From positions 310,001-374,000 of the forward strand of contig NZ_BNAD01000001.1 of assembly GCF_014653115.1 (NCBI RefSeq): a stretch of 64,000 bases of DNA. The letters run 5' to 3'. The stretch's first letter is position 1. Every line of letters begins with the position of its first letter. The notes beneath the pieces are model-generated. The model saw only the letters and a program-made list of their open reading frames with translations, was not told where the DNA came from and searched no databases. This document shows positions 1 through 64,000 of the stretch, piece by piece. This stretch comes from Nocardioides flavus (ex Wang et al. 2016). Lineage in GTDB: Bacteria > Actinomycetota > Actinomycetes > Propionibacteriales > Nocardioidaceae. The translations under genes were made by a program, and so were the position numbers.

Positions 1-187
1 CACGCGTGGTCGTCGGCGTGTGTGACCCCGACCACAGGATGGGGGTCAAGGTATCTGTCGGAGCCCGACAGCACCAATCAGGCGTACGCCCGGCTCCGCA
101 ACGCCGTGCGGCCGGGATTGTCAGGCCCTCACCGAAGTGGATGAGCCGACGCCGACGGGCTCGTGGGTGACCCGTCGACGCCGGCTC

Positions 188-209
188 GCCTCCATTGGGG
201 GGTGGAGGC
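188..209 (-). terminator. Possible hairpin terminator after the surface protein gene
   Basis: A perfect 7-bp stem (GCCTCCA/TGGAGGC) with an 8-nt loop lies about 37 nt downstream of the stop codon of the large minus-strand gene. No T-run follows, so termination is an inference. The rest of positions 1-246 shows no convincing gene; a 103-residue plus-strand frame at 137-448 overlaps the large gene antisense and has no family signature. Confidence 0.3.
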
Positions 210-246
210 TCGGGCAGCTTCTGCTACCCGGCGATGAAGGTGGCTG

Positions 247-3200
247 TCATGCGCCCGTGCCTCGCAGGCCGGTGTCGGGCAGGACCTCGGGGGCCGCGCA
301 CAACGCCGGGATGCGGAGCTTGTCGAGCCTGGTGGAGCCGACCTTCAACGTGACCTTGGCCCGCGGCTTGCCCTTCGTGACGAACTTCTTCTTCGCGAGG
401 GACTTGACCGTGATCCGGTGGACCTTCTTGCCGACCCGCAGCTTGTAGACCACGGTGTCGCCGGACCGGTTGGCCAGCTTGGCCCGGACCGTTCCCTGGC
501 AGGTCGCCTTCACCGAGCCGACCGCCTTGCCGAAGGCCTGCTCGGGCAGGACCTCGGCCGCCGGGGTGCAGACCAGCACGGCAGCGGTCGCCGTCGGGTC
601 CGTACCGACCGGCAGGTCGATCGTCGCGGTGTTGGTCCAGCCCTGGCAGGCACCGGGGGCGCCGCCGGCGAGGGTCAGGTCGTAGGTGTAGCTCTTGACC
701 AGGCCCGCGGCCCACGTGAGCGCCGGGTCGAGGACGACCCGCTGACCGGCGACCGTCTTGTCGTCGACCACCTGGACCGTCTTGTTGGTCTCCGAGCGGA
801 CGCCGAAGGTGATCGGGCCCGTGGTCTCGGTGACCGACGTCGAGCTCGCCTCGCCCGGCGGGTCCCACGTCGCCGTCACGCTGAGCGTCCCGGAGCCCGC
901 GGGCTTCGAGGCGAACGTGCAGGCGATCGGCAGGGTGGCCGAGCTGTCGTCCCCGATCACGACGTCCGAGCCGCCGGTGACGGTGCAGACCGCACCACCT
1001 CCGAGGTCCGTCGCCGCCGTGACGTCGGCGGTGATGTCACCGTCGGCGTACGTGTTGGGGTTGGTGATCTCCACCGAGCCCTGCAGCCTCCACCCGGAGT
1101 CGGTCGCGTCACCGGCGCGGGCCGTCACCGTGTAGGTGAAGGTCGCGTTGCCGGAGGCGTCGGCCGTGCGCTGCGTGGCGTCGGCGACCTTGCCGATCGA
1201 CCAGGCGTAGTCACGCGCCAGGTCGGCCGTCGCGGTCGGCGCCAGCTCGAGCGGTGCCTCGGTGCAGACCGTGACGGTGGTGCTGTCGCTGGGGTTCTCC
1301 CCGGCGAGCTCGAGCCATGCGGTGTTGGTGAGGTCGACGCACTGGCCTGGCACGCCCTCGTGGGTGAGGGTGTACTCGTACGTCTCGACCAGGTCCTCGG
1401 CCCACTCCAGCTCACCGTCGAGCAGGACCGGGTTCTCCGGGTCGGTCTGGTCGTCCCAGACCTCGATGGTCCGGTCGACCTCCTCACCCACGGTCAGGGT
1501 CACGTCGCCGGAGCCGGACGCGGTGTCGTTCTCCGCGGCACCGGCCGGGTCCCAGGAGACGTCGGCGGTGACCGTGCCCGAGGTGGCGGGCTCGCCCGAG
1601 AACTCGCACGCGAAGCCGACCACCAGGTCGTCACCGTGCGCGACCACCGGCTCGGCGGGCAGCGTGGCCGTGCAGACCGCGCCACCACCGACGTCGGTGC
1701 TGACGTCGAGGTCGGTGATCTCGATGTCGCCCTCCGCGTAGGTGTTCGGGTTGGTCACCGTGACGTCGCCCGTGAGCGTCCAGCCGGCCGGCTGCCGGTC
1801 ACCGGCGCGGACCGTCACCACGTAGGTGAAGTCGGCCTCGCCCGTCTCCGCGTCGACCTCGACGCGGGTCCGGTCGACCTCCTTCTCGATGGTCCACGGG
1901 TAGGTGATGCCGTAGCTGCCGGCACCCTCCACCGCGACCTCGAGCGGGGCCTCCTCGCAGACGCGGACCGTACGGTCGGCGCTGAGGTCCTCACCGGTCA
2001 GGGCGAGCACCGCCGTGTTCGTGTACGTCTCGCAGGCGCCGGCGGGAGCGCCGAGGTCGCGGGAGTAGGTGAACACGTCGGGCCCGTCGGCCGCGTCGAC
2101 GTCGAACTCCTTGGCCGGCACCCCGTCGTTGGGGATGTCGTCCACCAGGGTCGTCGTCGAGTCGGTGATCCCGGGCCGCGGCGCGAACTCCACGTCGACG
2201 GTCTCGGTGACGACCTCGTCCCCGAAGCTCACCTGGGCGGTGTTGGTGCCGGACGTCTTGCCCGACCCCTCGCACTCGTAGGCCAGCTCGACGCTGCCGC
2301 CGGCCGCGATCTCCACGCCCGTGGCGTCGTCGACCACCTCACAGGTCCATCCCTCGACGTCGGCCAGGTCGGCCACGTCGACGACCAGCACCTCGTCGGA
2401 AGGGTTGCTGACCGTGATGGCACCCGACCAGGAGGCCGTGCCGTCCCAGACGACGTCGCCCGGGGTGGCGGTCACGGTGTAGTTGAACCGCGCCTGGCCG
2501 TCGGGTCCGACCTCGACGAACGTCTTGTCGACGTCCTTGGTGAGGCTCCACAGCTGCTTGCGGCCGAAGTCGGCCTGGACCGTCTTGGCCACGCCCGGCG
2601 AGCAGAGCGTCACGGTGTGGCTGTCGGACTGCTTCGTCTGGTCGATGGTCACGACGTTCTCGTAGGGCACGCACTCGCCGGTCGCACCGTCGAGCTCCAC
2701 CGAGTAGGTGAGGCTCTGGGTGTGGTCGTCCATCGCGTGGACGGTCTCCCAGTCGAAGGTCGCCTGCGGCAGGTCCGCGGTGACGTCCTCGCCCTCGAGC
2801 AGGTCGGTGAGCGTGACCGTCGCGTTCGTGGGCTCGGGGTCGCCGGTCACCTCGACGTCGACGGTGGCGCTGTCGCTCGTCCTCGGGTAGGCGTACGGGT
2901 CGTCGCTCCAGTCGATCGTGACGGTGTTCTCGCCGACGTAGTCACCCTGCTCGACGCCCGGGCAGTCGTAGGTGACCGGGTGGTCGACCGCGTTCGCCGG
3001 GACGGCCACCGAGGCGCCGCCGTCGATGGTGCACTGCAGCACCTTCGTGTCGACCACGACCGTGTCGGTGACGTCGACCGTCACCGGCCAGTCGTTGGGG
3101 TTGTCGATGAGGATCGTGCCGGTGAGCGCCCACTCGGAGTCGCTCACGCCGTCGGCGGTGACGTCGATGGTGAAGTCGACGGTCTTCCTCAGGTCGCCGT

Positions 3201-5211
3201 TCTCGTCCTCGCCGACCCAGACCGTGCCCGGGCCCGACTTGGCGATGTCCCAGAGGAGCTCGCGCTGGTAGCCCAGGTTGGCGTCCTTGGTGACGTCGAG
3301 GTTGCGTCCGACGCAGACGGTGACGGTCTCGCTGTCACTGGTGTCGTCGGCCGACTCACGCGCGGTGTTGGTGTAGTCCTCGCACTCACCGGGGACGCCG
3401 TCGATGCTGCGCGAGTAGGTGTCGACGACGACCGTGTGGGCCGCCGGGTCCTCCGAGGCCCGTACGGTGCTCCAGTCGAAGGTGCCGAGGTCCTCCGCGG
3501 CGCCACCGTGGAAGGTGTCGGTGACCGTGGTGGTCTCGTCGGTCCGCTGGTCGATCGCGAAGGCCTTCGCGTCCGAGCGGGTGTAGGTCTCCGCCGGGTC
3601 GGAGCTCGGGTACGTCGCCTCCGCCCACGTCACCGTGGCGGTGGTGCCGCCCGGCAGGGCAGCCGTGGGGCAGGTGTAGGTCAACGGGTTGGCGCCGCTC
3701 GCCAGGTCCACCTGCAGCCCGGGTGCGCCCGACTGGTCCTCGGCGTCGATGGAGCAGGCCGCGCCGCCGGTGATCTCGGCCGAGAGCGTCCCCACCATCG
3801 GCAGCGGGTTCGGGTTGGTGACCGTGACGGTCCCGCCGAAGTCCGACCGCGTCGGGTCGAGCGCCTCGAGGCGCACCTCGTAGTCGAAGCTCGCGGGCGT
3901 GCCCTCGGGCACGTTCACCGTCTTCGGCGCGGCCACCGACTTGGTGACCAACCAGTTGTAGTCGACGTCGTAGGTCGGGGCGTTGACGATCGTCGGCGCC
4001 GCGAAGTACCTGCGGTCGGTGACGGTCAGCGGGGTGTTGACGCTGCCGACGCCGTCCTCACCGACGGTCACCGTCCACGTACGGGCCGACTCCGGCTGCG
4101 GCAGCTCGTAGCCGTCCGGCGCCGCCGTCTCCACGACGACGTACTCGCCCGGAACCGCCGGCTCGATGATGATCGCGCCGTCCGCGGTGCCGTCGGGGTC
4201 ACCCGCGCCGCCCTCGGTGATGACGAGGGGGCTCTCGGTGGCGCCGGGGATCGGGTTGGGCGAGATGGAGAACGTGGCACCGGGGACCGGGTTGCCGAAC
4301 TGGTCGACCTTGTAGATCTCCATGGCGCCGCACGTGTCGCCGACGTCGATGCTGACCGCGTCGACGTAGTCCTTGAGCGCCGACTCGTTGGCGTTGCCGG
4401 TGAAGGTGCGGATGTTCATCGTGCCGAAGTTGCCGCCCAGGCAGGTGATGTCACCGCCGCCGAGCTCGAGGAGCGCGGTGAAGTTGAAGGCGCCCTCGCC
4501 GAAGAGGCCACCCTCGCCGGTGGTGCCGGTGAAGGGGACCTGGGCGATGTCGACCGGGCACCATCCGGCACCGGGCGAGTAGCCGCTGACCTCGAGGCAG
4601 CTCGCGTTCCAGTCGGGGCCGGTCTCGAGGCGCCAGAAGTAGGCGTTGGTGAGCTTGAAGCCCTTGTTGCCGTCCTGCTCGAAGCGGACCATGACGTCGC
4701 CGACCGAACGCACCGGCAGGTACGTGCTCCCGCCCGCGTTCTCCTGTCGGTTGAACTCGACGTCGAAGTTCGTCACGCCGCTCGTGGTGTAGCGACGGAA
4801 GCCGATGAAGCCCCAGATGTCCTCGTCCACGATCGCGTCGTGCACGTAGACGTCGGAGATGTCGTCCTGGTTGGGGGCGAGGCCGGTCCCGATCTCCCAC
4901 GTGGACGGGTGCTCGAACTCCTTGCTGCCCTTGAACGTGCTCGTGTCGACGTTGCCCACCGGGTCGGAGGCCCTCTCCCCGGTCGTGGCCCAGTCGAGTC
5001 CGCCCTCGTTGACCGGCGTGTCGCCGTCGATCTCGAACCCTGCCACCACCGCGGCGCTCGCGGCCGTGGTCGTCGCCTGGACGGCGAACACCGGGACGAG
5101 CAGGAGGAGGGCGAGCAGTCGCCCGAGCCCGCTCCGGTGCCGCTCCGCGGCGTGTGCCCCTCGTGCCCGGCCCTGCCGCGCGTTCCTGGTCTTCGTGCGT
5201 ACGCGATGCAT
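247..5211 (-). CDS. Giant secreted repeat protein with SpaA-like domain and terminal LPDTG
   Basis: A 1654-residue exported protein. The N-terminus has an Arg-rich region, a hydrophobic stretch (LLALLLLVPVFAV) and an Ala-rich cleavage region near residue 52. A SpaA/prealbumin-like module lies around residues 290-400 (EIYKVDQFGNPVPGATF, later VVETAAPDGYELP). Five modules follow, starting near residues 420, 653, 888, 1107 and 1337, each opening with a [YL]xW-[LDSTI]-x-K signature and closing with a Cys followed by TNTA-like text. They resemble the beta-sandwich repeats of adhesins and pilus backbones. The C-terminus is a basic beta-rich region and then LPDTG, but only six residues follow it, with no membrane segment or basic tail. 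The role is probably surface or matrix structure (inference). No sortase gene lies in the window. Confidence 0.85.
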   Translation of the reverse strand: MHRVRTKTRNARQGRARGAHAAERHRSGLGRLLALLLLVPVFAVQATTTAASAAVVAGFEIDGDTPVNEGGLDWATTGERASDPVGNVDTSTFKGSKEFEHPSTWEIGTGLAPNQDDISDVYVHDAIVDEDIWGFIGFRRYTTSGVTNFDVEFNRQENAGGSTYLPVRSVGDVMVRFEQDGNKGFKLTNAYFWRLETGPDWNASCLEVSGYSPGAGWCPVDIAQVPFTGTTGEGGLFGEGAFNFTALLELGGGDITCLGGNFGTMNIRTFTGNANESALKDYVDAVSIDVGDTCGAMEIYKVDQFGNPVPGATFSISPNPIPGATESPLVITEGGAGDPDGTADGAIIIEPAVPGEYVVVETAAPDGYELPQPESARTWTVTVGEDGVGSVNTPLTVTDRRYFAAPTIVNAPTYDVDYNWLVTKSVAAPKTVNVPEGTPASFDYEVRLEALDPTRSDFGGTVTVTNPNPLPMVGTLSAEITGGAACSIDAEDQSGAPGLQVDLASGANPLTYTCPTAALPGGTTATVTWAEATYPSSDPAETYTRSDAKAFAIDQRTDETTTVTDTFHGGAAEDLGTFDWSTVRASEDPAAHTVVVDTYSRSIDGVPGECEDYTNTARESADDTSDSETVTVCVGRNLDVTKDANLGYQRELLWDIAKSGPGTVWVGEDENGDLRKTVDFTIDVTADGVSDSEWALTGTILIDNPNDWPVTVDVTDTVVVDTKVLQCTIDGGASVAVPANAVDHPVTYDCPGVEQGDYVGENTVTIDWSDDPYAYPRTSDSATVDVEVTGDPEPTNATVTLTDLLEGEDVTADLPQATFDWETVHAMDDHTQSLTYSVELDGATGECVPYENVVTIDQTKQSDSHTVTLCSPGVAKTVQADFGRKQLWSLTKDVDKTFVEVGPDGQARFNYTVTATPGDVVWDGTASWSGAITVSNPSDEVLVVDVADLADVEGWTCEVVDDATGVEIAAGGSVELAYECEGSGKTSGTNTAQVSFGDEVVTETVDVEFAPRPGITDSTTTLVDDIPNDGVPAKEFDVDAADGPDVFTYSRDLGAPAGACETYTNTAVLALTGEDLSADRTVRVCEEAPLEVAVEGAGSYGITYPWTIEKEVDRTRVEVDAETGEADFTYVVTVRAGDRQPAGWTLTGDVTVTNPNTYAEGDIEITDLDVSTDVGGGAVCTATLPAEPVVAHGDDLVVGFACEFSGEPATSGTVTADVSWDPAGAAENDTASGSGDVTLTVGEEVDRTIEVWDDQTDPENPVLLDGELEWAEDLVETYEYTLTHEGVPGQCVDLTNTAWLELAGENPSDSTTVTVCTEAPLELAPTATADLARDYAWSIGKVADATQRTADASGNATFTYTVTARAGDATDSGWRLQGSVEITNPNTYADGDITADVTAATDLGGGAVCTVTGGSDVVIGDDSSATLPIACTFASKPAGSGTLSVTATWDPPGEASSTSVTETTGPITFGVRSETNKTVQVVDDKTVAGQRVVLDPALTWAAGLVKSYTYDLTLAGGAPGACQGWTNTATIDLPVGTDPTATAAVLVCTPAAEVLPEQAFGKAVGSVKATCQGTVRAKLANRSGDTVVYKLRVGKKVHRITVKSLAKKKFVTKGKPRAKVTLKVGSTRLDKLRIPALCAAPEVLPDTGLRGTGA

Positions 5212-5511
5212 GTTGCTCGCCCCCTGTGCGAGTAGTCCCCACTGTCAAAGTCCGATCGGTGACCGACGCCGCCCAGCGCTGTCGACCGTGGCTCCGCGCG
5301 CCCCCAAGACGCACGGCTTGCTGTGCCTGCGATCAGAAGACTGGCGCGACGCAGGGGGCGCCGCACCGGACCCGATGGAGGTCGCGGACTACCTGACGAC
5401 GGGCTTGACCGAAACTTGGCCCATCAGCCCGGATAAGGGGTGAACGGACCAGACCACGTACCCAAGGTGGGATAGGTCGTGGGGTGGGACCGCTGGGTGG
5501 GACCGCTGGCG
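5212..5511. other. Intergenic region upstream of the surface protein gene
   Basis: These 300 bp must hold the promoter of the minus-strand surface protein gene. On that strand a TTGACA hexamer lies about 35-40 nt before the ATG at 5211, and a purine-rich GGGGGCGAG is next to the start. No clear -10 was found. A short tandem duplication (unit GGGTGGGACCGCT) lies near 5480-5505. No supported gene was seen. Confidence 0.4.
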
Positions 5512-6501
5512 TCAGCCCCGTCCGTGCGGGGTGAGCCAGCCGGACTCGTCGGGTCCGGCGGGCACGATCTGGGTGGGGTTGATGTCGGTGTGCACGACGT
5601 AGTAGTGATGCTTGATCTGCTCGAAGTCGACCTCGTCGGCGAAGCCGGGGGTCTGGAACAGGTCGCGGGCGTAGCCCCAGAGGTTGGGCATCTCGGTGAG
5701 CTTGTTGCGGTTGCACTTGAAGTGGCCGTGGTAGACGGCGTCGAAGCGCACCAAGGTCGTGAAGAGACGTACGTCGGCCTCGGTGATCGAGTCGCCCATC
5801 AGGAAGCGGCGGTCGGCCAGCCACCCCTCGAGCCAGTCGAGGGCCGCGAACAGGCGCTCGTACGCCTCCTCGTACGCCTCCTGCGAGCCGGCGAAGCCGC
5901 AGCGGTAGACGCCGTTGTTGACCTCGGTGAACACCCGCTTCATCACCGCCTCCATCTCCTCGCGGACGTCGGCGGGCCACAGGTCCGGGGCGTCGGGGCG
6001 CTGGTGGTCGCGCCACTCGAACGAGAGGTCGTGGGTGATCTGCGGGAAGTCGTTGGTGACGACCTTGCCCGACGCGACCTCGACGATCGCCGGCACCGTG
6101 ATGCCACGCGGATAGCCGGCCTCCCGGGCGAAGTAGGCCTCCTGGAGCCGCTCGATGCCCAGCACCGGGTCCTTGCCGCCCGGGTCGAGGTCGAAGGTCC
6201 AGCTGCGGGCGTCGTGCACGGGCCCGGGCGCTCCCCACGAGATGGCGTCCTCGAGGCCGAGGAGCTTCCTCACGATGATCGAGCGGTGCGCCCACGGGCA
6301 GGCGCGGGCCGCGACCAGGCGGTAGCGACCGGGCTCGGCCTGCCACACCTCCACGTCGCGCGGGCTGTCCTTGGAGCCGCTCGGGAACGTGTCGTCGAGC
6401 GGGTCCGCCGACCGCTCGCCAGCCAGCACCCGGTCGGGGATGTAGGACATGTCGCGCTCGAAGGGCTCGCCCTTCTTCGTGTAGGTCGCGGTGTCGTTCA
6501 T
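5512..6501 (-). CDS. Glutathionyl-hydroquinone reductase-like (GST Xi class)
   Basis: A 329-residue protein of the ECM4/YqjG family, a normal length for it. These enzymes reductively remove a thiol adduct from hydroquinones. The N-terminal thioredoxin-fold domain carries the catalytic CPWA motif with Cys68 (ARACPWAHRS). The C-terminal all-helical GST domain includes LMGDSITEADVRLF, with the usual motif continuing to YHGHFKCN. Actinobacteria normally use mycothiol rather than glutathione, so the physiological adduct here is probably mycothiolyl-quinone (inference). It stands alone, with a palindromic repeat just upstream of the start. The ATG at 6501 gives a full-length family match. Confidence 0.9.
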   Translation of the reverse strand: MNDTATYTKKGEPFERDMSYIPDRVLAGERSADPLDDTFPSGSKDSPRDVEVWQAEPGRYRLVAARACPWAHRSIIVRKLLGLEDAISWGAPGPVHDARSWTFDLDPGGKDPVLGIERLQEAYFAREAGYPRGITVPAIVEVASGKVVTNDFPQITHDLSFEWRDHQRPDAPDLWPADVREEMEAVMKRVFTEVNNGVYRCGFAGSQEAYEEAYERLFAALDWLEGWLADRRFLMGDSITEADVRLFTTLVRFDAVYHGHFKCNRNKLTEMPNLWGYARDLFQTPGFADEVDFEQIKHHYYVVHTDINPTQIVPAGPDESGWLTPHGRG

Positions 6502-6527
6502 TCTTCAACCATAGCGGCCGCCCCGGC

Positions 6528-6625
6528 GGGGTAGTCCAGTGGCGAGCTGTCGTCCCGGCCGGGTAGTCCAGTGGCGAGACGTCGTTCCGGCGGGCCTTCG
6601 GCAGCGTTTGGCCACTGGACTACCC
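6528..6625. repeat. Palindromic element, family A, with duplicated left arm
   Basis: Two left arms (GGGTAGTCCAGTGGC at about 6529-6543 and 6561-6575) face one right arm (GCCACTGGACTACCC, 6611-6625). The inner pair is a perfect 15-bp inverted repeat with a 35-nt loop. It fills the gap between the aminotransferase stop and the hydroquinone reductase start. A second copy with both arms doubled lies at 24607-24738. Confidence 0.85.
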
Positions 6626-6638
6626 GGGGTCGAACGAG

Positions 6639-7715
6639 CTATGCGCCCGGGGCGAAGCGGGCGGCCACCTCGACCACGCGGTCGAACGCCTCGGTCTCGC
6701 CGATGCTCACCCGCACGCCGTCGCCGGCGAAGGGACGCACCGAGATCCCGACCTCGCCGCACGCGGCGGCGAAGTCGAGGGCACGGTCGCCGAGGGGGAA
6801 CCAGACGAAGTTGCCCTGCGCGTCGGGGAGCTCCCAGCCCACCTCGCGCAGCCGGCCCACGAGGACGTCGCGGCGGACGACGAGCTCGTCGACCCGCGCG
6901 AGCAGCTCGTCCTGCGCGGCCAGCGACGCGATGGCTGCGGCCTGGGCGACGTGGCTGACGCCGAACGGCAGGGACACCGCGCGGAGGGCGGCGGCCAGGG
7001 GCGCCGGCGCCACGGCGTACCCGACGCGGAAGCCGGCCAGACCGTAGGCCTTGGAGAAGGTGCGGGTCAGGACGACGTTGTCGTGGCGGCGGTAGGTCGC
7101 GATGCCGTCGATGGCGTCGTCCATCCGGACGAACTCGAGGTAGGCCTCGTCGACCACGACGACCACGTGGGTGGGGATCTTCGCGATGAAGGCGTCGAGC
7201 TCCGACTGGCTGACCGCAGGCCCGGTGGGGTTGTTGGGCGTGCAGACGATGACGACCTTCGTACGCTCGGTGACGGCCGCGGCCATCGCGTCGAGGTCGT
7301 GACGGCCGTCAGAGGTCACTGGCACCTGCACGCTGGCGGCACCGCCGGCCGTGACGGCGATCGGGTAGGCCTCGAAGGAGCGCCAGGCGTAGACGACCTC
7401 GTCGCCGGGCTCGCAGAACGCGTTGACCAGCTGGTAGATCAGGCCGACCGAGCCGGTGGCCGCCGCGAGGTCCTCGACGGGGACGCCCATCGCCTCGCCG
7501 AGCGCGGCGTACAGGGCGGTGCTGCCCATGTCGGGGTAGCGGTTCATCTGCGCCGCCGCCTCGGTCGCGGCCTCCAGCACGCCGGGAAGGGGCGGGAAGG
7601 GGTTCTCGTTGGACGACAGCTTGTAGGACGTCAGCCCGGGTCGGGCGACGGGAGGCTTGCCGGCGACGTACGCAGGGATGGCGAGCACGTTGGGCCGGGG
7701 CTGGGGCGTGGTCAT
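6639..7715 (-). CDS. Histidinol-phosphate/aromatic aminotransferase (HisC/Pat type)
   Basis: A 358-residue PLP-dependent fold-type I aminotransferase. The sequence shows the substrate region SSNENPF, the NNPTGP loop near 161-166, VDEAYLEF near 188, and the PLP lysine Lys222 in RTFSKAYGLAGFRVGYA. Stand-alone actinobacterial copies of this family act on histidinol phosphate or on phenylpyruvate/phenylalanine (Pat); sequence alone does not decide. No other his genes are adjacent. The ATG at 7715 overlaps the stop of the upstream VanZ-like gene by ATGA, so the two are probably translationally coupled. Confidence 0.9.
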   Translation of the reverse strand: MTTPQPRPNVLAIPAYVAGKPPVARPGLTSYKLSSNENPFPPLPGVLEAATEAAAQMNRYPDMGSTALYAALGEAMGVPVEDLAAATGSVGLIYQLVNAFCEPGDEVVYAWRSFEAYPIAVTAGGAASVQVPVTSDGRHDLDAMAAAVTERTKVVIVCTPNNPTGPAVSQSELDAFIAKIPTHVVVVVDEAYLEFVRMDDAIDGIATYRRHDNVVLTRTFSKAYGLAGFRVGYAVAPAPLAAALRAVSLPFGVSHVAQAAAIASLAAQDELLARVDELVVRRDVLVGRLREVGWELPDAQGNFVWFPLGDRALDFAAACGEVGISVRPFAGDGVRVSIGETEAFDRVVEVAARFAPGA

Positions 7716-8281
7716 GCGGAGACCTTAGTGAGCGCTCTCCTCCGCCAGGGCCGGACCACCGGCAGGAGCAGCAGTCCGAGGACCGAGCCGAGCGCAGCGC
7801 CGAGGACGTTGTCGACCAGGTCGGTCACGTCGCAGGCACGGTCGAGGCGGGCGAGCTGCAGCTGGGTGAGCTCGATGCCGAGGCTGTAGGCCGCCAACGC
7901 GGCGAGCCCGAGCGGCGCGAGAACCACGCCGGACCACCACCGTCCGACGGCGAGCACGAGGAAGGTCCCGGCCGGCACGAACAGCAGCACGTTGAGGGTG
8001 CGCTGGTCGAGCCCGAACACCTCGAAGGCCGCCCCCGAGGGGCCGCCGTAGTCCCACGAGCACGACTCGGCGCGGGTCTCGGCCGGGACGATGCCGACGT
8101 CCGGCCGGGTCGGCACGAGCGTGACGAGGGCGATCGCGACCAGCGACCACAGCAGCCCGGCGACCGACACCGCGAAGGCGGTGCCGAGGCGGTCACGCAG
8201 GCCCAGCGCGAGCAGGGCGGCCACGACGCCGGCCGCCAGTGCGCCGAGCACCATCACGCCCGCTCCGCCGATCGTGACCAT
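7712..8281 (-). CDS. VanZ-like family membrane protein
   Basis: About 189 residues with five or so membrane segments. The VanZ-like signature is visible: NVLLFVPAGTF in a central helix, then ELTQLQLARLDRACDVTDLVDNVLGAALG before the last helix. VanZ gives low-level teicoplanin resistance in enterococci; the job of most homologues is unknown. I chose the ATG at 8281 (MVTIGGAGVMVL). A GTG at 8329 would extend the frame by 16 residues, but these are encoded by a dispersed palindromic repeat and are probably not an original part of the protein. It ends in an ATGA overlap with the aminotransferase gene. Confidence 0.75.
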   Translation of the reverse strand: MVTIGGAGVMVLGALAAGVVAALLALGLRDRLGTAFAVSVAGLLWSLVAIALVTLVPTRPDVGIVPAETRAESCSWDYGGPSGAAFEVFGLDQRTLNVLLFVPAGTFLVLAVGRWWSGVVLAPLGLAALAAYSLGIELTQLQLARLDRACDVTDLVDNVLGAALGSVLGLLLLPVVRPWRRRALTKVSA

Positions 8282-8297
8282 CCGGGGAGGGTACGCG

Positions 8298-8333
8298 GGT
8301 CTCGTGACGGGACTTCGTCCCTCCTCCACCAGC
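8298..8333. repeat. Short dispersed repeat, family E (copy 1)
   Basis: A 36-bp element beginning GGTCTCGTGAC and ending CACCAGC, with a central GGGAC-TTC-GTCCC hairpin. It matches the inverted copy at 46875-46910 at 32 of 36 positions. Here it lies between the divergent VanZ-like and holin-like genes and could be read as the N-terminus of the former from a GTG at 8329. Confidence 0.8.
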
Positions 8334-8353
8334 GTGGTGGCTAGTCTCGCCGT

Positions 8354-8743
8354 ATGAGGTTCGTGACGTGGTTGCTGACGTACGCCGCCGGGCTGGCCGT
8401 GGCGGCCCAGCTACTGGCCGGGATCTACTTCGACGGTCCCGCCGAAGGGCAGGCCGAGCTGCAGGAGAAGTTCCTGCCGCTGCTCGTCGTGGCCCTGATC
8501 CTGGGGCTCGTCTCGACCTTCGTCGAGCCGGTCGTCAAGCTGCTGTCGCTGCCGTTCATCATCCTCACCCTGGGCTTCCTGCTGCTGGTGATCAACGCGC
8601 TCATGCTGATGCTCACCGCGTGGCTGGCCGACGGCTTCGACCTCGGCTTCCACGTCGACGGCTTCTGGAACGCGCTCGTCGGGTCGCTGATCATCACCGT
8701 CGTGGGCTGGGGCGTCCGGATCGCCCTCCCCTCGCGGGACTGA
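8354..8743 (+). CDS. Phage-holin-superfamily-IV-like membrane protein
   Basis: A 129-residue protein with four predicted membrane segments: the N-terminal LLTYAAGLAVAAQLLAGIYF, LLVVALILGLVSTFVEPVVK, PFIILTLGFLLLVINALMLML and a last helix ending WGVRIALP. This is the 4-TM family named after mycobacterial phage holins, but chromosomal members are widespread and not viral. Its function is unknown. It is the first gene of a tight operon, since its TGA shares one base with the ATG of the phosphatase gene. No phage genes are nearby. Confidence 0.85.
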   Translation: MRFVTWLLTYAAGLAVAAQLLAGIYFDGPAEGQAELQEKFLPLLVVALILGLVSTFVEPVVKLLSLPFIILTLGFLLLVINALMLMLTAWLADGFDLGFHVDGFWNALVGSLIITVVGWGVRIALPSRD

Positions 8744-9261
8744 TGCGGGTGCCCGACCTCCCCACCGCTCTCCCCGACGCTCGTGAGCCGGGGCGTTACC
8801 GCATCGCGCTGGTCTGCCTCGGCAACATCTGCCGCTCGCCCACCGCGCACGTCGTCCTGGAGAGCCGCCTGGCCGACGCCGGTCTCGACGACCGGGTCGA
8901 GGTCGCCTCGTCCGGCACGGGCGGCTGGCACGTCGGCAACCCCATGGACCCGCGCGCAGCGAGCACGCTGGCCGGTGCCGGCTACGACCCGACCCGGCAC
9001 CGCGCCCGGCAGTACGACGCGAGCTGGGCCGAGGCGTACGACCTCGTCCTGGTGATGGACGAGGCCAACCTCGCCGACGTCGGCGGGCGGAAGCCCCGGA
9101 TCGGGATGTTCCGCGACCTCGATCCGGTCGATCCCGGGGCCGCGGTCCCGGACCCGTACTACGGTGGGGACGACGGGTTCGAGGAGGTGCTGGCGATGGT
9201 CGAGCGCACGAGCGATGCGATCGTGGCGGCCCTCCCCCGCGCTCTCGAGGGTCCGGCCTGA
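8743..9261 (+). CDS. Low-molecular-weight phosphotyrosine-phosphatase family protein
   Basis: A 172-residue protein. The P-loop CX5R is Cys25-LGNIC-Arg31 followed by Ser, after the strand YRIALV. The general-acid region is the DPYYGG segment near residue 140. Family members dephosphorylate phosphotyrosine, but some bacterial ones act on ribulosamine 5-phosphate or arginine-phosphate. The gene is coupled by single-base stop/start overlaps to the holin-like gene before and to the fructosamine kinase after. This neighbour suggests protein deglycation rather than tyrosine signalling (inference). Confidence 0.9.
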   Translation: MRVPDLPTALPDAREPGRYRIALVCLGNICRSPTAHVVLESRLADAGLDDRVEVASSGTGGWHVGNPMDPRAASTLAGAGYDPTRHRARQYDASWAEAYDLVLVMDEANLADVGGRKPRIGMFRDLDPVDPGAAVPDPYYGGDDGFEEVLAMVERTSDAIVAALPRALEGPA

Positions 9262-10124
9262 TGGCTCGCCAGCCGCTCGTCGCCCGCCGCGCCGAGGAGC
9301 TGCTCGGCACCGCGGTCGTCGCGACCTCCCCGGTGGCCGGGGGCGACATCGCGACCGCGACCCGGCTGCGGCTCTCCAGCGGACAGACGGCCCTGATGAA
9401 GACGCTGCCGCACGCACCGGAGGGCTTCTTCGAGGCCGAGGTCGCCGGGCTGCGCTGGCTCGCCGAGGTCGACGGCGGGGTGCTCGTCCCCGAGGTCCTC
9501 GCCGCCGCGCCCGACTGCGTCGTCCTCGCGTGGGTCGAGCAGGGCCAGAAGACCCCCGTCGAGGCGGCCGTCGCCTTCGGCCAGCAGCTCGCCACCACCC
9601 ACCGGGCCGGAGCCGACGGGTGGGGCCTGGACCACGACGGGTTCATCGGACGGCTGCCGCTGCCCAACAAGGGCGCCGACTCGTGGCCGGAGTTCTACGC
9701 CGTGCGCCGGGTGCTGCCCTACCTCAAGCTCGCGCGCGACCGCGGCGCGATCAGCGACACCGACGCGGCAGCGGTCGAGGCCGTCGTCGGCCGGCTCACC
9801 GAGCTGCTCCCCGAGGACACCCCAGCCCGCCTGCACGGCGACCTCTGGAACGGCAACTGCCTCTGGGGCCAGGACCTCGCCATCCACGTCATCGACCCGG
9901 CCGCACACGGGGGCCACCGCGAGGTCGACCTGGCGATGCTGCACCTGTTCGGTCTGACCCACCTGCCGCGGGTGGTGGCGGCCTACGACGAGGCGTACCC
10001 CCTCGCCGAGGGCTGGGAGGACCGGCTCGGGGTCCACCAGCTCTTCCCGCTGCTGGTGCACGCCTGCATGTTCGGCGGCGGCTACGGCGCGCGAGCCGGG
10101 GCGGTCGCGGCGCGCTTCGCCTGA
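9261..10124 (+). CDS. Fructosamine/ribulosamine kinase family protein
   Basis: A 287-residue protein-kinase-fold enzyme of the fructosamine 3-kinase family (usual length about 290). The catalytic loop HGDLWNGN is at 192-199, followed by the DFG-equivalent IDPAAHGGHREVDLAM. Lys47 in ALMKTLP is the likely ATP-binding lysine. Family members phosphorylate ketoamines on glycated proteins so that the adduct falls off; bacterial ones often prefer ribulosamines. Its ATG overlaps the TGA of the phosphatase gene. Together they make a plausible repair pair for ribose 5-phosphate glycation. Confidence 0.88.
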   Translation: MARQPLVARRAEELLGTAVVATSPVAGGDIATATRLRLSSGQTALMKTLPHAPEGFFEAEVAGLRWLAEVDGGVLVPEVLAAAPDCVVLAWVEQGQKTPVEAAVAFGQQLATTHRAGADGWGLDHDGFIGRLPLPNKGADSWPEFYAVRRVLPYLKLARDRGAISDTDAAAVEAVVGRLTELLPEDTPARLHGDLWNGNCLWGQDLAIHVIDPAAHGGHREVDLAMLHLFGLTHLPRVVAAYDEAYPLAEGWEDRLGVHQLFPLLVHACMFGGGYGARAGAVAARFA

Positions 10125-10132
10125 CCCCGCCG

Positions 10133-10210
10133 CACCATGAAGGCAGTTCGCGGCGTGACGGCCGCAGCCCACGCTCAGGAGACGACCGCGAGGCCCGAAC
10201 TGCCTTCACC
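10133..10210. repeat. Palindromic element, family B (copy 1)
   Basis: A 13-bp inverted repeat (TGAAGGCAGTTCG at 10138-10150 and CGAACTGCCTTCA at 10196-10208) encloses about 45 nt. The interior shares CCACGCTCAGG with copy 2 at 38645-38727, so the unit is an element and not just a hairpin. It lies between the fructosamine kinase stop and the response regulator promoter. Confidence 0.8.
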
Positions 10211-10214
10211 ATGT

Positions 10215-10232
10215 TTTCAGGATCGCCTCAGG
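10215..10232 (+). promoter_or_regulatory. Candidate response-regulator binding direct repeat
   Basis: Two TCAGG units (TTTCAGG at 10215-10221 and CCTCAGG at 10226-10232) are spaced exactly 11 bp apart, one helical turn, 23-40 nt upstream of the response regulator GTG. OmpR-family regulators bind such direct repeats, and MprA boxes contain CTCAGG-like octamers. Autoregulation is therefore plausible but inferred. Confidence 0.4.
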
Positions 10233-10254
10233 GGCCGGTGGCATCCTTGGGCGC

Positions 10255-10950
10255 GTGACTGAGTCCCGGCCCCGCGTGCTCGTCGTCGACGACGACCGGG
10301 CCGTGCGCGACTCGCTGCGCCGGTCGCTGGAGTTCAACGGCTACGAGGTCGTCCTGGCCGCCGACGGCGCCGAGGGCCTGGTGGCGGTCGGGTCGCACCA
10401 GCCCGACGTCGTGGTGATCGACGTGATGATGCCGCGCCTCGACGGGATCGAGACGACCCGCGCCCTCCGTGCGGCCGGCAACGACGTACCGGTCCTGGTC
10501 CTCACCGCCCGCGACGCGGTCGGCGACCGGGTCGAGGGACTGGACGCGGGAGCCGACGACTACCTCACCAAGCCGTTCGCGCTGGAGGAGCTGCTGGCGC
10601 GGCTGCGAGCGCTGCTGCGCCGCGTCGTGCCCGACGGCGACGCCGAGAACGAGGTGCTGTCGTTCGCCGACCTCACCATGGACGTCGCGAGCCGCGACGT
10701 CTCGCGCGGCGGTCGCGCGATCGAGCTGACCCGCACCGAGTTCACGCTGCTCGAGATGTTCCTGCGACGGCCTCGGCGGGTGCTCGACCGCTCCTTCATC
10801 CTCGAGGAGGTCTGGGGATACGACTTCCCCACGAGTGCGAACTCGCTCGAGGTCTATGTCGGCTACCTGCGGCGCAAGACCGAGGCGGAGGGCGAGCCGC
10901 GGCTGATCCAGACGGTGCGCGGCGTCGGCTACGTCCTGAAGGAATCATGA
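10255..10950 (+). CDS. OmpR-family response regulator, MprA-like
   Basis: A 231-residue regulator. The receiver domain (1-120) has the acidic pocket VVDDDRAV, phospho-acceptor Asp56 in [14 protein letters not shown], and the switch Lys in [13 protein letters not shown]. The C-terminal winged helix (about 135-228) shows [21 protein letters not shown] and [14 protein letters not shown]. Sequence and pairing resemble mycobacterial MprA, which controls envelope-stress genes. The GTG start at 10255 gives the correct receiver N-terminus. The kinase gene follows 10 nt later, so the two form one operon. Confidence 0.92.
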
Positions 10951-10960
10951 AGGTCCCGTC

Positions 10961-12355
10961 GTGAGGCGGGCGGCCGTCTGGCCCGACGGGCGCTGGCACT
11001 ACCGCAGGTCGCTGGCGTCGCGGGTCGCCGTCCTCACCACGCTCGTGCTGGGGCTGCTGATCGCGGCGATGGCCCTCACCGCGTTCTTCGTGATGCGCCA
11101 GCAGCTGATGAGCTCGCTCGACCAGTCGCTGCTCAACCGCGCGCACCGCGCGACCGCCGACACCACCCTGTCCCGGATCACCGCGAAGGGCGTGCCGTCG
11201 TGGGTGCTCGGTGCGGCGGACGTACGGATCATCCTGATCACCGCCGACGGGCGGGGCATGTCGGGCTCGGGCATCCCGACCTTCACCCTCGGCCAGCCTG
11301 AGTACGACGTGGTCACCGGGCAGCGCGAGTCGGCCGTGCGGACCCTCGTCACCGAGGAGGGGGAGCGCTTCCGGGTCGCGACCGTCGGCGCCGGCAGCGG
11401 CCAGGCGCTGATCCTCGCCCAGCCCCTCGCCCCCAACGACCGGACGCTGGAGAAGCTCGGCGGCGTGCTCTTCGTCTTCGGTGCGCTCGGCCTGCTCGCC
11501 GCCCTGCTGGCCGGCTGGCTGGTCGCCAAGAACGGGCTCAGGCCCGTACGCCGCCTCACCTCAGCGGTCGAGCGGATCGCGATGACCGAGGACCTGTCGC
11601 CGCTGCGGGTGGAGGGCGACGACGAGGTGGCGCGCCTCGCGACCGCCTTCAACCAGATGCTGCTGGCCCTCGGCGCCTCCCGCGACCGGCAGCGGCGCCT
11701 GGTCGCCGACGCGAGCCACGAGCTGCGTACGCCCCTGACCTCCCTGCGGACCAACCTCGACCTGCTCCGGCAGGCCGAGGGCAACACCGCCCTCTCCACC
11801 CAGGCGCGCCTCGAGCTGCTCGACGACGTGCGCGGCCAGATCGAGGAGCTCAGCGCGCTGGTCGGCGACCTCGTCGAGCTCGCCCGCGACGAGCCGACCT
11901 CCCACGTGGTGGCCCGCGTCGAGCTCGCCGAGGTCGTGGACCGGGCCGTGAAGCGCGTGCGGCGGCGCGCGCACGGGGTGGGCTTCGACGTCGACCTCGA
12001 GTCCTGGCCGGTGGTCGGCGACGCCAACAGCCTCGAGCGCGCGGTGACCAACCTCCTCGACAACGCCGCCAAGTGGAGCCCCGCCGACGGCACCGTCACC
12101 GTGCGCCTGACCGGCGGCGTGCTCACCGTCGACGACCAGGGCAGCGGCGTGGCCGAGGCCGACCGCCCGCACGTGTTCGAGCGGTTCTACCGAGCCGAGG
12201 AGTCACGCGCCATGCCCGGTTCCGGGCTCGGGCTGGCCATCGTGCAGCAGGTCATCGACCGCCACGGCGGGCAGATCCGGGTCTCCGAGGCGCCCGGCGG
12301 TGGGGCGCGGTTCTCGATGTGGGTGCCGGGGGTCGGAGCTGCAACGCCGGGTTAG
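10961..12355 (+). CDS. Sensor histidine kinase, MprB-like
   Basis: A 464-residue membrane kinase. TM1 lies at about 21-45. The extracytoplasmic sensor (46-165) has no Cys. TM2 is at about 167-188, followed by a HAMP domain to about 240. The dimerization/phosphoacceptor helix contains His253 in DASHELRTPLTSLR. The HATPase domain has the N box NLLDNAAKWS, G1 VDDQGSGV, the F box ERFYR, and G2 GSGLGLAIV. The partner is the upstream response regulator. The signal is unknown; MprB in mycobacteria responds to envelope stress. A GTG start lies 10 nt after the regulator stop. Confidence 0.92.
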   Translation: MRRAAVWPDGRWHYRRSLASRVAVLTTLVLGLLIAAMALTAFFVMRQQLMSSLDQSLLNRAHRATADTTLSRITAKGVPSWVLGAADVRIILITADGRGMSGSGIPTFTLGQPEYDVVTGQRESAVRTLVTEEGERFRVATVGAGSGQALILAQPLAPNDRTLEKLGGVLFVFGALGLLAALLAGWLVAKNGLRPVRRLTSAVERIAMTEDLSPLRVEGDDEVARLATAFNQMLLALGASRDRQRRLVADASHELRTPLTSLRTNLDLLRQAEGNTALSTQARLELLDDVRGQIEELSALVGDLVELARDEPTSHVVARVELAEVVDRAVKRVRRRAHGVGFDVDLESWPVVGDANSLERAVTNLLDNAAKWSPADGTVTVRLTGGVLTVDDQGSGVAEADRPHVFERFYRAEESRAMPGSGLGLAIVQQVIDRHGGQIRVSEAPGGGARFSMWVPGVGAATPG

Positions 12356-12361
12356 TGCACC

Positions 12362-12389
12362 TACCCACCCCCGTGCATCAGGGTGGGTA
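12362..12389. terminator. Bidirectional hairpin between convergent genes
   Basis: TACCCACCC (12362-12370) pairs perfectly with GGGTGGGTA (12381-12389) around a 10-nt loop. It begins 6 nt after the histidine kinase stop and ends 16 nt before the pabB stop on the other strand. A shared terminator is the natural reading, although neither side has a clear T-run. Confidence 0.5.
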
Positions 12390-12405
12390 CGGCCTGCCGG
12401 CCCGG

Positions 12406-13701
12406 TCACAGCGCCTGGTCGAAGACCCGCAGCAGCCGCTCGGCCTTCCACTGCGTCTCCGCCCACTCCTCGGGGAGGTCGGACTGCACGGTGATGCCGC
12501 CGCCGGTGCCGAGGACCCAGGTGCCGCTGCCGTCGGTGACCAGCGAGCGGATGACGACGCCGAGGTCGGCAGGGCCGTCGCCGCTGATCCACCCGAACGC
12601 CCCGGCGTACGCGCCGCGCGGCGTCGCCTCGACCTCCTCGATCACCTCCATCGTCCGGCGCTTCGGCGCGCCCGTCATCGACCCTGCGGGGAACAGCGCG
12701 CGCAGCGCCGCGACGGTCGAGACGTCGTCGCGGAGCCGGCCGCGGACGGTGGAGACGAGCTGGTGCACCGACTCGTACGACTCGACCTGCATCAGGGCGG
12801 GCACCTCCACCGAGCCGACCTCGCAGACCAGTGACAGGTCGTTGCGGAGCAGGTCGACGATCATCAGGTTCTCCGCGCGCGTCTTGGGCTCGCGCGCCAG
12901 TCGACCGCGCTGCTCCTCGTCCTCCTCGGGAGTGGCACCGCGGGGCGTGGTGCCCTTGATCGGCTTCGTCTCGAGGTGCCGGTCGGCGGTGACCAAGGCG
13001 TACCGCTCCGGCGAGCTCGACAACAGCCAGGCGCGCGCGCCGGGCACGTCGTGCTGGAGGAACCCGCTGTACGGCGCGGGGTTGAGCGCGCGGAGGCGGA
13101 TGTAGGCCGCGACGGGGTCGAGGTCGGACGTGCGGGTGAGCCGGTGGGTGAGGTTGACCTCGTAGGAGTTGCCGGCGTGGAGGTGCTCCTGGACGCGGCC
13201 GAAGGCGGCGGCGTACGTACTGGGAGGGGTGTCCTGACTCCTGGAGGCCGTTGCAACCCCCTCCAGGAGCGAGAATCCCCGCTCGAGCGGGGATTCTGCG
13301 GAGGCCCCCGCCCGCCCCTCGGCAACCACCGAAGGGTGCTCGAAGACCCGCACCTCCCCCGGCCGCATCCAGACCGCGTCGGGCAGGAACGGGTCGGGGG
13401 TGGCGGGCAGGTCGGTGCGGGCGGCGTACCCGAGGTAGCCGAACCACTGCTCCCCCGCGGCGATCCGCTCCTCGAGCACGGTGAAGACGTCGTCGCCGAC
13501 GACCTGCGTGGACCCGCCGGCGTGCAGGGTGACCTCGCGCCGGGCAGCCGACCACGACAGGGACGGGTCGTCCTCGTGGAGCCAGCCGATGATCGACCGG
13601 CGACCGGACCACTCGCGGGCGCCGCCGCCGTCGAGCCAGAAGCAGCGCGGGCGCAGTGACGCCACGTCGCGGAAGAAGGACACCGGATCCATCTCGCTCA
13701 C
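12406..13701 (-). CDS. pabB: Aminodeoxychorismate synthase component I, carrying a repeat insertion
   Basis: A 431-residue chorismate-binding enzyme that aminates chorismate to 4-amino-4-deoxychorismate for folate, using ammonia from the PabA partner. Family signatures include SSSPERY, TKPIKGTTPRG, ENLMIVDLLRNDL, the catalytic-core LFPAGSMTGAPKRRTMEVI and GAYAGAFGWIS. The GTG at 13701 overlaps the pabA stop (GTGA), which decides the start; an ATG at 13692 is the alternative. Positions 13229-13300 form two adjacent hairpins that add about 24 residues (ESPLERGFSLLEGVATASRS) in frame, in a surface segment before the core domain. Anthranilate synthase component I is a less likely alternative. Confidence 0.88.
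   Translation of the reverse strand: MSEMDPVSFFRDVASLRPRCFWLDGGGAREWSGRRSIIGWLHEDDPSLSWSAARREVTLHAGGSTQVVGDDVFTVLEERIAAGEQWFGYLGYAARTDLPATPDPFLPDAVWMRPGEVRVFEHPSVVAEGRAGASAESPLERGFSLLEGVATASRSQDTPPSTYAAAFGRVQEHLHAGNSYEVNLTHRLTRTSDLDPVAAYIRLRALNPAPYSGFLQHDVPGARAWLLSSSPERYALVTADRHLETKPIKGTTPRGATPEEDEEQRGRLAREPKTRAENLMIVDLLRNDLSLVCEVGSVEVPALMQVESYESVHQLVSTVRGRLRDDVSTVAALRALFPAGSMTGAPKRRTMEVIEEVEATPRGAYAGAFGWISGDGPADLGVVIRSLVTDGSGTWVLGTGGGITVQSDLPEEWAETQWKAERLLRVFDQAL
13238..13296. repeat. Double-hairpin element inside pabB, family G-related
   Basis: A 10-bp inverted repeat (CTCCTGGAGG, 13238-13247; CCTCCAGGAG, 13260-13269) encloses a GTTGCAAC core. It is followed by a perfect 24-bp palindrome at 13273-13296 (half-site GAATCCCCGCTC). 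The core resembles the CCGTTGCAACGG palindrome of the element at 42655-42741. The pabB frame runs through it without a stop. Confidence 0.8.
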
Positions 13702-14321
13702 TCGGGGTCCCCGCGGCGTTGTTCGGGGGAGCGGAGCGGAGGAGAAGAACGTCGTGGGGTGCGATCGAGGAAGTTCCTCACGATCGCCTCGCCGTGCTCG
13801 GACAGCACCGACTCGGGGTGGAACTGCACGCCCTCCAGCGGCAGGTCGACGTGCCGCACGCCCATCACGACGCCGTCCTCCGACCACGCCGTGGCCACGA
13901 GGGCGGCTGGCAGCTCGACGGCGCCCAGCGAGTGGTAGCGCACCGCGGCGAACCCCTGCGGCAGCCCGGCGAGCACGCCGGCCCCGTCGTGGCGGATCGA
14001 GGCGACCTCGCCGTGCGCCGGCCGCAGGCGCGAGACGGTCCCGCCGTACGCCGCCACCAGCCCCTGCATCCCCAGGCACACGCCGAGCACGGGCCGCCTC
14101 CCGTCACGGAGCACCGCGGTGCCCACGGAGAAGTCCGCCTCGGAGTCGGGGCTCCCCGGCCCCGGGGACAGCACCACGTGCGAGTGCCGCAGCACGTCCT
14201 CGGCACCGACCTCGTCGTGCTGCACCACCCGCGGCAGCTCGCCCGTCACGGCGGCGACGAGGTGCACCAGGTTCCACGTGTAGGAGTCGTGGTGGTCCAC
14301 CACGATCACGTCCGGTCGCAC
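13698..14321 (-). CDS. pabA: Aminodeoxychorismate synthase glutamine amidotransferase component
   Basis: A 207-residue class I glutamine amidotransferase. It shows the N-terminal DHHDSYTWNL, the oxyanion loop LSPGPGSP, nucleophile Cys82 in GVCLGMQGL, and the His-Glu dyad in QFHPESVLSEHGE. It releases ammonia from glutamine and passes it to the chorismate-binding subunit. Its stop overlaps the pabB start by 4 nt. TrpG and PabA cannot be told apart by sequence alone, but coupling to pabB favours folate synthesis; dual use is possible. Confidence 0.9.
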   Translation of the reverse strand: MRPDVIVVDHHDSYTWNLVHLVAAVTGELPRVVQHDEVGAEDVLRHSHVVLSPGPGSPDSEADFSVGTAVLRDGRRPVLGVCLGMQGLVAAYGGTVSRLRPAHGEVASIRHDGAGVLAGLPQGFAAVRYHSLGAVELPAALVATAWSEDGVVMGVRHVDLPLEGVQFHPESVLSEHGEAIVRNFLDRTPRRSSPPLRSPEQRRGDPE

Positions 14322-14336
14322 GCAGCGACCCTAGTG

Positions 14337-16040
14337 CTAGCGGCGCACTGCCCGGCACGCCTCCGCCACCGGCTGGTCACCGGTCTCCCGGCAGCCGTCG
14401 AACGCGGTGAGCCTCTCCATCAGCGCGGCCACCTCGTCGCGCCGCGACTTCCGGGCGAAGTCGTTGCGCCGCTCGAACCGGTCCTTGCGGTAGGAGTAGA
14501 ACTCATAGCCCCAGGTCGTCCGGTTGCGCCGCGGGTCGAGGTCGAAGCGCGCCAGCAGCGCCGTACGGCTCCGCACCGCCGTGAACGACGGGATCCGGTC
14601 GAGCTCGGAGCCGGTGAAGGCGGCGTCGGGGTCGTCGCCGGTCAGCGTCTGCTGGGTGTGCTCGAGGAAGGCGTACGACTGGCGCACCAGCGACGGCTGG
14701 GTCAGCGTCGGCACCAGCGAGAGGCCGCTGCGGAACGGTGCCGGCGACAGCCCGGCCAGCTCCTCGAAGGTCGGCGCGAGGTCGATGTTGCTGGTGACCT
14801 CGCGGCGCTTGCCCGGGACCACGCCCGGGCCGGTGACCAGCAGCGGGACGCGGGAGTCGGTGTCGTACGGCGTCCCCTTGCCGCGGCCGAGGCCGTTCTG
14901 TCCGAGGTGGAAGCCGTTGTCGGAGGTGAGCACGACGTAGGTGTGGGGCCCGACGGTGCGCAGGATCCTCGACACCAGGCGGTCGGCCGACTGCGCCATC
15001 CGCGCCCGGTCGCGCAGGTCGCGGACCGCGACGGCGGCCGGGAGCGTCCGCACGGTGTTCCAGGCGCGCGCCCGCGAGCCGTCGGCCAGGCGCGGACGGT
15101 TGTCCCGGCGCTGGTCGGCGAAGCCCGGCAGGTCGGCGACCGTGAGCTTGCGGCAGGCCACCCGGCCACAGCTGCGCGGGCCCGACCTGTCGCGGAACAT
15201 CGGGGGGAAGAGCGGGTCGCCGGCGTAGTGCGGCTCGGGGTTCACCCGGTTGTGCGGGGCGTAGAGCGATACCTCGAGGAAGTAGGGCGCGTCGGAGGCC
15301 TCGTTGGCCTTCACGAAGTCCATCGCGAGGTCGCCGATGACGGTCCCGGCGTACGCCTCGTCCTTGGCCGCGTCGCTCGCGCTCGCGGGCGGCGCCGGGT
15401 GCTGCACCAGCCGCAGGCGCTGGCCGTCGAGCGTGGTGCTGGCGAAGTCCCAGCCGTCGTAGGCGGACCCGAAGACGGTGTTGAAGGTCGTCCATCCCGG
15501 CACGACGGGCGGCAGCGCCCGGCCGGGCGACCACTCGTACTCGTTGAGGAACTTGCCGATGAAGCCGGTGTGGTAGCCCGCCTCCTGCAGCCGCACGTTG
15601 AACGCCCGCTCGGGGTTGCCGTTGGTGTCGTAGGCCGGCCACCCGCCGAGGCGCGAGGTGCCGCGGTTGGAGGTGTTGGTACGCACCCCGGTCTGGTGGG
15701 GGTACTGCCCGGTGAAGAAGCTCGACCGCGACACGCAGCACAGCGAGTCGGTGACGAAGGAGTGCGGATAGCTCGCACCGGCCTTGCGCATGCGCTGTGC
15801 CGACCGCATCGTCTGCACGAGGTCCATCGAGAAGTCGTCGAGCATCACCACGACGATGTTGGGCCGCCTGGCGCGCGCGGCCGCGGGGGCGAGCTCGCCC
15901 ACCGCCGACGCCGTGCTCTCCGTACGCGGCGGCGCGACGCCGTCCGGCCTCCGCTCCCCGCCGGGCGGCCCGGTAACCGCCCCGCATGCCGTCAACGCCA
16001 GCAGGCACAGGCCTGCCACGGCTCCCCTGATCTTCCGCAC
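14337..16040 (-). CDS. Lipoprotein sulfatase with CCVSR active-site motif
   Basis: A 567-residue type I sulfatase. The N-terminal signal ends in a lipobox, LTAC with Cys19, so it is probably lipid-anchored outside the membrane. NIVVVMLDDFS near 61-71 gives the two metal Asp residues. The nucleophile region is DSLCCVSRSSFFTGQYPHQTGV. Related N-acetylglucosamine-6-sulfatase-like proteins read CCPSR here, where the first Cys becomes formylglycine; this copy has Val103 in place of Pro. The distal metal motif SDNGFHLGQNG and the Lys of RGKGTPYD are present. The substrate is unknown. The gene lies 15 nt upstream of pabA on the same strand. Confidence 0.87.
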   Translation of the reverse strand: MRKIRGAVAGLCLLALTACGAVTGPPGGERRPDGVAPPRTESTASAVGELAPAAARARRPNIVVVMLDDFSMDLVQTMRSAQRMRKAGASYPHSFVTDSLCCVSRSSFFTGQYPHQTGVRTNTSNRGTSRLGGWPAYDTNGNPERAFNVRLQEAGYHTGFIGKFLNEYEWSPGRALPPVVPGWTTFNTVFGSAYDGWDFASTTLDGQRLRLVQHPAPPASASDAAKDEAYAGTVIGDLAMDFVKANEASDAPYFLEVSLYAPHNRVNPEPHYAGDPLFPPMFRDRSGPRSCGRVACRKLTVADLPGFADQRRDNRPRLADGSRARAWNTVRTLPAAVAVRDLRDRARMAQSADRLVSRILRTVGPHTYVVLTSDNGFHLGQNGLGRGKGTPYDTDSRVPLLVTGPGVVPGKRREVTSNIDLAPTFEELAGLSPAPFRSGLSLVPTLTQPSLVRQSYAFLEHTQQTLTGDDPDAAFTGSELDRIPSFTAVRSRTALLARFDLDPRRNRTTWGYEFYSYRKDRFERRNDFARKSRRDEVAALMERLTAFDGCRETGDQPVAEACRAVRR

Positions 16041-16170
16041 TGCTCCCCCGTCGTGTCCCGCGATGGCTACCTAGGGTGACGCCGCAGGCGGCCCGACGGT
16101 TGCCCGCCACGCCGAGACTTCGTCATCCGTCGGATGCCTCGACCTGGATCGAGGGGTGTCCGCAGCCCGC

Positions 16171-16234
16171 GGTAGTCAGGGACGTTCTGGTCGGGTCTTG
16201 GCCCGTTGCGCCTACGAGAACGTCCCTGACTACC
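16171..16234. repeat. Palindromic element, family C
   Basis: A perfect 18-bp inverted repeat: GGTAGTCAGGGACGTTCT at 16171-16188 and its complement at 16217-16234, loop 28 nt. It starts with the same GGTAGTC as family A but then differs. It lies between the sulfatase start and the stop of the PhzE-like gene, both on the minus strand, so it may also act as a terminator for the latter. Confidence 0.85.
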
Positions 16235-16290
16235 CGGGTTCGGGAGGGCGGGGACACCGATCGACGTCCGACCAAGGGACAGGACAGAGG

Positions 16291-18183
16291 TCAGGACAGC
16301 AGGTCGCGGACCGCTGCGTGGAGCAGGTCGTAGCCGTTCTCGGTGAGGATCGACTCGGCGTGGAACTGGATGCCGCGGTAGTGCGGGCCGATGATCGCGT
16401 GCACGTCGCCGGTGGCCTCGTCGGCCTCGACCCGTACGCCGGCGGGCAGGGTGGCGCCGTCCGGCACCCGGCCCACGAAGGTGTTGTAGAAGCCGACGCG
16501 CTCCGTGCGGCCGTCGAGGCGCACCGGCGACTGCGTGCCCTGGAAGACGACGTCCTTGTAGCCGAGGTCGAGGCCGAGTCGGTGGCACAGCGTCTGGTGG
16601 CCCAGGCACACCGCGAGGAACGGCTGACCGGAGGCCAGCAGGTCGTCGACGGCCCGGCGGAACGCGGCGATCTTGGGGTGGTCGCCCTCGCGCGGGTCGC
16701 CCGGGCCGGGGCCGACGATGACCAGGTCGGCGCCGTCGAAGGCCCCGGGGGCGTAGTCCTCGTGCCGCACGACCCGCGAGGTCACGCCGAAGACGCCGAG
16801 CACGTGGACGAGCATGTTCACGAAGTCGTCCTCGCCGTGGAGGATCACCGCCTGCTTGCCGGCCAGCCCCGGGTCGGCGGGCTCGCCGGCCTGGTCGGTC
16901 AGCCAGAACCGGGACAGCCGCTGGTTGCGGGTGCCGAGCGCGAGCAGGACGTCCTCGTCGCGCGTGAGCTCGGCGATGTCGGTCCCGTCGGAGGTGGCCG
17001 CCGGGGCCAGGCCGAAGGCGCTCAGGATGCCGCCGGCCTTCGCGCGCGTCTCGGCGACCTCGTACGCCGGGTCGGAGTCGCGGACCAGTGTCGCCCCCGC
17101 GGTGACCTTGAGCTCGCCGGCCGGTGAGACGTCGGCGGTGCGGATCAGGATCGGGCTGTCCATGGTCGGGGTGCCGTCGGGCGAGCGCCCGAACAGTGCC
17201 AGCGCGGCACCGTAGTAGCCGCGACCCTCGGGCTCGTACTCGGCGATCAGCCGGCACGCGTTCTCGACGGGCGCGCCGGTGACGGTCGCGGCGTACATCG
17301 TGTCGCGCAGGATCTCGCGGTGGTCGCGGTCGGAGCGGCCGGCGAGGAGGTACTCGGTGTGGATCAGGTGCGTCATCGGCTTGAGGAACGGCCCGAGCAC
17401 CTGGCCGCCCTCGTGGCAGATGTCGCACATCATCTTGAGCTCCTCGTCGACGACCATGAAGAGCTCGAAGACCTCCTTCTCGTCGTCGAGGAACTCCAGC
17501 AGCCGCTCCTTCAGCCCGTCGCCGTGCCCGGCAACGCGGAAGGTGCCCGATATCGGGTTCATCCGTACGTCGCCCTGCCGCACCGAGACGTGGCGCTCCG
17601 GGCTGGCCCCGATGAGGAAGCGCTCGCCGGTGAAGAAGCAGAACGTCCAGTACGCCCCGCGCTCGCGCTCCAGGAGCCGGCGCAGCACGGTGAGCGCGCG
17701 GGAGGCGTCCCAGTCGGCGACGACCGCGCGGTAGTGCCGGCCGATGACGAGGTTGGCGCCCTCGCCCTGGCCGATCTCGTCGCGGATGATCGCCTCGACC
17801 ACCTCGGCGTAGTCCTCGTCGCCGGTCGTGAACCCACCGCGGTCGGCGAACTCCACGGGCACGTCGGGCAGCGCGGCGAGCAGGGCGTCGACCGACACCT
17901 CGTGCTCGGCCTCGATGTCGACGACCGTCAGCGGCGTGCCGTCGTCGATGGCGGCGAACCCGCGCTCGTGCACCTGCCGGAACGGCACGGCGACCAGGCG
18001 GTCGGCGCTCCGTCCCGTCTCGGGGGCGCCGGTCTCGAGCGGGATGTCGAGCAGCGACGCGACCTCGTGGGGCGTGCCGCCGATCAGGCCGGCCGTCGGG
18101 GAGGCCTTGCGCCGGATGACCGCCCACGCGCCGTACCCCTGGATCTGCTCCAGGAGGTCACGGACGGCGGGGATCTCGGTCAT
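16291..18183 (-). CDS. PhzE-like fused anthranilate/ADIC synthase
   Basis: A 630-residue fusion of a chorismate-binding domain (about 1-400) and a glutamine amidotransferase (about 425-630). The first half has ASPERHVSV, RMNPISGTFR, ELFMVVDEELKMM, the TVTGAPVENACRLI core and GRGYYGAALAL. The second has the oxyanion VGPGPGDP, nucleophile AVCLGHQ and QFHAES. The TrpE-half motifs match PhzE, which makes 2-amino-2-deoxyisochorismate, more closely than classical TrpE. Related fusions also make anthranilate. No phz or trp genes are adjacent. The ATG at 18183 starts the conserved N-terminus. Confidence 0.85.
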   Translation of the reverse strand: MTEIPAVRDLLEQIQGYGAWAVIRRKASPTAGLIGGTPHEVASLLDIPLETGAPETGRSADRLVAVPFRQVHERGFAAIDDGTPLTVVDIEAEHEVSVDALLAALPDVPVEFADRGGFTTGDEDYAEVVEAIIRDEIGQGEGANLVIGRHYRAVVADWDASRALTVLRRLLERERGAYWTFCFFTGERFLIGASPERHVSVRQGDVRMNPISGTFRVAGHGDGLKERLLEFLDDEKEVFELFMVVDEELKMMCDICHEGGQVLGPFLKPMTHLIHTEYLLAGRSDRDHREILRDTMYAATVTGAPVENACRLIAEYEPEGRGYYGAALALFGRSPDGTPTMDSPILIRTADVSPAGELKVTAGATLVRDSDPAYEVAETRAKAGGILSAFGLAPAATSDGTDIAELTRDEDVLLALGTRNQRLSRFWLTDQAGEPADPGLAGKQAVILHGEDDFVNMLVHVLGVFGVTSRVVRHEDYAPGAFDGADLVIVGPGPGDPREGDHPKIAAFRRAVDDLLASGQPFLAVCLGHQTLCHRLGLDLGYKDVVFQGTQSPVRLDGRTERVGFYNTFVGRVPDGATLPAGVRVEADEATGDVHAIIGPHYRGIQFHAESILTENGYDLLHAAVRDLLS

Positions 18184-18294
18184 GGCCGAAACCCTACGGG
18201 CGCCCTCGTGTGCCCTTCCGGCCTGTCCGCCGAGCGGCCGGTGGGCGGAATCGGGTGACACACCGGACCCGGTGACGTCACCCGCCGTCCCCGA

Positions 18295-19374
18295 TCACTC
18301 GAGCTGGGTCGCGATCCACCGCTGGAGCTCGGCGATCCCGTCGCGGAGGCTGACCCTGGGCCGCCAGTCGAGCTGCCGGAGGGTGGCCTCGACGTCGCAG
18401 GAGGCGTGGCGCACGTCGCCGTCGCGGTACTGGCCGGTCACGTGCGGCGCGGGCGCGGAGTGGTAGGCAGCGATCTCGCGGGCCAGGTCGCCGATGGTGG
18501 TGCGAACACCGCTGCCGACGTCGACGATGCGCACGTGGTCGGCCGGCTTGCGCGCGATCGCTGCCACCAGGGCGTCGACGACGTCGTCGATGTAGACGAA
18601 GTCGCGGGTGATGTCGCCGTCCTCGTAGAGCGGGATCGACTGTCCCTCGCGGGCCATCCGGGAGAAGAGCGAGACGATCCCGGTGTAGGGGTTGGACAGC
18701 GACTGGCGGGGGCCGTAGACGTTCTGCAGGCGCAGGATGGAGAGTCGCGTGTCGCGCGATCCGGTCCATGCGGACAGGATCTGCTCCTGCGCGAGCTTGG
18801 TCGCGCCATAGACGTTGATGGGGTTGGGATGCGTCCCGTCGACCGTGTTGGGGACGTGGGCGGCGCCGTCGCCGTGGTCCCAGCTCCCGGCCTCCAGCTG
18901 GGCGTGCGTGCGCAGCCCGGGCTGGAAGGTGGAGCCGTCGGCGTTGCGCCACACGCCCTCGCCGTAGACCGCGCGCGAGCTGGTCAGCACGAAGTGGCTC
19001 GGCACGTGACCCGCCCGGGTGAAGGAGTCGAGCAGCTGGGTCGTGCCGACGACGTTCACCATGCCGTGGCGAGTGCTCTCGTCCAGGGACTGGGCCGTGC
19101 CGGTCTCCGCGGCCAGGTGCACCACGGTGTCAGGGCGCAGGTCGGCGACCACCGCGTCGAGGTCGTCGGCACTGGTGACGTCTCCCACGCGCAGGTCGAC
19201 CGACCCGGGGAGGTCGGTCGGCGCCAGCGAGCCCGGGTGCACCTGGGGGTGCAGGCTGTCGAGCACCACCCACTCCTCTGCGCGGTCCGCGAGCTCTCGA
19301 GCGAGGGTCGTACCGATGAAGCCGGCACCGCCGGTGACGAGGACACGGCCTCCGGCCAGGGATGGGGTTGGCAT
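18295..19374 (-). CDS. NAD-dependent sugar epimerase/dehydratase (extended SDR)
   Basis: A 359-residue extended short-chain dehydrogenase. The N-terminal Rossmann motif is GGAGFIGTTLARELAD, the cofactor-region Asp is in VVLDSLHPQ, and HLAAETGTAQS, SSRAVYGEG and the active-site YGATK follow, then LRLQNVYGPRQ and RDFVYIDDV. It probably acts on a nucleotide-sugar for glycan or polysaccharide synthesis; the exact substrate is not decided by the sequence. It is followed upstream on the same strand by a GH16-like gene, which suggests an envelope or exopolysaccharide role. Confidence 0.88.
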   Translation of the reverse strand: MPTPSLAGGRVLVTGGAGFIGTTLARELADRAEEWVVLDSLHPQVHPGSLAPTDLPGSVDLRVGDVTSADDLDAVVADLRPDTVVHLAAETGTAQSLDESTRHGMVNVVGTTQLLDSFTRAGHVPSHFVLTSSRAVYGEGVWRNADGSTFQPGLRTHAQLEAGSWDHGDGAAHVPNTVDGTHPNPINVYGATKLAQEQILSAWTGSRDTRLSILRLQNVYGPRQSLSNPYTGIVSLFSRMAREGQSIPLYEDGDITRDFVYIDDVVDALVAAIARKPADHVRIVDVGSGVRTTIGDLAREIAAYHSAPAPHVTGQYRDGDVRHASCDVEATLRQLDWRPRVSLRDGIAELQRWIATQLE

Positions 19375-19431
19375 GGACCCAGCCTAGGATCTGTCCGCCG
19401 TGGCCGCGGTGTCGGCACCCACCCACCTCAG

Positions 19432-19453
19432 CCCCGGCCTGCCTGGGCCGGGG
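19432..19453 (-). terminator. Strong hairpin after the GH16-like gene
   Basis: CCCCGGCC (19432-19439) and GGCCGGGG (19446-19453) form a perfect 8-bp GC stem with a 6-nt loop, 11 nt downstream of the minus-strand GH16-like stop codon. It lies before the epimerase start on the same strand and would separate the two transcripts. No T-run follows. Confidence 0.5.
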
Positions 19454-19464
19454 ACCGCTGCCGG

Positions 19465-20292
19465 CTAGGGGTACTTCACCGTGACGCTGACCCAGTCCAC
19501 CAGCATGCTGGGCCGGCTGCCGCCCGCGACCACGTGCTCGGGCAGCACCGCCTTGTTGGACAGGCGGAGATGGAAGGGGACGGAGTTGCCGGGGACGCGC
19601 CGGGCGTCCGGCGTCGACGCCACCTCGTACGTCGTGCCGCCCTGGCCGTCGCGCGCCGAGAAGAGGACGCCCTCGCCGCCGATCGCGAAGTCCGCGGCGT
19701 ACTCCCAGTAGACGCTCCACGGCTCGGCTCCGGGCGGGAAGGCCTGCGTCACGGGCCAGAGCTCGGGCCCACGTCCGGTGGCGGCACACGCGTTGGCAGC
19801 GGTCTCGGGGGTGTCGTCGTAGCAGATGTGGGACCCGACCTGGGCTCCTGCCGGCTTGAGCGGGCCGTAGCTCTCGATCACGTCGATCTCACGGGGGTCG
19901 GCGCCATCGGGGTGCTGCACCCAGAACGCGGCGTAGCCGCTTCCGGTGTCGGGCATCACGAGGCTGGCGGTGACCCGCACCTGGGTCCCGACCGGGAGGG
20001 TCCACCCCGCGGTGCTGCGGATCTGGGCGAGCGGTCCGACGTCGAGCTGACCCACCCCGTTCTGGGCGGCGGGACCGTGGCCGGGCATCGTGTGCCACTG
20101 CTCCGACTGGGCACCGGGGGGCCCGTCGAAGCCGTCGAAGAACACCTGCTCCCACCCCCACGTGGCGTCCGGGTCGGAGTCGGCGGTGTCACCGCGGGCC
20201 AGCGAGGCGTGGGCCGCGGACCCCTGGACCGTCACGGCGGCCCACACGACCGAGACCAGCACGACGACGACGCGCGCGAGCAGTGACATCAT
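19465..20292 (-). CDS. Secreted GH16-like (concanavalin-type) glycosidase
   Basis: A 275-residue exported protein: signal peptide LLARVVVVLVSVVWAAVTVQGSA, then a jelly-roll domain. The glycoside hydrolase family 16 catalytic signature EIDVIE (nucleophile and acid/base Glu around the Asp) is present in DPREIDVIESYG. The fold's final strands are recognisable in PFHLRLSNKA and VDWVSVTV. Family members cut beta-1,3 or beta-1,4 glucans and related polysaccharides. The substrate cannot be named. Its neighbour is a sugar epimerase. Confidence 0.75.
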   Translation of the reverse strand: MMSLLARVVVVLVSVVWAAVTVQGSAAHASLARGDTADSDPDATWGWEQVFFDGFDGPPGAQSEQWHTMPGHGPAAQNGVGQLDVGPLAQIRSTAGWTLPVGTQVRVTASLVMPDTGSGYAAFWVQHPDGADPREIDVIESYGPLKPAGAQVGSHICYDDTPETAANACAATGRGPELWPVTQAFPPGAEPWSVYWEYAADFAIGGEGVLFSARDGQGGTTYEVASTPDARRVPGNSVPFHLRLSNKAVLPEHVVAGGSRPSMLVDWVSVTVKYP

Positions 20293-20317
20293 CCTCCGAG
20301 CGGTGTGCAGGTCGAGG

Positions 20318-22495
20318 TCATCCGACGGTGGTCAGGAGCTGGGTCGCACGGGTCAGCACGACGTAGAGCGTGGCACGGCCCGTGGCCGACTCGTCCTCGA
20401 TCTCCTGCGGCCGGACCACGACGATGCCGTCGAACTCCAGGCCCTTGGTGTCGAGACCGGTGAGGACGACGATGCGGTCCTCGCCGCTCGGCGTGACGCT
20501 GGAGTCCACGGCCGCGCGGGCCCCGGGGGCGTCGTCGGCCACCTCCGGCCACGACGCGAGCCAGGCGTTGACCTCCGAGCGGCGGGCGGCCGGCACGACG
20601 ATGCCCACGGTGCCCTCGACACGCCCGGCGGTCGTGGTGACCGCCTCGCGCACCGCGGCCTCGAGGTCGTCGACGGGCCCGACCACCTGCGGCTCCTCGC
20701 CCGTACGGCGCACCGCGTCCGGCAGGTCGGCGTCGAGGCCGACGCGGCGGGCGTAGTCGGCGGCGAAGGCGTAGATCTCGGCCGAGTTGCGGTAGTTGGT
20801 GGACAGGTGGAACTCGTGGACGTCCTTGCCCTCGAGCGCCTCCGCGCGGGCGGCGGCCGCCTCGGGGGCGTCGGGCCACGACGACTGCGCGGGGTCGCCG
20901 ACGATCGTCCAGCTGGCGGCGCGGCCGCGACGACCGACCATCCGCCACTGCATCGGCGTGAGGTCCTGGGCCTCGTCGATGAGGACGTGGGCGTAGCCGT
21001 CGTCCTCGATGCGGTGCGTCGGCGGCGCCCAGGAGCGCCCGCCGGGGGCGTACTCGCGCTCGGAGATGGTGGTGAGCTCCTGGAGGTCCACCCCGCCCTC
21101 GAGCAGCCCGGTCTCGTCGAGGTCGCGCTCGTCGTCGGTGCGCTGCGGGACGTCGCCGAGGGCGTAGCGCAGCTCGTCGACCAGCGGGACGTCCTCGATG
21201 GAGAGGTCCCCGGCGGCCCACGACTTGAGCAGCAACGCCTGGTCCTCCCGCGACACCACGCCCTCGCCGACCCGGGCGAGGAACTCGGGGTCGCGCAGCC
21301 AGCCGAACACGGTCTGCGCGTCGAGCGGCGGCCACCAGGCCGACGCGAACTCGACGAACCCGGCGTGGCCGAGCATGTCGTCGTCGAAGGCCTCGCGGCC
21401 GCGCTCCTTGCCGCGCTCGCCGCTCACCTGGCGCCACATCGCGTCGAGGAGGGTCTTCGCCACGCGGGGCAGCTGGCGGTTGCGGCGCCCCTGCGACATC
21501 AGCTGGCGACGCAGCCGGCCGAGCAGGCCGGGGTCGAGCACGATGGTCTCGTCGCGCCAGTAGATCCGGAAGCTGGTCGGGGCGCCGGGCGCGTGCTGGC
21601 GCGCGGTGCGGCGCAGCAGCTCGGCCATCCGCGTGGCCCCCTTGACGTCGGCGACCGCAGGCTCGTCGTGGCGTGTCGCGCGGAGGCCGCCCACGACCTC
21701 ACCGAGCGAGCGCAGCGCGACGGCGGTCTCGCCCAGGCTGGGCAGGACGCGCTCGATGTAGCGCATGAAGACGCCGCTCGGTCCGACGACGAGCACGCCG
21801 CCACCCTCGTAGCGGCGCCGGTCGGAGTAGAGCAGGAAGGCCGCCCGGTGCAGCGCGACGACGGTCTTGCCGGTGCCGGGTCCGCCGGAGATCGACACGA
21901 CGCCCTTGCCCGGCGCACGGATCGCCTGGTCCTGCTCGGCCTGGATCGTGGCGACGATCGAGTGCATCGAGCGGTCGCGGGCCCGGGAGAGCTGGGCCAT
22001 CAGGGCACCCTCGCCGACGATCGGCAGGTCGGTCTCGGCTTCCTGGTCGAGCAGCTCGTCCTCGACGCCGATGACCGTGCGGTGCAGCGAGCGCAGCACG
22101 CGACGGCGTACGACGCCCTGCGGGGTCGCGGCCGTGGCCTGGTAGAACACGCCGGCCGCGGGTGCGCGCCAGTCGATGAGCAGCACGTCGCGATCGGCGT
22201 TGCGCACGCCGATGCGGCCGATGTAGCGCGGCTGCGCGTCGATCGACGGGTCGAGGTCGAGACGTCCGAAGACGAGTCCCTCGTGCGCCGCGTCGAGCTG
22301 GGCGATCCGCTTGGCCGCCTGGAAGACCATCGCGTCGCGTTCGACGAGGCCACCCTCGTGCTCCAGCTTGCCGCGGCTGTGCCCCTCGGCCGCCAGCGCC
22401 CGCGCGCTGCGCGTCGATGCCTCCAGCTGGACGTAGACCTCGTCGACGTACGCCTGCTCCGCCGCGATCTCCCGCGCCTCGAGCTCCTCGCTCAC
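20318..22495 (-). CDS. helD: HelD-like RNA polymerase recycling ATPase
   Basis: A 725-residue SF1 (UvrD-like) ATPase. The N-terminal part is an antiparallel coiled-coil-like region (EELEAREIAAEQAYVDEVYVQLE) as in HelD, which enters the RNA polymerase channels. Walker A is SGGPGTGKTVVALHRA near 195-215, Walker B VLIDEAQDLTPMQW near 500, and the late motif GLEFDGIVVV near 690. HelD frees stalled RNA polymerase from DNA using ATP, and in some actinobacteria lowers rifampicin sensitivity. The family is recognised by the helicase core plus the N-terminal arm. The start is the first ATG of the coiled coil. Confidence 0.85.
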   Translation of the reverse strand: MSEELEAREIAAEQAYVDEVYVQLEASTRSARALAAEGHSRGKLEHEGGLVERDAMVFQAAKRIAQLDAAHEGLVFGRLDLDPSIDAQPRYIGRIGVRNADRDVLLIDWRAPAAGVFYQATAATPQGVVRRRVLRSLHRTVIGVEDELLDQEAETDLPIVGEGALMAQLSRARDRSMHSIVATIQAEQDQAIRAPGKGVVSISGGPGTGKTVVALHRAAFLLYSDRRRYEGGGVLVVGPSGVFMRYIERVLPSLGETAVALRSLGEVVGGLRATRHDEPAVADVKGATRMAELLRRTARQHAPGAPTSFRIYWRDETIVLDPGLLGRLRRQLMSQGRRNRQLPRVAKTLLDAMWRQVSGERGKERGREAFDDDMLGHAGFVEFASAWWPPLDAQTVFGWLRDPEFLARVGEGVVSREDQALLLKSWAAGDLSIEDVPLVDELRYALGDVPQRTDDERDLDETGLLEGGVDLQELTTISEREYAPGGRSWAPPTHRIEDDGYAHVLIDEAQDLTPMQWRMVGRRGRAASWTIVGDPAQSSWPDAPEAAAARAEALEGKDVHEFHLSTNYRNSAEIYAFAADYARRVGLDADLPDAVRRTGEEPQVVGPVDDLEAAVREAVTTTAGRVEGTVGIVVPAARRSEVNAWLASWPEVADDAPGARAAVDSSVTPSGEDRIVVLTGLDTKGLEFDGIVVVRPQEIEDESATGRATLYVVLTRATQLLTTVG

Positions 22496-22615
22496 TCCTG
22501 CTCCTCATCCCCCCGATGAACAACCCGCCCCACCGTCTCGGGGCAGACCGGAAAGCGTACCGGCGCACCCTGCGCGCCGCCGACTCCGCGGCGATGTGTG
22601 GACCGGCGCGCGCGG

Positions 22616-23044
22616 TCACCCCGCCAGGAGCACCGCACCCGCGAGGCACACCACCGCCCCGGCCGTACGGACCCGGTCGACCCGGTCGAGCGTGCGGAGC
22701 AGGTCACGGCGCTCGGCGGGCGCCACCGCGGCGAGCCGCCCGTGCATCGGAGCCGCCAGCGCGGCCGTGGTGACCACGGCCAGCGCCCCGCCGACCGTGG
22801 CCAGCCACGTGCCCACCGCCTGGGGCTCGACCGCGACCGTCCAGGCCAGCAGCGCCACGAGCGGGACGTAGAGCAGCCCGACCAGCGGGGCGATGCGCCG
22901 CGAGTGCCGCGCGTGTGCCTCGTCCCACGCGTCGTCGGTCGTGTCGCCGAGTGCCGGGTAGACGACGAGGTCGACCGTCAGCTGGAAGCCGAGGTGGGCC
23001 GCCGCGACCACCAGCAGCCACGGTCCGGGCTCGGTCAGGCTCAC
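22616..23044 (-). CDS. Four-helix integral membrane protein of unknown function
   Basis: A 142-residue protein with about four hydrophobic segments (WLLVVAAAHLGFQLTVDLVVYPAL, LVGLLYVPLVALLAWTV, WLATVGGALAVVTTAALAA, and a C-terminal AGAVVCLAGAVLLAG). His and Arg residues line the first loop (HARHSRRIAP). I do not recognise a functional family. The GTG start at 23044 overlaps the stop of the upstream SDR gene by GTGA, so the two form a coupled pair. Confidence 0.75.
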   Translation of the reverse strand: MSLTEPGPWLLVVAAAHLGFQLTVDLVVYPALGDTTDDAWDEAHARHSRRIAPLVGLLYVPLVALLAWTVAVEPQAVGTWLATVGGALAVVTTAALAAPMHGRLAAVAPAERRDLLRTLDRVDRVRTAGAVVCLAGAVLLAG

Positions 23045-23739
23045 CCGAAGGCTTCCGGGCCGAGGTCGTGCTCGCCGGCGGCGATGGCTTCGACGATGCG
23101 CCGCGCCACGTCCCCCGGGTCCTTTCCAGCAGGCAGCCGTGGCGCCTGCCCGGACAGCGGCCGCGTGGCCAGCCCGGTCTCGGTGTGCGGCGGGCGCACG
23201 TCGAGCACGTCGACGCGACTGCGCCGCAGCTCGGTCCGCAGGGACACGGCAGCTGCGCTCAGCGCGGCCTTGCTCGCCGAGTACGCCGCCATCCGCGGCA
23301 TCGGCTGCTCGGCGACGACGGCGCTGACCTGGGCCACGAAGCCCTGCGACTCCTCCAGCAGCGGCAGCACCCGTCGCAGCAGGAGCAGCGGACCGACCAC
23401 GTTGGCGAGGAAGAGCTCCTCCACGACCTCGTCGGGGGTGTCGGCGAGGGAGCCGAAGGCGACGACGCCGGCGGCGTTCACCAGTCCGTCGAGCCCACCG
23501 AGGTGCTCACGAGCGGCTCGGGCGACGTCCTCCCCCGCGCGGGCGTCACCCAGGTCGGCGACCACCCGCCCCTCGCCGGGGAGCGCCGCGAGCCGCTCGG
23601 CGTCGCGCCCGACCACCAGCACGCGGGCGCCGCGCGCCGAGAGCTCGGTCGTCAGGAGCGACCCCAGCACCCCGGTGGCGCCGACGACCGCGATGCGGGC
23701 GCCGTCGAGGGGACGGGGGGTCTGGTGGGCGACGGGCAT
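23041..23739 (-). CDS. Short-chain dehydrogenase/reductase
   Basis: A 232-residue classical SDR. The cofactor motif is VGATGVLGSLLTTEL, with GRDAERLAAL after the second strand suggesting NADP preference. NAAGVVAFG and the catalytic YSASKAA (Tyr, Lys) with an upstream Ser in VAQVSAVVAEQP complete the set. The substrate is unknown. A strong Shine-Dalgarno (GGGAGGAG) lies before the ATG at 23739, and the gene is coupled to the downstream membrane protein gene. Confidence 0.85.
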   Translation of the reverse strand: MPVAHQTPRPLDGARIAVVGATGVLGSLLTTELSARGARVLVVGRDAERLAALPGEGRVVADLGDARAGEDVARAAREHLGGLDGLVNAAGVVAFGSLADTPDEVVEELFLANVVGPLLLLRRVLPLLEESQGFVAQVSAVVAEQPMPRMAAYSASKAALSAAAVSLRTELRRSRVDVLDVRPPHTETGLATRPLSGQAPRLPAGKDPGDVARRIVEAIAAGEHDLGPEAFG

Positions 23740-23753
23740 GGGGGCTCCTCCCG

Positions 23754-23774
23754 GAAGGGGGTCTCACCCCCTTC
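23754..23774 (-). terminator. Hairpin between enoyl-CoA hydratase and SDR genes
   Basis: GAAGGGGG (23754-23761) pairs perfectly with CCCCCTTC (23767-23774) around a 5-nt loop, 35 nt after the minus-strand enoyl-CoA hydratase stop and just before the SDR ribosome-binding site. It probably ends the hydratase transcript. Confidence 0.5.
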
Positions 23775-23809
23775 TCTCCCGCAACGGCCGTCGCGGATGC
23801 AGTCGGGGG

Positions 23810-24580
23810 CTACTTCCCGCGGGAGAGGAAGGCCGTCATCGCCTCGCGCGCCTCGTCGGAGGCGAACAGCCGCGTGCTGGTCGCAGCCATCTCCTCGCCG
23901 AGCGCGTCGATGCGGGCGACGAGGTCGCGGTTGAGGATCCGCTTCGACTCGCGCAGCCCTTGCGGCGCACCCGTGGCCAGGCTGGCGCACGTGGCCGCCA
24001 CCTCCTCGTCCAGTCGCTCCGCCGGCACCGCCTTCGTGACGAGCCCGTACGCCGCGGCCTCGGCGCCGCTGAACACCTCACCGCCCAAGGTGGTGAGGGC
24101 AGCGGCGCGCGGGCTCATCCGGTGGTGGACGGTGAGGCTGATGATCGCCGCGGCGAGGCCGAGCTTGACCTCGGTGAGCGCGAAGGTGGCCTCCTCGGCG
24201 CTGATCGCGATGTCGGCCGCGGCGACGATGCCGATGCCGCCGGCGCGTACGGCACCGAGGTTCTTGGTCACGACGGGCTTGTCGAGCGTGGCGATGAGCC
24301 GCTGCAGGTCGACGATCCGGCGGGTGCCGGCCTCCATGCCCTCCGTCGAGGCCTCGGTGAGGTCGGCCCCGGAGCAGAAGACCTTGCCCGAGCTCTCGAC
24401 CAGCACCACGCGTACGGCCTCGTCGGCCGCGGCCCGCTCGAGGTGGCCGAAGAGCTCGGTCACCAGCTGGCGGCTCAGTGCGTTGCGATTGGCGGGGCTG
24501 TCGAGGGTGATCGTGGCGACGGCGTCGGCCACGGCGTAGTGGACGAGCTCCGCGGGGGCGTCGTCGGTGGGGGCGGTCAT
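23810..24580 (-). CDS. Enoyl-CoA hydratase/isomerase family protein
   Basis: A 256-residue crotonase-fold protein. FCSGADLTE near 68-76 and RAGGIGIVAAADIAIS near 106-121 form the two oxyanion-hole regions. The usual Glu pair is only partly matched: EVKLGLAAAI keeps one Glu in the ALTEVKLG segment. It probably hydrates or isomerises an enoyl-CoA in fatty acid or amino acid breakdown; the substrate is unknown. The ATG at 24580 is chosen because AGGA lies 9 nt upstream; an in-frame ATG at 24589 is the alternative. It diverges from the molybdo-enzyme gene. Confidence 0.83.
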   Translation of the reverse strand: MTAPTDDAPAELVHYAVADAVATITLDSPANRNALSRQLVTELFGHLERAAADEAVRVVLVESSGKVFCSGADLTEASTEGMEAGTRRIVDLQRLIATLDKPVVTKNLGAVRAGGIGIVAAADIAISAEEATFALTEVKLGLAAAIISLTVHHRMSPRAAALTTLGGEVFSGAEAAAYGLVTKAVPAERLDEEVAATCASLATGAPQGLRESKRILNRDLVARIDALGEEMAATSTRLFASDEAREAMTAFLSRGK

Positions 24581-24606
24581 GGCATGCATCCTGCCGCACC
24601 GCCCGC

Positions 24607-24738
24607 GGTAGTCCAGTGGCGTCCTGTCGGGCCCCTTCGGTAGTCCAGTGCCGAGGTGTCGTCCGGAAGCCCGCCGCACAGCAGGTCGCCACTGGACTAC
24701 CCCGAGCCCGCCGCACAGCAGGTCGCCACTGGACTACC
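24607..24738. repeat. Palindromic element, family A, with both arms duplicated
   Basis: Two left arms (GGTAGTCCAGTGGC at 24607-24620; GGTAGTCCAGTGCC at 24639-24652) face two right arms (GCCACTGGACTACC at 24688-24701 and 24725-24738). The right half is a tandem duplication of a 34-bp unit with period 37 bp (starting 24668 and 24705). It sits between two divergent genes, so it is not a simple terminator. Confidence 0.88.
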
Positions 24739-24753
24739 GGGAGGGCCCCACCC

Positions 24754-24780
24754 CCATCCGCAGCACCCGCCGCTCCGAAC
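24754..24780 (+). promoter_or_regulatory. SigK-type ECF promoter of the molybdo-enzyme gene
   Basis: CCATCC at 24754-24759, a 15-bp spacer, and CCGAAC at 24775-24780. Mycobacterial SigK promoters are known for a CCATCC -35 and a CCGAAT-like -10. The ATG of the next gene is at 24788, seven bases after the -10, so the transcript would be leaderless. The identical hexamers and spacing recur before the FAS1 gene. Confidence 0.7.
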
Positions 24781-24787
24781 CCCACCC

Positions 24788-26329
24788 ATGCAGACCTCCG
24801 AGCAGCGGTCCCGGCCCCGCACGCCGCGCCACGCGGCGTACGGCGTCCTCGCCACCCTCGTCGGCCTGGCAGCCGCCCACCTCGTGGCGGCCCTGACGGT
24901 CCCGGCCGCCTCGCCGGTGCTGGCCGTCGGCTCGACGGTCATCGACCTGACCCCGACCCCGGTCAAGGAGTGGGCGATCCGGCAGTTCGGCAGCGCCGAC
25001 AAGATCATCCTCATCGGGTCCGTGACGGTCGTCGTGCTGCTGCTGTCGGCCATCGCCGGCGTCATCACCGCGCGGCGCGAGACGACCGGTCTGCTCGTGC
25101 TGGTGGGCCTCGCCGGAACCGCCGGCGTGCTCGCCGTCCTGCGTCCCGGAGCCGGGCCGCTGGACCTCCTTCCTGCCCTGGTCGCCGCCGCTGTCGGCGC
25201 CACGTCCCTGTGGTGGCTGCACCGCGTGGACGGCCGGGCTCCCGCGGAGCCGTCGTCGGGGGTCGACGGCCCGACCCGACGCGGGGTCGTGCTGGCCACC
25301 GGCGGTCTCGCCGCGGCCGCAGTCGCCATGGGGGCGCTCGGCCGCTGGGTGACGTCGTACCGCCTCGGCGGCACCGACGTCGCACTGCCGGTCGCCACCG
25401 ACCCCGCGTCGCCGTTCCCCACCGGCCTGGAGGAGACGTACGACGGCATCACGCCGCTGCGCACCCCCACCGGGGAGTTCTACCGCGTGGACACGCGCCT
25501 GACGCTGCCCACCGTGGACGTCGACTCGTGGACGCTCACGATCGACGGCGACGTCGAGCAGGAGGTCACGCTGACCTTCGACGACCTCGCCGCGATGGAC
25601 ACCGTCGAGCGCGACATCACCCTCACCTGCGTGTCCAACGAGGTCGGTGGCCCCTACGTCGGCGGTGCGCGCTGGCTCGGCGTGCCGCTCGCCGACGTCC
25701 TCGCCCGCGCCGGCATCGACGCGACGAGGGCCGACCAGATCCTCTCCACCGACGTCGACGGCATGACGATCTCGACCCCGCTCGCCGTCGCCCTCGACGG
25801 GCGCGACGCGATCATCGCGATCGGGATGAACGGCGGCCCGCTGCCGCGCGCCCACGGTTTCCCGGCGCGGATGGTCGTGCCCGGCCTGTACGGGTTCGTC
25901 AGCGCCTGCAAGTGGATCACCCGGATGACCCTCACGACCTACGACGCCGAGCAGGCGTACTGGACCGAGCGCGACTGGGCCACCGACGCCCCGATCAAGA
26001 TCTCCAGCCGCGTCGACACCCCCAAGCCACTGTCGAGCACCGCGGCCGGCACGGTCGTCATCGGCGGGATCGCCTGGGCCCAGGGCTCGGGCATCGACAA
26101 GGTCGAGGTCCGCATCGACGGCGAGGCGTGGCGCCCCGCCCAGCTCGGTCCTCAGGTGAGCGACGACTACTGGCGCCAGTGGTACGTCGAGTGGGACGCC
26201 GAGCCCGGCCAGCACTTCATCGCCTGTCGCGCCACCAACAAGGACGGCGACGTGCAGACCGACGTACGGATGACGCCGTTCCCCGAGGGATCGAGCGGCC
26301 TGCAGGAGATCGCGGTCACCATCACCTGA
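24788..26329 (+). CDS. Membrane-anchored molybdopterin-dependent oxidoreductase (sulfite-oxidase fold)
   Basis: A 513-residue protein. The N-terminal third carries four or so membrane segments (GVLATLVGLAAAHLVAAL, IILIGSVTVVVLLLSAIAGV, LLVLVGLAGTAGVLAVL, DLLPALVAAAVGATSLWWL). A further hydrophobic, Arg-preceded stretch (TRRGVVLATGGLAAAAVAMGALG) then leads into the periplasmic oxidoreductase molybdopterin-binding domain, about 220-400, with the Mo-ligand Cys in TLTCVSNEVGG. A Mo-co dimerisation domain (about 410-513) ends the protein. The electron donor and acceptor are unknown. The gene starts the SigK-linked cluster and is preceded by a SigK-type promoter with no room for a leader. Confidence 0.85.
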   Translation: MQTSEQRSRPRTPRHAAYGVLATLVGLAAAHLVAALTVPAASPVLAVGSTVIDLTPTPVKEWAIRQFGSADKIILIGSVTVVVLLLSAIAGVITARRETTGLLVLVGLAGTAGVLAVLRPGAGPLDLLPALVAAAVGATSLWWLHRVDGRAPAEPSSGVDGPTRRGVVLATGGLAAAAVAMGALGRWVTSYRLGGTDVALPVATDPASPFPTGLEETYDGITPLRTPTGEFYRVDTRLTLPTVDVDSWTLTIDGDVEQEVTLTFDDLAAMDTVERDITLTCVSNEVGGPYVGGARWLGVPLADVLARAGIDATRADQILSTDVDGMTISTPLAVALDGRDAIIAIGMNGGPLPRAHGFPARMVVPGLYGFVSACKWITRMTLTTYDAEQAYWTERDWATDAPIKISSRVDTPKPLSSTAAGTVVIGGIAWAQGSGIDKVEVRIDGEAWRPAQLGPQVSDDYWRQWYVEWDAEPGQHFIACRATNKDGDVQTDVRMTPFPEGSSGLQEIAVTIT

Positions 26330-26371
26330 GCCGTCTGTCCAAGGCTTGTCCAAAGTTTTTTCCGAAATCAC

Positions 26372-26398
26372 CCATCCGCCCCCGCCGTCGCACCGAAC
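26372..26398 (+). promoter_or_regulatory. SigK-type ECF promoter of the FAS1 gene
   Basis: CCATCC at 26372-26377, a 15-bp spacer, and CCGAAC at 26393-26398, with the same hexamers and spacing as at 24754. The predicted 5' leader before the ATG at 26454 is about 50 nt and contains repeated GGGCCCCA-like text. In M. tuberculosis the FAS1 genes mpt70 and mpt83 are the main SigK targets. Confidence 0.7.
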
Positions 26399-26453
26399 AC
26401 CTCTCGACAGCGGGCCCCACGGGCCCCACTGGCCCCAACCGAAAGGCACTGCC

Positions 26454-27110
26454 ATGAAGACCAAGATCCGCACCCGCTCCATGGGCCTCGCCGCCCTCGC
26501 CCTGACCGCGTCCATGGGTCTGGCCGCCTGCGGCAACGAGGCCGACACCGACAGCGCCGCCGAGCCCACCACCTCCGAGGCCCCCATGGAGTCCGAGGAG
26601 GAGACGGAGGACATGGAGTCCGAGGAGCCGATGGCCGCCGACGCCCCGTTCGGTCCCGGCTGCGCCGGTGTCCCCACCAGCGGTGAGGGCTCCGTCGAGG
26701 GCATGGCCGACGACCCGGTCGCGACTGCCGCGTCCAACAACCCGCTCCTCAAGACGCTGGTCGCCGCCGTCGGCGAGGCCGGCCTGGGAGACACGCTGAA
26801 CTCCGCCGAGGCGCTCACCGTGTTCGCCCCGACCGACGACGCCTTCGCCGCCATCCCGAAGAAGGACCTCGACGCGCTCCTCGCCGACAAGGAGGCCCTC
26901 ACCCAGGTCCTCACCTACCACGTGGTCGGCGAGCGCCTCAGCCCCGAGGACGTCGCGGGCGAGCACGAGACCCTCTCCGGCGAGATGCTGACCGTCGAGG
27001 GCGAGGGCGAGGAGTTCACCATCGGTGACGCCAGCGTCGTCTGCGGCAACGTGCAGACCGCCAACGCGACCGTCTACGTCGTCGACCAGGTCCTGATGCC
27101 GCAGATGTGA
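26454..27110 (+). CDS. Fasciclin (FAS1) domain lipoprotein, MPT70/MPT83-like
   Basis: A 218-residue lipoprotein. The signal peptide ends in the lipobox LAAC. A Glu/Ser/Met-rich acidic linker follows (about 25-60), then one FAS1 domain from about 75 to the end, with the family motifs LTVFAPTDDAFAAIP and LTYHVVGERLSPEDV. The C-terminus IYVVDQVLMP-like strand is conserved (VYVVDQVLMPQM). A ribosome site GAAAGG lies 7 nt before the ATG. FAS1 lipoproteins are surface adhesion or signalling proteins; mycobacterial MPT83/MPT70 are SigK-controlled. Its place directly upstream of sigK fits the same control. Confidence 0.9.
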   Translation: MKTKIRTRSMGLAALALTASMGLAACGNEADTDSAAEPTTSEAPMESEEETEDMESEEPMAADAPFGPGCAGVPTSGEGSVEGMADDPVATAASNNPLLKTLVAAVGEAGLGDTLNSAEALTVFAPTDDAFAAIPKKDLDALLADKEALTQVLTYHVVGERLSPEDVAGEHETLSGEMLTVEGEGEEFTIGDASVVCGNVQTANATVYVVDQVLMPQM

Positions 27111-27137
27111 TCGTCCCCCAGGACGCACACTGCAAGG

Positions 27138-27752
27138 ATGACTGACGTGGACCACGTGAGGCCCGTACCGGACGGGGCGCCCCAGGGCGTCCCGTCCGGG
27201 GGCGATTCCCCCAGGCTCGCCGACCTGCTGCACCGCTCGGCGCTCGGAGACGAGAGCGCCTTCGCGGAGTTCTACGACGCCACCTCGGCGCGGGCGTACG
27301 GACTCGCGCTCCGCGTGGTCCGCAACCCGGCGCACGCCGAGGAGGTCACCCAGGAGGCCTACCTCGACGCGTGGCGCTCCAGCACGAGGTTCGACCCCGC
27401 CCGGGGGAGCGCCGCGGGCTGGCTGCTCACGATCGTCCACCGCAAGGCCGTCGACCGGGTCCGCTCGGTCGAGGCCGCCTCGTCCCGCGACGAGACGTGG
27501 AACCGGGAGAGCATGCCGGTCGACCACGACCAGACGGCCGAGGCGGCGCACGCCTCGCTCGAGGCCGCACGCGTCCGCAGCGCGGTCGCCACCCTGACCG
27601 ACGTGCAGCGCCAGGCCGTCGAGCTCACCTACTTCGGCGGCTACACCCACACCGAGGTCGCCACCCTGCTCGACGTCCCGTTGGGCACAGCCAAGACACG
27701 AATACGCGACGGAATGATCCGCCTGCGAGACCTGATGGGAGTTGCGTCATGA
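27138..27752 (+). CDS. sigK: ECF RNA polymerase sigma factor SigK
   Basis: A 204-residue group IV sigma factor. Region 2 (LADLLHRSALGDESAFAEFYDATSARAYGLALRV...TQEAYLDAWRSS) and region 4 (LTDVQRQAVELTYFGGYTHTEVATLLDVPLGTAKTRIRDG) are complete. The assignment to SigK rests on the neighbourhood: an RskA-type anti-sigma overlapping downstream and the FAD-oxidoreductase/DUF1365/methyltransferase/DUF1295 genes in the M. tuberculosis Rv0449c-Rv0446c style. It contains no Cys, so the disulfide switch reported for M. tuberculosis SigK is absent. AAGG precedes the ATG. It may be cotranscribed with the FAS1 gene 27 bp upstream. Confidence 0.85.
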   Translation: MTDVDHVRPVPDGAPQGVPSGGDSPRLADLLHRSALGDESAFAEFYDATSARAYGLALRVVRNPAHAEEVTQEAYLDAWRSSTRFDPARGSAAGWLLTIVHRKAVDRVRSVEAASSRDETWNRESMPVDHDQTAEAAHASLEAARVRSAVATLTDVQRQAVELTYFGGYTHTEVATLLDVPLGTAKTRIRDGMIRLRDLMGVAS

Positions 27753-28492
27753 GCGATCTGCACAAGCTCACCGGCGCCTATGCGATGGACGCGCTCGACG
27801 AGCTCGAGCGCGCCCGGTTCGAGCAGCACCTCGCCCAGTGCGACGACTGCCGCGCCGAGGTGGCCGAGCTCCGCGAGACGGCCGCGCTGCTCTCCGAGAC
27901 CGTCGCGGTCCCCCCGCCGACCTCGCTGCGCGAGTCGGTGCTCGCCGGCATCTCCCAGGTCCGTCCCCTCGCCCCCGAGGTGCCCGCCCCCGGCCCGGCG
28001 CCGGCCCCCGTACGCTCCGAGCACCCGGACAGGCGGCGTGGCTGGATGCCCTTTCTGGTCGCGGCAGCACTCGCGATCTTCGTCGGTCTCGGCGCGATGA
28101 TCGTCGCTCCGTGGGCTGATGACGACGAGGTCCCGCGGCTGACGGCCGCCGAGCAGGTGCTCCAGGCCCCCGACGCGGAGGAGGTCTTCCTCGACCTCGG
28201 CGAGGCCGGGCGCGCCACCGTCGTCCGGTCGAAGTCGCAGGACAAGGCGGTCATCACGACCGAGGACATGGTCTCGGCCCCGGAGGGCAAGGACTACGAG
28301 CTGTGGTTCATGTCGCCCGAGGAGGAGTTCGTCGCGGCCGGTCTGATGCCCGACGCGCCCGACCAGACCGTCGTGCTCGACGGCTCCGCGGCCGAGGCCG
28401 TCGCCGTGGGCATCACGGTCGAGCCCGAGGGCGGGTCCGACCAGCCGACCAGCGACCCGATCGCCCTGTTCGACCTGACCGAGGCCACGTGA
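27749..28492 (+). CDS. rskA: Anti-sigma-K factor RskA
   Basis: A 247-residue single-pass membrane protein. The cytosolic N-terminus (1-45) has the zinc anti-sigma motif HLAQCDDC (His-x3-Cys-x2-Cys). One membrane segment, MPFLVAAALAIFVGLGAMIVAPW, lies near 100-122. The outside C-terminal domain has the RskA family features YELWFMSPEEEFVAAGLM and VAVGITVEPEGGS. It holds SigK inactive until proteolysis; the trigger is unknown. The ATG overlaps the sigK stop (ATGA) and its TGA overlaps the next GTG, so stoichiometric translation is likely. Confidence 0.9.
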   Translation: MSDLHKLTGAYAMDALDELERARFEQHLAQCDDCRAEVAELRETAALLSETVAVPPPTSLRESVLAGISQVRPLAPEVPAPGPAPAPVRSEHPDRRRGWMPFLVAAALAIFVGLGAMIVAPWADDDEVPRLTAAEQVLQAPDAEEVFLDLGEAGRATVVRSKSQDKAVITTEDMVSAPEGKDYELWFMSPEEEFVAAGLMPDAPDQTVVLDGSAAEAVAVGITVEPEGGSDQPTSDPIALFDLTEAT

Positions 28493-30507
28493 CGTCCCCA
28501 CCGCAGGAGGCCGGCACCGAGCAGCGCCGGATCGCGGTCGTCGGCTCCGGCGTCGCCGGCCTGACGGCTGCCTGGATCGCCTCGCGCACCGCGCACGTGA
28601 CGCTCTACGAGGCCGACGACCGGCTGGGCGGCCACGCGGACACCCACCGGGTCGCGACCGCCGACGGCGAGCTCGCCATCGACACCGGCTTCATCGTCCA
28701 CAACCGGCGGACCTACCCCACCCTGCTGCGGCTCTTCGCCGAGCTGGGCGTGGAGACCCAGCCGTCGGAGATGTCGCTGTCGGTGAGCGACGCCGGCACC
28801 GGTGTCGAGTACGCCGGGGCGCTCGGCCCGCGCGGGCTGTTCGCCCAGCGCTCGTCGCTGCGCTCGCGCGAGCACTGGCGGATGCTGCTGGAGATCCCGC
28901 GCTTCCACCGCCGCGCCCGCGCCGTCCTCCGTACGCCCGCAGCCGCGGACGACCAGACGCTGCGTGACTTCCTGGCCTCCGGCGGCTTCTCGCCCGGCTT
29001 CGTGCGCCACTTCATGGAGCCGCTCGTGGCGGCCGTGTGGTCGTGCGACCCGGCCACCTCCCTCGACTACCCCGCGCGCTACCTCTTCACCTTCCTCGAG
29101 CACCACGGCATGCTCGCCGTGTTCGGCTCGCCGCAGTGGCGCACGGTGACCGGCGGGTCCGGGACCTACGTCGCTCGCGTGGCCGCCGGCCTCCACGACG
29201 TCCGGCTCGAGACCAAGGTGACGTCGGTGCGCGAGCTCGCCGACGGCGTAGAGGTCACCGACGGCAGCGGTGCCACCACCCGCTTCGACGCCGTCGTCGT
29301 CGCCACCCATCCCTCGCACGCGCTGGCCATGCTCGAGTCGCCGACCGACCTCCAGCGCGAGGTCCTCTCGGCCCTGCCCTACAGCAGCAACCCCGCGCTG
29401 CTGCACACCGACACCTCGCTCCTGCCGGCCGCCGCCGGCGCCCGCGCGTCGTGGAACTTCTTCCGTCCCGAGGACGAGACCGGCGCGGTCACCGTGACGT
29501 ACGACCTCACCCGCCTCCAGCGGCTCCCGACCGAGACCCACTACCTCGTCACGCTCGGCGGCGAGGACCTCGTCGACCCGGCGACGGTCATCGACCGGAT
29601 GGAGTACGAGCACCCGCTCTACACCCCCGGGTCGGTGGCCGCCCAGCGGCGCCTGCCCGAGATCAACGGCGAGCGGGTCGCCTTCGCCGGCGCCTACCAC
29701 GGGTGGGGCTTCCACGAGGACGGTGCGCGATCCGGTCTCGCGGCCGCCACCCACCTCGGGCTGCGGTGGGCCCGCACCTCCACGGTGCTGCCCACGCCGG
29801 GGCGCTTCGAGACGACGATCCGCCACACCCGGCGCACGCCGTTCCGGCGCAGCTTCGAGCACCGCTCGACCTTCTGGCTGGTCGACCTCGACGACCTGCC
29901 AGACCACGGCGTCCTCGCCCGCTTCGAGGCCCGTGACCACCTCGGATCCCCCGAGCGCACGCTGCGCGACAACGTCGAGTCGTTCCTCGCCGACAACGGC
30001 GTCTCGCTCGGCGACGGCACGCGGCCCGGCACGATCCTGATGGCCGCGCACCCGCGCACCCTGGGTCACTGCTTCAACCCGATCAGCATCTTCTGGTGCT
30101 TCGACGACGCGGGCCACCAGGCAGGCGTGGTCGTCGAGGTCCACAACACCTACGGCGACCGCCACGCCTACCTCGTCCACCCCGACGAGCAGGGCCGGGC
30201 GCGCACCGACAAGGCGATGTACGTCTCGCCGTTCCACGGGGTCGACGGCTCGTACGACGTGGCCGTCCCGCTGCCGACCGACCGGCTCCACGTGGCGGTC
30301 ACCCTGCGCGGGCACGACGGCGAGGCCGGTGGCTCGGCCCCGTTCAGCGCGAGCCTCACCGGCACGCGCAGCGACATCCCCGTCCGCAGGACCCTCGGCG
30401 CCGCGCTGCGCGGCAGCGCGCTGATCCGGGCGCACGGCATCTGGCTGTGGGCCCGGCGGCTGCCGATCCGCCCCCGACCCACCCACCGACAGGAGGGCGT
30501 GCGATGA
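28489..30507 (+). CDS. FAD-dependent oxidoreductase fused to a DUF1365 domain
   Basis: A 672-residue two-domain protein. The N-terminal half (about 1-415) is a flavin amine-oxidase-like oxidoreductase: VVGSGVAGLTAAWIASR dinucleotide motif, YEADDRLGGHADTH, and a late FAD motif RVAFAGAYHGWGFHEDGARSGL. The second half (about 435-660) is DUF1365: FRRSFEHRSTFWLVDLD, HPRTLGHCFNPISIFWCFD and KAMYVSPFHGVDGSYDV. In M. tuberculosis these are separate genes, Rv0449c and Rv0448c; here no stop divides them. The GTG at 28489 overlaps the rskA stop. They probably modify an unsaturated fatty acyl chain with the methyltransferases downstream. Confidence 0.87.
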   Translation: MTSPPQEAGTEQRRIAVVGSGVAGLTAAWIASRTAHVTLYEADDRLGGHADTHRVATADGELAIDTGFIVHNRRTYPTLLRLFAELGVETQPSEMSLSVSDAGTGVEYAGALGPRGLFAQRSSLRSREHWRMLLEIPRFHRRARAVLRTPAAADDQTLRDFLASGGFSPGFVRHFMEPLVAAVWSCDPATSLDYPARYLFTFLEHHGMLAVFGSPQWRTVTGGSGTYVARVAAGLHDVRLETKVTSVRELADGVEVTDGSGATTRFDAVVVATHPSHALAMLESPTDLQREVLSALPYSSNPALLHTDTSLLPAAAGARASWNFFRPEDETGAVTVTYDLTRLQRLPTETHYLVTLGGEDLVDPATVIDRMEYEHPLYTPGSVAAQRRLPEINGERVAFAGAYHGWGFHEDGARSGLAAATHLGLRWARTSTVLPTPGRFETTIRHTRRTPFRRSFEHRSTFWLVDLDDLPDHGVLARFEARDHLGSPERTLRDNVESFLADNGVSLGDGTRPGTILMAAHPRTLGHCFNPISIFWCFDDAGHQAGVVVEVHNTYGDRHAYLVHPDEQGRARTDKAMYVSPFHGVDGSYDVAVPLPTDRLHVAVTLRGHDGEAGGSAPFSASLTGTRSDIPVRRTLGAALRGSALIRAHGIWLWARRLPIRPRPTHRQEGVR

Positions 30508-31853
30508 CCGTCGAGAAGGACCGACCCGCCGTGGCCCGCACCCAGGGCATGCCGCCGCTCGAGCCCATCGTCTCCGGCCCGCGCACGGCGGTCTCGGCGG
30601 CCGTCGCGAAGCGGCTGTTCCGCGCCGCCGTCTCCCGGCTGGCCGTCACCGTGGTCGAGGAGCCCACCGGACGACGACTCGGCCGGGGCGGACCCGTGAT
30701 GCGCCTGCACCGCCCCGAGGAGTTCTACGCCCGCCTGGGGCGCGACGGCCTCATCGGCTTCGGCGAGGCCTACCTCACCGGCGCGTGGGACGCCGAGGAC
30801 CTCGCCGGCTTCCTCACCGTGCCCGCCGCCCGGATGGCCACCCTGGTCCCGCAGCCGCTGCAGCACCTGCGCGCCCTCGTGACCCCCCGGCTGCCCAGCC
30901 ACCACCGCAGCACCGAGGACAACAGCCAGGCCAACATCTCCCACCACTACGACCTGTCCAACGACCTCTTCCGGCTCTTCCTCGACGAGACACTGAGCTA
31001 CTCCTCGGCCCTCTTCGACACCACGCAGCAAACGGAGTCCGCGGGGCCGGGCTCGGTCGCCGAGCACCTGGTCGCCACCACCCCTGAGCCGGTCGACCAC
31101 GACGACCCGCGCCGCCACGGGCCCGACCTCGCCGAGGCCCAGGGCCGCAAGATCGAGCGGATGCTCGACCAGGCCGGCGTGACCGAGGGCACCCGGGTGC
31201 TGGAGATCGGCACCGGCTGGGGCGAGCTCGCCATCCGGGCCGCTCGCCGTGGGGCGCACGTGCACACGATCACGCTCTCGGTCGAGCAGCTCGAGCTCGC
31301 CGAGGAGCGCATCGCCGCCGCCGGGTTCGCCGATCGGGTCGAGGTCGAGCTGATGGACTACCGAGCGCTCGCGGCCGCCGGCCGTACCTACGACGCGGTG
31401 CTCTCGGTCGAGATGATCGAGGCGGTCGGCCACGAGTTCTGGGGCACCTACTTCCAGACCATCGACCAGGTGCTCGACCCGGGCGGCCGGGTCTCGATCC
31501 AGGCGATCACGATGCCCCACGACCGGATGCTCGCCACCCGTGACAGCCACACCTGGATCAACAAGTACATCTTCCCCGGCGGGTTCCTGCCTAGCGTCGA
31601 GGTGATCGACGAGATCACCCGCGACCGCACCACGCTGCGGCTCGTCGACCAGCTCGAGATGGGCACCCACTACGCCGAGACGCTCCGGCGCTGGGACCGC
31701 CGGTTCCTCGCCAACCGCGCGGCTGTCCTCGCCCTCGGCTTCGACGACCTGTTCACCCGGGTGTGGCACTTCTACCTCGCCTACTCCCAGGCCGGGTTCG
31801 CCAGCGGCTACATCAACGTCTCGCAGCTCACCTTCACGAGGGGGACCCAGTGA
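30504..31853 (+). CDS. Cyclopropane-fatty-acid-synthase family methyltransferase 1 (UfaA1-like)
   Basis: A 449-residue SAM-dependent lipid methyltransferase. AGGAGG lies 7 nt before the ATG, which overlaps the previous stop (ATGA). The N-terminal domain has SHHYDLSNDLFRLFLDETLSYSSALF; the SAM motif is VLEIGTGWGELAIRAARRG. In classical synthases the segment reads YSCxxW, but here Ser replaces that Cys. The C-terminal SYINVSQ-type end (FASGYINVSQLTFTR) is normal. The position corresponds to ufaA1 (Rv0447c). It may methylate rather than cyclopropanate the acyl double bond (inference). Confidence 0.87.
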   Translation: MTVEKDRPAVARTQGMPPLEPIVSGPRTAVSAAVAKRLFRAAVSRLAVTVVEEPTGRRLGRGGPVMRLHRPEEFYARLGRDGLIGFGEAYLTGAWDAEDLAGFLTVPAARMATLVPQPLQHLRALVTPRLPSHHRSTEDNSQANISHHYDLSNDLFRLFLDETLSYSSALFDTTQQTESAGPGSVAEHLVATTPEPVDHDDPRRHGPDLAEAQGRKIERMLDQAGVTEGTRVLEIGTGWGELAIRAARRGAHVHTITLSVEQLELAEERIAAAGFADRVEVELMDYRALAAAGRTYDAVLSVEMIEAVGHEFWGTYFQTIDQVLDPGGRVSIQAITMPHDRMLATRDSHTWINKYIFPGGFLPSVEVIDEITRDRTTLRLVDQLEMGTHYAETLRRWDRRFLANRAAVLALGFDDLFTRVWHFYLAYSQAGFASGYINVSQLTFTRGTQ

Positions 31854-33178
31854 CCCAGACCGCTCCGCGCCCCAGCACCGGCACCGCCACCGGCACGACC
31901 GGGGGCGTCGCCGCGCGTCTCGCCGAGGCGGTCCGGCCCTTCATCGGCGGGGATCTCCCGGTCCGCCTCGAGGCCTGGGACGGCTCGGTCGCCGGCCCCG
32001 ACGGCGCGCCCCTGGTGGTGCTCCGCTCCCCCGACGCCCTGCGCCGCCTGCTCTGGCACCCGGGCGAGCTCGGCGCCGCGCAGGCCTACGTCACCGGCGA
32101 GCTCGACGTCCCCGAGCAGGACGGCTGGGACCTCGGCTCCGCGCTCACCCACGCCTTCGCGGTCGGGGCCGAGCGCGGTCTGTCCGGCGTACGCCTCTCG
32201 CCCCGCGCGATGCTCGACGCGGTCCGTACGGCCGCCGGCCTCGGCGCACTCGGACGTCCGCCGGCACCCCCCGCGTCGCAGGCGCGGATCAAGGGGCGGC
32301 TGCACAGCCTGGCCCGCGACCGGTCGTCGATCAGCCACCACTACGACCTCTCCAACGAGTTCTACTCACTGGTCCTCGAGCCGCAGATGGCCTACAGCTG
32401 CGGCTACCACGCCACTCCCGACGTGTCGCTCGAGGAGGCGCAGCGCGCCAAGCTCGACCTGGTGTGCACCAAGCTCGGCCTGGAGCCTGGGATGCGGATG
32501 CTCGACGTCGGCTGCGGCTGGGGGTCGCTGTCGCTGCACGCCGCCGAGCACTTCGGCGCGCAGGTGACGGGGGTGACGATCGCGGCCGAGCAGAAGAAGT
32601 TCATCGACGCCCGCATCGCCGAGCGCGGGCTCGGCGACCGGGTCGAGATCCGCCTGCAGGACTACCGCGAGGTCCCCGAGCGCGACCACTTCGACGCCGT
32701 GGGCTCGCTCGAGATGGGCGAGCACGTCGGCGCCAGCAACTACCCGACCTACGTCGAGGTGCTGCGACGCGCGGTGAAGCCGGGCGGTCGCGTGCTGGTC
32801 CAGCAGATGTCGCGCCAGGGCGCGGGCGGCGGCAAGCACCCCGGCGGCGGCCCGTTCATCGAGTCGTTCATCGCCCCGGACATGACGATGCGTCCCGTCG
32901 GCGAGACCGTCGACCTGATCGAGTCCGGCGGGCTCGAGGTCCGCGACGTCCACGCGCTGCGCGAGCACTACGTGCTCACCGTCCACGGCTGGCTCGAGCG
33001 GTTCGAGGCCAACGTCGACCGGATCCGCGAGCTGGTCGGCGAGGAGGTGGTCCGCGTGTGGCGGCTCTACCTCGTCGGCGGTGCCCTCGCCTTCCGCGAC
33101 GGCCGGATGGGGGTGGACCAGATCCTGGCGGTGCGCCCGGGCGCGCCCCACACCCTCCCGGCCGTGCGTGCATGGTGA
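31850..33178 (+). CDS. Cyclopropane-fatty-acid-synthase family methyltransferase 2
   Basis: A 442-residue paralogue of the preceding enzyme. It keeps the classical features: ISHHYDLSNEFYSLVLEPQMAYSCGYH with the Cys, SAM motif MLDVGCGWGSLSLHAAEHFG, and SLEMGEHVGASNYPTY in place of the usual SIGMFEHVG. The GTG at 31850 overlaps the previous stop (GTGA). The first 100 residues are unlike the first paralogue, apart from the YVTGELDV sterol-carrier-like region. M. tuberculosis has only one such gene in the sigK cluster. The two enzymes may act in sequence or on different chains. Confidence 0.87.
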   Translation: MTQTAPRPSTGTATGTTGGVAARLAEAVRPFIGGDLPVRLEAWDGSVAGPDGAPLVVLRSPDALRRLLWHPGELGAAQAYVTGELDVPEQDGWDLGSALTHAFAVGAERGLSGVRLSPRAMLDAVRTAAGLGALGRPPAPPASQARIKGRLHSLARDRSSISHHYDLSNEFYSLVLEPQMAYSCGYHATPDVSLEEAQRAKLDLVCTKLGLEPGMRMLDVGCGWGSLSLHAAEHFGAQVTGVTIAAEQKKFIDARIAERGLGDRVEIRLQDYREVPERDHFDAVGSLEMGEHVGASNYPTYVEVLRRAVKPGGRVLVQQMSRQGAGGGKHPGGGPFIESFIAPDMTMRPVGETVDLIESGGLEVRDVHALREHYVLTVHGWLERFEANVDRIRELVGEEVVRVWRLYLVGGALAFRDGRMGVDQILAVRPGAPHTLPAVRAW

Positions 33179-33182
33179 CCAG

Positions 33183-33959
33183 ATGGTGATCGCCGTGCTC
33201 GCCGCGTTCCTCGCCGCCGCCGTCGTCATGGGGTCGACGGCGGCGGTGAGCCGTCGCCAGGACAAGGTGGCGGTGGTCGACGTGGCGTGGGGCCTCGCGT
33301 TCGTCGCGATCGCCCTCGTCCTCGCGGTGCTCTCCGCCGACCTCCACTCCTGGCTGCTGGCCGGGCTCGTCACCGTGTGGGGCGGTCGTCTCGCCTGGCA
33401 CATCGGTCGCCGCTCGCGCGGCCACGGCGAGGACCCGCGCTACGAGAAGATGCTCGGCGCACCCGGCTGGGGCGCCGGCGCCGGCACGGTCATCACCCGG
33501 GTCTTCCTCACCCAGGCCGTCGTCGCCTTCGTCATCTCCGCGCCCCTGCAGGTCGCGGCGGCGTACGACGTGCGCTGGTGGCCCGTGGTCTGGCTCGGCG
33601 TGGCCGTCTGGGCGGTCGGGTTCTGGTTCGAGGTCGTCGGCGACGCCCAGCTCGAGGCCTACAAGGCGAAGCCGCGGGAGTCGCGGCCGAAGATCCTCGA
33701 CACCGGCCTGTGGGGCTGGACGCGTCACCCCAACTACTTCGGCGACGCCTGCGTGTGGTGGGGGTTGTGGGTCGCGGGTGCCCTGTCGCTCGGCTGGCTG
33801 CCCGGCCTGTCGACCGTGTTCGCACCGGCGGCGATGACCTTCTTCATCCGCAACGTCACGGGCGCCAAGCTTCTCGAGAAGACGATGTCGCAGCGCGAGG
33901 GATGGGACGAGTACGCCGCGCGGGTCCCGCTGTTCTTCCCGCGTCCGCCGCGCTCCTGA
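33183..33959 (+). CDS. DUF1295 family membrane protein (steroid-reductase-like)
   Basis: A 258-residue protein with about six membrane segments. The C-terminal signature of the DUF1295/ICMT-like fold is clear: KPRILDTGLW-type text (RPKILDTGLWGWTRHPNYFGDACVWWGLWV) and GWDEYAARVPLFFPRPP. Homologues include Rv0446c, next to sigK in M. tuberculosis, and fold relatives reduce double bonds with NADPH. It follows the second methyltransferase by 4 nt and closes the SigK-linked operon. An NADPH reduction of a methylated acyl chain is a reasonable but untested role. Confidence 0.88.
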   Translation: MVIAVLAAFLAAAVVMGSTAAVSRRQDKVAVVDVAWGLAFVAIALVLAVLSADLHSWLLAGLVTVWGGRLAWHIGRRSRGHGEDPRYEKMLGAPGWGAGAGTVITRVFLTQAVVAFVISAPLQVAAAYDVRWWPVVWLGVAVWAVGFWFEVVGDAQLEAYKAKPRESRPKILDTGLWGWTRHPNYFGDACVWWGLWVAGALSLGWLPGLSTVFAPAAMTFFIRNVTGAKLLEKTMSQREGWDEYAARVPLFFPRPPRS

Positions 33960-34007
33960 CCACGGCGGGGTTCGCGGCGTTCGACGGGGGTTCTGTGCCG
34001 GCCGTGG

Positions 34008-34586
34008 GTGCCGTCGGGTGACAATGCGCCGGTGGCTGCGGAGGAGGAGGGGCTCGATCATGCGATCGAGGCCATGCGGGCGGGCGACGAGGCGGCGTTC
34101 CGTGTCGTCTACCGCCACGTCCAGCCACCCCTCCTGCGCTACCTGACGGTCCTGGTCGGCGCCGCCGACGCCGAGGACGTCGCCAGCGAGGCGTGGGCGC
34201 AGGCCTTCCGCGACCTCGACCGATTCAGCGGCGACGCCGACGGCTTCCGCGGGTGGGTCACCACGATCGGGCGCAACCGGGCGCTCGACCACCTGAGGCA
34301 CCAGCGCCGGCGCCCGGTCGCGGACGACCCGGTCGACGAGCTGGTCGACCTGCCCGACAGCGCCGACGTCGAGACCGACACGCTCGGGCGGGTCAACTCC
34401 GAGGCCGTGATCCGGCTCATCTGCGCCCTGCCCCGCGACCAGGCCGAGGCGATCATGCTGCGGACCGTCCTCGGCTTCGACGCGCCCACCGCGGGCCGGA
34501 TCCTGGGGAAGAGACCGGGCGCGGTGCGCGCCGCCGCCCACCGCGGGCTCAAGCAGCTGGCGAAGAAGATCGCCGACGAGCCGTAA
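34008..34586 (+). CDS. ECF-type RNA polymerase sigma factor
   Basis: A 192-residue sigma-70 family protein. Region 2 is IEAMRAGDEAAFRVVYRHVQPPLLRYL...EDVASEAWAQAFRDLDRF...GWVTTIGRNRALDHLRHQRR. Region 4 is ALPRDQAEAIMLRTVLGFDAPTAGRILGKRPGAVRAAAHRGLKQLAKKI. Two GTG starts are possible, 34008 and 34032. The next gene, 34 nt downstream, encodes a single-pass membrane protein that is probably its regulator. It is unrelated in detail to SigK; the target genes are unknown. Confidence 0.85.
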   Translation: MPSGDNAPVAAEEEGLDHAIEAMRAGDEAAFRVVYRHVQPPLLRYLTVLVGAADAEDVASEAWAQAFRDLDRFSGDADGFRGWVTTIGRNRALDHLRHQRRRPVADDPVDELVDLPDSADVETDTLGRVNSEAVIRLICALPRDQAEAIMLRTVLGFDAPTAGRILGKRPGAVRAAAHRGLKQLAKKIADEP

Positions 34587-34620
34587 CACCCGCCCCCGCC
34601 CCGACGCTGAAAGGAGTGAG

Positions 34621-35520
34621 ATGACCGCCCCCGAACCGCACCTGTCCCGCCGTGACGCCGAGCGCCTGCTCGACGCGCCGACGGAGCACGACAGCGCCCT
34701 CGGCTGGGCCCTCACTGCCGCGAGCGCGCCCGGGTTCGCCGAGGAGCTGACCCGCGAGGACATGACCGTCGCGGCCTTCCACGCAGCGCGGCTCACGCCG
34801 CCACCCGCGGCCCGGCGCGGCTTCGTGTCCCCCACCCGCCTCGGCAGTCGCGCCGCCACCCGGGCGGTCGTCGCCACGGGTGCCGTCGTCGCGCTGACCT
34901 CGGGCGGCTTCGCCCTCGCCAACTCCGCGCACCTGCCCGACCTGCCGCTCCTGCCCGACCGCGCCTCGGACCGTGCCATCGAGTCGGCCACCCGGACCCC
35001 CACCTCCGGCGCACCCACCTCCGGCGACACGACGTCCGGCTCCGCAGGGTCGCCGTCGAGCGCCCCGGGCTCCGCCACCGGCAGCACGTCCGGGTCGCCG
35101 AGCCGGTCCACCGCCCCGACCCCCGACTTCCGCGGCCTCTGCAAGGCGTTCCAGGCCGCCGACCGCGGGACCGGGTCCTCGCTCGGCAGCGCCGCCTTCG
35201 CGGCGCTCGCGACCGAGGCCGGCGGCGCCGACCGGGTCGCGACCTACTGCATCGACCTCATCGGGGCGCCGAAGGAGACCGGACGACCCACGGACAGGCC
35301 GAGCCCCACCGGCAGGCCGACGCCGACCACGAGGCCCACGCCGACGGTCAGGCCGACCCCCACCTCCCAGCCGAGCCCGACCGTGAAGCCCACGCCGACC
35401 GTCAAGCCGACCCCGAGCTCCCAGCCCACCCCGACCGATGCCCCGGGCAACGGCGGTGGCGCCGGCAGCGGCGGCTCCGGCGGCGGAGGCGACAAGGGAG
35501 GCAAGGGAGGCTCCACCTAG
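34621..35520 (+). CDS. Single-pass membrane protein with Pro/Thr repeat tail, likely sigma partner
   Basis: A 299-residue protein with a good ribosome site (AAAGGAGTGAG) before the ATG. The N-terminal 70 residues are soluble and contain no HxxxCxxC zinc motif. A membrane segment (AVVATGAVVALTSGGFALANSA) lies near 82-103. Outside are a Ser/Thr/Gly/Pro-rich stretch, a small Cys-containing domain (GLCKAFQAADRG...VATYCIDLIG), and a tail of PTPT repeats (about 220-275), then Gly-rich. The layout resembles other membrane anti-sigma proteins without a zinc site. The role is inferred from position after the sigma gene. Confidence 0.7.
   Translation: MTAPEPHLSRRDAERLLDAPTEHDSALGWALTAASAPGFAEELTREDMTVAAFHAARLTPPPAARRGFVSPTRLGSRAATRAVVATGAVVALTSGGFALANSAHLPDLPLLPDRASDRAIESATRTPTSGAPTSGDTTSGSAGSPSSAPGSATGSTSGSPSRSTAPTPDFRGLCKAFQAADRGTGSSLGSAAFAALATEAGGADRVATYCIDLIGAPKETGRPTDRPSPTGRPTPTTRPTPTVRPTPTSQPSPTVKPTPTVKPTPSSQPTPTDAPGNGGGAGSGGSGGGGDKGGKGGST
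35281..35430 (+). repeat. Tandem Pro-Thr coding repeats
   Basis: Degenerate repeats of about 18-24 bp (CCCACGCCGACCGTC-like) encode alternating PTP/KPTPT/RPTPT units. Such tracts usually span the cell wall and vary in copy number between strains. Confidence 0.7.
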
Positions 35521-35645
35521 ACGTCCGGTTCACACCGGCGGCGGCCGCGTTCCGCAGGACCGGCTCTCGCGCCCCGTGCTCCGACCTCCCGCCGGAACAC
35601 GGGATCCCCCCAGAACACGCGAGGTCCGGTCCCACAACGCACAGG

Positions 35646-35680
35646 CAGCGGCACGGCCCACCCCCGGGGTCGTGCCGCTG
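35646..35680 (+). terminator. Long GC-rich hairpin terminator
   Basis: CAGCGGCACG (35646-35655) pairs perfectly with CGTGCCGCTG (35671-35680). The 15-nt loop can fold further through CCCC/GGGG. It lies 126 nt after the sigma-partner gene and 35 nt before the cupin ATG, so it should separate the two transcription units. The rest of 35521-35714 shows no gene. Confidence 0.55.
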
Positions 35681-35714
35681 TCGCGTGTCGGTGCGGGCCA
35701 CTAGGTTCGGATCC

Positions 35715-36194
35715 ATGAGCTATCCGCCTCCGATCTACGACGGCGAGTCCGGGGAGGTCTCCGCCCACGTCGTGCGGGCGGGGCTGGAGCCCGCGCTCGT
35801 CTACCCCAACGGCAACCGGGTCTTCTACCTCGCCCGCGGCACCGCGACCCAGGGCACGTTCGGGCTCTACCGCTGGGAGTTCGCCGGCCCGGAGAGCGGG
35901 CCGGGTCCCCACTTCCACCGCACCATCACCGAGTCGTTCTACATCCTCGAGGGGACCGTGACGATCTTCGACGGCAAGGACTGGGTGGCGTGCCACGCCG
36001 GCGACTTCGCCCACGTGCCGGCAGGCGGCATCCACGGCTTCCGCAACGAGGACGGTGCCGCCAAGATGCTGCTCCACTTCGCGCCGGGCGCCCCCCGCGA
36101 GGCCTACTTCGAGGGACTCGCGGCCGGCCTGGGCGATCTCGACGGCGACGGCTACGACCGGTTCATGCGCGAGCACGACAACACCTGGGTCTGA
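35715..36194 (+). CDS. Cupin domain protein
   Basis: A 159-residue single-domain cupin. Motif 1 is PGPHFHRTITESFYILEGTVTIF (two His and a Glu for metal binding). Motif 2 is GDFAHVPAGGIHGFRNE with the third His. The C-terminal 40 residues are helical and end in REHDNTWV. It may be an enzyme or a sensor; the ligand is unknown. I chose the ATG at 35715, which starts at the conserved YPPPIYDG-like beginning. The following methyltransferase gene starts 4 nt after its stop. Confidence 0.85.
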   Translation: MSYPPPIYDGESGEVSAHVVRAGLEPALVYPNGNRVFYLARGTATQGTFGLYRWEFAGPESGPGPHFHRTITESFYILEGTVTIFDGKDWVACHAGDFAHVPAGGIHGFRNEDGAAKMLLHFAPGAPREAYFEGLAAGLGDLDGDGYDRFMREHDNTWV

Positions 36195-36198
36195 GCTC

Positions 36199-36750
36199 GT
36201 GGACGCGGTGCGGACGGCGTTCGACGCAACGCCCCGGCGCGACTTCCTCCCCGAGGCGGTGCGGCGGCGCGCGGCGTACGACGGTCCGCTGGACATCGCG
36301 GCCGGCCAGACCAGCTCGCAGCCGCGCACGGTCGTCGACATGTTGCGGCTGCTCGACGTACGTCCCGGGCAGCGGGTGCTCGACGTCGGCGCCGGGTCGG
36401 GGTGGACGACCGCGCTCCTCGCGCACCTCGTCGGGCCGACGGGCACGGTGCTGGGGGTGGAGCTCGAGCCGGAGCTGGTGTCCTTCGGCGGCGACAACCT
36501 CGCCCGCACCGGCCGTGACTGGGCGACGATCCGGCTCGCCGTCCCGGGTGAGCTCGGCGACCCGGCCGGTGCGCCGTACGACCGCATCCTGGTCTCCGCG
36601 ATGGCGCGGGCGCTGCCGACCGAGCTCGTCGACCAGCTCGCCGGCGACGGCGTGCTGGTGATCCCGGTGGCGGGCAGGATGCTGCGGGTGGCCAACCCCG
36701 GGGCGGTCGTGACCGAGCACGGGCACTACCGGTTCGTGCCGCTGCGCTGA
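36199..36750 (+). CDS. Protein-L-isoaspartate O-methyltransferase-like protein
   Basis: A 183-residue SAM methyltransferase of the PIMT family. It shows RRDFLPEAVRRRAAYDGPL, the IAAGQTSSQPRTVVDMLRLL segment that matches the family's G-Q-T-[IS]-S-[QA]-P motif, SAM motif VLDVGAGSGWTTALLAHLVG, and the C-terminal GDGVLVIPV. PIMT repairs isoaspartyl residues in aged proteins. It is shorter than the usual 200-220 residues. The GTG at 36199, 4 nt after the cupin stop, gives this N-terminus. Its last 25 bp overlap the end of the convergent gene. Confidence 0.82.
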   Translation: MDAVRTAFDATPRRDFLPEAVRRRAAYDGPLDIAAGQTSSQPRTVVDMLRLLDVRPGQRVLDVGAGSGWTTALLAHLVGPTGTVLGVELEPELVSFGGDNLARTGRDWATIRLAVPGELGDPAGAPYDRILVSAMARALPTELVDQLAGDGVLVIPVAGRMLRVANPGAVVTEHGHYRFVPLR

Positions 36751-37862
36751 GGTGCGCGGTCGCCGCGGGCCGCGGTCCGGGCGAGGCGTACGGGCAGGCT
36801 CGCCACGACCTCCAGCGGTCCGCGCAGGCGCAGCAGCCGGAGGCCCGCGCCGAGGGCCAGGAGCGCGACGACGTGCGTGGCGAACGCCGACGGCTCCTCG
36901 TCGGGCCACACCTGCGGGGTGAGCATCACGACGTGCAGGGTGTAGAGGCTGAGCGTCGCGGCCCCTGCCCCGAGGGCCACGCCGAGCACCGCGGTCGCGA
37001 CCCGCGGGAGGAGCTGCTCGAGGAGCAGGCAGCCGGCGATCACCAGCACCGCGCTGCCGATCGTCTGGGCGAGGTCGAAAGGGGTCGCCGAGTGCGGTGC
37101 GACCAGGAGCAGCCAGTCCCACTCGCCGTCCGCGGGCGTGACGCCGAACATCCCGGTCGCGTTCTCCGACGCGACTGCCGGGTCGGCCACGGTGCGCGAG
37201 ACCTGCGTGGCGAGCACGGCGGTCCCGAGGCCGCCGAGCGCCAGGCCGCCGAGGAGCGAGGTGTCGCGCAGGTCGAGGCGGCCGAGGGCGAGTCCGGCGA
37301 GGAGGTAGGCCAGCCACGGCACGACCGGGTAGTAGCCGGTGAGGAGCAGCTCGCCCGCCAGCTGCCCCGGGTCGGCGAGCTGGGCGAAGGTCGGGCTCTC
37401 GAAGCCGCGCTCCGGCAGGAGGGGACGGACGAGGTGTGAGATCACGGGGGCGACGACCACCCAGGCGACCGTCAGCGGGACCAGGGTGCGCACGCGCAGC
37501 AGCGTGAACGGCAGGCCCAGCACGAACAGCACGCCGTAGTAGGTCAGGATCACCGCGACCCCGCTGTCGAGCCCGCCGAGCAGGAGGCCGGCGAGGGCGA
37601 TGAGCAACGCCCGGCCGACGATGCCGAGCGAGCGCAGCGCGAGCGGGCGCCCGCGGAGCGGCTCGCGGGTGATCAGGGCCAGGCTCACGCCCGCGAGCAC
37701 GGCGAAGAGCGCCGAGGCCCGCCCCCCGGCCAGCCACTGCGCGGTCGCGAGCTCGCCGTCGGGGGTGCGCGCGTCGAGGACGTGCGTGGCGACCATGCCG
37801 AGCAGCGCGAGGGACCGGGCCACGTCGAGACCGACGAGGCGGCCCGGGCGCGTCGCGGTCAT
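36726..37862 (-). CDS. Heparan-alpha-glucosaminide N-acetyltransferase-like / DUF418 membrane protein
   Basis: About 378 residues with ten or so membrane segments. The N-terminal motif GLDVARSLALLGMVATHVLD followed by ALFAVLAGVSLALI matches the DUF1624/HGSNAT-type acyltransferase beginning. The remainder (YYGVLFVLGLPFTLL, YPVVPWLAYLLAGLALGRLDL) is typical of DUF418 proteins. It may transfer an acyl group to an envelope glycan; the substrate is unknown. The start at 37862 (MTATRPGRLVG) is preferred over in-frame ATGs at 37871 and 37895. Confidence 0.78.
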   Translation of the reverse strand: MTATRPGRLVGLDVARSLALLGMVATHVLDARTPDGELATAQWLAGGRASALFAVLAGVSLALITREPLRGRPLALRSLGIVGRALLIALAGLLLGGLDSGVAVILTYYGVLFVLGLPFTLLRVRTLVPLTVAWVVVAPVISHLVRPLLPERGFESPTFAQLADPGQLAGELLLTGYYPVVPWLAYLLAGLALGRLDLRDTSLLGGLALGGLGTAVLATQVSRTVADPAVASENATGMFGVTPADGEWDWLLLVAPHSATPFDLAQTIGSAVLVIAGCLLLEQLLPRVATAVLGVALGAGAATLSLYTLHVVMLTPQVWPDEEPSAFATHVVALLALGAGLRLLRLRGPLEVVASLPVRLARTAARGDRAPQRSGTNR

Positions 37863-37898
37863 GCGCACCATCCTGCCGACCGTGCCCTGAGGCACCGA

Positions 37899-38282
37899 TC
37901 AGCCGCCGGGGCGGGCGACCCGGTCGGCGAGGTGCGCGGGCGCCTGGATGCAGTAGGAGTCGGTGAGCAGCTCGGCGAGCTCGTCCCAGTCGATCCCCGC
38001 GTCCTCGTCGAGGACCATCCCGATGACGTTGCCGCCCCAGCCGGAGCGGAAGTAGGGCTCGCCCATGTGCTCGAAGGCGGCCACCTCGTCGGGCTCGCCG
38101 CGGAAGGTGACCCGGAAGACCTGGTCCTCCCCGCCGAAGACGTGCGCCACCGTCGCGCCGCCGACGCGCCAGCGCGTGCCGGTCCACGCCGCCTCCTGGG
38201 TGCAGCGCGGCAACGCCGAGAGGACCGCGTCGATGCGCAGCACCCACTCCTCCGGCACGAGGGGACGATCGGCGAGGGCCAC
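37899..38282 (-). CDS. MmcQ/YjbR family protein
   Basis: A 127-residue CyaY-like-fold protein. The family pattern is visible in VFGGEDQVFRVTFRGEPDEVAAFEHMGEPYFRSGWGGNVIGMVLD, with DELAELLTDSYCIQAPAHL at the end. Many members are called DNA-binding from structure, but the function is not firmly known. The GTG at 38282 gives a start close to family length; no ATG is available nearby. It stands alone between the membrane acyltransferase and a divergent lipoprotein gene. Confidence 0.75.
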   Translation of the reverse strand: MALADRPLVPEEWVLRIDAVLSALPRCTQEAAWTGTRWRVGGATVAHVFGGEDQVFRVTFRGEPDEVAAFEHMGEPYFRSGWGGNVIGMVLDEDAGIDWDELAELLTDSYCIQAPAHLADRVARPGG

Positions 38283-38327
38283 GGCGCGATCCTGCCACCG
38301 GGGTCGGACACTCCGTAGGGTGCCGCC

Positions 38328-38642
38328 ATGAGGTGCGCCGTCCTGCTGGTCGTGGTCCTCGCGGGTGCCGCGTCCTCGTGCGCGAGCGAGGAGTCCGCGC
38401 CGGCCTGCGAGGACGTGTCGACGACGGTCCTCGACGGGGGCGTCTCCCACGCGTCCCCGGCGGCCGCGCTGGGCGACCTCCTCGCCGACGCCGACCGGGT
38501 GACCGAGCAGGCCGACGACTCGAAGGGCTTCGAGACCGTCACCTTCCGCGGCTACGACGAGGACGGCGACCTGGTCGGGCGGGTGGTAGTCGAGGGCGGG
38601 GGCCGTGGCTGGGTCGCCGCCCGCGTCGACACCTGCGGCTAG
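38328..38642 (+). CDS. Small lipoprotein of unknown function
   Basis: A 104-residue protein. The signal MRCAVLLVVVLAGAASSC ends in a lipobox (ASSC, Cys18). The mature part is acidic, with two further Cys residues (ACEDV near 27 and DTCG at the end) that could form a disulfide. I do not recognise a family. It diverges from the MmcQ/YjbR gene and ends just before a palindromic element. Confidence 0.65.
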   Translation: MRCAVLLVVVLAGAASSCASEESAPACEDVSTTVLDGGVSHASPAAALGDLLADADRVTEQADDSKGFETVTFRGYDEDGDLVGRVVVEGGGRGWVAARVDTCG

Positions 38643-38644
38643 CA

Positions 38645-38727
38645 GCACCATGAAGGCAGTTCGCTGCCCGGGCACCGCCGTCCACGCTCAGGCGCCGACT
38701 CGGCGTCCCCAACTGCCTTCATGGTGC
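38645..38727. repeat. Palindromic element, family B (copy 2)
   Basis: A perfect 17-bp inverted repeat, GCACCATGAAGGCAGTT (38645-38661) and its complement (38711-38727), around about 49 nt that share CCACGCTCAGG with copy 1 at 10133. It fills the gap between the convergent lipoprotein and acyl-CoA dehydrogenase genes and may also serve as a shared terminator. Confidence 0.85.
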
Positions 38728-38741
38728 GCGGCCTCGGGCCG

Positions 38742-39908
38742 TCAGTAGGACTTCGGCAGCCCCAGCGAATGCATCGCGACGAAGTTGAGGATCATCTCCC
38801 GGCTCACCGGCGCGATGCGGCTCGCGCGGGTGGCGACGAGGAGTCCGGCCATGCCGTACTCCTGGCTGATCCCGTTGCCGCCATGGGTCTGCACCGCCCG
38901 GTCGACGGCGTCGCAGGCGGCCTCGGCGGCGGCGTACTTGGCCATGTTGGCGGCCTCCCCTGCGGCCAGGTCGTCGCCGGCGTCGTAGAGCGCGGCGGCC
39001 TTCTGGTTCATCAGCCGGGCCAGCTCGATCTCGATGTGCGACTGCGCGAGCGGGTGGGCGATGGCCTGGTGCGAGCCGATCGGCGCCTTGAAGACGGTGC
39101 GCTCCTTCGCGTACGCCGCTGCCTTGCCGAGGGCGTGACGGGCCAGGCCGATCGAGAACGCCGCCGCCATGATGCGCTCGGGGTTCAGCCCGGCGAACAG
39201 CTGCACGAGGCCGCCGTCCTCGTCGCCGACCAGCGCGTCGGCAGGCAGCCGTACGTCGTCGATGAAGACCTGGAACTGCTTCTCCGGCGACACGATCTCC
39301 ATGGGGATCGGGCGGGCCTCGAACCCCTCGGCGTCGGTGGGGACGACGAACAGGCAGGGCTTGAGCTTGCCGGTGCGCGCGTCCTCGGTGCGCGCCACGA
39401 CCAGGACGTTGTCGGCCTCGTCGACACCGGAGATCCAGATCTTGCGGCCGTTGAGCACCCACTCGTCGCCGTCGCGGCGGGCGGTGGTCGTGATGTTGTG
39501 GGAGTTCGTGCCGGCGTCGGGCTCGGTGATCGCGAACGCCATCGTGCCGGTCCCGTCGGCGATGCCGGGCAGCCAGCGTTGCTTCTGCTCGTCGGTGCCG
39601 TAACGGCTGATGATGGTGCCGCAGATCGCCGGGCTGACCACCATGAGCAGCAGCGGGCAGCCCTGGGCGGCGAGCTCCTCGCACACGGCCGCGATGTCGC
39701 CGATGCCGCCCCCGCCCCCGCCGTACTCCTCGGGGACGTTGATGCCGAGGTAGCCCGCGCGGCCGATCTCCAGCCACAGCTCGGTCGTCTTCTCGCCGGC
39801 GCGGGCGCGCTCGACGAACCACTCGCGGCCGTAGCGGCTCGCGAGCTTGGCGACCTGACGCCGCAGCTCCTGGCGCTCCTCGGACTCGGTGAAGGTGGAC
39901 TCGGTCAT
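38742..39908 (-). CDS. Acyl-CoA dehydrogenase
   Basis: A 388-residue flavoprotein that oxidises acyl-CoA to the enoyl-CoA. Domain 1 runs to about 125; the FAD signature AFAITEPDAGTNSHNI and WVLNGRKIWISG are in the middle beta domain; the C-terminal helical domain has RTVFKAPIGSHQAIAH and VQTHGGNGISQEYGMAGL. The catalytic Glu is likely the one in the ISQEYG segment. It is the last gene of the TetR-led operon, its ATG overlapping the stop of the carboxylase alpha gene (ATGA). Confidence 0.9.
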   Translation of the reverse strand: MTESTFTESEERQELRRQVAKLASRYGREWFVERARAGEKTTELWLEIGRAGYLGINVPEEYGGGGGGIGDIAAVCEELAAQGCPLLLMVVSPAICGTIISRYGTDEQKQRWLPGIADGTGTMAFAITEPDAGTNSHNITTTARRDGDEWVLNGRKIWISGVDEADNVLVVARTEDARTGKLKPCLFVVPTDAEGFEARPIPMEIVSPEKQFQVFIDDVRLPADALVGDEDGGLVQLFAGLNPERIMAAAFSIGLARHALGKAAAYAKERTVFKAPIGSHQAIAHPLAQSHIEIELARLMNQKAAALYDAGDDLAAGEAANMAKYAAAEAACDAVDRAVQTHGGNGISQEYGMAGLLVATRASRIAPVSREMILNFVAMHSLGLPKSY

Positions 39909-41854
39909 GCCTGCTCCTCGACTACTGCCAGAACCTCCCCGGACGCGACCTGCGCACCGGGCTCGACGTGGATCGCGGTGACCGTGCCGTCGTGCGGCGC
40001 GGTCACGGTGTGCTGCATCTTCATCGCCTCCAGCACCAGCACAGCGTCGCCGGCAGCGACCTCGGCGCCGGCCTCGACCTTCACCGCCACGACCGTGCCG
40101 GGCATCGGCGCGAGCAGCGAGCCGCTCGCGACCGCGTCGGCGGGGTCGGTGAAGCGGGGGACGTGGACGAGGGCGAGGTGCCCCCACGGCGAGTCGACGT
40201 CGACTCGGTGACCCGTGACGCGTACGTCGTGGCTGGAGCGCACCCCGCCGTGGTCGACCACGACCCGCCAACCCGTGTCGGTCGGCTCCGCGGCGACGAG
40301 GCGGACCCCGTGGACCTCGTCGTGGAGGTCCACCATGACGGCGCCGGCCCGGTCGTGGCGCCATCCCACTCGTACTTCGGTGCCACGCAGGTCGAAGGCG
40401 ACGACCTGGGGCGCGGAGTGGACGTTGCGCCAGCCGGTCGGGATGCGCCGTTGCACCGCGCGCCCGGCGACGGACCGCTCGACCCAGGCCATCGCGGCCG
40501 CGAAGAACGACGTGGCCTGCTGCTCGGGCGTGCCCGGCACCGAACCGCCCTGCAAGGAATGCAGGTCCTCGCCCAGGAACGCAGTGCTGACGTCCCCGCC
40601 GAGGAACTCCTCGTGGCCGAGCACCTCGACCAGCAGGTCCCGGTTGGTGGTCAGCCCGTGCAGGCGGGCACGACGCAGCACGCCGGCCAGGCGGCGGGCG
40701 GCCGCCTCGCGGGTCGGCGCCCACGAGACGACCTTGGCGAGCATCGCGTCGTAGTGCGTGGAGACCTCCGAGCCCGAGGCGAAGCCGGACTCGACCCGGA
40801 TGCCCGGCTCGGCCGGGATCTCGAAGGCGGTGAGCCGGCCGCTCTGCGGCTGGTAACCGGCGGCGGGGTCCTCGGCGTAGAGGCGCACCTCGATGGCGTG
40901 GCCGCGCGGCGCGCCGGCCGGCTCCGGCGTGCGGCCCTCCGCGACGGCGAGCTGCTGGGCGACCAGGTCGACCCCGAAGACCTCCTCGGAGACGGGGTGC
41001 TCGACCTGGAGGCGCGTGTTCATCTCGAGGAAGAAGAACCGGTCGGCCTCGGCTTCGTAGAGGAACTCGACGGTGCCGGCGCCGCGGTAGTCGATCGCCG
41101 CCGCGGCCGCCCGGGCGGCCTCGTGCATCGCCGCGCGGGTGGCCTCGGGCAGGCGCGGGGCGGGCGCCTCCTCGACGACCTTCTGGTGGCGACGCTGGAT
41201 CGAGCAGTCGCGCTCGCCGTAGACCTCGACCCCGCCGGGGTGACCCATCACCTGGACCTCGACGTGACGGCCGCGCTCGACGTACGGCTCGACGAAGACG
41301 GTGCCGTCACCGAACGCCGACGCGGCCTCGGCCTCGGCGGTGGCGACCTCCCGCGCGAGGGCGTCGAGCGAGCGCACGATGCGCATGCCGCGCCCGCCGC
41401 CACCGGCGCTGGCCTTGACGATCAACGGCAGGTCGGCCTCCGTCGGCTCGGCCGGGGCCTCCAGCACCGGCACGCCGGCCGCCGCCATCAGCCGCTTGGC
41501 CTCGATCTTGGAGCCCATCGCGTGGATGGAGGCGGGCTCGGGCCCGACCCACGTCAGCCCGGCGGCCTGCACGGCGCTCGCGAAGTCGGCGTTCTCGGAC
41601 AGGAAGCCGTAGCCGGGGTGGATCGCGTCGGCGCCCGTACGACGAGCAGCCTCGAGGACGAGGTCGACGCGCAGGTAGGTCTCGCCGGGCGCGTTGCCCG
41701 GCAACCGCACCGCGAGGTCGGCCTCGGCGACGTAGGGCAGGTCGGCGTCGGCGTCGGCGTGCACCGCCACCGTCTCGATGCCCAGGGCGCGGCAGGTGCG
41801 GAAGACGCGGCTGGCGATCTCGCCACGGTTGGCGACGAGGAGTCTGGTGATCAT
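39905..41854 (-). CDS. Biotin-dependent acyl-CoA carboxylase alpha subunit (biotin carboxylase + BCCP)
   Basis: A 649-residue subunit. The biotin carboxylase domain (1-450) begins MITRLLVANRGEIASRVFRT and has the ATP loop KASAGGGGRGMR and FLEMNTRLQVEHPVSE. A linker domain (about 460-570) follows. The biotinyl domain ends the protein with VLEAMKMQHTV, where the Lys carries biotin. With the beta subunit it carboxylates an acyl-CoA; methylcrotonyl-CoA, geranyl-CoA or propionyl-CoA are the family options. Gene order (AtuA, dehydrogenases) favours a branched or terpenoid acyl-CoA. It is coupled on both sides by ATGA overlaps. Confidence 0.9.
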   Translation of the reverse strand: MITRLLVANRGEIASRVFRTCRALGIETVAVHADADADLPYVAEADLAVRLPGNAPGETYLRVDLVLEAARRTGADAIHPGYGFLSENADFASAVQAAGLTWVGPEPASIHAMGSKIEAKRLMAAAGVPVLEAPAEPTEADLPLIVKASAGGGGRGMRIVRSLDALAREVATAEAEAASAFGDGTVFVEPYVERGRHVEVQVMGHPGGVEVYGERDCSIQRRHQKVVEEAPAPRLPEATRAAMHEAARAAAAAIDYRGAGTVEFLYEAEADRFFFLEMNTRLQVEHPVSEEVFGVDLVAQQLAVAEGRTPEPAGAPRGHAIEVRLYAEDPAAGYQPQSGRLTAFEIPAEPGIRVESGFASGSEVSTHYDAMLAKVVSWAPTREAAARRLAGVLRRARLHGLTTNRDLLVEVLGHEEFLGGDVSTAFLGEDLHSLQGGSVPGTPEQQATSFFAAAMAWVERSVAGRAVQRRIPTGWRNVHSAPQVVAFDLRGTEVRVGWRHDRAGAVMVDLHDEVHGVRLVAAEPTDTGWRVVVDHGGVRSSHDVRVTGHRVDVDSPWGHLALVHVPRFTDPADAVASGSLLAPMPGTVVAVKVEAGAEVAAGDAVLVLEAMKMQHTVTAPHDGTVTAIHVEPGAQVASGEVLAVVEEQA

Positions 41855-43545
41855 GGCCGGAACACCCCGAATCGGTCGGCGCCCCGGATCGGCGCGTTGG
41901 CGATGACGCTGAGGCAGATCGCGAGCACCGTACGGGTGTCGCGCGGGTCGATCACACCGTCGTCGTAGAGCATCCCCGAGAGGAAGTAGGGCAGGGACTG
42001 CTCCTCGACCGAGGCCTCGACGTAGTCCTTGACGCCCTTAAAGCCCTCGGCGTCGAAGACCTCGCCCTTGGACTCCGCGGACTGCTGGGCGACGATCTCG
42101 AGGACGCCGGCGAGCTGGGCCGGGCCCATGACGGCACTCTTGGCGCTGGGCCAGGTGAAGAGGAACCGGGGGTCGAAGGCGCGGCCGTTCATGCCGTAGT
42201 TGCCGGCGCCGTACGACGCGCCCATGATCACGCTGAGGTGCGGCACGGTGCTGTTGGAGACCGCGTTGATCATCATCGCGCCGTGCTTGATGATGCCGCC
42301 CTGCTCGTAGTCCTTGCCGACCATGTAGCCGGTGGTGTTGTGCAGGAAGAGCAGCGGGGTGTCGGCCTGGTTGGCCAGCTGGATGAACTGCGTCGCCTTC
42401 TGCGCCTCCTCGGAGAACAGCACGCCCTGCGCGTTGGCGAGGATCCCGATCGGACGGCCGTGCAGCTGCGCCCAGCCGGTGACGAGCGAGGTGCCGTAGA
42501 GCGGCTTGAACTCGTCGAACGGCCGGCCGTTGTGCTCGCTCGTGCCGTCGACGATGCGGACGATGACCTCGCGCGGGTCGAACGGCTCCTTGAGGTCCGT
42601 CGGGATCAGGTCGAGCAGGCCCTCGGGGTCGGCGTCGGGCTCGGCCCAGGTGTCGGAACCACCGGTTGACCGGTGGTTCCCGAGCTCCTCGCCCGTTGCA
42701 ACGGCCGAGAACCCGCTGGAAAGGACTGGAACCCCAGCGGGCTTGCGCCGGTTGAGGCGCGCCACGATCCGCCGCCCGATCCGGATGGCGTCGTGCTCGT
42801 CCTCGGCGAGGTAGTCGGCCAACCCGGAGACCCGGGCGTGCATCTCGGCACCGCCGAGCGACTCGTCGTCGGACTCCTCGCCGGTCGCCATCTTCACCAG
42901 CGGCGGACCGCCGAGGAAGACCTTGGCCCCGCCGCGCACGAACACGGTGTAGTCGCTCATGCCGGGGACGTACGCCCCGCCGGCCGTCGAGTTGCCGAAG
43001 ACGAGCGCGATCGTGGGCTGACGCCGGGCGGAGGCCCGCGTGAGGTCGCGGAAGAGCTTGCCGCCGGGGATGAAGATCTCCTTCTGCGTCGGCAGGTCCG
43101 CACCACCGGACTCGACCAGCGAGATCGTCGGGAGGTTGTTCTCCTCGGCGATCTGCGAGGCGCGGAAGATCTTCTTCACCGTCCAGGGGTTGGAGGCGCC
43201 ACCCTTCACGGTGGGGTCGTTGGCGCTGATCATGCACTCGACGCCCTCGACGACGCCGATGCCGGTGACGACCGAGGCGCCGACGGTGAAGTCGGACCCC
43301 CACCCCGCCAGGGGCGACAGCTCGAGGAAGGCGCTGCCCGGGTCGACGAGCAGCTCGATCCGCTCGCGCGCGGTCAGCTTGCCGCGCGCGTGGTGCCGCG
43401 CGACGTACTTCTCGCCGCCGCCCGCGACCGCGACCGCGTGCTGCGCGTCGAGGTCGGCGAGCTTCTCCAGCATCGCCTCGCGATTGCCGGGTCTCGATAC
43501 GCCTCCTCGTTCCTCGTCGGCTACTCGACCACCGAGGGCTGTCAT
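41851..43545 (-). CDS. Acyl-CoA carboxylase beta subunit (carboxyltransferase) with two repeat-encoded insertions
   Basis: A 564-residue carboxyltransferase. The N-lobe has SANDPTVKGGASNP, VESGGADLPTQKEIF and NSTAGGAYVPGMSDYTVFV; the C-lobe has LFLHNTTGYMVG, MMINAVSNSTVPHLSVIMGASYGAGNYGM and FLFTWPSAKSAVMGPAQLAGVL. It transfers the carboxyl group from biotin to an acyl-CoA. The ATG at 43545 overlaps the previous stop (ATGA). Residues 5-19 (GGRVADEERGGVSRP) are encoded by a dispersed 44-bp repeat. A second element at 42655-42741 encodes about 29 residues in the linker between the lobes. Both keep the frame. Confidence 0.9.
   Translation of the reverse strand: MTALGGRVADEERGGVSRPGNREAMLEKLADLDAQHAVAVAGGGEKYVARHHARGKLTARERIELLVDPGSAFLELSPLAGWGSDFTVGASVVTGIGVVEGVECMISANDPTVKGGASNPWTVKKIFRASQIAEENNLPTISLVESGGADLPTQKEIFIPGGKLFRDLTRASARRQPTIALVFGNSTAGGAYVPGMSDYTVFVRGGAKVFLGGPPLVKMATGEESDDESLGGAEMHARVSGLADYLAEDEHDAIRIGRRIVARLNRRKPAGVPVLSSGFSAVATGEELGNHRSTGGSDTWAEPDADPEGLLDLIPTDLKEPFDPREVIVRIVDGTSEHNGRPFDEFKPLYGTSLVTGWAQLHGRPIGILANAQGVLFSEEAQKATQFIQLANQADTPLLFLHNTTGYMVGKDYEQGGIIKHGAMMINAVSNSTVPHLSVIMGASYGAGNYGMNGRAFDPRFLFTWPSAKSAVMGPAQLAGVLEIVAQQSAESKGEVFDAEGFKGVKDYVEASVEEQSLPYFLSGMLYDDGVIDPRDTRTVLAICLSVIANAPIRGADRFGVFRP
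42655..42741. repeat. Composite palindromic element inside the carboxylase gene, family G
   Basis: Three hairpins in 87 bp: a 26-bp palindrome at 42655-42680 (arm GGAACCACCGGT), the perfect CCGTTGCAACGG at 42693-42704, and CCCGCTGG/CCAGCGGG at 42712-42719 and 42734-42741. On the minus strand it aligns with the intergenic element at 52449-52532 (shared GGTTCCAGTCCTTT, GCAACGGGC and CACCGGT arms). Confidence 0.85.
43490..43533. repeat. Dispersed repeat, family F, at the carboxylase N-terminus
   Basis: A 44-bp element starting GGTCTCGATACGCCTCC and ending CTACTCGACCACC. I recognise this type as a very common dispersed repeat of Nocardioides-like genomes. Its ends resemble those of family E (GGTCTCG... 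and ...CGACCA). Here it begins 12 bp inside the coding sequence and is translated. Confidence 0.8.
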
Positions 43546-44012
43546 TCCTCCACCACGGCCTTCATCCGCTCCAGGGTGGTGCGCATCCCCTTGCGGTTGG
43601 TGCGCCCGCGCAGCGCGCCGAGGAGGGTCCAGTAGACCCGGGTGAACAGCGACGGCTCCATCCGGAAGTACTCCGTCACCAGCGTCCCGCCGTCCTTCGG
43701 CTCGAGCCGGTAGCCCCAGTTGTTGACCGTCATCGCGTCGGTCCCGACGGAGAACTCGAAGACCTTCTCGGGCTCGCACACCGTGACCCGGCACGGCGAC
43801 CAGTACGTCGGGCCGACGCCGTTGCGCTTCACGTGTCCGGCGAAGTACGCGCCGACCTCCGGGCCGGTGGACCCGCGGGTCCACTTCGCCTCGAACGTCT
43901 CGGGGCTGAACTCCCCGATGCGGGTGACGTCGCTGACGAGGTCCCAGACCTTCGCCGGCGGGGCGTCCATCCAGACCGACACCTCGTCACCCAGGGACGG
44001 CAGCTTGATCAT
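43542..44012 (-). CDS. SRPBCC (START-like) family protein
   Basis: A 156-residue protein of the polyketide cyclase/START-like fold: VSVWMDAPPAKVWDLVSDVTRIGEFSP at the start and a long C-terminal helix GMRTTLERMKAVVEE. These bind hydrophobic ligands in a helix-grip pocket. Its place between a dehydrogenase and a carboxylase suggests handling of a lipid or acyl intermediate (inference). Its stop overlaps the carboxylase beta start by 4 nt. Confidence 0.82.
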   Translation of the reverse strand: MIKLPSLGDEVSVWMDAPPAKVWDLVSDVTRIGEFSPETFEAKWTRGSTGPEVGAYFAGHVKRNGVGPTYWSPCRVTVCEPEKVFEFSVGTDAMTVNNWGYRLEPKDGGTLVTEYFRMEPSLFTRVYWTLLGALRGRTNRKGMRTTLERMKAVVEE

Positions 44013-44037
44013 CGAGATTCCTTCTCTGTCGTGGTCA

Positions 44038-45174
44038 TCAGCAGTAGCCCATCAGCTTCGCCGTCAGGTCGCGCAGCACCTCGTCGGCGCCACCCCCGAT
44101 CGGCAGGAGCCGGGCGTCGCGGTAGTGCCGCTCGACCTCGGTCCCGTGCATGTATCCGGTGCCGCCGAACAGCTGGACTGCCCGGTCGCAGACGTACGCC
44201 GCGCAGTCGACGGCGGTCTGCTTGGCCAGGCACGCCTCCGCGACGACGAGCTCGCCCGCGACGTGCCGCGCGGCGACCGCGCGGGTGTAGGTCCGCGCGA
44301 CCTCGACCTGGCGGCGCATCTCGACGAGCGTGTGCTGGACCGTCTGGTTGTCGATGAGCTGGCGGCCGAACGTCTGGCGCTCTCGGGCGTACGCCGCGGC
44401 GAGGTCGAGCGAGCGCGCGGCGATGCCGTAGCCGTGGACCGCGAGCGCGATCCGCTCGACGACGAACTGCTCGGCGATCTGGCCGAACCCCGATCCCTCC
44501 GCGCCGACGAGGTTGGCGACCGGCACCCGACACCCGACGAACGACAGCTCGGCGGTGTCGGAGCAGTGCCAGCCCATCTTGCGCAGGCTGCGGTCGACGG
44601 TGAAGCCGGGCGTGCCCTTGTCGATCACCAGCAGCGAGATGCCGCCGTGGCCGGGGCCCCCGGTGCGGACGGCCGTGGTGACGAAGTCGGCCCGCACGCC
44701 GGAGGTGATGAAGGTCTTGGCGCCGTCGACGACGTAGTGGTCGCCGTCGCGGACCGCGGTCGTACGCAGGCGCGCCACGTCGGAGCCGCCGCCGGGCTCG
44801 GTGATCGCGAGCGAGCCGATGAGCTCGCCGGCGAGCGTGGGGCGTACGAACCTCTCGACCAGGTCGGCGTCACCGCTCGCCGCGATGTGCGGCAGCGCGA
44901 TGCCGGCGGTGAAGAGCCCGGCCATCAGCCCGCTCGACGCACCGGCGTTGAACATCGCCTCCTGGAGCTCCACCGAGTCGAGCAGGTCGCCGCCCCCGCC
45001 GCCGACCTCCTCGGGGAACGCGACCCCGATCAGGCCGAGGTGGCCCGCCGTGCGGTGCAGCGCGCGCGGGATCTCCCCGGCGTCCTCCCACTCCTGCAGG
45101 TGCGGCACCACCTCGCGGCGGACGAGCTCCGCCCCGGTGGCCCGCAGCGCCTCGCGCTCGCCGTCGCTGGTCAC
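44038..45174 (-). CDS. Acyl-CoA dehydrogenase (AtuD/LiuA-like position)
   Basis: A 378-residue flavoprotein. SLAITEPGGGSDVARLRTTA and YVVDGAKTFITSG form the FAD-binding middle. FGRQLIDNQTVQHTLVEMRR and QLFGGTGYMHGTEVERHYRDARL form the C-terminal domain, with a Glu in GTEVERHYRD. It probably introduces the double bond before the carboxylase step. The GTG at 45174 overlaps the AtuA stop (GTGA). The SRPBCC gene begins 25 bp downstream. Confidence 0.9.
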   Translation of the reverse strand: MTSDGEREALRATGAELVRREVVPHLQEWEDAGEIPRALHRTAGHLGLIGVAFPEEVGGGGGDLLDSVELQEAMFNAGASSGLMAGLFTAGIALPHIAASGDADLVERFVRPTLAGELIGSLAITEPGGGSDVARLRTTAVRDGDHYVVDGAKTFITSGVRADFVTTAVRTGGPGHGGISLLVIDKGTPGFTVDRSLRKMGWHCSDTAELSFVGCRVPVANLVGAEGSGFGQIAEQFVVERIALAVHGYGIAARSLDLAAAYARERQTFGRQLIDNQTVQHTLVEMRRQVEVARTYTRAVAARHVAGELVVAEACLAKQTAVDCAAYVCDRAVQLFGGTGYMHGTEVERHYRDARLLPIGGGADEVLRDLTAKLMGYC

Positions 45175-46919
45175 GTCAGGCTCACCTCGATCGACACCAG
45201 CCGAGACCGCACGAGCTCGCCGAGCCCCTTGGCCTGCGGGTCGAAGCGTGTCGACGCCGCGACGCCCTCGCCGAGCAGGCCGTGCACGACGAGGTTGACC
45301 GCGCCGAGGTTGTGCAGCAGCCACACGTCGACGTCGAGGTCGGCGGCCTCCGGCAGCAGGGCGGGGATGCCGCGCGGCGACATCAGCTTGAACAGCCACT
45401 GCACCCGCGCGTCGTACGTCTCCTGCGCCACGCCGTCGTGGGCGACCCAGAGACCGATGTTGGCGTCTCCGCCCTTGTCGCCGGAGCGCGCGTGCACGAA
45501 GGTCCCGAGCGGCATGCGGCGGGTGAGGGTGTCGTGGCGCCCGGGGTACGGCGAGGGGCGCGCGCCGGGTGCCTCGGTGTCGGAGGCGTACGTGCCGGGG
45601 TCGGGGACGACCTCGCGCCGGCCGTCGGCGTGGACGACGGTGTGGGTGACGTCGCCGCGATCGACGTACGCCGCCCGGTAGACGCCGTAGGGGGTCGCGG
45701 CCGCGGGCGGCGCGGTCATCGTGAAGCCGGGGTAGGAGCCGAGGGCGAGCTCGACCGCGGCGGAGGTGAAGGCGCGGCCGACGGGGTCGGGCGAGGGGTC
45801 CTTGACCGTGCAGCGCAGCAGCGCGGAGGCGGCCTCCTCGGTGTCGGCGTCGACGGGCGGGACCCGGACGTCGGACCAGGTCACCTCGGCCGCGGTGAGC
45901 CGCGGGCCGAGCTGCTCGCGGACCCAGGCCGCCTTGGCCTCGACGTCGAGCCCGGTCAGGACGAACTCGGCAACGTTGCGCCAGCCGCCGAGCTCGTTGA
46001 CGCAGACCTTGAGCCGCTCGGGCGGCGCCTCGCCGACGACGGGGGCGATCGCGACCCGGTCCTCGCCCTGCTGCTCGAGGCGCACCGAGTCGAGGTGCAC
46101 GGTGACGTCGGGGCCGACGTAGCGGGTGGACTGGATCTCGTAGACGAGCTGCGCGGTGACGGTGTCGACGGTGACCGCCCCTCCGGTGCCGGCGTGCTTG
46201 GTGATCACGCTGGAGCCGTCGGCGGCGACCTCCGCGACCGGGAAGCCGAGCGGACGATCACGGTGTGGCAGGTCGAGGAAGCCGCTGAAGTTGCCTCCCG
46301 TGGCCTGGGTGCCGCACTCGATGACGTGCCCGGCGACGACCGCACCCGCCAGCTCGTCGTACGCCGTCGTGTCCCAGCCGTGGTGGGCGGCCGCCGGGCC
46401 GACCACCAGCGAGGCGTCGGTGACCCGGCCGGTGACGACGACGTCGGCGCCGGCGCGCAGGGCCGCGGCGATGCCGAAGCCGCCGAGGTAGGCGTTGGCG
46501 GTGAGGGCGTTCTCGAAGGACAGGTGACGCACGTCGTCACCCTCGACGTGGGCGACCCGGGGGTCGAGCCCGAGCCCGGACGCGACCTCGCGGACCTTGT
46601 CGGCGAGACCGGCCGGGTTGAGGCCTCCCGCGTTGGCGACCATCCGTACCCCCTTCTCGAGCGCCAGGCCGAGGCAGTCCTCGAGCTGGCGGACGAAGGT
46701 GCGGGCGTAGCCGAGCGACGGGTCCTTCATCTGGTCGCGGCCGAGGATGAGCATGGTGAGCTCGGCGAGGTAGTCGCCGGTGAGGACGTCGAGCTCGCCC
46801 CCCTCGAGCATCTCGCGCATCGCGGTCAGGCGGTCGCCGTAGAAGCCGGAGCAGTTGCCGATGCGTACGACCCCGCTGGTCGAGGAAGGACGAAGTCCTG
46901 TCACCAGACCCTCGGTCAT
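45171..46919 (-). CDS. AtuA-family (DUF1446) protein with repeat-derived N-terminus
   Basis: A 582-residue protein homologous to Pseudomonas AtuA of acyclic-terpene utilisation. The AtuA domain begins VVRIGNCSGFYGDRLTAMREML and continues with GDYLAELTM, VANAGGLNPAGLADKV, VVTGRVTDASLV and CGTQATGGNFSGF. The C-terminal AtuA_C part has ARSGDKGGDANIGLWV. The reaction is not known. Residues 2-15 (TEGLVTGLRPSSTS) before this domain are encoded by a family E dispersed repeat. The ATG at 46919 overlaps the previous stop (ATGA). Confidence 0.87.
   Translation of the reverse strand: MTEGLVTGLRPSSTSGVVRIGNCSGFYGDRLTAMREMLEGGELDVLTGDYLAELTMLILGRDQMKDPSLGYARTFVRQLEDCLGLALEKGVRMVANAGGLNPAGLADKVREVASGLGLDPRVAHVEGDDVRHLSFENALTANAYLGGFGIAAALRAGADVVVTGRVTDASLVVGPAAAHHGWDTTAYDELAGAVVAGHVIECGTQATGGNFSGFLDLPHRDRPLGFPVAEVAADGSSVITKHAGTGGAVTVDTVTAQLVYEIQSTRYVGPDVTVHLDSVRLEQQGEDRVAIAPVVGEAPPERLKVCVNELGGWRNVAEFVLTGLDVEAKAAWVREQLGPRLTAAEVTWSDVRVPPVDADTEEAASALLRCTVKDPSPDPVGRAFTSAAVELALGSYPGFTMTAPPAAATPYGVYRAAYVDRGDVTHTVVHADGRREVVPDPGTYASDTEAPGARPSPYPGRHDTLTRRMPLGTFVHARSGDKGGDANIGLWVAHDGVAQETYDARVQWLFKLMSPRGIPALLPEAADLDVDVWLLHNLGAVNLVVHGLLGEGVAASTRFDPQAKGLGELVRSRLVSIEVSLT
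46875..46910. repeat. Short dispersed repeat, family E (copy 2), inside the atuA frame
   Basis: A 36-bp element, inverted relative to copy 1 at 8298-8333, matching at 32 of 36 positions including GGACTTCGTCC. It begins 9 bp after the ATG of the AtuA gene and is translated. Confidence 0.8.
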
Positions 46920-47695
46920 CGCGGGGCCCGTCCCTCGCCCGGCTGACCGGCGAACGCCTGCGCGACGTCGAGCCAGCGGTCGACGTCGGCGCCGTGGGCG
47001 ACCAGGTCGGTGTCGGCGCGGTTGACGCGCTGGGTGACCAGCCGGCAGAAGTCGCCCGCACTGCCGGTCAGGGTCTGGGCGGCGTCCTCCGGGCCCCACG
47101 ACCACACCTCGCCGCTGGGAGCGACGAGGTCGATGCGGAACTCCTCCGCCGGCAGCTCGAGGCCGTGCAGCTGATGAGCGAAGTTGCGGGTGCGGACGCC
47201 GAGGTGCGCCACGTGGCGGATCCGGTCGGTGTCCTCGACGGGCGTGCCGAGGGCCTCGTGGACGTCGAGGCTGTGGGCCCAGGTCTCCATCAACCGCGCG
47301 GTCGCCATCGACGTGGGCGACATGGGCGGGCCGAACCACGGCATCTTCTCGCCGGCCGGCATCGCGACGAGCGCGGCGCGGAGGTCCGCGCGGGCCCGGC
47401 GCCACCGCCCGAGCAGGTCGGCGTCGCGCGCCACGGCGTACGCCTGGGAGTCGACGTAGCCCTCCGGGTCGGCGATCGCCTCGAGGACGACCGCGTCCCA
47501 CGCCTCCTTGTCGGTCGCCGCCGTGAGCGCCACCTCGTCGGTCCACGCGAGGTGCGCGACCTGGGTCGCGACGTCCCAGCCCGGCGCGGGGGTGGGGGTG
47601 CGCCAGCCGCCCTCGTCGAGGCCGGCGACGAGCTGCTCGAGCCGGTCCCCCTCGGCGGCGAGGTCGGCGAGCACCTGGGTGAGGACGTCGGTCAT
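46916..47695 (-). CDS. TIGR03084-type DinB-like metal-binding protein
   Basis: A 259-residue protein. The N-terminal DinB/mycothiol-isomerase-like four-helix domain shows PTPAPGWDVATQVAHLAWTDEVAL and, further on, METWAHSLDVHEALG; the two His regions (QVAHLAW, WAHSLDVHE) are the likely metal ligands. The C-terminal domain contains FRIDLVAPSGEVWSWGPEDAAQTLTGSAGDFCRLV, an SCP-like segment. Related proteins are mycothiol-dependent enzymes; the reaction here is unknown. Coupled by ATGA overlaps to both neighbours in the operon. Confidence 0.85.
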   Translation of the reverse strand: MTDVLTQVLADLAAEGDRLEQLVAGLDEGGWRTPTPAPGWDVATQVAHLAWTDEVALTAATDKEAWDAVVLEAIADPEGYVDSQAYAVARDADLLGRWRRARADLRAALVAMPAGEKMPWFGPPMSPTSMATARLMETWAHSLDVHEALGTPVEDTDRIRHVAHLGVRTRNFAHQLHGLELPAEEFRIDLVAPSGEVWSWGPEDAAQTLTGSAGDFCRLVTQRVNRADTDLVAHGADVDRWLDVAQAFAGQPGEGRAPR

Positions 47696-48315
47696 CGGGC
47701 GGGCTCCTTCGCGAGCTCTCGGTCCAGCACGTCGGCCCAGGCGTCGAGGATGCGGCGCCGGCGAGCGGTGTCGTCGGTGATCGTCTGCGCCAGGCCCAGC
47801 CCCCGCACGAGGTCGAGGGTGGCCTGCACCAGCTCGCGCACGCCCGGCCGCGACTCGTCGGCGCCGAGGGCCGCGACCGTGAGCCGGTGCGCCTCACGGC
47901 CGACGCGCTGCTCGAGCGGCGACACCGCGGCCAGCAGCGTGTCGTCGGTGCGCGCGGCGACCCAGAGCTCCAGCGCCGCGGCGAAGACCGGGGAGGAGAA
48001 GTGGTCGCCCAGCATCCGCAGGACCGCACGCGTACGGCGCCTCCCGCCGGGCAGCTGCCCGACCGCCTCGGCCAGCTCGGCGCCCCGTCGCTCGGTGAGG
48101 TGCTCGACGGCGGCGACGACGAGGTCGTTCTTGGTCGGGAAGTGGTGCAGCTGGGCGCCCCGGCTGACGCCCGCCCGCTCGGAGACGAGCGTCGTCGACG
48201 TCCCGGCGAACCCGCGCTCGACCAGCAGCTCCACCGTCGCCTCCAGCAGCCGGGCACGCATCGCGCGGCTCCGGTCGGCCTGCGGCACGCGGGTCGCCGG
48301 GGCGGGTGAGGGCAT
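47692..48315 (-). CDS. TetR-family transcriptional regulator
   Basis: A 207-residue repressor-type regulator. The helix-turn-helix domain is ARLLEATVELLVERGFAGTSTTLVSERAGVSRGAQLHHFPTKNDLV (about 20-65); the rest is a ligand-binding helical domain. It is the first gene of the eight-gene catabolic operon, coupled to the next by ATGA. The ATG at 48315 gives a normal N-terminal arm. A palindrome 30 nt upstream is the likely autoregulatory operator. The inducer is probably an acyl-CoA of the pathway (inference). Confidence 0.9.
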   Translation of the reverse strand: MPSPAPATRVPQADRSRAMRARLLEATVELLVERGFAGTSTTLVSERAGVSRGAQLHHFPTKNDLVVAAVEHLTERRGAELAEAVGQLPGGRRRTRAVLRMLGDHFSSPVFAAALELWVAARTDDTLLAAVSPLEQRVGREAHRLTVAALGADESRPGVRELVQATLDLVRGLGLAQTITDDTARRRRILDAWADVLDRELAKEPAR

Positions 48316-48344
48316 GGGCCAAGACTGCCGCTCGACAAACAAAC

Positions 48345-48358
48345 AGTCAAGCCTGACT
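48345..48358 (-). promoter_or_regulatory. Candidate TetR operator over the operon promoter
   Basis: AGTCA-AGCC-TGACT is a 5-bp inverted repeat in an unusually AT-rich patch, with weaker symmetry extending outward. On the minus strand it contains TTGACT, a good -35 match, 17 bp before a weak CAGTCT -10. It lies 30 nt before the TetR start codon. Confidence 0.5.
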
Positions 48359-48391
48359 TTATTTGCCTCAGTGCCTGACGTGGGAGGTCGG

Positions 48392-51040
48392 CTAGTCCAG
48401 CCGCGCCACCAGCGGCAGCCGCGACCTGGCGGTCAGCCCCACCACGGCGGCGGTGAGCAGCGGGAGCGCGACCACGATCACGGCGACCAACAGCCAGGGC
48501 ACGGCGAGGAACGGACCGGCCTCCTCCCCCGACGGGCCCATCTGGGCCGCGGTGAGCGGTCGCGAGATCGCGACGCCGGGGATGAACCCCACAGCGGCTC
48601 CGAGGACCGACCCGACGAGACCGACGACGACCGCGTACGACGCCGCGACCCGTCGGCGGGTCCGCGGAGCCGCGCCCACGGCCGACAGCGTGGCGAGGTC
48701 GGGACGGGCGTCGGAGAGGGCGAGGAAGGTCGCGGTCAGCGTGCCGCCCAGCATCAGCAGGCCACCCAGCGCGCCGAGGACGAGGAGGACGACGACAGCC
48801 TCGTCGGGGCGCTCGTAGCCCCGCTCGACGTAGGTGTAGGTGCCGTCGGTGACGCCGCGGACGGCCTCGTCGACGCGGGTCTCGGTCGCCTCGTCGAGGT
48901 CCCCGGTGAGGCGCAGGTCTCGGGTCATCACCTCGAGGCCGAGCTCGTCGGTGACCGCCGTGGGCAGGATGGTCGACGCTGGCGCCGGGCCGCTCGTCGC
49001 CTGGTCCCACGGGACCATCACGGCGTCGAGGCGGTGGACCCGCCGGTCGACTGCCTGCTCGCTGCCCTCGCGCCACGTCTCCTCCACCAGGCTGGCCTCG
49101 ACGTCGCCCTCGGCTGCGAGGGTGAACACGACGGTGCGTCCGGCTGCGAGGGCGCGGTCGACATCGCCGAGCACGTCGCCGACGACGCCTGCGCCCGCCG
49201 CGGTGTCGGACACCGCGACCGAGGGACCGTAGACCGAGAGGCCCCACCCCTCGCCGTCCTCGAGGTCGGGCGGGAGCACGACCTGCTGGGACGTCCAGCC
49301 GTTGGGGTCGTACGACTCGGCGAGGCCGTGGGTGCGCTCGACCTCCACGCCGGGGACCGTCTCCCGCACGACCTGCTCGATGCTGCTCCACACCGGCTCG
49401 GGGTCGGGCGCCTCCTCGCCCGGCAGGACGTTGGGTCCCCACGAGACCACGCCGGTGCCCATCGGGGCCTGCGGCCAGTAGGTCGCCTCGTTCGACTCCT
49501 CGTCGCTGGCGTTGGCGATGCCGAGGGCCACCACGCCGGCGACGGTCGCTGCGACGGCTGCGACGGCAGGCACGGTGCGCGCACGGTGGCGCGCCGCGTC
49601 GCGTGCGGCGTAGCGGGCCGTGAGCGGGAGCCGTCCGGCGAGCCGGGCCACAGTCGAGACCACCACGGGTACGACGAGGATCATGCCGAGCACCGAGAGG
49701 ATGGCGGCTCCTGCGATCCAGAAGGCCCCACTGCCGCCGCCGGCGGTGACGGCACCGTACGCCGAAGCGGCCACGCCGATGCCGAGGAGCACCAGCCCGA
49801 CCACCGGTGTCGACGCGCGGGGGCGCCGGTCACCGCGCCGGCCGGCGAGGACCGCGACCACGTCCTGGCGACTGGCCAGCCAGGCGGGGACGACGGAGGC
49901 GAGCAGGGCGGACACGAGGCCGAAGACCACGATCGCGGCGAGGTAGGGCCACGGCGCCTCGAACGGCCCGAACCACTCACCGTTGAAGCGCTGGACGAAC
50001 GGCAGCGCCGCCCACCCGGCCAGCACGCCGAGGACGAGGCCGGCCACCGAGGCGACCAGGCCGAGGACGACACCGCTGGCGATGATCACCCGGCGTGCCT
50101 GGGCCGGGGTGCCGCCCGAGGCCGCGATCAGGGCGAGGGTGCGCGCGTGCCGGCGGGCGCCGACGGCGAAGGCCGGGCCGGCCAGCAGGACCACCTCGAT
50201 GAGGGCCATCACGATGATCAGCGCGGCGACGGCGTACGTCTCCTCCTGCCCGGTGCCGTAGCCCAGCTGCTCACTCATCGACGCGTCGTCGGGCGGGTCC
50301 GCCAGCACCGCGCGCGACACCACGACGGCGCCGATCGCGTTGAGCTCGCGCACCTGCGACCAACTCACGGGCCCGGCGTCGACGAGCCACTCGCGCAGGT
50401 TGACCGCACCGGAGCGCATGTCCTGCGAGGAGCCCAGCACCACCGGGTAGTCGTAGGCGGTGGCGTCGCGGCCCGCGCCGACGATGCGCAGGGCGGTGCC
50501 GGCGACGTCCAGCTCGTCGCCCACGGCGAAGCCCTTGTCGAGCATCGCACCGTTGACGACGACCTCGCCCGGGGCATCGGGCAGCCGACCGGCCTCGAGC
50601 TCGAAGAGGCCCTCGGCGATCGGGTCGGACAGGTCCACGCCGATGGTGGAGAAGTCGAACACCCGGTCGTCGAGCCGGGTCGCGGCGCTCCCGTCCTCGA
50701 TCGGCACGAGCCGCGCGTCCTGACCGAGGACCGCGCGCAGCTCGTCCTCGGTCAGGGGGGCGTCGAGGTCGACCTCGCCGACGGGCGTCCACCCCGACTC
50801 CAGGGGATCGGGAGCCTGCACGAGGGCGCCACGACCCTCGGTCCGCACGCGCGCGTCGGCCGCACCGAGCACCCGGTCGGCGCGCTCGACCCCGCTGACC
50901 TCCGCGGTCTTGATGACCACGGCGGCGGCGCTGACGGCCAGCACCGGCAGGCTGATCATCACCAGCACCAGGATGCTGCGTCCCCTGTGACGCAGGGCGT
51001 CGCGCCACGCGATGCGCAGGGCCGGTCGCCAGCCCCTCAT
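48392..51040 (-). CDS. ABC transporter permease, FtsX/MacB type, two FtsX domains
   Basis: An 882-residue membrane protein. TM1 (SILVLVMISLPVLAVSAAAVV) is near 20-40, followed by a large outside domain (to about 250). Three helices around 265-380 contain ALIAASGGTPAQARRVI. A second unit starts LPLTARYAARDAARHRARTVPAVAAVAA near 490, with another outside domain and three C-terminal helices containing ATLSAVGAAPRTRRRVAASYAVV. Such permeases work in lipoprotein, peptide or drug export or act mechanically. The partner ATPase gene overlaps by ATGA and a PadR regulator precedes it. Confidence 0.88.
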   Translation of the reverse strand: MRGWRPALRIAWRDALRHRGRSILVLVMISLPVLAVSAAAVVIKTAEVSGVERADRVLGAADARVRTEGRGALVQAPDPLESGWTPVGEVDLDAPLTEDELRAVLGQDARLVPIEDGSAATRLDDRVFDFSTIGVDLSDPIAEGLFELEAGRLPDAPGEVVVNGAMLDKGFAVGDELDVAGTALRIVGAGRDATAYDYPVVLGSSQDMRSGAVNLREWLVDAGPVSWSQVRELNAIGAVVVSRAVLADPPDDASMSEQLGYGTGQEETYAVAALIIVMALIEVVLLAGPAFAVGARRHARTLALIAASGGTPAQARRVIIASGVVLGLVASVAGLVLGVLAGWAALPFVQRFNGEWFGPFEAPWPYLAAIVVFGLVSALLASVVPAWLASRQDVVAVLAGRRGDRRPRASTPVVGLVLLGIGVAASAYGAVTAGGGSGAFWIAGAAILSVLGMILVVPVVVSTVARLAGRLPLTARYAARDAARHRARTVPAVAAVAATVAGVVALGIANASDEESNEATYWPQAPMGTGVVSWGPNVLPGEEAPDPEPVWSSIEQVVRETVPGVEVERTHGLAESYDPNGWTSQQVVLPPDLEDGEGWGLSVYGPSVAVSDTAAGAGVVGDVLGDVDRALAAGRTVVFTLAAEGDVEASLVEETWREGSEQAVDRRVHRLDAVMVPWDQATSGPAPASTILPTAVTDELGLEVMTRDLRLTGDLDEATETRVDEAVRGVTDGTYTYVERGYERPDEAVVVLLVLGALGGLLMLGGTLTATFLALSDARPDLATLSAVGAAPRTRRRVAASYAVVVGLVGSVLGAAVGFIPGVAISRPLTAAQMGPSGEEAGPFLAVPWLLVAVIVVALPLLTAAVVGLTARSRLPLVARLD

Positions 51041-51756
51041 GCGCGGTCGCCGGCGAGGAGGATCTCGGGCTCGTCGGCGCCGGTCTCGTCGACCACCACG
51101 CCGTCGCGCAGGAAGACCACGCGGTCGGCCCAGGCGGCGTGCCGCGCCTCGTGGGTCACCATCACCCCGGCCGCCCCCGCGTCGCACCTGGCCCGCAGCA
51201 GGCGGAGGATCTCCTCGCCGGTGTCGGTGTCGAGCGCACCGGTGGGCTCGTCGGCGAGGATCAGCCGGCGCTCGCCGACGATCGCGCGGGCGATCGCGAC
51301 GCGCTGCTGCTGCCCGCCGGACATCTCGTCGGGGAAGCGGTCGGCGAGGTCGACGATGCCGACCTCCTCCAGGGCGGTCAGCGCGAGGCGCCGCGCGATC
51401 CGGCCCTTCTCCCCGTCGAGCTCGCGCGGCAGGGCGACGTTCTCGGCGGCGGTGAGCGCGGGGATCAGGTTGAAGTCCTGGAACACGTAGCCCACCGACG
51501 TACGCCGCATCCGCGCGCGCCCGGCGTTGTCGAGCGTGGCGAGGTCGGTGCCCTCGATCCACACCGAGCCGCTGGTCGGTGCGTCGAGGCCGCCGGCGAG
51601 GGTGAGCAGGGTCGACTTGCCGGAGCCCGAGGGCCCCATGACCGCGACGAGCTCGCCGGGGTGGGCGCGGAAGGTGACGCTGCGCAGGGCGTGCACCTCG
51701 GTGGCACCCTCGCCGTGGACACGTGACACGGAGGCGAGGTGGAGGACGGCGTTCAT
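51037..51756 (-). CDS. ABC transporter ATP-binding protein, LolD/MacB type
   Basis: A 239-residue ATPase: Walker A GPSGSGKSTLL near 40-50, Q-loop FQDFN, signature MSGGQQQRVAIARAI, Walker B LILADEPTGALD, and switch His in VMVTHEARHA. It powers the FtsX-type permease. The ATG at 51756 overlaps the PadR stop and its own stop overlaps the permease start, both by ATGA. Confidence 0.93.
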   Translation of the reverse strand: MNAVLHLASVSRVHGEGATEVHALRSVTFRAHPGELVAVMGPSGSGKSTLLTLAGGLDAPTSGSVWIEGTDLATLDNAGRARMRRTSVGYVFQDFNLIPALTAAENVALPRELDGEKGRIARRLALTALEEVGIVDLADRFPDEMSGGQQQRVAIARAIVGERRLILADEPTGALDTDTGEEILRLLRARCDAGAAGVMVTHEARHAAWADRVVFLRDGVVVDETGADEPEILLAGDRA

Positions 51757-52370
51757 CGGACGATCTCCTCGCTGGGCGCGGCGGCGGGTGCGTCGCGGCG
51801 TACGGGCGGTCGGTCGAGCGCGGCGCGGCGCAGACGGGCCTCGCAGTGGTCGAGCCAGCGCACCTCCGCCTCGGCGTCGAAGACGAGGGCGTCGAGCACG
51901 AGGCTCCACGCCAGGTCGGCGGGCTCCTCGGGGGTGGCCGCGCGGCCGGTGCGCTTGAGACGGGTGTAGTCCTGCAGCGACGCCATGGTGGCGCTGCGCT
52001 GGCGCTGGATGATCGTGGCGACGTCGACCCCGGGGATCGTCACGGCGATCGCGAGCTTGATCGCGAGCTCGTCGCGCGGGGGCTGGGAGCGAGGCACCGG
52101 CGTGGCGAACCACTCCGACACCTCGCTCCGCCCCGCCTCGGTGGCGCGGTAGCTGACGTGGCGCTCGCCCTGGTCGGCCTGGTCGTCGGCACCCCCGTGT
52201 CCGACGACCTCGACCAGGCCGTCGCGCTCCAGGCGCGTCAGCGTGGTGTAGACCTGCCCGATGTTGAGCGGCCAGGTCTCCCCCGTGCGCTGCTCGAACT
52301 CCGCCCGGAGCTGGTAGCCGTACATCGGCCCCTGCTCCAGGATCGCCAGCATCGCCTGTCGGATCGACAT
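51753..52370 (-). CDS. PadR-family transcriptional regulator
   Basis: A 205-residue regulator. The winged helix is SIRQAMLAILEQGPMYGYQLRAEFEQRTGETWPLNIGQVYTTLTRLERDGLVE at the very start; the C-terminal domain (about 95-185) is the Vir-type helical dimerisation part. GGAGG lies 5 nt before the ATG at 52370, which decides the start over longer frames. It heads the operon with the ABC transporter genes and probably represses it, as PadR regulators of exporters do. The operator candidate lies 40-70 nt upstream. Confidence 0.92.
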   Translation of the reverse strand: MSIRQAMLAILEQGPMYGYQLRAEFEQRTGETWPLNIGQVYTTLTRLERDGLVEVVGHGGADDQADQGERHVSYRATEAGRSEVSEWFATPVPRSQPPRDELAIKLAIAVTIPGVDVATIIQRQRSATMASLQDYTRLKRTGRAATPEEPADLAWSLVLDALVFDAEAEVRWLDHCEARLRRAALDRPPVRRDAPAAAPSEEIVR

Positions 52371-52411
52371 CCGCGCCTCCGTGATCGGTCCGTCGCCCCC
52401 GTGAGCGATGG

Positions 52412-52439
52412 ATACCGGGTATGTATACCACGTATGCAT
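52412..52439 (-). promoter_or_regulatory. PadR operator/promoter with alternating ATACC/GGTAT repeats
   Basis: ATGTATACCACGTATGCAT (52421-52439) is a 19-bp palindrome with one mismatch per half outside the 3-bp centre. It overlaps ATACC-G-GGTAT (52412-52422) and GGTAT-GT-ATACC (52418-52429). PadR proteins typically bind ATGT-N8-ACAT-like palindromes. On the minus strand it contains TATACA, a good -10. Confidence 0.65.
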
Positions 52440-52448
52440 GGCCGTCGG

Positions 52449-52532
52449 AATCACCGGTTACCCGGTGGTTCTTCGGGTTCCAGTCCTTTGCAACGGGCAA
52501 GAACCTCAGCGATCACCGGTTGACCGGTGGTC
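52449..52532. repeat. Palindromic element, family G (intergenic copy)
   Basis: Two imperfect hairpins with CACCGGT/ACCGGTGG arms (52449-52470 and 52511-52531) flank GGTTCCAGTCCTTTGCAACG and GAACC. The middle and right parts align with the copy inside the carboxylase gene at 42655-42741, which has about 16 extra bases. It lies between the PadR promoter and the end of the next ABC permease gene. Confidence 0.8.
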
Positions 52533-52541
52533 GCGACACGC

Positions 52542-54080
52542 TCAGACGGCGGCGACGGTCAGCACGACCCGCGCCCGCTCGTCGGCGGCGAGCCAGCAAC
52601 GCCGGGCGCGTACGAGCCGACGCCCCGACCACGCGAGGAACGGCAGCGCGGCCACCGCGGGCACCCAGGCCCAGGGCACGACGGCGAGCCCGGTGAAGAG
52701 CAGCGCGGTCAGCGTGGTCACGAGCGAGAGCCGCCCGGCGTACCCGGCCATCGCGGCGTGCGGCGCCGGCGTGGCGCGCGGCGAGGACAGGTCCACGGCG
52801 TACGGCGAGCGCACGGACCAGGTCATCACGATCGCGAGCACCTGGACGACCACCACGAGCCAGCACGAGAGGACGGCGACGCCGACCACCAGGGGCGGCA
52901 GCCCGTTGCGCAGGAGCGCGAGCACCACGGTGACGCCCGAGACGAGCGCCATGCACTCGGCGACGACGAGCGCGCGCACGTCGAACACGTCGCCCGCCGC
53001 GACCGGCAGGGTCTCGCGCCAGACCATCCCTCTGCCGTCGAGGCACCAGGCGTTGACACCGAAGAGCAGCGCCGCCCCGCTGGCGGTGAGGCCCGGGAGC
53101 ACCATCACCGAGCCCCACTCGAGCCCAGCCACCAGCGCCACCAGGCCCGGCCCCAGGCCGAGCACCAGCAGGCCCCGGCGCATGCCGACCGAGCGCCACA
53201 CCGAGTCGCGGTCGAGGCGTCGCAGCAGCGCCCGCTCGGGCGAGGTCCACCGCGGCTCGGGCGCGTGGCGCGCCTCGTGGACCCCGGACTGCACGCGTAG
53301 CTCCTCGCGCGGCGGAAGGCCCAGCGCCCAGGCGGCCGGGCGGGCGCCGACCACGACGGCGGCCGCGGCCAGGACCAGCAGGACGACGACGGCCAGCGGC
53401 CAGCGCGGGGTCTGCGCGGTCTCGGCGAGCCACGTCGTCGGCAGGCTCCGTACGAGGGGGCCGAGGACGCCGGCGAGGTGCAGGCCGGCCAGGGCCGCGA
53501 GGACCGCCCCGCCGACGACGCGGACGACGACCACGCCGTGCGGGGAGCGGCGTACGCCCTCGACCGCCCAGCCGACCGCCTGCCCGAGCGCCGTCGCCGC
53601 GAGGACCCAGGCCAGCACCACGACCTGCGCACCGAGCAGCCCGCCGGCCGGGGCGACGAGGGCGGTGACGGCGAGCAGGCCCCACAGCTGGACGAGCCAC
53701 GCCAGGTTGACCGGCGCCAGCAGCAGCGCGCCGAGGTGCTCGGTGACGGGGCCGACCGGGTGCACGGCCGCCTCGCTGCGGGAGAGCAGCTCGCGGCCGC
53801 CGCCGCTGCCCATGGCGGAGCTGACGGCGAGCAGCAGGAAGCCGGCGAACGCCGCGCCGAGGTTGCCCTGGACGGAGGTCAGCGCCTGCTCGACGGCAGG
53901 CGCACCGACAGACCTGACGTCGAAGCCGCTCGGTGCGATGGCGAAGGCCGCCGTCAGCGCGAGCACCACGGCGACGCCGAAGGCACTGGCCCGGCGCCGG
54001 CGTACGGTCCGCGCGCGGAAGGCGACAAGGTGGCCGGTGTCGCGGGCGGCGTCGAGCCAGCCGTCAATCGAGGAGCGCAC
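52542..54080 (-). CDS. ABC-transporter-associated membrane protein (permease candidate)
   Basis: About 512 residues with roughly 11-12 membrane segments. An N-terminal amphipathic region (GWLDAARDTGHLVAFRARTVRRR) precedes FGVAVVLALTAAFAIAP. A central cytosolic loop (PPREELRVQSGVHEARHAPEPRWTSPERALLRRLDRDSVWRS) divides two membrane halves. I do not recognise a named family, but the overlap with an ABC ATPase gene (17 bp) and the layout suggest an ABC-2-like exporter subunit. The GTG at 54080 is the start that gives this N-terminus. Confidence 0.75.
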   Translation of the reverse strand: MRSSIDGWLDAARDTGHLVAFRARTVRRRRASAFGVAVVLALTAAFAIAPSGFDVRSVGAPAVEQALTSVQGNLGAAFAGFLLLAVSSAMGSGGGRELLSRSEAAVHPVGPVTEHLGALLLAPVNLAWLVQLWGLLAVTALVAPAGGLLGAQVVVLAWVLAATALGQAVGWAVEGVRRSPHGVVVVRVVGGAVLAALAGLHLAGVLGPLVRSLPTTWLAETAQTPRWPLAVVVLLVLAAAAVVVGARPAAWALGLPPREELRVQSGVHEARHAPEPRWTSPERALLRRLDRDSVWRSVGMRRGLLVLGLGPGLVALVAGLEWGSVMVLPGLTASGAALLFGVNAWCLDGRGMVWRETLPVAAGDVFDVRALVVAECMALVSGVTVVLALLRNGLPPLVVGVAVLSCWLVVVVQVLAIVMTWSVRSPYAVDLSSPRATPAPHAAMAGYAGRLSLVTTLTALLFTGLAVVPWAWVPAVAALPFLAWSGRRLVRARRCWLAADERARVVLTVAAV

Positions 54081-54762
54081 GGTAGGCCTCGCCGGTGAGT
54101 TCGCCCGCCTGCATCGCGGCCACCCGGTTGCCGCCGCGCAGCACGACGGCCTCCCCGCACGCCTCGAGCGCGAGGTCGCGCAGGTGCGTGGACAGCAGGA
54201 CGCAGGCGCCGCGGGCGCGGGCATCGGCGACGACCTCGAGGGTCGCGTCCACGCCGAGCGGGTCGACGCCGTCGAACGGCTCGTCGAGCAGCAGCACGGC
54301 CGGCTCGTGGAGCGCGGCGAGCACGACGCTGAGCCGCCGGCTCATGCCGTGGCTGAAGCCGCCGACCACGCGGTGCGCGACGTCACCGAGCTCGAAGCGC
54401 TCGAGCAGGTCGCGACCGCGGTCCTCCCAGTCGGGCATGCGTCGCAGGCGGGCGCTGAGCTGGAGGTGCTCCCACGGCGTGGCCCGCGGGACGAGACCGC
54501 CGACGTCGGGGCAGTAGCCGACGGCCCGCTTCACGCCGAGCGCATCGGTGGCGGCGTCGTGGCCCGCGACCGTGACCTCGCCGGCCGTCGGCGGCACCAC
54601 GCCGGCGAGGACCTTCATCGTGGTCGACTTGCCGGCGCCGTTGCGTCCGAGGAGCGCGGTCGCCTGCCCTGCCTCCGCGGTCAGGTCGACGCCCGCGACG
54701 GCCTCGACGTCGCCGAAGCGGACGTGCAGGTCGCGGACGACGACGGCGGGGGCATGGGTCAC
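54064..54762 (-). CDS. ABC transporter ATP-binding protein (ABC-2 type)
   Basis: A 232-residue ATPase: Walker A LLGRNGAGKSTTMKVLAG, signature-equivalent FSHGMSRRLSVVLAAL, Walker B VLLLDEPFDGVDPLG and switch LLSTHLRDLA. The signature reads SHGMS in place of LSGGQ, as in several ABC-2/ multidrug-type ATPases. It pairs with the overlapping membrane protein gene. The substrate is unknown. A GTG at 54762 begins the conserved N-terminus. Confidence 0.9.
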   Translation of the reverse strand: MTHAPAVVVRDLHVRFGDVEAVAGVDLTAEAGQATALLGRNGAGKSTTMKVLAGVVPPTAGEVTVAGHDAATDALGVKRAVGYCPDVGGLVPRATPWEHLQLSARLRRMPDWEDRGRDLLERFELGDVAHRVVGGFSHGMSRRLSVVLAALHEPAVLLLDEPFDGVDPLGVDATLEVVADARARGACVLLSTHLRDLALEACGEAVVLRGGNRVAAMQAGELTGEAYRALLD

Positions 54763-54775
54763 CGCACGATTCTCG

Positions 54776-54911
54776 CCGACCGGGCGGTTCCTTGCTGACG
54801 AATGCGCCGACCGGGCGCTTCGTGCCCGTCCCGGACGCCGACCGGGCACTTCGTGCCCGTGTCGAGGCACGAAGTGCCCGGTCGGCGGGCGTGACGGGCA
54901 CGAAGCGCCCG
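54776..54911. repeat. Nested palindromic element, family D
   Basis: A perfect 21-bp inverted repeat (54837-54857 with 54866-54886, loop 8 nt, arm starting GCCGACCGGGCACTTCG) is nested inside a perfect 19-bp repeat (CGGGCGCTTCGTGCCCGTC, 54812-54830, with 54893-54911). A third partial left arm lies at 54776-54792. It separates fadB from the ABC ATPase gene. Confidence 0.88.
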
Positions 54912-54926
54912 CTCACGTGCAGTGGG

Positions 54927-57149
54927 TCAGGCGGGGAAGGTCTCGCCCTTCTCCGCCATCTCGCGCAGGCGCGCCGTCGGGCGGAAGCGCTCGCCGTAGG
55001 CCTCGGCCAGCTCGTCGGCGCGCGCCACGAAGGCGGCCAGGCCGACCGGCCCGACGCCGTGGCCGGTGTCGTCGAGCGCCTGCCAGCCGGTCATGAACTG
55101 GGCCGCACCGCCGGTGAGCGCCGGGAAGCCGATGCCCATGATCGAGCCGATGTTGGCCGCGGCTGCGGAGGTGATGACGCCCTCCTCGAAGCACTTCGCG
55201 GTCTCCAACGCCTCGATGAACAGCATCCGGTCGCGGATGTCGCGGATCGGGATCTGCTGCTCGGCAACCGGGAACGTCTCGGCGAGCCCGGGCCACAGCG
55301 CCGTACGGCGGCCGTTCTCGTCGTAGTCGTAGAAGCCCGCGCCCTTGAGCCGCGAGGGCCGGCCGAGGCCGATCATCGTGGAGATGACCTCACCCGCGGG
55401 GTAGTCGCCGAGGTCGGTGCCCTCGCGCGCGGCTGCGTCCTCGGTGGCCTTGCGGATCTTGGCCATCAGCTCCATGTTGAGCTCGTCGCTGATCTGCAGC
55501 GGCCCGACCGGGAAGCCCGCCGACGTCGCGGCCCGCTCCAGCGAGACCGGGTGCACGCCCTCGGCGAGCATCGCCAGGCCCTCGTTGATCTGCGTGCCGA
55601 TGACGCGCGAGGTGTAGAAGCCGCGCGAGTCGTTGACCACGATCGGCGTCTTGCGGATCTGCTGGACCACGTCGTACGCCTTGGCGAGCGCCGCGTCGGA
55701 GGTCTCCGCGCCGCGGATGATCTCCACGAGCGGCATCTTGTCGACGGGGCTGAAGAAGTGCAGGCCGATGAAGTCGGCGGGGCGGTCCACGCCGGTCGCG
55801 AGCTCGGTGATCGGCAGGGTCGAGGTGTTGGAGCACAGCAGCGCGTCCGCGTCGACGTACGGCGCGACCTCGGCGAAGACCTTGGCCTTGAGCGACGGGT
55901 CCTCGAAGACGGCCTCGATGACCAGGCCACAGCCGGCGAGGTCGGCCGCGTCGGCGGTCGGGGTGATGCGCGCGAGCAGCTCGTCGGCCTTGTCCTGGCT
56001 GATCTTGCCGCGCTCCACGCCCGTGGCGTTGAGCTTGGCGGTGTACGCCTTGCCGCGCTCGGCCGCCTCGAGAGAGACGTCCTTGAGCACGACCTGCATC
56101 CCGGCACGGGCGCAGGAGTAGGCGATGCCGGCGCCCATCATCCCGGCGCCGAGGACGGCGACCTTGGTGGCCGTCCACTTCTCGATGCCCTGCGGGCGCA
56201 GCGATCCGGAGTTGATCGCCTGGAGGTCGAAGAAGAAGGCCTGGATCATGTTCTTGGCCTGCTGGTTGACGACCAGGTTGGTGAAGTAGCGGCTCTCGAT
56301 GCGCGAGGCGGTGTCGAAGTCGACCTGCGCGCCCTCGACCGCGGCGCTCATGATCGCGCGGGGCGCCGGGTAGACCGCGCCCTTGGTCTGCTTGCGCAGC
56401 AGCGCTGGGAAGGCCGGCAGGAACTGCGCGAGCGCCGGCGTCCTCGGGGTGCCGCCGGGCATCTTGTAGCCGACGCGGTCCCACGGGTTCTTCGCCGCGT
56501 CCTCGTCGTCCTTGTGCTCGAGGATCCACGCCTTCGCGGCGGGCAGGAGCTCCTCGCGGGTCGGCACGACCTCGTCGATGAGCCCCTTGGCCAGCGCGCC
56601 CTGCGGGTCGAACTGGGTGCCCGGCATGAGGACGTCCATCAGCGCGGACTGGAGGCCCAGCATGCGTACGACGCGGGTGACGCCGCCGCCGCCGGGCAGC
56701 AGGCCGAGAGTCGACTCGGGCAGGCCGATCTTGACCGAGCGGTCGTCGACGGCGATGCGGTGGTTGGCCGCGAGCGCGATCTCGAGGCCGCCGCCGAGGG
56801 CGGCGCCGTTGATGGCGGCGACCACCGGGCGGGGGAAGGTCTCCAGCCGGCGGAGGCTGGACTTGACCGCCTCGCCCACCGCGAAGATCTCCTCGGCGTC
56901 GGCGGGCGTCGCCTTCATCATGTTCTTGAGGTTGCCGCCGGCGAAGAACGTCTTCTTCGCGCTGGCCAGCACGACGCCGGTGACGTCGTCGACCTCGTCG
57001 TGCAACCGCTGGACGGCTGCCTCCATCGAGGCCTGGTAGAGCTCGTTCATCGTGTTGGCGCTGGCCGTCGGGTCGTCGAGGGTCAGCGTGACGATGCCGT
57101 CGGCGTCGCGGTCGTAGCGGACGGCGGTCTGCGTCTCAGTGGTGCTCAT
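54927..57149 (-). CDS. fadB: Fatty acid oxidation complex alpha subunit (hydratase/3-hydroxyacyl-CoA dehydrogenase)
   Basis: A 740-residue bifunctional beta-oxidation enzyme. The N-terminal crotonase domain (1-190) has FAGGNLKNMM and GAALGGGLEIALA, with Glu in GLPESTLGLLPGGGG. The NAD domain begins near 330 (VAVLGAGMMGAGIAYSCARAG), with CSNTSTLPI and the catalytic HFFSPVDKMPLVEII; the C-terminal helical part has GFYTSRV and a GFPVGPLQ segment. It hydrates enoyl-CoA and oxidises the 3-hydroxyacyl-CoA. AAGGAG precedes the ATG at 57149. The thiolase gene lies 93 bp upstream on the same strand, with a hairpin between them. Confidence 0.93.
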   Translation of the reverse strand: MSTTETQTAVRYDRDADGIVTLTLDDPTASANTMNELYQASMEAAVQRLHDEVDDVTGVVLASAKKTFFAGGNLKNMMKATPADAEEIFAVGEAVKSSLRRLETFPRPVVAAINGAALGGGLEIALAANHRIAVDDRSVKIGLPESTLGLLPGGGGVTRVVRMLGLQSALMDVLMPGTQFDPQGALAKGLIDEVVPTREELLPAAKAWILEHKDDEDAAKNPWDRVGYKMPGGTPRTPALAQFLPAFPALLRKQTKGAVYPAPRAIMSAAVEGAQVDFDTASRIESRYFTNLVVNQQAKNMIQAFFFDLQAINSGSLRPQGIEKWTATKVAVLGAGMMGAGIAYSCARAGMQVVLKDVSLEAAERGKAYTAKLNATGVERGKISQDKADELLARITPTADAADLAGCGLVIEAVFEDPSLKAKVFAEVAPYVDADALLCSNTSTLPITELATGVDRPADFIGLHFFSPVDKMPLVEIIRGAETSDAALAKAYDVVQQIRKTPIVVNDSRGFYTSRVIGTQINEGLAMLAEGVHPVSLERAATSAGFPVGPLQISDELNMELMAKIRKATEDAAAREGTDLGDYPAGEVISTMIGLGRPSRLKGAGFYDYDENGRRTALWPGLAETFPVAEQQIPIRDIRDRMLFIEALETAKCFEEGVITSAAAANIGSIMGIGFPALTGGAAQFMTGWQALDDTGHGVGPVGLAAFVARADELAEAYGERFRPTARLREMAEKGETFPA

Positions 57150-57175
57150 CGGGTGGGTCTCCTTCGCGCCGCCCA

Positions 57176-57228
57176 GGTGGCGGCACATTGCACGTTGAGG
57201 TGGGCGCCGGCTGCGATGTGCCGCCACC
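57176..57228. repeat. Long hairpin between fadA and fadB
   Basis: GGTGGCGGCACAT (57176-57188) and its complement (57216-57228) are perfect; with one mismatch the stem reaches 17 bp (57176-57192/57212-57228) around a 19-nt loop. In the fadA-fadB mRNA it lies 27 nt before the fadB start codon, just ahead of the ribosome site. It could be a repeat element, a processing site or an attenuator. Confidence 0.8.
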
Positions 57229-57242
57229 ATCGGTGGGGTGGG

Positions 57243-58454
<1,212 letters not shown>

Positions 58455-58463
58455 GCGGCTGAT

Positions 58464-58484
58464 TGTGACACCATTACTGTCACA
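58464..58484. promoter_or_regulatory. Palindromic MerR-type operator between fadA and its regulator
   Basis: TGTGACA (58464-58470) and TGTCACA (58478-58484) form a perfect 7-bp inverted repeat with a 7-bp spacer, 10 nt upstream of the fadA ATG and 62 nt upstream of the regulator GTG. It is the most AT-rich patch in the gap. A MerR dimer site serving both divergent genes is the likely meaning. Confidence 0.65.
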
Positions 58485-58545
58485 GTCCAACAGGTGTGGC
58501 GCAGGTCACCCGGGTCCGGGACGAGCGGCACGAGAGGATGGGCGG

Positions 58546-59136
58546 GTGGACACCGAGCTGCTGACGCTGGACGAGCTGACGGAGCGTACGGGCGTGAGCG
58601 CGCGCAACGTGCGCTTCTACGCCTCCCGCGGGCTCGTCCCCGCACCCGTGCGCCGCGGCCGCTCGGGCTACTACGGGCCCGACCACATCGCGCGGCTCGA
58701 GCTGGTCCGCGAGCTGCAGGGCCACGGCTTCACGCTCTCGGCCATCGAGAAGTACGTCGAGCGGATCCCCGCGACCGCCACCCCCTCCGACATCGCACGC
58801 CACCTCTCGCTGCTGGCGCCGGTGACCGGCGACCGCGACGTCGACGTGTCGGGCGACCTGTCGGGGATGGGCATCTCCCCCGACGCGGCCCAGGCGGTGG
58901 CGGAGGTCTACGCCGCGCACGGCCGCCAGGTCGCCGAGGAGCTCTCGGAGATCGTGCGCACCAAGGTGTGGCCGCAGTTCCGCGAGGCCGGCTACACCGC
59001 CGAGCAGCTGCGTGAGTTCATCCACCGGCTCAAGCCGCTGACCATCGCCGGCCTGGTCACGGCCTACGAGCAGGCGATCGACGAGAGCCACGCGGCGTAC
59101 GAGAGGAAGCAGCCGGGCGAGGCGCCCCCGACCTGA
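58546..59136 (+). CDS. MerR-family transcriptional regulator of the fadAB genes
   Basis: A 196-residue regulator. The N-terminal MerR helix-turn-helix reads TLDELTERTGVSARNVRFYASRGLVPAP with the wing RRGRSGYYGPDHIARLELV; the following helix is RELQGHGFTLSAIEKYVERI. The C-terminal part is long for MerR and has no metal Cys, so an organic effector such as an acyl-CoA is likely (inference). GAGAGGA lies 7 nt before the GTG. Its last 80 bp overlap the end of the convergent membrane protein gene. Confidence 0.87.
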   Translation: MDTELLTLDELTERTGVSARNVRFYASRGLVPAPVRRGRSGYYGPDHIARLELVRELQGHGFTLSAIEKYVERIPATATPSDIARHLSLLAPVTGDRDVDVSGDLSGMGISPDAAQAVAEVYAAHGRQVAEELSEIVRTKVWPQFREAGYTAEQLREFIHRLKPLTIAGLVTAYEQAIDESHAAYERKQPGEAPPT

Positions 59137-59809
59137 GAGTCCACCCCGTCCAGGCGACGACGACGAGGGCCAGCACCGCCCGCTGCCAGCTGACCGCGCC
59201 GGCGACGACGTACGCCCCCGCGGTCACGGCGACCAGCCACCCGGGCGCGGGGCCGGGGCGCGGTCGCACGAGGTCGTGGGCGAGCACCGCGAAGCCCGCC
59301 AGCGCGAACGCGGTCGCTGCCACGACGAGGCCGTCGAGCAGCGGCACGGCGAGGGCGAGCAGCGCCAGGCTCGCGCCGACGTCGAGGCCGGGGTCGCGGC
59401 GGCGCAGCTCGAGGAGGAGGACCACGAGGCCGACGACGGCGAGGAAGTCCCACGCGTCCAGGGCGCGCACGAGGCGTACGTCGTCGGCCCCGCCCCCCAG
59501 GTCGAGGACGAGCACCGCGACGGTGAGCACCTGCCCCACGGTGAACAACGCGACCGCGAGCACGGTCAGCGCGTGCCGGCCGAGGATCGCGGCCAGCGAC
59601 GCGACCGCTCCGAGGAGCGCAACCGCGCTCGCGAGCAGCACGGCGTGACTGGCCACCCACGCCGCCGGGTGCGAGCCGTCGACCGCGGGCCGCGCGTGGC
59701 TCCAGCGCAGCCACGCCTGCCCCAGCAGCTGGGTGGCCGCGGCGGTGACGAGGAGGGTGGCGGCGGCGCGGCGTACGGACGGCGAGGCGGCGAGGGGCGT
59801 CGGGCTCAC
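59057..59809 (-). CDS. Integral membrane protein of unknown function
   Basis: About 250 residues with seven or so hydrophobic segments (AAATLLVTAAATQLLGQAWL, HAVLLASAVALLGAVASLAAIL, LTVLAVALFTVGQVLTVAVLVLDL, FLAVVGLVVLLLEL, GASLALLALAVPLLDGLVVAATAFALAGFAVLA and two more). I recognise no family. The GTG at 59809 gives a short N-terminus before TM1. Its Arg-rich last 27 residues are encoded antisense to the MerR gene; a real end inside that overlap is supported only by the lack of an earlier stop. Confidence 0.65.
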   Translation of the reverse strand: MSPTPLAASPSVRRAAATLLVTAAATQLLGQAWLRWSHARPAVDGSHPAAWVASHAVLLASAVALLGAVASLAAILGRHALTVLAVALFTVGQVLTVAVLVLDLGGGADDVRLVRALDAWDFLAVVGLVVLLLELRRRDPGLDVGASLALLALAVPLLDGLVVAATAFALAGFAVLAHDLVRPRPGPAPGWLVAVTAGAYVVAGAVSWQRAVLALVVVAWTGWTLRSGAPRPAASSRTPRGSRRSPARRP

Positions 59810-59950
59810 CGGCCCATCATGGTGCAGCGGAGCCGGACGGGGCGCGCACCTCGTCCCGTCCGCCCGGGTGTCGTCACCGTGACCGGGAGGATGGAAGGCT
59901 GTCGAGGTGCTGGCCCGTCCTCGACCCTGCGACCCCGACCCCGAACGCCG

Positions 59951-61273
59951 ATGACCGGGGGCGCGGTCTACCTCATCCTGGGCCTGTCGCTGCTCGTGAC
60001 GACGGTCCTCCCCCACGTGAGCCGGCGTGTGGCCCTCTCGCCGCCGATGGTGCTCGTCGGCATCGGGCTCGTCGTCGGCCTGCTCCCCCTCGGCGAGGAC
60101 ATCAGCCTGCAGCCGGAGGACAACCGCGAGCTCATCACCCACGTCACCGAGTTCACCGTGCTGGTCTCGCTCATGGGCGTCGGTCTCGCGATCGACCGGG
60201 TCCTCGACGTGCGGTCCTGGCGGTCGTGGCGCTCGTGGTCGCCGGTGTGGCGGCTGCTGCTCGTCACGATGCCGCTGACGATCCTCGGCACGATGCTCCT
60301 CGGGTGGTGGGTGGCGGGCCTCGCCCCCGCCGTGGCGCTCCTGCTCGGCGCGGTCCTCGCCCCCACCGACCCCGTGCTGGCCTCCGACGTCCAGGTCGGC
60401 GAGCCGCTCACGGAGGACGTCGCCGAGGCCGAGGAGCACGAGGGCGTCGAGGAGGACGACGACATCCGGTTCGCCCTCACCGCCGAGGCGGGGCTCAACG
60501 ACGGTCTCGCCTTCCCCTTCGTCCACCTCGCGCTCCTGCTCCTCGCCGGCGGGATCGGGCTCGCGGAGGCCGTCACGTGGGTCGGCTGGTACGTCGTCGG
60601 CAAGATCGCGCTCGGCCTGGCCGTGGGGTGGGGTGCGGGGTGGCTCTTCGGCCGGCAGGCCTTCCACGCCAGGAACGAGAACCTCCGGTTGGCCGACGCC
60701 GGCGAGCCGCTCCTCGCGCTCGCCGCCCTGCTGACGTCGTACGGCGCCGCCGAGCTCGTCGGGGGCTACGGCTTCCTCGCGGTCTTCACGTGCGCGGTGG
60801 GCCTGCGCTCCTCCGAGCGCGGCCACTCCTACCAGCGCGCGATGCACGCCGTCGTCGAGCGCCTCGAGCGGTTGATGACGCTGCTGGTGCTGCTGCTGCT
60901 CGGCATGGCGATGACCCGCGGCCTGCTGGACCACCTCGACTGGCGCGGCGTCGGGGTGGCGCTGGCGCTCGTGCTCGTCGTGCGGCCGCTGGCCGGCTTC
61001 GTGGCGCTGGCCGTACGGCCCCGCGACGAGCGGGAGGACGGGGGGCTCGACCGCGGCGAGGTCATGGCCGTGTCGTTCTTCGGGGTGCGCGGCGTGGGTT
61101 CGCTCTACTACCTGGGCTACGCCGTCACCCACGAGCACGTGCCGGACGAGCCGTGGCTGTGGTCGACGGTCGCCTTCACCGTCATCGTCTCGGTGCTGCT
61201 GCACGGCGTGACCGCCACACCGGCGATGGACCGGATCGACGCCCGCCGCGGCCGCACCGGCGCGCGCGGATGA
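59951..61273 (+). CDS. CPA1-type Na+(K+)/H+ antiporter
   Basis: A 440-residue membrane antiporter with about 12 helices. The unwound helix motif GAVLAPTDPVLASDVQ and the ND motif AEAGLNDGLAFPFV are those of the NhaP/CPA1 family, with the ion-binding Asp in LNDG. An acidic loop (EDVAEAEEHEGVEEDDD) lies between them. It exchanges monovalent cations for protons. A Arg/Glu-rich loop near 380 precedes the last helices. The ATG at 59951 starts the first helix region. Confidence 0.9.
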   Translation: MTGGAVYLILGLSLLVTTVLPHVSRRVALSPPMVLVGIGLVVGLLPLGEDISLQPEDNRELITHVTEFTVLVSLMGVGLAIDRVLDVRSWRSWRSWSPVWRLLLVTMPLTILGTMLLGWWVAGLAPAVALLLGAVLAPTDPVLASDVQVGEPLTEDVAEAEEHEGVEEDDDIRFALTAEAGLNDGLAFPFVHLALLLLAGGIGLAEAVTWVGWYVVGKIALGLAVGWGAGWLFGRQAFHARNENLRLADAGEPLLALAALLTSYGAAELVGGYGFLAVFTCAVGLRSSERGHSYQRAMHAVVERLERLMTLLVLLLLGMAMTRGLLDHLDWRGVGVALALVLVVRPLAGFVALAVRPRDEREDGGLDRGEVMAVSFFGVRGVGSLYYLGYAVTHEHVPDEPWLWSTVAFTVIVSVLLHGVTATPAMDRIDARRGRTGARG

Positions 61274-61300
61274 GCCCCGCTGCTGGCGCGGGCTGACACG

Positions 61301-62206
61301 ATGGTCGCCATGGCCACCGTTCTCGTGACCGGCGCAACCGGCTTCATCGGCCGCCGGCTCGTCCCCGCCCTGCTCGACGCCGGGCACGACGTCCGCGCAA
61401 TGACGCGACGTCCCGACTCCTACGACGGGCCCGGCGAGCCGGTCGGCGCCGACGTGGCGGACCGTGCGTCGCTCGACGCGGCGCTGCGCGGGGTCGACGT
61501 CGCGGTCTACCTCGTGCACTCCCTCGACGACCCCGACTTCGAGCGCAAGGACGCCGAAGCGGCGCGCAACTTCAGCGCGGCCGCCGCGGGTGCCGGGGTG
61601 AAGCAGATCGTCTACATGGGCGGCCTCGGCGACGACGACGACGACCTGTCGGCGCACCTGCGCTCGCGCCGCGAGGTCGAGCACCTGCTCGGCGGCGACG
61701 GCGTGCCGGTCACGGTGCTGCGGGCCGCGATCGTGGTCGGCCACGGCGGCATCTCGTGGGAGATCACCCGTCAGCTGGTCAAGAACCTGCCGGCGATGGT
61801 GGTGCCCAAGTGGGTGCACACGCGCACCCAGCCGATCGCGCTCGACGACGTCGTCCGCTACGTCGTCGGCGTCGTCGACCACCCCGACGCCATCGGCCGG
61901 GTCTTCGAGATCGGTGGCACCGAGCAGCTGACCTACCTCGAGATGATGGAGGTCGCCGGCGAGCTCATCAACGGCCGCTCGATCCCGATCGTCACGGTCC
62001 CGGTGCTCACGCCGCGGCTGTCGTCACGCTGGCTCGCGCTCGTCACCGACGTCGACGCCACGACCGGGCGCAACCTCATCGACTCGATGTCGCACGAGGT
62101 CGTCGTGAAGGACACCTCGATCCGCGACGTCGTGCCGGGCGAGCCGCTGTCCTACCGCGAGTCCGTACGCCGGGCGCTGGCCGAGCGCGAGGCCGCCGGC
62201 GCCTGA
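61301..62206 (+). CDS. NAD(P)H-binding atypical SDR (NmrA/Ycf39-like)
   Basis: A 301-residue protein. The N-terminal Rossmann motif is VLVTGATGFIGRRLVPALLDAGHDVRAMTRRP, then VYLVHSLDD, VYMGGLG in place of the usual catalytic Tyr/Ser motif, and SRREVEHLL. The C-terminal half contains FEIGGTEQLTYLEMMEVAGELI. Members are NADPH-binding regulators or reductases; no catalytic YxxxK was found. Two ATGs (61301 and 61310) are possible starts; the second starts right at the first beta-strand. Confidence 0.83.
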   Translation: MVAMATVLVTGATGFIGRRLVPALLDAGHDVRAMTRRPDSYDGPGEPVGADVADRASLDAALRGVDVAVYLVHSLDDPDFERKDAEAARNFSAAAAGAGVKQIVYMGGLGDDDDDLSAHLRSRREVEHLLGGDGVPVTVLRAAIVVGHGGISWEITRQLVKNLPAMVVPKWVHTRTQPIALDDVVRYVVGVVDHPDAIGRVFEIGGTEQLTYLEMMEVAGELINGRSIPIVTVPVLTPRLSSRWLALVTDVDATTGRNLIDSMSHEVVVKDTSIRDVVPGEPLSYRESVRRALAEREAAGA

Positions 62207-62218
62207 CCCGGCAGCGCG

Positions 62219-62236
62219 GCCGGCGGCTCCGCCGGC
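62219..62236. terminator. Shared hairpin between convergent genes
   Basis: GCCGGCG (62219-62225) and CGCCGGC (62230-62236) pair perfectly around GCTC, filling most of the 30 bp between the two convergent stop codons. It can work for both strands. Confidence 0.5.
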
Positions 62237-62923
62237 TCAGGCGAACAGCAGCGGTAGCACGAAGAGCATCGACAGCGACCAGGTGATGTGGGTGAGGATC
62301 GGCGCCAGCACGCCGCCGCTCGCCCGCCGCTCCAGGCCGCACACCGCGCCGATCACGATCGCGGCGAAGCCCAGCATGATGTTGCCCGTCGCGAGGGTCG
62401 CCACGACGTAGGCGAGCGTCGTCCACAGCACCGGGTGGCGCGGGATCGCGGCGTACATCGCGCCGCGGAAGAAGAGCTCCTCGGCGATGCCGTTGAAGAA
62501 CGTGATGATCGCCAGCACGGTCAGCGAGCCCTCGTCGGCGTACGCCAGGACCGAGCTGACGTAGTCGGCGAGCGGCTCGATCTCGCGCACCACCAGCGCG
62601 CCCAGGACGAAGATCCCCACCAGCAGCAGGCCGAGCAGGATCGGCGCCACCACCGGCCGGATCAGGCCCTCCCCGTGCGCGATGCGGCCCAGGTGCAGGC
62701 GCCCGGACAGGAACGCGCCGGCGGCCCACACGCCCGCCAGGACGACGGCGGCGACGTAGAAGACGTTGCTGCCCGGCTCGAGGCGCAGCGACCAGCCGAG
62801 GACAGCGGCACCGACCAGGACGACGACGGCGGCGACGAGCTGGCGTCGACGGAAGGCGGCGTCGGTGTCGCGCTGGTCGCGCGGCACCACGTCCCACAGC
62901 GAGCGCCGGATGAAGGTCCGCAT
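62237..62923 (-). CDS. CPBP-family intramembrane metalloprotease
   Basis: A 228-residue membrane protein with about six helices. The protease motif is IAEELFFRGAMYAAI (EExxxR) with a second conserved region GFAAIVIGAVCGLERR and the His of LAPILTHITWSLSM. Members are Rce1-like proteases or bacteriocin self-immunity proteins; the substrate is unknown. The ATG at 62923 follows the LLM oxidoreductase stop on the same strand after 10 bp, so they may be cotranscribed. Confidence 0.88.
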   Translation of the reverse strand: MRTFIRRSLWDVVPRDQRDTDAAFRRRQLVAAVVVLVGAAVLGWSLRLEPGSNVFYVAAVVLAGVWAAGAFLSGRLHLGRIAHGEGLIRPVVAPILLGLLLVGIFVLGALVVREIEPLADYVSSVLAYADEGSLTVLAIITFFNGIAEELFFRGAMYAAIPRHPVLWTTLAYVVATLATGNIMLGFAAIVIGAVCGLERRASGGVLAPILTHITWSLSMLFVLPLLFA

Positions 62924-62933
62924 GGCCTCCAGC

Positions 62934-63998
62934 CTAGGAGCCCGCCAACAGCTCGCGGACGCGCGGGACGACTTCCTCGCCGTAGAGCCGTACGGACTCC
63001 AGGCGCTGGTCGTGCGGCAGGGAGCCGACGGAGTACTTCAGCTGGAAGCGCGAGAGGCCGAGCGTGCGGGCGGCCCAGGCGATCTTCTGCGCGACCGTCT
63101 CCGGCGAGCCGACGAACAGCGCGCCCTGCGGGCTCGCGGCCTGCTCGAACTGGATCCGGGAGTACGGCGGCCAGCCGCGCTCGCGGCCGAGGCGGGTGTA
63201 GAGGTCGGCCTGGTGGGGGTAGAGCTGCTCGCGCGCCTCCTCGTCCGTCGCGGCGACGTGACCGGGCGAGTGCATGCCCACCGGCAGCTCGGGCAGCTCC
63301 ATGCGGCGCAGCGCGTCGCGGTAGAGGTCGGCGAGCTGGACGAAGGCGGCCGGCGAGCCGCCGATGACCGCGAGCATGAGCGGCATGCCGTACTGCGCGG
63401 CGCGCACCACCGACTGCGGGGTGCCGCCGACGCCGATCCACGCCGGCAGCCGGCCCGCGGCGGTCGTCGGGAAGACCTGCTTGTCGACCAGCGGCGGGCG
63501 GACGGTGCCCTCCCAGGTCACCGGCTCCTCGCGCTGGAGCGCGGCGAAGAGGTCGAGCTTCTCGGCGAAGAGCCGGTCGTAGTCGGACAGCTCGAGGCCG
63601 AACAGGCCGAAGGACTCGATGAACGAGCCCCGGCCCAGCTGCACCTCCGCGCGTCCGCCGGACACGGCGTCGAGGGTGGCGAAGCGCTGGTAGACCCTGA
63701 TCGGGTCGTCGGAGGAGAGCACGGTGACGCCGCTGCCGAGCCGGATCCGCTCGGTCTGCCCGGCGATGGCGGCCAGGACGACGTCGGGCGCGGAGATGGC
63801 GTAGTCGGGGCGGTGGTGCTCACCGAGGCCGATGTAGTCGATGCCGACCCGGTCGGCGAGGACCGCCTCGGCCACGACCTCGCGCAACGTCTGCGGGTGG
63901 TTGCCCGGCGCGCCGTCGAGCGACGCGTCGCCGAACGTGTCGAGGCCCAGGGTGGGCCGCTCGCGCGTACCGAGGACGCTGTGGTCGAAGTCGGGCAT
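62934..63998 (-). CDS. LLM-class (luciferase-like) flavin-dependent oxidoreductase
   Basis: A 354-residue TIM-barrel flavoprotein. IGLGEHHRPDYAISAPDVVLAAIAGQTERIRLGSGVTVLSSDDPIRVYQRFATLD is a clear luciferase-like (LuxA/MsnO3-type) N-terminal half, followed by RAEVQLGRGSF and WIGVGGTPQSV. FMN or coenzyme F420 could be the cofactor; the sequence does not decide. The substrate is unknown. It starts at 63998, two bases from the window end, so its promoter lies outside. Confidence 0.9.
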   Translation of the reverse strand: MPDFDHSVLGTRERPTLGLDTFGDASLDGAPGNHPQTLREVVAEAVLADRVGIDYIGLGEHHRPDYAISAPDVVLAAIAGQTERIRLGSGVTVLSSDDPIRVYQRFATLDAVSGGRAEVQLGRGSFIESFGLFGLELSDYDRLFAEKLDLFAALQREEPVTWEGTVRPPLVDKQVFPTTAAGRLPAWIGVGGTPQSVVRAAQYGMPLMLAVIGGSPAAFVQLADLYRDALRRMELPELPVGMHSPGHVAATDEEAREQLYPHQADLYTRLGRERGWPPYSRIQFEQAASPQGALFVGSPETVAQKIAWAARTLGLSRFQLKYSVGSLPHDQRLESVRLYGEEVVPRVRELLAGS

Positions 63999-64000
63999 GA

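Follow-up and report, generated by a model that had tools for sequence, protein, structure and literature searches.

The pabB gene of Nocardioides flavus contains, in frame, a composite palindromic segment, and the evidence supports its being a DNA element, one dispersed copy of a repeat family, and not a product of protein selection. The element is probably a Nocardioides repeat resembling Rickettsia palindromic elements (RPEs) and REPs, tolerated in a protein loop and copied or overwritten by a process other than Y1 transposition. Rickettsia is the main source of what is known about in-frame palindromic elements, and REPs have also been reported within genes of other bacteria; in this free-living actinobacterium something similar is common. 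Well over 100 species of Nocardioides are sequenced, which makes it possible to trace on a tree how such DNA is gained, lost or replaced in a single protein loop.

The palindromic element in the pabB linker

Both hairpins of the element lie in the minus-strand pabB ORF of the window (the whole 64,000-nucleotide stretch that was analysed; Table 1), in frame, as the first-pass annotation had it. The insert it described at 13229-13300, adding about 24 residues, is real but amounts to 82 bp (13219-13300, about 27 codons), not 72, and its 24-bp perfect palindrome is contained within a perfect palindrome of 26 bp; the 10-bp hairpin is as described, with 10-bp arms around GTTGCAAC. In order of position the element consists of the outer arm ACTGGGAGGGG, a short spacer, the core CTCCTGGAGG-CC-GTTGCAAC-CC-CCTCCAGGAG and then the terminal hairpin (H); on the coding strand H comes first and the core second. 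Translation across the element reads ...ESPLERGFSLLEGVATASRSQDTPPST... in frame (ORF list), and the predicted product of the translated segment is the peptide GFSLLEGVATASR. The outer arm might pair alternatively with the 3′ arm of the core. The arm-spacer-arm-8 bp-arm′ layout, as read from sequence alone, presumably resembles an FRT-like tyrosine-recombinase site. As minus-strand RNA the element folds into two adjacent hairpins (−43 kcal/mol, z = −3.4; 1 of 200 shuffles as good), and the 13-bp stem of this linker was reached by 0 of 20 dinucleotide shuffles; the hairpin pattern, counted twice against a shuffled mean of 0.02, was derived from the same sequence and is no independent test.

Table 1 Coordinates of the pabB element, its relatives and their host genes in the window.
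Feature	Position	Strand	Basis or remark
pabB, aminodeoxychorismate synthase component I (host gene)	12406..13692	-	ORF list; Pfam PF00425, E 2e-83
Whole palindromic element, family 1, 82 bp	13219..13300	- (pabB coding strand)	Boundaries from comparing 14 same-genome copies
Outer arm, ACTGGGAGGGG in pabB; majority ACTTGGAGGGG over 14 copies	13219..13229		Alignment
Core hairpin, 10-bp arms CTCCTGGAGG (13238-13247) and CCTCCAGGAG (13260-13269)	13238..13269		
GTTGCAAC centre of core, encoding VAT in pabB; common to second repeat family	13250..13257		
Terminal hairpin H, perfect 26-bp palindrome AGAATCCCCGCTCGAGCGGGGATTCT, encoding ESPLERGF	13272..13297		Changes on both sides of the stem in other copies and in homologues
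Acyl-CoA carboxylase carboxyltransferase (beta) gene (second in-frame host)	41851..43473	-	Pfam PF01039, E 4e-137
Family 2 element read in frame within the carboxyltransferase gene; H is GGAACCACCGGTTGACCGGTGGTTCC, and the core includes GTTGCAAC	42645..42745		Element placed at 42655 by the first-pass annotation
Intergenic family 2 element (G000:C1:362474-362539)	52474..52539		Element placed at 52449 by the first-pass annotation

The AlphaFold model of PabB (425 aa; mean pLDDT 86.3), for which the best fold matches are solved ADC synthases/PabB, has a single run of three or more residues with pLDDT below 50. This run, residues 119-150, is the linker that holds the element, located between the conserved VRVFEH and YAAAF motifs. 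Linker length between these motifs is highly variable across homologues, and the pabB linker tolerates very different open-frame DNA.

Among 119 distinct linkers sampled from the genus Nocardioides and near relatives, [SP]PxxRG is encoded in 33, and the DNA is palindromic in all 33 (with at most one mismatch in 32 and two in L058). The same residues in non-palindromic DNA, on which the first-pass annotation was prepared to give up its reading, occur in 0 of these 33 linkers, and no linker among the 119 has [SP]PxxRG without the palindrome. Its argument that such symmetry is hard to explain by protein selection is borne out by these 33 palindromes together with the at least 14 dispersed copies described below. 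Within H of the 33 linkers (28 distinct), pairing holds for 93.8% of stem cells (79.2% when shuffled), two-sided changes are found in 6 of 11 pairs, and covariation is 0.371 versus 0.113 in shuffles and 0.015-0.074 in slid controls; further pair types are not above shuffles (13 vs 11.5). Selection of the residues, with the DNA symmetry incidental, could account for recurrence of the encoded SPxxRG...VAT motif, but is given almost no credence here: the motif recurs because the DNA palindrome and the reading frame dictate the residues, symmetry is kept in 33 of 33 cases, 52 linkers have no palindrome by rule, and the same DNA is also found outside called genes.

Dispersed copies and a second repeat family

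A 96-base query identified at least 14 distinct places of the same family (family 1) in the N. flavus genome (G000), with E-values from 2e-44 to 7e-7 and weaker opposite-strand matches at the same 14 places; this is a lower bound, from 29 matches at E≤0.01 and the 14 places among the matches listed. The pabB copy is 76-88% identical over 73-95 bases to the 13 other copies, all intergenic. The majority sequence of the 14 is ACTTGGAGGGGnnTCCTGACTCCTGGAGGGGGTTGCAACGGCCTCCAGGAGTCAGATTCCCCGCTCGAGCGGGGAATCTGCG, and both sides have changed in 5 of 23 predicted pairs. Only the pabB copy is coding, as judged with our own codon-usage gene finder, the source of all gene calls here in place of annotation. 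A family 1 match was found in 79 of 118 genus genomes and in none of the other 39. Copy numbers for genomes other than G000 are lower bounds, the copy-search model (R1) having been trained on G000.

In G000 and three further genomes (G030, G129 and G141), 55 of the 56 fetched copies outside pabB are intergenic and one is coding. A stop codon precedes 51 of the intergenic ones by no more than 100 nt, and in 46 the H end points toward the 3′ end of a gene; 24 are between convergent genes and 2 between divergent genes; between co-directional genes H adjoins the stop in 22 of 29 copies (binomial p = 0.008). Ten of the 14 G000 sites are common to one or more of G030, G129 and G141 in the same orientation, as judged from 700-nt flanks.

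An alternative reading, considered rather unlikely, treats the elements as selected nucleic-acid sites (a signal for mRNA 3′ ends, pausing or processing, or a site bound by a trans-acting protein that itself changes fast), with concerted change arising from tracking of the same partner and the mid-gene hairpin before the catalytic domain being useful in pabB. Sites common to several species, the bias of position and orientation behind stop codons and the two-sided stem changes favor this reading; linkers and shared sites, which bear on it in both directions, are taken up below.

The pabB copy (L001) has CC-GTTGCAAC-CC, which has the appearance of an inversion relative to H, where six same-orientation G000 copies (L002, L005, L006, L009, L011, L012) have GG-GTTGCA[AT]C-GG. 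The CC form is also present in pabB of G141 and G030 and in the carboxylase copy of G141 (L161, L050 and L196). At an orthologous place in G141 (L192) and G030 (L211), two family 1 elements lie ~1.1 kb apart in opposite orientation, and opposite-strand pairs with similar spacing were also seen in G120 and G134.

A second family in the same genome (family 2; H = ACCACCGGTTGACCGGTGGT) has the layout and GTTGCAAC centre of family 1. The two further elements with which the first-pass annotation linked the pabB core are members of this family with the same layout as the pabB element; the core is exact in that at 42655 (42695-42702) but has one mismatch in that at 52449. Nineteen of 20 fetched G000 copies of family 2 are outside called genes, and the carboxyltransferase gene contains the remaining one in frame. 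The lone coding copy of family 1 outside pabB (L196, in G141) is also in the carboxyltransferase gene and, judging from the flanks, in the same loop, so that this loop holds family 1 in G141 and family 2 in G000. Across 23 carboxylase loci the loop has 18-23 residues in 10 and is longer in the others, several of them with further palindromes. pabB and the carboxylase gene are the sole coding hosts seen for these elements. Two family 2 elements are found in direct tandem, 11 bp apart, at G000:C1:646472-646652 (L317/L318).

pabB linkers across the genus

PabB matches at E≤1e-60 were obtained in 92 of 112 genomes, PabB was found in 30 of 31 further genus genomes, and 65 more loci came from named genomes. 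The resulting 165 pabB loci comprise 70 (of 98 places), 30 (of 31) and these 65; the places left out of the 98 were mostly from other genera, plus partial matches in G004, G031 and G037. L118 was excluded for a missing anchor, giving 164 loci (133 distinct), and the very distant L290-L292 were excluded before linkers were labelled. The 14 rows excluded before the counts over 119 linkers were L290-L292, Microbacterium, Kribbella, other families and a long-branched genus row (L114).

DNA rules assigned 30 of the 119 linkers to type A (H-core), 14 to B (core-H), 2 to AB (H-core-H; L177 and L236), 21 to P (another palindrome; including L058, labelled P by rule though A-like) and 52 to N (none). 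Hairpin DNA of several families is thus present in 67 of 119 linkers, a count that is probably low, as some N rows have a longer-looped or imperfect palindrome (e.g. L097, L103, L275). A perfect stem of ≥10 bp is found in 44 of 119 linkers versus 2 of 1160 equal-length windows elsewhere in the same genes, an enrichment whose Fisher p is not independent, the PabB rows being related; in an earlier linker set, stems of ≥9 bp were present in 37 of 94 linkers versus 43 of 1880 shuffles. By eye, types A, B and AB have the same residue spacing of SPxxRG, VAT and NPRxxG, and this constant spacing suggests that they derive from an H-core-H form by loss of one side.

On a tree of 130 PabB proteins built without the linker, the labels need 38 changes versus a shuffled mean of 59.6. 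Type A is clustered (10 changes vs 27.1 shuffled), types B (13 vs 13.5) and P (20 vs 19.6) are not. All eight rows of the clade around the N. flavus pabB have the element, and the insertion site is old within this clade. Near-identical PabBs elsewhere have different linkers: none of these hairpins by rule in G035, another palindrome in G137 and type B in G139. The first-pass annotation had proposed to check whether homologues lack exactly this segment; some do have a short plain linker, but many carry a related element in the same register and others an unrelated palindromic repeat. All three linkers tested that do not have the GTTGCAAC core are dispersed in their own genomes, with 112 matches at E≤0.001 in G137 (P), 37 in G008 (P) and 43 in G055 (B); these numbers include both strands and pieces, and actual copies are fewer.

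That hairpins from different families recur in one linker is a further point for selected nucleic-acid sites, but unrelated dispersed families occupy the linker and by rule such a hairpin is missing from 52 of 119 linkers. Local sharpening of palindromes, in which strand-switch (quasipalindrome) repair perfects imperfect inverted repeats of the GC-rich linker and nothing is mobile, would fit the unconstrained linker and palindromes that are near-perfect and stay so through change. It is very unlikely nonetheless: the pabB sequence is common to 13 intergenic copies and the three other linkers tested are multi-copy, which contradicts sharpening as the sole cause because local repair cannot make dispersed families. 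Quasipalindrome repair may help to keep the arms matched.

PabB of Microbacterium (L281, L284, L285 and L288) is nested within that of Nocardioides on the tree, and in one Kribbella (Kribbella rows L095/L272) a PabB resembling those of Nocardioides is accompanied by a second, more distant one. Horizontal transfer of pabB is likely.

Signs of concerted change, candidate movers and comparable systems

Family 1 appears to evolve in concert, the pabB copy included, although not cleanly. In most genomes tested, though not in all, a copy is more like its genome mates than like its same-site partner in another species. Mean identity among copies within a genome is 0.816 in G000, 0.786 in G141, 0.858 in G129, 0.811 in G134 and 0.762 in G030; copies of G134 are 0.713-0.744 identical to those of the other four genomes. 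For G000-G141, G000-G129 and G000-G030, copies at the same site are 0.736, 0.741 and 0.806 identical, near the values for random copies (0.726, 0.746 and 0.780, respectively). For 12 of 13 rows, mean identity of the flanks at these sites is 0.85-0.91; this yardstick is partly coding, and intergenic DNA drifts faster. Over five genome pairs, same-site identity (0.73-0.81) is 0.010-0.028 above site-shuffled values (p 0.028-0.105), and for G129-G141 the excess is 0.037 (0 of 2000 shuffles); there is a residual vertical signal at shared sites. Forty-three copies have a same-site partner; the copy most similar to them comes from the same genome in 26 cases, is the same-site one in 5 and is another in 12 (chance level not computed).

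The centre of H behaves similarly. Outside pabB it is GCTCGAGC in 13 of 13 copies of G000, 7 of 7 of G030, 10 of 11 of G129, 16 of 25 of G141 and 0 of 11 of G134, where it is GCACG[TA]GC. In pabB the H centre matches that of the genome mates, with GCTCGAGC in G030 and GCACGTGC in G134. Between these two genomes the linker is 64% identical, and 11 of 19 flanking 200-column windows are 94-97% and the other 8 70-94% identical; linker DNA outside the element also changes fast. In 20 genomes that supplied both a pabB linker and one or more intergenic copies (a single copy in 10 of them; G139, which supplied none, left out), the pabB linker ranks the intergenic copies of its own genome at a mean of 2.7 of 20 (chance 10.5; 0 of 20000 permutations, kinship ignored); they rank first in 10 genomes and 13th in G008, whose linker belongs to another family.

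G030 is the exception: its within-genome identity is no higher than its identity to G000 copies, random or at the same site, and its pabB copy is nearer to the copies of G000 (45.5) than to those of G030 (39.3). The copies of G129 can hardly be told apart from those of G141 (identity 0.809 for random pairs, 0.868 for same-site pairs). A CC dinucleotide precedes the centre in pabB of G000, G030 and G141 and in only 9 of 66 intergenic copies; because this pabB-specific dinucleotide persists, overwriting, if real, is incomplete. Simple descent does not explain the concerted pattern, leaving overwriting between copies, at least in part, which is preferred, or sites tracking a changing partner. Such persistent site-specific traits favor selected sites, but the G030-G134 linker differs at about one-third of positions where much of the flank differs at ~5%.

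Under the preferred reading of a tolerated, copied repeat, copies would be inserted or overwritten, wholly or partly, by ectopic copying (a new insertion into an old copy, or conversion), driven by a putative enzyme other than a Y1/RAYT transposase. Such events in pabB and the carboxylase gene would survive thanks to unconstrained loops and a reading frame that remains open, and the encoded residues would be by-products of the element. At their usual 3′-end position the hairpins may act on the mRNA end, and in pabB they would merely be translated through. A more specific version is offered tentatively, as possible but on balance doubtful: a putative non-Y1 homogenising machinery would recognise GTTGCAAC-centred hairpins and repeatedly overwrite dispersed copies, with parts of PabB and the carboxylase rewritten per species to match the intergenic repeats and unrelated families replacing one another within these loops. 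The concerted pattern seen where sites are shared suggests active copying without the known transposase, and what moves transposase-less palindromic repeats becomes a testable question.

A REP/REPIN system moved by a RAYT (Y1) transposase would likewise consist of small intergenic palindromes behind genes, as the available part of PMC3733652 describes for REPs. However, the Y1_Tnp domain (PF01797) was found in 0 of 42 genus genomes, including that of N. flavus (5 of 14 control genomes were positive), and in 2 of 67 genomes overall, both from another family of the order. There is also no regular GTAG near the H end (3 of 67 copies, with CTAC in 1; a crude count at the H-side end only); CGTC (11 of 67) and GACG (16 of 67) are not constant there, chance level not computed. 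RAYT mobilisation, extremely unlikely, was set aside for the lack of PF01797 in the 42 genus genomes.

No terminal inverted repeats are visible in the alignment of the 14 G000 copies. A BLAST search of G000 for a parent insertion sequence gave only short weak matches (E ≥ 0.3) outside the 14 places, which is no firm negative given the short ends, and the genomes compared revealed neither a mobilising enzyme nor a long autonomous copy, nor any target duplication or recent insertion matched by an empty site, no such site having been resolved to the base. Carriage by phage or plasmid was rejected, as the 82-nt consensus matched none of 50,697 phage and 72,556 plasmid records at E 0.01. A known structured RNA family was also rejected: at gathering score, Rfam identified only a tRNA (in L002) in the window and 13 loci, and the 8 matches at the element are below it (best E 0.016). 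A T-run terminator in pabB was rejected, as a scan of the pabB region (window positions 12400-14400) gave no site with a hairpin and T run.

In behaviour, compared by description and not by sequence, the closest parallel is with RPEs (Ogata et al. 2000, 2002), which the available portions of PMC10969869 and PMC3733652 describe as several families per genome, many of them in frame in unrelated genes and translated. The element here is likewise palindromic, belongs to one of several families in a genome and is found in frame in ordinary protein genes (pabB, carboxylase beta). Unlike RPEs, it is from another phylum, is an ~82-bp composite with a GTTGCAAC core, is mostly intergenic 3′ of stops and has been seen in only two coding hosts, both of which accommodate several families, with concerted signs at shared sites.

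REPs, in the accessible text of PMC3733652, are hairpin DNA behind coding regions, with some inside genes, for which a neutral presence in flexible loops or linkers is suggested; CGTC REPs apparently have no dedicated transposase, and different REPs are found at about the same recB site in two Xanthomonas species. Like GTAG and CGTC REPs, the element is hairpin DNA mostly behind genes, with some copies in genes, but the genus genomes searched have no Y1/RAYT gene, no regular tag is found near H, and the composite is longer. MITEs, including intragenic ERIC/RU units, are described in the available parts of PMC10969869 and PMC2759123 as short gene-less repeats able to add in-frame residues; this element is also short, has no genes of its own and adds residues in frame, but no terminal inverted repeats or parent insertion sequence were seen. 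Mitochondrial genes of Nematomorpha contain perfect inverted repeats of up to 284 bp (PMC6649704, available part), comparable in being perfect and within protein-coding genes but differing in size and in being mitochondrial. The case belongs with RPEs and intragenic REPs in behaviour, and differs in lineage, composite layout, a GTTGCAAC centre common to two families, two loops reused by several families and the concerted signs. Among the matches listed, no account of the element was found in literature on Nocardioides palindromic repeats or MITEs, RPE-like in-frame elements, actinobacterial stem-loops, GTTGCAAC or concerted palindromic repeats (subscription papers were outside the scope); the available text of PMC5526307 mentions only CRISPR repeats.

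Other inverted repeats are present in the window. A large intergenic one at 54809-54914, of another palindromic type, has 49-nt arms (92% complementary) that include a 22-bp perfect stem. Two others have 17-nt arms, perfect with a 49-nt spacer at 38645-38727 and 94% matched with a 19-nt spacer at 57176-57228. Inverted repeats at 6559-6627, 16171-16234 and 24639-24701 have spaced arms with GGTAGTC...GACTACC ends and look like a further dispersed family; by eye they resemble the palindrome that the L101 and L275 pabB linkers contain.
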